Both the position numbers and the translations under genes were made by a program. A stretch of DNA of 9,132 nt from Deltaproteobacteria bacterium (lineage in GTDB: Bacteria > Desulfobacterota > JADFXK01), in assembly GCA_015233285.1 (NCBI GenBank), contig JADFYA010000020.1, forward strand, positions 9,760-18,891, written 5' to 3'. Below, piece after piece: positions 1 to 9,132 of the stretch (positions within the stretch are counted from its first letter, which is position 1; every line of letters starts with the position of its first letter). Under the pieces are notes generated by a model that made no database searches, was not told the origin of the DNA, and was given only the letters and a program-made list of their open reading frames with translations.

Positions 1-1
1 C

Positions 2-889
2 CGTCGGCTGGATACAGAGCAAATCAATCGTTTTGGAAAATACACGTCAATTAAATCAGCGACCACGATGGCCAGCATGGTTATCCCGGCGACCGGCGAA
101 TGTGCTGCTATCGTGCTGGTCGAGGGCGAGTTCGACGGAATCCTGATCAGTCAGATTGCCGGTGACCTGGTGAATGTGGTCGTCACCGGATCGGCGTCAA
201 ATCGGCCAGACTCTGAAGTTCTTTCTTTTATCCGGCAAGCATCGACGATTCTGGCCGCCTATGACGGTGATGATAGCGGAGACAAACACAGTTTTCATGG
301 ATGGATAGCGACGTTGCCCAACCCGACCCGGATATATCCGCCAAGGCTTGCTGATGGAAACTGGCCCAAAGATGTCACCGACTCATGGAAGGGGGGGTCG
401 GACTTACGCCGATGGCTCAAGATGGGGATATGCATGGCCAATAAAGGCAGGGCGTCGGCCAACCCAAGGGTCAAACAGGTCACTGACGAGCCAAAACAGG
501 TCACTACTTGGCAAAAAACCGTCAAACCTCACGTTGAAATTGTCGAACCTCGACCCGAGCTGTACACTTCGGATGACATAGTCGGCCAGAAGCTCGTCAC
601 AGCGGCCAAAGAGGTTTTCAACGTGGCCGAGGCCGGGCTTCCACCTCGTGGTCGTGGTGTTGTCAGCGGGCCACCCGAGCCGCTGATGACATCCGATGAC
701 TGGCGGCAGTATGATTCCCTGCCGGATCAGCGATACCGGTCGCTACCGGATGACCTTAGGCGCAAGATGCACCTTGGGCCAGGTGAGGCCGGATATGAAC
801 CGGCTTGGCCGTACGAAATTAAGCCAAGACCGGTTTTCCGGGCTGGTAGGGGTGAGATGTTGGGCCAGGATGACGAGCCGGATGCATGA
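2..889 (+). CDS. Toprim-domain primase-like protein, 3' part (5' end outside window)
   Basis: The frame is open from the first complete codon (nt 2) with no stop, so the true start lies upstream; the Met at nt 68 is internal because the residues before it fit a primase-type fold (FGKYTSIKSATT precedes the core). Counting from that Met, the Toprim signature is visible: LVEGEFDG with the catalytic Glu at about residue 19, and AAYDGDDSG with the metal-binding DxD at 66 and 68. In phage and plasmid primases this fold binds the metal ions used for RNA primer synthesis, so a role in element replication is likely. About 150 residues of hydrophilic, Pro/Arg-rich C-terminal tail follow the core and match nothing I recognise. 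The zinc finger or any helicase domain would lie upstream. A topoisomerase or nuclease of the Toprim superfamily is the alternative. The gene is first in a same-strand series with the small gene and the ParB fusion. Confidence 0.75.
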   Translation, partial: RRLDTEQINRFGKYTSIKSATTMASMVIPATGECAAIVLVEGEFDGILISQIAGDLVNVVVTGSASNRPDSEVLSFIRQASTILAAYDGDDSGDKHSFHGWIATLPNPTRIYPPRLADGNWPKDVTDSWKGGSDLRRWLKMGICMANKGRASANPRVKQVTDEPKQVTTWQKTVKPHVEIVEPRPELYTSDDIVGQKLVTAAKEVFNVAEAGLPPRGRGVVSGPPEPLMTSDDWRQYDSLPDQRYRSLPDDLRRKMHLGPGEAGYEPAWPYEIKPRPVFRAGRGEMLGQDDEPDA

Positions 890-1002
890 TAGCTTTTGGG
901 GTTTTTATATCGACGGCCCTGTACACATCCGCCATATCAACTCAATCACCCCAAACCATTCAAATCTCTATAAGCACCAGCATCTTTATAGGAAAGGCCA
1001 TT

Positions 1003-1278
1003 ATGAACCAGGTGAAGGTGGTCAGCGCTATTTCGACTTGGCCGGATTTCCCCAGGGGCAATAAGCTACCGGGTAAGGGCAAAGTCAAATCCAAGAAAGT
1101 CAAGAAGGCCCGAACGGTGTCGGAAAAGCTTAGGGCGGTCGTTAATAACTGGGACCAGTTAAATTTGTGGGAGCGGCAGTTTGCCAAAGACATGGACCGT
1201 TTGGTTTATGTCGACCGGAAGTTAAGTCCGAAACAAGCGGAAAAATTGGATCAGATTTACCGAAAAGTCAGCGGATGA
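1003..1278 (+). CDS. Small basic hypothetical protein (91 aa)
   Basis: I do not recognise a named family. The start at 1003 is chosen because AGGAAAGG sits a short distance upstream. The frame is also open from an ATG at 886 that overlaps the Toprim stop, but the extra 39 residues are Ser/Thr/Ile-rich and unlike the rest. The N-terminal half is very basic (PGKGKVKSKKVKKART). The C-terminal half is predicted helical, with the pattern WERQFAKDM followed by LSPKQAEKLDQIYRK. That pattern, an aromatic-rich helix then 'LS.KQ...L..IY.K', occurs in many short phage and plasmid proteins of unknown role. The stop is 24 bp before the ParB fusion, so co-transcription is likely. DNA or RNA binding is possible from the charge but is inference only. 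Confidence 0.65.
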   Translation: MNQVKVVSAISTWPDFPRGNKLPGKGKVKSKKVKKARTVSEKLRAVVNNWDQLNLWERQFAKDMDRLVYVDRKLSPKQAEKLDQIYRKVSG

Positions 1279-1302
1279 TAACAAAAACATAGGAGGGTTA
1301 GC

Positions 1303-2736
1303 ATGTTTCTGAAGATCAACCCATTATTTGAAGCGGCTGGTCCGGCCTTGAAGCCGGAAGAAATAGAGCAGTTAACTGCGAACATTTTGGAAGAGGGCTG
1401 TCGCGATCCGATCATCACCTGGCATGGGTTTATTGTGGACGGCCACAACCGCTACCGTATTTGCCAGGAACACCATATTCCGTTCAAGATCGTTGAGAAA
1501 GAGTTCCAAGACGAAGATGATGTTGAAATATGGATCACCAAGAATATCTTTGGCCAGCGGAATGTCTCCGATTACCAGCGAGGTGTTATGGCTTTGAGGC
1601 TGGAAAAGAAGATAGCTGAACGGGCGAAGAAGCGCCAAGGGACCAGGACAGACCTTTGTCAGAATTCTGACAAAGGTTTTGATCCAATCGACACTAAGAA
1701 AGAAATCGCCGAGATTGCCGGAATCAGCCACGACACCATCGCTAAAATCAAAAAAATCGAGGCCGGTGGGTCCGACGAACTTAAGCAAGCCGTCCGGGAA
1801 GAAAAGGTTTCAATCCACACAGCCGCTACCATAGCCAAGCTGCCCGAAGAGGTTCAGCGTGAAGTCATTCAGAAACCGAAGTCTGAGATTATCGAGACTG
1901 CTAAACAGGTGAATGTATTCAAGCATGATCTGATTGTGGCCACCGCTTCTGATGATGACCCTATTTCTCCATCCCCCGAGGTTGACCCCAGGCAGATCAG
2001 CTTGCCTTTGCAGAAGCCGACGCCGACACCACCACCGCAGCCTTCAAAACAAACCTTCAATGAGACCAATGACAATATCGAATGGGCGAAGTGGACTTGG
2101 AACCCGGTTACGGGTTGCTTGCATGGATGTAAATATTGCTATGCCCGAGACATTGCTAATCGATTTTTTGGCGAGCTAAAGTTTGCCCCCCATTTCTATC
2201 CTGCCAGGCTTTCTGCTCCAGCCAATACTCAAATCCCGGCTAAGAGGATCAAAGAGCCTGGGATTCAGAATGTTTTCGTTTGCTCAATGGCCGATCTTTT
2301 TGGCGACTGGATACCGCAGGAATGGATAGATCAGGTCATGGAGGTTTGCGATAAGAGCCGTCAATGGACCTACATATTTTTAACCAAGAATCCGAAGCGA
2401 CTGCCGAGCATCAATTTCCCGCCCAACGCTTGGGTTGGGACAACCGTTGACACCCAGGCCCGTGTCGCTGGAGCCGTTGAAGCATTTAAGAGTGTCGAAG
2501 CAACAGTCAAATTCATGAGTTGTGAACCATTGATGAGCGAGCTTGAGTTTCCAAATGACGACATCAGCATGTTCGATTGGGTTATCGTCGGGGGACGAAG
2601 CAAGACCAGCGGGATGCCGGAGGGCCAGCCCGAAAGGTTTTGGGTGCAAAAATTGTTGAATAACGCCTGGGCAAATGAAGTATCTGTTTATGTGAAACCC
2701 AATTTAAGGGCCGGGGTGAAAGAATATCCAGGATAG
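1303..2736 (+). CDS. ParB-like DNA-binding domain fused to Gp37/Gp68-type (DUF5131) radical-SAM-like domain
   Basis: A 477-aa protein with AGGAGGG ahead of its ATG. Residues 1-110 resemble a ParB/sulfiredoxin-fold N domain: FIVDGHNRY (43-51) is the GxxR-type box that binds CTP or NTP in ParB-like proteins. Residues 131-153 (KKEIAEIAGISHDTIAKIKK) form a KorB/ParB-type helix-turn-helix. A Pro-rich linker covers about 217-250. From about 252 to the end the protein matches the phage Gp37/Gp68 family: WNPVTGCLHGCKYCYA carries C272, C276 and C279 in the CxxxCxxC spacing of radical-SAM enzymes, followed by VFVCSMADLFGDWIP, FLTKNP, MSCEPLM, WVIVGG and a terminal VYVKPNL. The family is expected to bind a 4Fe-4S cluster; its substrate is not known to me. 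Having both modules in one chain suggests a DNA-targeted radical enzyme or a regulator-enzyme fusion. Both halves look intact. A perfect 26-bp palindrome lies in the DNA between the ParB and HTH parts. Confidence 0.88.
   Translation: MFLKINPLFEAAGPALKPEEIEQLTANILEEGCRDPIITWHGFIVDGHNRYRICQEHHIPFKIVEKEFQDEDDVEIWITKNIFGQRNVSDYQRGVMALRLEKKIAERAKKRQGTRTDLCQNSDKGFDPIDTKKEIAEIAGISHDTIAKIKKIEAGGSDELKQAVREEKVSIHTAATIAKLPEEVQREVIQKPKSEIIETAKQVNVFKHDLIVATASDDDPISPSPEVDPRQISLPLQKPTPTPPPQPSKQTFNETNDNIEWAKWTWNPVTGCLHGCKYCYARDIANRFFGELKFAPHFYPARLSAPANTQIPAKRIKEPGIQNVFVCSMADLFGDWIPQEWIDQVMEVCDKSRQWTYIFLTKNPKRLPSINFPPNAWVGTTVDTQARVAGAVEAFKSVEATVKFMSCEPLMSELEFPNDDISMFDWVIVGGRSKTSGMPEGQPERFWVQKLLNNAWANEVSVYVKPNLRAGVKEYPG
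1652..1677. repeat. Perfect 26-bp palindrome inside the ParB-fusion gene
   Basis: The left arm is ACCTTTGTCAGAA and the right arm is its exact reverse complement, with no spacer and the centre at 1664/1665 (an EcoRI-type GAATTC core). It encodes residues 117-125, between the ParB N domain and the helix-turn-helix. Thirteen perfect pairs in coding DNA is unlikely by chance. It could be a binding site for this protein or another dimer. It could also fold as an RNA hairpin followed by TTTT and act as an attenuator. Confidence 0.8.
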
Positions 2737-2757
2737 AATTGAACCGGCGGCCTCAGA

Positions 2758-2841
2758 ACCCGCCCTGAGTGTCAGGCCTGGCGTTTTACTGCGGTCTGGC
2801 CGGTGTGAGGCCCAGGGCAGGGTCAACGCCTTTGGGCGGGT
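2758..2841 (+). other. Inverted-repeat intergenic structure, possible structured RNA or leader
   Basis: The 205 bp between the ParB fusion and the 165-aa gene contain no ORF. They hold an 8-bp perfect inverted repeat, ACCCGCCC (2758-2765) with GGGCGGGT (2834-2841). This encloses a short hairpin CCTGA-GTG-TCAGG (2764-2776, which shares two bases with the outer arm and so competes with it) and a CCTGG/CCAGG pairing (2777-2781 with 2812-2816). No poly-T follows, so it is not a simple terminator. I cannot match it to a known riboswitch or RNA class. High G+C makes some pairing expected by chance. Confidence 0.3.
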
Positions 2842-2941
2842 AGATCGGGCTGCGAAAGGGTTTAGAATGTGCTTAGGCAGAGTTAATGCCAGATAAAGGC
2901 AATGTGTAATAATTACTCTCAACATTGAGAAAGGAGATTTT

Positions 2942-3439
2942 ATGCCATATAATGTTGGTGATATGCAGTCAATCATTGGACAAGCAGGCGATCTTTTTGT
3001 TCATGCTAAAATAGAGGCGGCGGCAGGCAACTGGGTGGGATGTCGATTTGTTCTGGAAGAGTATTTCGCCCAGCACCCACAATTGGCCGAGGCAGATTAT
3101 GCCAACGTAGATTACGGAGATGTCCTAGATCTATTCACTTTGCTGAGCGAAACCGGCTTATGCGATTCGCCTGACAACTCGGTCACCAGAAAGATATTCA
3201 TATCTGTGTCCGCCCAGGCGATCCGAAGGGCGCCACAGGAAGTCAAGGACATGATGGACGCTAAGCTGATGGAACTTTGGCCTGATCTACGACAGCATGT
3301 TGTTGGATATGATGAAAACGATAAGCCCGTTTTCCACCTGACCGGCGCGGCTAAAGCCTTCGGTCTGACAGAAGATGAAATCATCGAGATTTTGAATCAA
3401 AGCGATTGGCCCGAAACCACCGTTCACTCGATTCAATGA
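2942..3439 (+). CDS. Hypothetical acidic protein (165 aa)
   Basis: The start is well supported by GAAAGGAG a few bases before the ATG. I do not recognise the family. The protein is soluble and acidic, with no signal peptide or membrane segment. The first 70 residues look helical (GQAGDLFVHAKIEAAAGN, then VLEEYFAQHPQLAEADY). The middle part runs VSAQAIRRAPQEVKDMMDAKL. The end reads DKPVFHLTGAAKAFGLTEDEIIEIL, in which the 'AxAFGLTEDEI' stretch has the spacing of a small helical recognition or adaptor motif. The helical TPR-like look of the start is only an impression. Its stop overlaps the next ORF in an ATGA arrangement, compatible with translational coupling. There is a poor promoter candidate at about 2883-2912 (TTAATG, 18 bp, TAATAA). 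No function is assigned. Confidence 0.75.
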   Translation: MPYNVGDMQSIIGQAGDLFVHAKIEAAAGNWVGCRFVLEEYFAQHPQLAEADYANVDYGDVLDLFTLLSETGLCDSPDNSVTRKIFISVSAQAIRRAPQEVKDMMDAKLMELWPDLRQHVVGYDENDKPVFHLTGAAKAFGLTEDEIIEILNQSDWPETTVHSIQ

Positions 3440-3639
3440 AACTGCTGCCGGCAGACATTCACCAGGAGGTAATCGGCGCGGTCAGGAAGGGTTCCCAGGT
3501 GACTCTGCCGGCCGGAAGGGTTCCCATGACCCGGATACCCTGTAAGGGACCCCAAATATTCAACCAGTCCAAAATTGGATCGGTTGAACTCTCCACTCAT
3601 TTTTTCCTTATCCGGCACTATGACCACCCGGATCGGTGA
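3436..3639 (+). CDS. Possible small protein (67 aa), translationally coupled
   Basis: The ATG overlaps the preceding stop (ATGA), the main reason for proposing this gene; AATGAAAC gives no separate ribosome site. The product would begin MKLLPADIHQEVIGAVRKGS and end in a hydrophobic/aromatic segment (THFFLIRHYDHPDR). I do not recognise it. The DNA carries a 13-bp direct repeat, GGAAGGGTTCCCA, at 3485-3497 and 3514-3526, which may mean the region is regulatory instead. Competing open frames exist on the - strand, so coding status is uncertain. Confidence 0.4.
   Translation: MKLLPADIHQEVIGAVRKGSQVTLPAGRVPMTRIPCKGPQIFNQSKIGSVELSTHFFLIRHYDHPDR
3485..3526 (+). repeat. Direct repeat GGAAGGGTTCCCA, two copies 29 bp apart
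   Basis: Exact copies lie at 3485-3497 and 3514-3526. Each contains the inverted arms GGAA/TTCC around GGG. The shorter core GGGTTCCC recurs at 3831-3838, in the G+C-rich stretch downstream. Two exact 13-mers this close are unlikely by chance, but no function is evident. Confidence 0.5.
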
Positions 3640-4022
3640 GGCTCATTCAGGTTTGGCCGGGGGGGGACCCCAGTAACCCGATAGGTCATATCTACTATGT
3701 GCAGATTTGCACAGTCAAGGTTGGGCCGTCAACTATAAAATCTTTTAATAGTGAATGGCCTATGTCCGTGGAGAGAGCAACACTATATACACGTCACAGC
3801 GAACGCAGACCCCCGCGTCGAGTCGGGGTAGGGTTCCCTTCGGTCTGCCCGACCAGTCGGTCGGCCGGCAGCGGACCAGCCGACCCACAAGACCAGGCCC
3901 GAGCCAGACCCAAGGCGGCCAGACAGTCACCCAGGTCAGGTCGAATCACCACCACCGTCGTCAGGATCGGCAGCCCCCAGCAGGCCCGAGTTGGCCACAA
4001 TCGGAGTACATATTGTCTTTAA
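3636..4022 (+). CDS. Doubtful ORF (128 aa) in a G+C-rich stretch
   Basis: A GTG start overlaps the previous stop (GTGA). The first 45 residues (RLIQVWPGGDPSNPIGHIYY and on) could be protein. From about residue 55 the sequence becomes Arg/Pro/Ser/Ala-rich and low in complexity, typical of translated noncoding DNA. A second + frame (3755-4030), rich in Gln, Pro and Arg, is open over the same bases, and so is a - frame (3794-4000). None has a ribosome site or recognisable domain. The stretch also holds small hairpins: CCCCG/CGGGG arms around 3810-3828 and CCGAC-CA-GTCGG around 3849-3860. It may be a decayed gene, a noncoding spacer or an RNA. Confidence 0.22.
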   Translation: MRLIQVWPGGDPSNPIGHIYYVQICTVKVGPSTIKSFNSEWPMSVERATLYTRHSERRPPRRVGVGFPSVCPTSRSAGSGPADPQDQARARPKAARQSPRSGRITTTVVRIGSPQQARVGHNRSTYCL

Positions 4023-4055
4023 ACATCTAAAAGCAGCTATCATGCCACTATTAAC

Positions 4056-4084
4056 TTGACAAACCCAAGTCTCTCCGCTATGAT
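4056..4084 (+). promoter_or_regulatory. Sigma70-type promoter for the 4148 and 4413 genes
   Basis: A perfect -35 box TTGACA (4056-4061), a 17-bp spacer and a near-perfect -10 box TATGAT (4079-4084). This is the best vegetative promoter in the window. Transcription would start around 4091 and leave a leader of about 55 nt before the 4148 gene. It implies that 4148 and 4413 are expressed separately from the upstream genes. Confidence 0.75.
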
Positions 4085-4147
4085 GGAATCAAGGATGAGG
4101 GAAGTCGAGAGCAACTAACACACCACACAATAGCAAGGGAGACGACG

Positions 4148-4366
4148 ATGGAAAAAGAATACCAAATGGCGAGACGAGCATCAGAAATAGCTATCTCCAG
4201 GGCGGAGTGCTTCCCCTTCGGCGCTGACCGGCTTGTCTGGTCATTATCCCACTGTGATTTTCTCCGGGCCGCATGTTGTTTCGCACTGAACAACAAAACC
4301 GACGGGTTGCGTCACATCCAGACTGCACATAACCGGATTAACTCCGCGGGGCTATCACTCCACTAA
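4148..4366 (+). CDS. Hypothetical small protein (72 aa)
   Basis: The gene starts about 60 bp after the strong promoter, with AGGGAGACG just before the ATG. The product (MEKEYQMARRASEIAISRAE...) is predicted mostly helical. It has an aromatic/cysteine cluster, LSHCDFLRAACCFALNN (Cys at about 36, 42 and 43), and ends in HIQTAHNRINSAGLSLH. No known domain is seen. The cysteine spacing is not a classic zinc site. A - strand frame overlaps it, but the promoter and ribosome site favour the + frame. It shares a transcript with the 4413 gene, separated by 46 bp that contain a strong hairpin. Small promoter-proximal genes of this kind in mobile elements are often regulators or host-takeover proteins, but nothing here shows which. 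Confidence 0.62.
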   Translation: MEKEYQMARRASEIAISRAECFPFGADRLVWSLSHCDFLRAACCFALNNKTDGLRHIQTAHNRINSAGLSLH

Positions 4367-4374
4367 ATCACACG

Positions 4375-4392
4375 GGCCGGGGCGACCCGGCC
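4375..4392 (+). promoter_or_regulatory. GNRA-type hairpin before the 4413 gene
   Basis: Arms GGCCGGG and CCCGGCC pair perfectly over 7 G-C pairs, closed by a GCGA tetraloop (GNRA class). No T-tract follows; instead AT-rich CATATATAAG and the GGGGGAAAG ribosome site come next. It is more likely an mRNA stabiliser, processing site or translation-control element than a terminator. Confidence 0.55.
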
Positions 4393-4412
4393 ATATATAA
4401 GGGGGAAAGACG

Positions 4413-4658
4413 ATGATGACGACAGAGCAGATCAAGAGAGTTCAGAATAGCATCCGGCCGGCAATCGGCTACACTGCGGGATTGAGTAATGCCGGTGACT
4501 ATTGGCGGCTTAGATGTGTCCCGGTCGGCGGTTCTTACCGTGACCACTTTGTCCTGGAAGTTGTTGACGCGGACGCGTGGGACATCACCAGCGTCGAGGG
4601 AATCGGCGAAGCTGAAATGAGCCGGGTAGTTGACGGCCTGGGCAAGCTGATCAACTAA
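4413..4658 (+). CDS. Hypothetical small protein (81 aa)
   Basis: The ribosome site AAGGGGGAAAG lies just ahead of two consecutive ATG codons; either could be used (first at 4413). The product begins MMTTEQIKRVQNSIRPAIGYTA. Alternating hydrophobic stretches follow (DYWRLRCVPVGG, DHFVLEVVDADAWD), suggesting a small alpha/beta fold, and it ends in a helix, GEAEMSRVVDGLGKLIN. It is acidic and soluble, with one Cys and no membrane segment. I do not recognise the family. It shares the promoter at 4056 with the 4148 gene. It is flanked by two similar G+C-rich hairpins (4375-4392 and 4669-4685), and the transcript most likely ends at the terminator at 4797-4830. Confidence 0.72.
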   Translation: MMTTEQIKRVQNSIRPAIGYTAGLSNAGDYWRLRCVPVGGSYRDHFVLEVVDADAWDITSVEGIGEAEMSRVVDGLGKLIN

Positions 4659-4668
4659 TCTAAGTCCG

Positions 4669-4685
4669 GCCGGGTTATGCCCGGC
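4669..4685 (+). promoter_or_regulatory. GCCGGG/CCCGGC hairpin after the 4413 gene
   Basis: Six perfect G-C pairs with a TTATG loop, starting 11 bp after the stop codon. The following bases (TTAATCG) have only a weak T content, so termination here would be poor. Its arms resemble those of the hairpin before the same gene, so both could protect or process this message. The rest of 4686-4796 shows no gene. A TGTC/GACA pairing at about 4759-4773 is too short to interpret. Confidence 0.4.
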
Positions 4686-4796
4686 TTAATCGTAACATTC
4701 GCACGGATCGTAGTTAGACGTTAAAAAATACTTTGCAAATAAAGGCCAAATCTGATGTTGTCTTTGTTAGACAGTGTTACAAAATGAAACACTTAG

Positions 4797-4830
4797 GGCC
4801 GGGGGCTTGTTCCTTGGCCTTTTTTCTTTC
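4797..4830 (+). terminator. Intrinsic terminator
   Basis: An 8-bp stem (GGCCGGGG with CCTTGGCC, two G-T pairs) with a 7-nt loop is followed by TTTTTTCTTTC. It closes the 4148-4413 transcript and separates it from the cysteine-rich gene. Confidence 0.75.
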
Positions 4831-4879
4831 AGGGGGGGGCAATTCGATTGAACCCCTTATCTGACCCAGGAGGTGAAAC

Positions 4880-5182
4880 ATGGAGTCGAAAACCTGTCAA
4901 TCATGTTATGCGTTCAAAGTCAACCACTCGGCCGGTGTTTGTCAGAAATTCAAGCGCCCCGAAGGCCTTTCTCGATTCACCGGCTGGCCGAAGGTCGAGC
5001 TGAAGGCTTGTTGTTCCGAGTTCCGCCCGGCCGGGACTATGCCGGTGAAGGTGGAGATCATACCAAAGACGGCGATCATCACTTGTCCGCCGGCTGTTGT
5101 GTCTGACTTTGGCGTCACGGTTCGGAAGACCGGCAAAACCTACGGCGGCAGGCCCGAGTCTAATCTTGGGTTCAGGCGGTGA
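4880..5182 (+). CDS. Cysteine-rich hypothetical protein (100 aa)
   Basis: The start is supported by a near-consensus ribosome site (CAGGAGGTGAAAC). The N-terminal half contains TCQSCYAF (C6, C9), VCQKF (C21) and KACCSEF (C44, C45). This spacing (CxxC, then C, then CC) suggests a small zinc-binding or otherwise metal-binding domain, or disulphides; no signal peptide is seen, so a cytoplasmic metal site is the more likely option. The second half (VKVEIIPKTAIITCPPAVV) looks like two beta strands with one more Cys (69), then a basic tail. The gene has its own transcription unit, between terminators at 4797-4830 and 5318-5349. The family is unknown to me. Small Cys-rich proteins with CxxC pairs are common in phage and plasmid accessory regions. 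Confidence 0.75.
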   Translation: MESKTCQSCYAFKVNHSAGVCQKFKRPEGLSRFTGWPKVELKACCSEFRPAGTMPVKVEIIPKTAIITCPPAVVSDFGVTVRKTGKTYGGRPESNLGFRR

Positions 5183-5194
5183 TCTGACGATGAA

Positions 5195-5226
5195 GTAGGT
5201 ACACGATCCTGAGTTTATGTACCTAC
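5195..5226. repeat. Perfect 9-bp inverted repeat (GTAGGTACA/TGTACCTAC)
   Basis: Arms at 5195-5203 and 5218-5226 enclose a 14-nt spacer, starting 12 bp after the cysteine-rich gene. It could be an operator for a dimeric protein or an RNA hairpin in the 3' untranslated region. A 15-bp palindrome follows 14 bp later. Confidence 0.6.
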
Positions 5227-5240
5227 ACTCCGCCGATGAC

Positions 5241-5255
5241 CTGAGCGGCGCTCAG
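5241..5255. repeat. 15-bp palindrome CTGAGCG-G-CGCTCAG
   Basis: Seven perfect pairs around one central G. It lies between the 9-bp inverted repeat and the terminator at 5318. It is either a protein-binding site or part of a structured 3' end. Confidence 0.5.
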
Positions 5256-5317
5256 TCAATTTTTATTCAATCTTTCCAGAGCACTGTCTGAATTCAGGCA
5301 ACTGAGGAAAATTCCCC

Positions 5318-5349
5318 AAGGAGGTCGGAAATCCCGACCCCCTTTTTTT
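5318..5349 (+). terminator. Intrinsic terminator after the cysteine-rich gene
   Basis: A stem AAGGAGGTCGG with CCGACCCCCTT gives ten pairs and one A-C mismatch, around a 5-nt loop (AAATC). A run of seven T follows. It ends transcription from 4880 and marks the start of a long noncoding stretch. Confidence 0.85.
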
Positions 5350-5370
5350 CATCATCATCCGCATGAGGTT

Positions 5371-5388
5371 TTACTCAAATTTGAGTAA
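5371..5388. promoter_or_regulatory. Perfect 18-bp palindrome, likely operator
   Basis: TTACTCAAA is followed directly by its reverse complement TTTGAGTAA. The AT-rich perfect symmetry without a spacer is typical of sites for dimeric repressors or partition proteins. No gene starts within 100 bp on either strand, so the partner is unknown. Confidence 0.6.
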
Positions 5389-5705
5389 CAACAGACGGCC
5401 AAATTCGTGCAAGGCCACCAGAGGCGTCAGGACGCCGTTCTTAGCAGGCCATTGCCTTAGCGGTTAATCAACTATCTATGGCCAGGCTTTAAGTAGGCTG
5501 GATGAACCGCCAGCGGTCGCTAATGGCGGCCGATGATGACCGGGACTATGCGGTGCTGGCCGAGTCAAATTCGGACCCTTGACCAGCTGACCGGTCGATC
5601 CAGTCTTGGATTGTCCCCTTTGAACCTCCCGGCTCAATTTTCAGCCGTCCTCTTTGGACCTCGCCCGATGAACCTGGCCCCCCAATTCTGAGGAATCGAC
5701 CTTGA

Positions 5706-5793
5706 CCGTAATACGGAAAGATACGACCAGTAATACGGAATCATACGACTCGTATAAAACCGTATTACCGAATCATACGACTCGTATATGCGG
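5706..5793. repeat. Three 22-bp iteron-like repeats with embedded palindromes
   Basis: Units at 5706-5727 and 5728-5749 are directly adjacent. A third at 5760-5781 follows a 10-bp insertion (TCGTATAAAA). The shared pattern is a GTAATACGG or GTATTACCG half, then AA, two variable bases and ATACGAC. Units two and three are each completed by TCGTAT to form the perfect palindrome ATACGACTCGTAT (5743-5755 and 5775-5787), 32 bp apart, about three helical turns. Unit one contains the palindrome CCGTA-A-TACGG. A 22-bp spacing is two turns and typical of iterons bound by Rep proteins or of repressor arrays. The gene for the binding protein is not identified. Confidence 0.75.
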
Positions 5794-6052
5794 ACCGCGG
5801 GCCAACAGATTTTTTATCGGCCATGGCATTTTTTGCTGGACATTGACGGTCCACTATGGTAGGTCTAGCCCGCTTAGGACGCTGTCTCGTCAACGGCCAG
5901 CCACCCGATAGATTGGCTATTTCTATTTCCAGAAAAATTGACCGGCGTGTTGGAGAGTATACCTTTACGGTGACGCATGGACGGGTGTCTTACTGAGCAC
6001 CTTAAGCGACGCTCGCTAACTTGCCGGTCTCGTGCTGTGGAGGAGAAAAATC

Positions 6053-6382
6053 ATGGAGCGCGAGTCTGACATCTCGAAAGAAATTTCTAAAATCTCTGAC
6101 GAATTCGCCAGGCAAATCGGTCAAGCGTCAGACGGCCTTTTCATCTTCGTCAAAGTGACAAGTGACATTGACTTTGACGCCGACAAATTAGACTGGATTA
6201 GCGACGTGTGCTATGAGAGCGCCATTAAGGCAAATGATCTGTTTCATGAATTGCTGGCAATAACTGCTGACCTGGTCAACGAGATGACCGGAAAAAAGAT
6301 ATTCTTTGGTGACGTGAGGGAATATAATAACCCGCATAGGGATTATTTCAAGATGCCGGGGGAAAAGGCGGAGGCCGAATAA
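6053..6382 (+). CDS. Hypothetical acidic helical protein (109 aa)
   Basis: The start at 6053 is chosen over in-frame codons upstream because GGAGGAG lies a few bases before this ATG. The product is soluble and predicted almost all helical. Stretches include SDISKEISKISDEFARQIGQ (residues 5-24), a more hydrophobic GLFIFVKVT (28-36), a long helix around KLDWISDVCYESAIKANDLFHELLAI (45-70), and a tail EYNNPHRDYFKMPGEKAEAE. I do not recognise a family. It is the first gene after the iteron region and has its own terminator at 6504-6539, so it is probably transcribed alone; I found no convincing promoter. A link to the iterons is possible from position only. Confidence 0.7.
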   Translation: MERESDISKEISKISDEFARQIGQASDGLFIFVKVTSDIDFDADKLDWISDVCYESAIKANDLFHELLAITADLVNEMTGKKIFFGDVREYNNPHRDYFKMPGEKAEAE

Positions 6383-6427
6383 AAGAAAGAATTGGCCAAG
6401 GTCAGATCGGCTTTTAAACTGAAATGA

Positions 6428-6457
6428 ACATAGGTGTGGGGGGGGCACCGCCTGTGT
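6428..6457 (+). other. Hairpin with a G8 loop run
   Basis: Arms ACATAGG and CCTGTGT pair over seven bases (one T-G) and enclose a run of eight G. It lies between the 6053 gene and its terminator. It may be a 3' untranslated-region structure. G runs can also pause polymerase. Confidence 0.3.
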
Positions 6458-6503
6458 TTATTAAGCATTTCCGTCAGTTAAACCAACAGAAACCATCAAA
6501 GCC

Positions 6504-6539
6504 CTGCCTGGTCCTCTTTGGCCGGGCAGTCTTTTTTTT
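6504..6539 (+). terminator. Intrinsic terminator after the 6053 gene
   Basis: An 8-bp stem CTGCCTGG with CCGGGCAG (one T-G pair) and a 10-nt loop, followed by TC and a run of eight T. It insulates the RHH gene downstream. Confidence 0.85.
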
Positions 6540-6561
6540 GGCCTAAGCTTTATCAACTTCC

Positions 6562-6624
6562 TTGACTATCTTGGGTAAAAGCACTAACGTAATGTTGACA
6601 TCATTTAGCTGTTAACATTAACGT
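6562..6624 (+). promoter_or_regulatory. Tandem promoters overlapped by inverted AACGT operator-like sites
   Basis: Promoter 1: TTGACT (6562-6567), 17 bp, TAACGT (6585-6590). Promoter 2: TTGACA (6595-6600), 18 bp, TAACGT (6619-6624). Each weak -10 lies inside an operator-like element: TAACGTAATGTT (6585-6596) and the inverted TTAACATTAACGTA (6612-6625). These match the motif repeated inside the gene they precede. Binding there would block the -10 boxes, so autorepression is the simplest reading. Confidence 0.6.
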
Positions 6625-6631
6625 AGGTACG

Positions 6632-7519
6632 ATGAAAGGAGCCAAGGTGGTTAAAAAAACAGAGGGTGAGCGGATTAAGGCGTGGACAGACCGGCGGCTG
6701 GCCGGTGGGGGCAAGCGGGTAACGGTTCTTTTGGATGGTGAGGCCGTGGAGGCGATGGAGTCCTTGAGGTTGCGTAAAGAGTCAAATCACGACCTGGTGT
6801 GCAGGTTGCTCAAGGAGGCCCGGCAGGGTATCGGCAGTAACGTTGATGCTGTAACAAATCAGCAGATTTTGGATGAACTAATCCGCCTGCGGGATGTTGT
6901 AACCAGCAACGTTAATGTATCACCTGTATTTGAGTATAAATACAGCAACGTTAATGTACGACCTACTGAAAGCTATGGTTACAGCAACGTTGGTGCTGAA
7001 GGCCAGACTAACCTTGATGGGAATATTCCGACTGACGTTACTCACAACCTTTCTGGGCATGGCGTGAGCATTAACGTTGATGGTACACCTATAACAGAGG
7101 TATATGACAGTAACGTTGCTGTAGCACCTGGCCCTGACTATGAAACCATTAGCGTTGATGGTATGCCTACAATGAAGTCTGATACCAGTAACGTTAATGT
7201 ATGTCTAACTGGCAAGTCGGCAACCATTAATGTTGATGGTGTACAAGCCCAGACCCAGGAGCCCGAGCCGACGCCACCGGTTCCCAAGGCTGAGGTTCAT
7301 CCGGACCTGGCGGCAATCAGAGCCATGCAAGACACCGGGATCGAGTTCGGAGAGATTCACCAGGCCCTACGAGCTTGGGCGATCACCCAGAGGGAGCAGG
7401 AGACTCCGTTCTCAGCCCTGGCGAACATGGTCAATGCGGCCGGAATTGTCGCCAGGCGCGGCGGGGCATGGCTTCCGTCAACCGTTCACCGATTGATCGA
7501 GGATAAAAAGAAGGCGTAG
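6632..7519 (+). CDS. Ribbon-helix-helix DNA-binding protein with internal 13-aa repeats and C-terminal HTH-like domain
   Basis: A 295-aa protein in three parts. Residues 28-64 have RHH form: strand KRVTVLL, helix DGEAVEAMESLRLRKE, turn, helix SNHDLVCRLLKEA. RHH proteins bind DNA as dimers through the strand. Residues 69-208 are a low-complexity linker of about ten 13-residue units, alternating SNVNV and INVDG starts; the spacers between them vary while the DNA core stays AACGTT. After a Pro-rich stretch (209-219), residues 223-290 resemble the helix-turn-helix of serine-recombinase 'Recombinase' domains (MVNAAGIVARRGGAWLPSTVHRLI), without any catalytic domain. The ATG at 6632 has a weak ribosome site. 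A GTG at 6647 has AAAGGAG at good spacing and may be the true start. Likely roles are an autoregulated replication or partition protein or a repressor. Two tandem promoters precede it. Confidence 0.8.
   Translation: MKGAKVVKKTEGERIKAWTDRRLAGGGKRVTVLLDGEAVEAMESLRLRKESNHDLVCRLLKEARQGIGSNVDAVTNQQILDELIRLRDVVTSNVNVSPVFEYKYSNVNVRPTESYGYSNVGAEGQTNLDGNIPTDVTHNLSGHGVSINVDGTPITEVYDSNVAVAPGPDYETISVDGMPTMKSDTSNVNVCLTGKSATINVDGVQAQTQEPEPTPPVPKAEVHPDLAAIRAMQDTGIEFGEIHQALRAWAITQREQETPFSALANMVNAAGIVARRGGAWLPSTVHRLIEDKKKA
6836..7245 (+). repeat. Array of about ten AACGTT-centred motifs in 39-bp register inside the RHH gene
   Basis: Exact AACGTT cores start at 6839, 6908, 6947, 6986, 7073, 7112 and 7190. One-base variants start at 7034, 7151 and 7229. 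Cores 6908-6986 (three) and 7034-7229 (six) are spaced exactly 39 bp; the gaps between the groups are 69 and 48 bp. The fuller motif is AGTAACGTTAATGTA or ATTAACGTTGATGGTA, alternating in the second group (78-bp higher-order unit). The first Val codon is GTT in all ten units, while the sequence between cores is divergent. This looks like conservation at the DNA level and not only of protein. Confidence 0.8.
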
Positions 7520-7546
7520 ATACCATACCCCGGAGGGACTATAAGC

Positions 7547-7705
7547 ATGGAAGAATACCCGTCTGAATTAAGCAAGCTTTTTGACGAAATCAACGAAGCA
7601 TTTGCGGCCAAGGATCGAGTCAAAAAACTTGAGGCCGAAGTGGCAAAGCTTAAACAAAAGTTGTCTGGAATTAAGGCACATCGGAAGCGAAAGCAAAGCG
7701 GGTGA
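7547..7705 (+). CDS. Small coiled-coil protein (52 aa) upstream of the integrase
   Basis: An ATG preceded by GGAGGGACTATAAGC, 27 bp after the RHH gene stop. The product begins MEEYPSELSKLFDEINEAFA and continues AKDRVKKLEAEVAKLKQKLSG with a heptad pattern (V, L, V, L, L), so a short parallel coiled coil is likely. It ends in a basic tail, KAHRKRKQSG. The stop at 7703-7705 is 55 bp before the integrase start. Coiled coil plus basic tail would suit a small DNA-binding dimer, and small proteins beside integrases are often excisionases or recombination directionality factors. This one lacks the usual winged-helix signature, so that remains a guess from position. Confidence 0.65.
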   Translation: MEEYPSELSKLFDEINEAFAAKDRVKKLEAEVAKLKQKLSGIKAHRKRKQSG

Positions 7706-7760
7706 CCATGACCAATCTGCCCGCAACAAGTTCACCAAGGGAAAGAAAGCGAGGGACTTT

Positions 7761-8582
7761 ATGGCCGTAAAAGTTCGAGAGAAACCGCCTGGGTCTGGTG
7801 TCTGGTGGGTGTTTATCGACCACCAGGGGAAACGGAAGGCCAAGAAGATCGGCAAGGACAAGAAGATAGCTCAGGATGTGGCCAAGAAGATTGAGGCCCA
7901 ACTGACCTTGAACGATTGCAATCTGGTGGACAGAAAAGACAAGCCTAAGCTTCCGCTGTTCAAAGACTATGCCGACCAATGGCTAGAAGGATATATCAAG
8001 CACATGCGGCGGCAGTCGACCTATCGGCGTTACCGTGAGGTTTTAAGGATGTATGTTGTGCCGGTTATCGGGGCGATGGTTATTGATGAGATCAAGCGTG
8101 GGGACATCCGCAGCCTGCTATTGAGTCTTTTCCGAAGGGGCTTATCTCGGAGTACGGTTTGCCTGGTCAGGGACGTAACCAGCGGCGTCATGGGTTATGC
8201 CTTAGATGAAGAGTTGGTGGCGGTAAATCCGGTTGCCGGAATAACCAAGCGGCTGAACCTGGGGCGAGACCAGAAAATTCATATCAACCCACTTAACCAT
8301 GACGAAGTGGAATTGTTCCTTGGAGCCTGTAGGGCTCATTATCTAGATCAATACCCTTTTTTCTTGTGCGCTTTCCGGACTGGAATGAGGCTAGGCGAGC
8401 TACTGGCCTTACGGTGGGGTGACATCGACTGGAACAGCAAGTTCATTGAAGTCGGCCGATCTTATAAGCTGGGGACTTTCACCCCGACCAAGACCGGCCG
8501 GACGCGCCGGGTAGACATGTCAGACGGCTTATCCCTACAACGACGTTTATCGTCTGAGGGCCATATTTCTCTTTCTATGTGA
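7761..8582 (+). pseudogene. Tyrosine integrase, C-terminally truncated by IS insertion
   Basis: The start is placed at ATG 7761 after GAGGGACTTT; the frame is open further upstream, but those residues overlap the 52-aa gene and look noncoding. Residues 1-50 are an arm-type domain (WWVFIDHQGKRKAKKIGKDK). Residues 65-165 are the SAM-like core-binding domain (LFKDYADQWLEGYI through VNPVAGI). The catalytic domain starts near 175, with the first catalytic Arg in RTGMRLGELLALRWGDID (R210) and the beta-hairpin Lys in TPTKTG (K244). After VDMSDGL (about 257) similarity stops and about 16 foreign residues lead to the stop. The HxxR box, the second His/Trp and the nucleophilic Tyr are all missing, so the protein cannot recombine. 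The full-length family is usually about 370-400 aa. The missing part should lie beyond the IS, outside the window. Confidence 0.88.
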
Positions 8583-9132
8583 CAGGTAAGCGCGGTGGTT
8601 GTTTAGCTGAATCCATTTGACCATGGTGAGGAGATATTCGATATCAAGAGTACGCATGGGCAGCACTGCCGTGAGTAAGATTCTAAGCTGCGACAGCGTA
8701 ACTGATGGCGCTTTTTTTCCCCAATCTAATGCGTATATGCCAAAGAAAGAAGTGGGCCAACATGCAGGTGAGTATATGGTGATGCCACCCTGGAAATTTC
8801 CTCACTTCATAATGATCCATGCCCAATTCAGTCTTACACTCTTCAAAGCATTGTTCAATGGCCCAGCGTATGCCGCTTAACCAGACAAAAACAGCCAGTC
8901 TGGTGCTAACGGGTGCGTTGCTTATGTAGAATGAATATTCCGGCTTTTCTCCCAGGGTGCGCCTGATGATCAGCCAAACAGTCTTGCAAGGGAGGCCATC
9001 TCTGCTGAGTGTGATGCGCCGCTTGGTAAATTCATACGTGATTGGCCCCTTGGTTCCTTCAGAAACTGTCCGACGGTACCAGAAATATTTATTTATCCCT
9101 TTGGCCAACGTAGCGACTTCTGTGGGACTTTT
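8532..9132 (-). mobile_element. IS701-like insertion sequence, right part only
   Basis: The boundary is inferred as about 8529-8546: integrase similarity ends at 8531 and the transposase reading frame (after frameshift correction) stops at 8547. The element runs off the window at 9132. The other terminal repeat and the target duplication are not visible, so the exact end is uncertain by about 15 bp. Confidence 0.7.
8547..9132 (-). pseudogene. IS701-family DDE transposase, 5' partial and frameshifted
   Basis: The - strand frame is open from the window edge (so the start is outside) to a stop at 8683. The visible part includes RRITLSRDGLPCKTVWLIIR, SFYISNAP and GIRWAIEQCFEECKTELGMDHYEVR, which carries the final Glu of the DDE triad, then FPGWHHHILTCMLAHFFL, all typical of IS701 transposases. 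After GKK the frame reads SAISYAVAA-stop. One base on, it reads APSVTLSQLRILLTAVLP and continues MRTLDIEYLLTMVKWIQL... HRAYLSHRKR to a stop at 8547, a good family C-terminus. The shift falls at a run of seven A in the coding strand (8712-8718, T on +); six A would restore the frame. Options are an inactivating indel, a sequencing error, or expression by polymerase slippage. Confidence 0.8.

Follow-up and report, generated by a model that had tools for sequence, protein, structure and literature searches.

The overall question raised by this locus is why one short DNA word recurs along the coding sequence of a gene whose product resembles a DNA-binding protein, and whether selection on the peptide or on the DNA keeps it there. 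We refer to the whole stretch of DNA that was analyzed (9,132 bp) as the window. The original prediction, made from the letters of the window, was that the gene carries an array of DNA-binding sites, that its product may bind them, and that selection on the DNA explains the repeats better than recent duplication.

Sites in the window gene, its promoter and a close homologue

The hexamer AACGTT occurs seven times in the 9,132 bp, and all seven copies (7/7) are within positions 6836-7245, in the linker-coding part of the 295-aa gene, reproducing the earlier count. The ten cores counted at that time are these seven plus, presumably, the copies at 7034, 7151 and 7229, which have one change and fit a 39-bp series; five one-change matches lie in the same stretch (7010, 7034, 7046, 7151 and 7229). 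Nine cores fall in exact 39-bp series, as had been claimed (6908, 6947 and 6986; 7034, 7073, 7112, 7151, 7190 and 7229). This period is exact in the window gene and is not shared with the other members of the family described below, the spacing being irregular between members. The valine codon of the core, said to be always GTT, was GTT in 10 of 10 cases compared to 6 of the 22 other valine codons in the gene (Fisher p = 1.2e-4), and seven copies of AACGTT were reached by 13 of 5000 synonymous codon shuffles that preserved the protein. The spacers were indeed unlike each other: among six 39-bp units, mean pairwise identity over the 14-bp core was 0.83, compared to 0.41 over the 25-bp spacer.

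Each core is the center of a near-palindrome of 14-18 bp, CAKYAACGTTRMTG, that had been missed. Six of the nine sites in the window match CAKYAACGTTRMTG exactly and three have one change. Over the nine sites, 58 of 81 positions were symmetric, compared to a mean of 39.5 and a best of 52 in shuffles that kept both the protein and the codon usage (0 of 3000 reached 58); the test is partly post hoc, because the sites were picked by their core. The codon preceding each of the nine cores ends in C, though it encodes G, T, Y, S or D, and the codon following each of the nine sites starts with G. Compensatory change between the arms of the sites was considered and dropped, as covariation of the arms was not beyond that given by the shared consensus (2943 of 10000 permutations). 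The positions of the sites are listed in Table 1, with the gene counted from its first ATG. The true start may be the GTG at 6647, which follows AAAGGAG and aligns with an ATG of the homologue L019 (below).

Table 1. Positions in the window of the gene, the coding parts of its predicted domains, and the putative sites in its promoter and linker-coding DNA.
Feature	Positions	Strand	Remarks
Promoter half-site 1, CACTAACGTAATG	6582..6594	+	TTGACA immediately 3' at 6595; L019 counterpart CAGTAACGTGATG
Promoter half-site 2, CATTAACGTAGG	6616..6627	+	L019 counterpart is the full palindrome CAGTAACGTTAATG
Gene of RHH-like protein	6632..7519	+	295 aa counted from first ATG
N-terminal RHH-like domain, coding part	6653..6829	+	From alignment of eight homologues
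Putative array site 1, CAGTAACGTTGATG	6835..6848	.	
Putative array site 2, CAGCAACGTTAATG	6904..6917	.	
Putative array site 3, CAGCAACGTTAATG	6943..6956	.	
Putative array site 4, CAGCAACGTTGGTG	6982..6995	.	One change
Degenerate site, core GACGTT	7030..7043	.	In 39-bp series; absent from 14-mer matches at up to 2 mismatches
Putative array site 5, CATTAACGTTGATG	7069..7082	.	
Putative array site 6, CAGTAACGTTGCTG	7108..7121	.	
Putative array site 7, CATTAGCGTTGATG	7147..7160	.	One change
Putative array site 8, CAGTAACGTTAATG	7186..7199	.	
Putative array site 9, CATTAATGTTGATG	7225..7238	.	One change
C-terminal helical domain, coding part	7289..7516	+	Resembles part of serine-recombinase 'Recombinase' domain

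Words related to the coding cores, also missed before, stand in the promoter of the window gene as two direct half-sites flanking the TTGACA. Beyond the array, a matrix built from the nine coding sites scored highest at minus-strand positions 6614-6628 (12.5 bits), just 5' of the first ATG, and reached a maximum of 8.0 bits outside the gene and promoter. The half-sites are imperfect: no copy of the 14-mer was found in the window promoter at up to 2 mismatches. A promoter scan listed no sigma-70 promoter at this position. A terminator-like stem followed by a T run lies at 6504-6529, just upstream of the promoter, and would shield the gene from upstream transcription.

Using the pattern of two neighboring palindromes in a collection of species genomes (ten genomic stretches), we found a homologue on L019, a 6.7-kb contig from a Deltaproteobacteria MAG (genome G001). 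The encoded protein has 41% identity to the window protein overall and 77% in the RHH region. AACGTT is intact at five coding cores in its linker, with spacings of 81, 45, 90 and 87 bp, unlike those of the window. At these five sites 31 of 45 positions were symmetric, which no synonymous shuffle reached (0 of 3000). The L019 promoter contains a perfect CAGTAACGTTAATG, beginning 32 bp 5' of the start codon that aligns with that of the window gene, in addition to CAGTAACGTGATG. Between the L019 promoter and the window gene there were 27 8-mer matches, compared to a mean of 9.4 in shuffles (0 of 2000 reached 27). Viral contigs included, the pair pattern gave 16 stretches (6 viral, 10 genomic), and only L019 held a relative, judged from the ORFs at each site. 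Six viral matches of a 39-bp triple pattern were unrelated repeat proteins by their local ORFs, and a distant blastn of 6560-7260 returned 21 plasmid and 97 phage records that we took as chance (best E 0.2).

Family members and agreement between promoters and genes

Profile searches identified further members of the family: L040, L042 and L083 in G001, L037 and L043 in a second genome (G002), and L038 and L052 in a third (G003), so that members were present in all three genomes of the class that were examined (3/3). More distant members are L056 (G352) and L075 (G408). Among 99 relatives of G001, four matched at 1e-3, the fourth of which (G042) was a recombinase. Five of 395 genomes drawn from the phylum matched at 1e-6; two of these were outside the class, G352 with an RHH-type gene and G186 with the C-terminal part only. 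Five of 196 relatives of G352 matched, and G408 was new. Matches confined to the C-terminal domain (G002:C44, G002:C77 and G186:C5) and the recombinase (G042:C8) were not counted as members; the G002:C44 gene, inspected by eye, had no evident array. No relative was detected in a first genome scan with the window protein, in viral contigs scanned with the window protein, A1, L052 and L037, or by tblastn against phages, and a search of viral contigs with a pair pattern built on the L052 word had no hits. Six weak tblastn matches to plasmids were C-terminal matches to recombinases (E 0.09-0.9) and were set aside.

The linker peptides differ strongly among members, as do the DNA words, of which there are six. 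The words found in both the promoter and the linker-coding DNA were GACTACATAGTC for L037, TTAGCGCTAA for L038, the gapped TTGATGNYAANNTTSATGCA for L043, and GTTNANATAAACG for L052, which has the most coding sites (16, on one strand). L040 and L042 have the word CAGTACNNNANTGCTAC, in L040 also in the promoter; L042 is without its 5' end and hence without a promoter and RHH region. All words were first read by eye and then counted. The copies in any one gene are in a single reading frame on the strand read, barring overlapping reverse-strand readings, and some of the other frames are barred by stop codons. With all copies in one frame, the linker peptide itself could have a role.

To test the agreement between promoters and genes, we counted, for the seven genes with promoters, the positions along the gene at which the 8-mer is also present, on either strand, in a chosen 160-bp promoter. 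Counts with the gene's own promoter were 18 (window), 34 (L019), 40 (L037), 37 (L038), 15 (L043), 20 (L040) and 59 (L052). Those of L019, L037, L038, L040 and L052 were reached by none of 1000 synonymous shuffles; with 9-mers, 1, 0, 5, 0 and 0 of 1000 shuffles, respectively, reached the count. Exact words were not significant for L043 (203 of 1000 with 8-mers and 452 of 1000 with 9-mers). A looser 13-of-18 test, introduced later to allow for the gap in the L043 word, gave 0 of 300 for six genes, L043 among them. The match of the window gene to its own promoter was weak in all three tests (reached by 88 of 1000 shuffles with 8-mers, 128 of 1000 with 9-mers and 39 of 300 with the looser test). 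When the seven promoters were paired with the seven genes in all 5040 ways, the natural pairing was the best at both k = 8 and k = 9. The L040 promoter and the L042 gene shared 24 8-mers (reached by 0 of 2000 shuffles; 2 of 2000 with 9-mers). The 66 genes used as controls had a mean z of 0.39, two of them exceeding 3 (L025 with z 15, and another with z 3.1); the L025 outlier reads as a local duplication, because the beginning of its ORF is repeated in what had been taken as its promoter.

Counting the window, eight of 11 RHH-type genes have an array, called for the window from the palindromes and the L019 promoter, for L042 from the L040 promoter, and for L043 from the looser test only. L083 is borderline: the 13-of-18 count was 22 compared to 9.8 in shuffles (7 of 300 reached it), and exact words were not significant. 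No array was detected in L056 and L075 by the promoter-to-gene tests, and since both are from outside the class, the array may belong to one branch of the family. The short RHH gene of L083 (1480-1785, G001) has a TTACATGTAA-type word in its promoter, and related half-words are in the L056 promoter. An in-frame TAG follows the RHH part of the L040 gene (seen in L061), and the L043 gene ends ahead of most of the C-terminal domain (L063), so some members may be decayed.

These comparisons bear out the earlier preference for selection on the DNA. It is the better explanation because L019 keeps its word at other spacings and because the words of the paralogues agree with their own promoters where these are known, the different peptides being translations of own-promoter words. 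No homologue was found in which the peptide repeat is kept with randomized synonymous codons, the case that the original prediction had named as telling against it. The sample consists of few members on incomplete metagenome contigs, and several of the tests were chosen after seeing the data. What we regard as firm, as a reading of sequences, is that selection at the DNA level appears to keep the linker-coding DNA as an array, and that in most members this array agrees with the promoter. More generally, these genes seem to form a family from prophage-like elements of uncultured Deltaproteobacteria, most of which carry the words of their own promoter in their coding sequence.

Privacy of the words and domains of the protein

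The words are nearly private to their gene. In G003, all eight exact matches of GTTSAWATAAACG (8/8) are at the L052 gene and promoter, and the reversed control had none. In G001, the exact 14-mer occurs at four sites, all at the L019 gene; allowing one mismatch added a fifth site there and four elsewhere, with three for the reversed control. Both exact matches of GACTACATAGTC in G002 (2/2) fall within the L037 promoter. Of the 17 places added when one mismatch was allowed in this 12-bp word, three are inside the gene and 14 outside it, and only the exact form is telling, because the total (19) is about that of the reversed control (18). On five contigs of 7-27 kb, with the limit set at 1 to 3 mismatches, the matches outside the gene and promoter numbered 1, 0, 1, 0 and 0.

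Three comparisons bear on which part of the protein would read the word. The window and L019 proteins, with a common word, share 77% of the RHH region and 32% of the C-terminal domain; those of the window and L042, with different words, share 59% of the C-terminal domain; and those of L040 and L042, with a common word, share 36% in the C-terminal domain. The word does not seem to follow the C-terminal domain, pointing to the N-terminal RHH-like domain as its likely reader. We take this as a hint and not as proof, because the RHH region of L042 is missing and the comparison leans on L040.

Assignment of the N-terminal domain as RHH-like comes from the sequence pattern in the N-terminal alignment and from weak profile matches. 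The phrog_536 profile (transcriptional regulator) matched three of eight members (best E 7.6e-4), the window protein not among them, and DUF7557 matched four of eight (best E 0.0018; window E 0.017, 15 bits compared to a cut-off of 25). There was one PDB match, with E 1.1. The RHH (MetJ/Arc) fold is beta-alpha-alpha, with strand pairing in the dimer. In the low-confidence model of a single chain, this region has helices at 37-48 and 52-73 and no strand.

The AlphaFold model, made from a two-sequence alignment, had a mean pLDDT of 46.8, with residues 93-219 below 50 and residues 101-210 at 22-27. The linker is probably disordered, although low pLDDT may also reflect the thin alignment. Residues 221-290 had a pLDDT of 72-89, with helices from residue 224. 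This C-terminal domain matched PF07508 with E 0.037 and 14.7 bits, below the Pfam cut-off of 21.1, and no catalytic resolvase domain was matched in a family scan of the window protein. A fold search with the model had no hit at E 0.001. Searching 5.8 billion proteins with the window protein recovered only itself; with the two-sequence alignment it recovered one more, P0002, which has the NCBI name 'recombinase family protein'. The two are alike in a C-terminal domain that resembles part of PF07508; no resolvase catalytic domain was matched in the window protein.

Genomic context and possible roles of the array

With its endolysin, holin and integrase genes the contig of L052 is prophage-like, and it has in common with the window a DUF5131 protein (53%) and a small protein (40%). 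The L037 contig carries an integrase. In the window, a weak Toprim primase-like ORF was found and a phage integrase is directly downstream of the RHH gene. The integrase frame (7581-8582) ends early and is followed on the minus strand by a transposase-like ORF (8683-9108); this suggests an insertion within the integrase gene or next to it, the name transposase being a reading of the letters. No ParA-like match was found in the eight window ORFs scanned, and none of 27 PF13614 ATPase matches in three genomes (0/27) was on a contig with a family gene, these contigs being incomplete.

Taken together, the data suggest a regulator made of an N-terminal RHH-like domain, a long and probably disordered linker, and a C-terminal helical domain. 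Dimers of the RHH-like domain would bind the promoter copies and repress their own gene, and would bind the intragenic array to form a nucleoprotein complex on the element's own DNA. A linker free of structural demands would let its codons be shaped by the DNA word, so that other words give other peptides. Self-binding of this kind, in which the protein binds the array in its own linker-coding DNA, is probable, and the sequence comparisons make it a strong inference that the RHH domain binds the array and represses the gene. The most likely use of the complex would be maintenance of a free prophage-like integrative element, as a centromere-like site or for copy control, with the C-terminal domain as a bridging or tethering part. 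Maintenance taken on its own is a conjecture to which we give somewhat less than even chances. The reading that we favor combines autorepression with a centromere-like maintenance complex. A fuller form of it, in which the linker stores the protein's own sites, DNA-binding specificity changes together with promoter and linker DNA, the peptide is a by-product, and the locus is a self-contained maintenance unit without an ATPase, is more tentative still.

Maintenance is favored because type Ib partition systems typically have iterated sites for an RHH repressor and because StbA needs no ATPase partner. Type Ib RHH centromere-binding proteins such as ParG and omega are described as repressors with iterated sites upstream of or overlapping their own promoters (PMC5016525). 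Iterated promoter sites are likewise present in L019, L037, L038, L043, L040 and L052, the window copies being imperfect, whereas the array here is also inside the gene. The type Ib protein is small and ends in its RHH domain, and a cognate ParA ATPase gene is beside it; here the protein has about 300 aa, its RHH-like domain is N-terminal and another domain follows at the C-terminus, and no ParA-like or PF13614 match was found nearby on the incomplete contigs. StbA of plasmid R388 is reported to be a DNA-binding protein that acts in plasmid stability on repeats around its own promoter and does not require an ATPase-like partner (PMC3098194). The likeness to StbA is one of description; its repeats are not in the coding region, and here they are there as well.

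Two other readings share the self-binding array with maintenance and compete with it only over the final step. One is that the array serves autoregulation only and takes no part in replication or partition: as a transcription roadblock or a titrating sink, it would give tight homeostasis. Half-sites beside the promoter TTGACA together with sites throughout the linker-coding part are consistent with this, it is the simplest reading of nearly private words, and roadblock autoregulation is known for LacI at O3 (PMC3711431). Up to 16 coding sites (L052) seem more than such control needs, and nothing is decisive; we consider it a somewhat unlikely account of the whole.

The other is an embedded replication origin, in which the protein would be the initiator, the array its iterons, and the C-terminal domain the part that recruits the replication machinery. 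The layout resembles that of lambda O and ori-lambda, where an array of inverted-repeat sites lies inside the gene of the binding protein, next to a 40-bp A+T-rich region (PMC5043065). The likeness is an array inside the gene of its binder, which here is the presumed one. The present genes differ in having an RHH-like domain, irregular spacing, several words among paralogues, a word that recurs in the gene's own promoter in most members, and no A+T-rich unwinding region seen. In four of five loci no stretch of at least 70% A+T was found within 500 bp of the gene, and the fifth had such stretches only some 470-500 bp away; the scan used 60-bp windows every 30 bp and could miss a shorter stretch, such as the 40 bp of lambda. 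We know of no RHH initiator. The Toprim primase-like ORF in the window speaks for an origin, and the irregular spacing of sites among members speaks against one, leaving this reading unlikely.

It is quite improbable that the protein is the immunity repressor of a temperate phage with many operators or stoperators. The prophage context and the integrase just downstream in the window would suit such a repressor, and different words in the paralogues of one genome would give heteroimmunity. Mycobacteriophage stoperators are described as many sites for one repressor that stop elongation and are distributed across the phage genome (PMC9283540). The sites here are likewise many but are clustered at one gene, with at most one match beyond the gene and promoter on each of five partial contigs.

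We give very little credence to a peptide repeat, in which in-frame duplications of a protein motif left the DNA alike as a remnant or through codon bias. The copies are in one frame, some are alike in peptide too, and the own-promoter test of the window was not significant. The spacers are unlike (0.41 compared to 0.83), the synonymous-shuffle tests go against it, copies stand before the start codon, and paralogues have other peptides yet agree with their own promoters. Least credible of all is that the palindromes are transcript hairpins: the window array does fold better than 100 dinucleotide shuffles (z -4.2) and 99 of 100 synonymous shuffles, but seven other genes have no excess (12 to 85 of 100 shuffles fold equally well), and palindromic repeats pair with each other anyway.

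Among open-licence papers, judged by title or the start of the abstract, none describes such a family. Its members would make up a naturally occurring set, with six words to date, in which a DNA-binding domain and its probable sites have changed in step within a single gene. Such a set allows direct tests of the domain's recognition code and of how its specificity evolves. They also provide a protein sequence that is apparently dictated by DNA-level selection and that would be annotated as a peptide repeat. Should the array prove to be a centromere or an origin, one gene would make up the whole maintenance locus, comparable to lambda O and to type Ib partition but compact.

Several additional features were observed. 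At 1303-2736 of the window, a ParB-like N-terminal part is joined to DUF5131, and related shorter ORFs or fragments of this protein are downstream of the RHH gene in L058, L059, L060 and L062. Viral contigs with DUF5131 relatives (L007-L010) contained no RHH-gene homologue, apart from one match of 16 residues (E 0.76). One viral contig (L016) has, at 214-340, eight TAACGTTAATG-type palindromes with up to 2 mismatches, every 13-17 bp, in an iteron-like array at which no frame exceeds 90 codons. Pairs of CATTAACGTTAATG-type palindromes 34 bp apart were found at L017 4000, L020 4012, L024 3217 and L025 6082, in two Paenibacillus, a Lachnospiraceae MAG and Acetatifactor, and may be the operator pair of another regulator.
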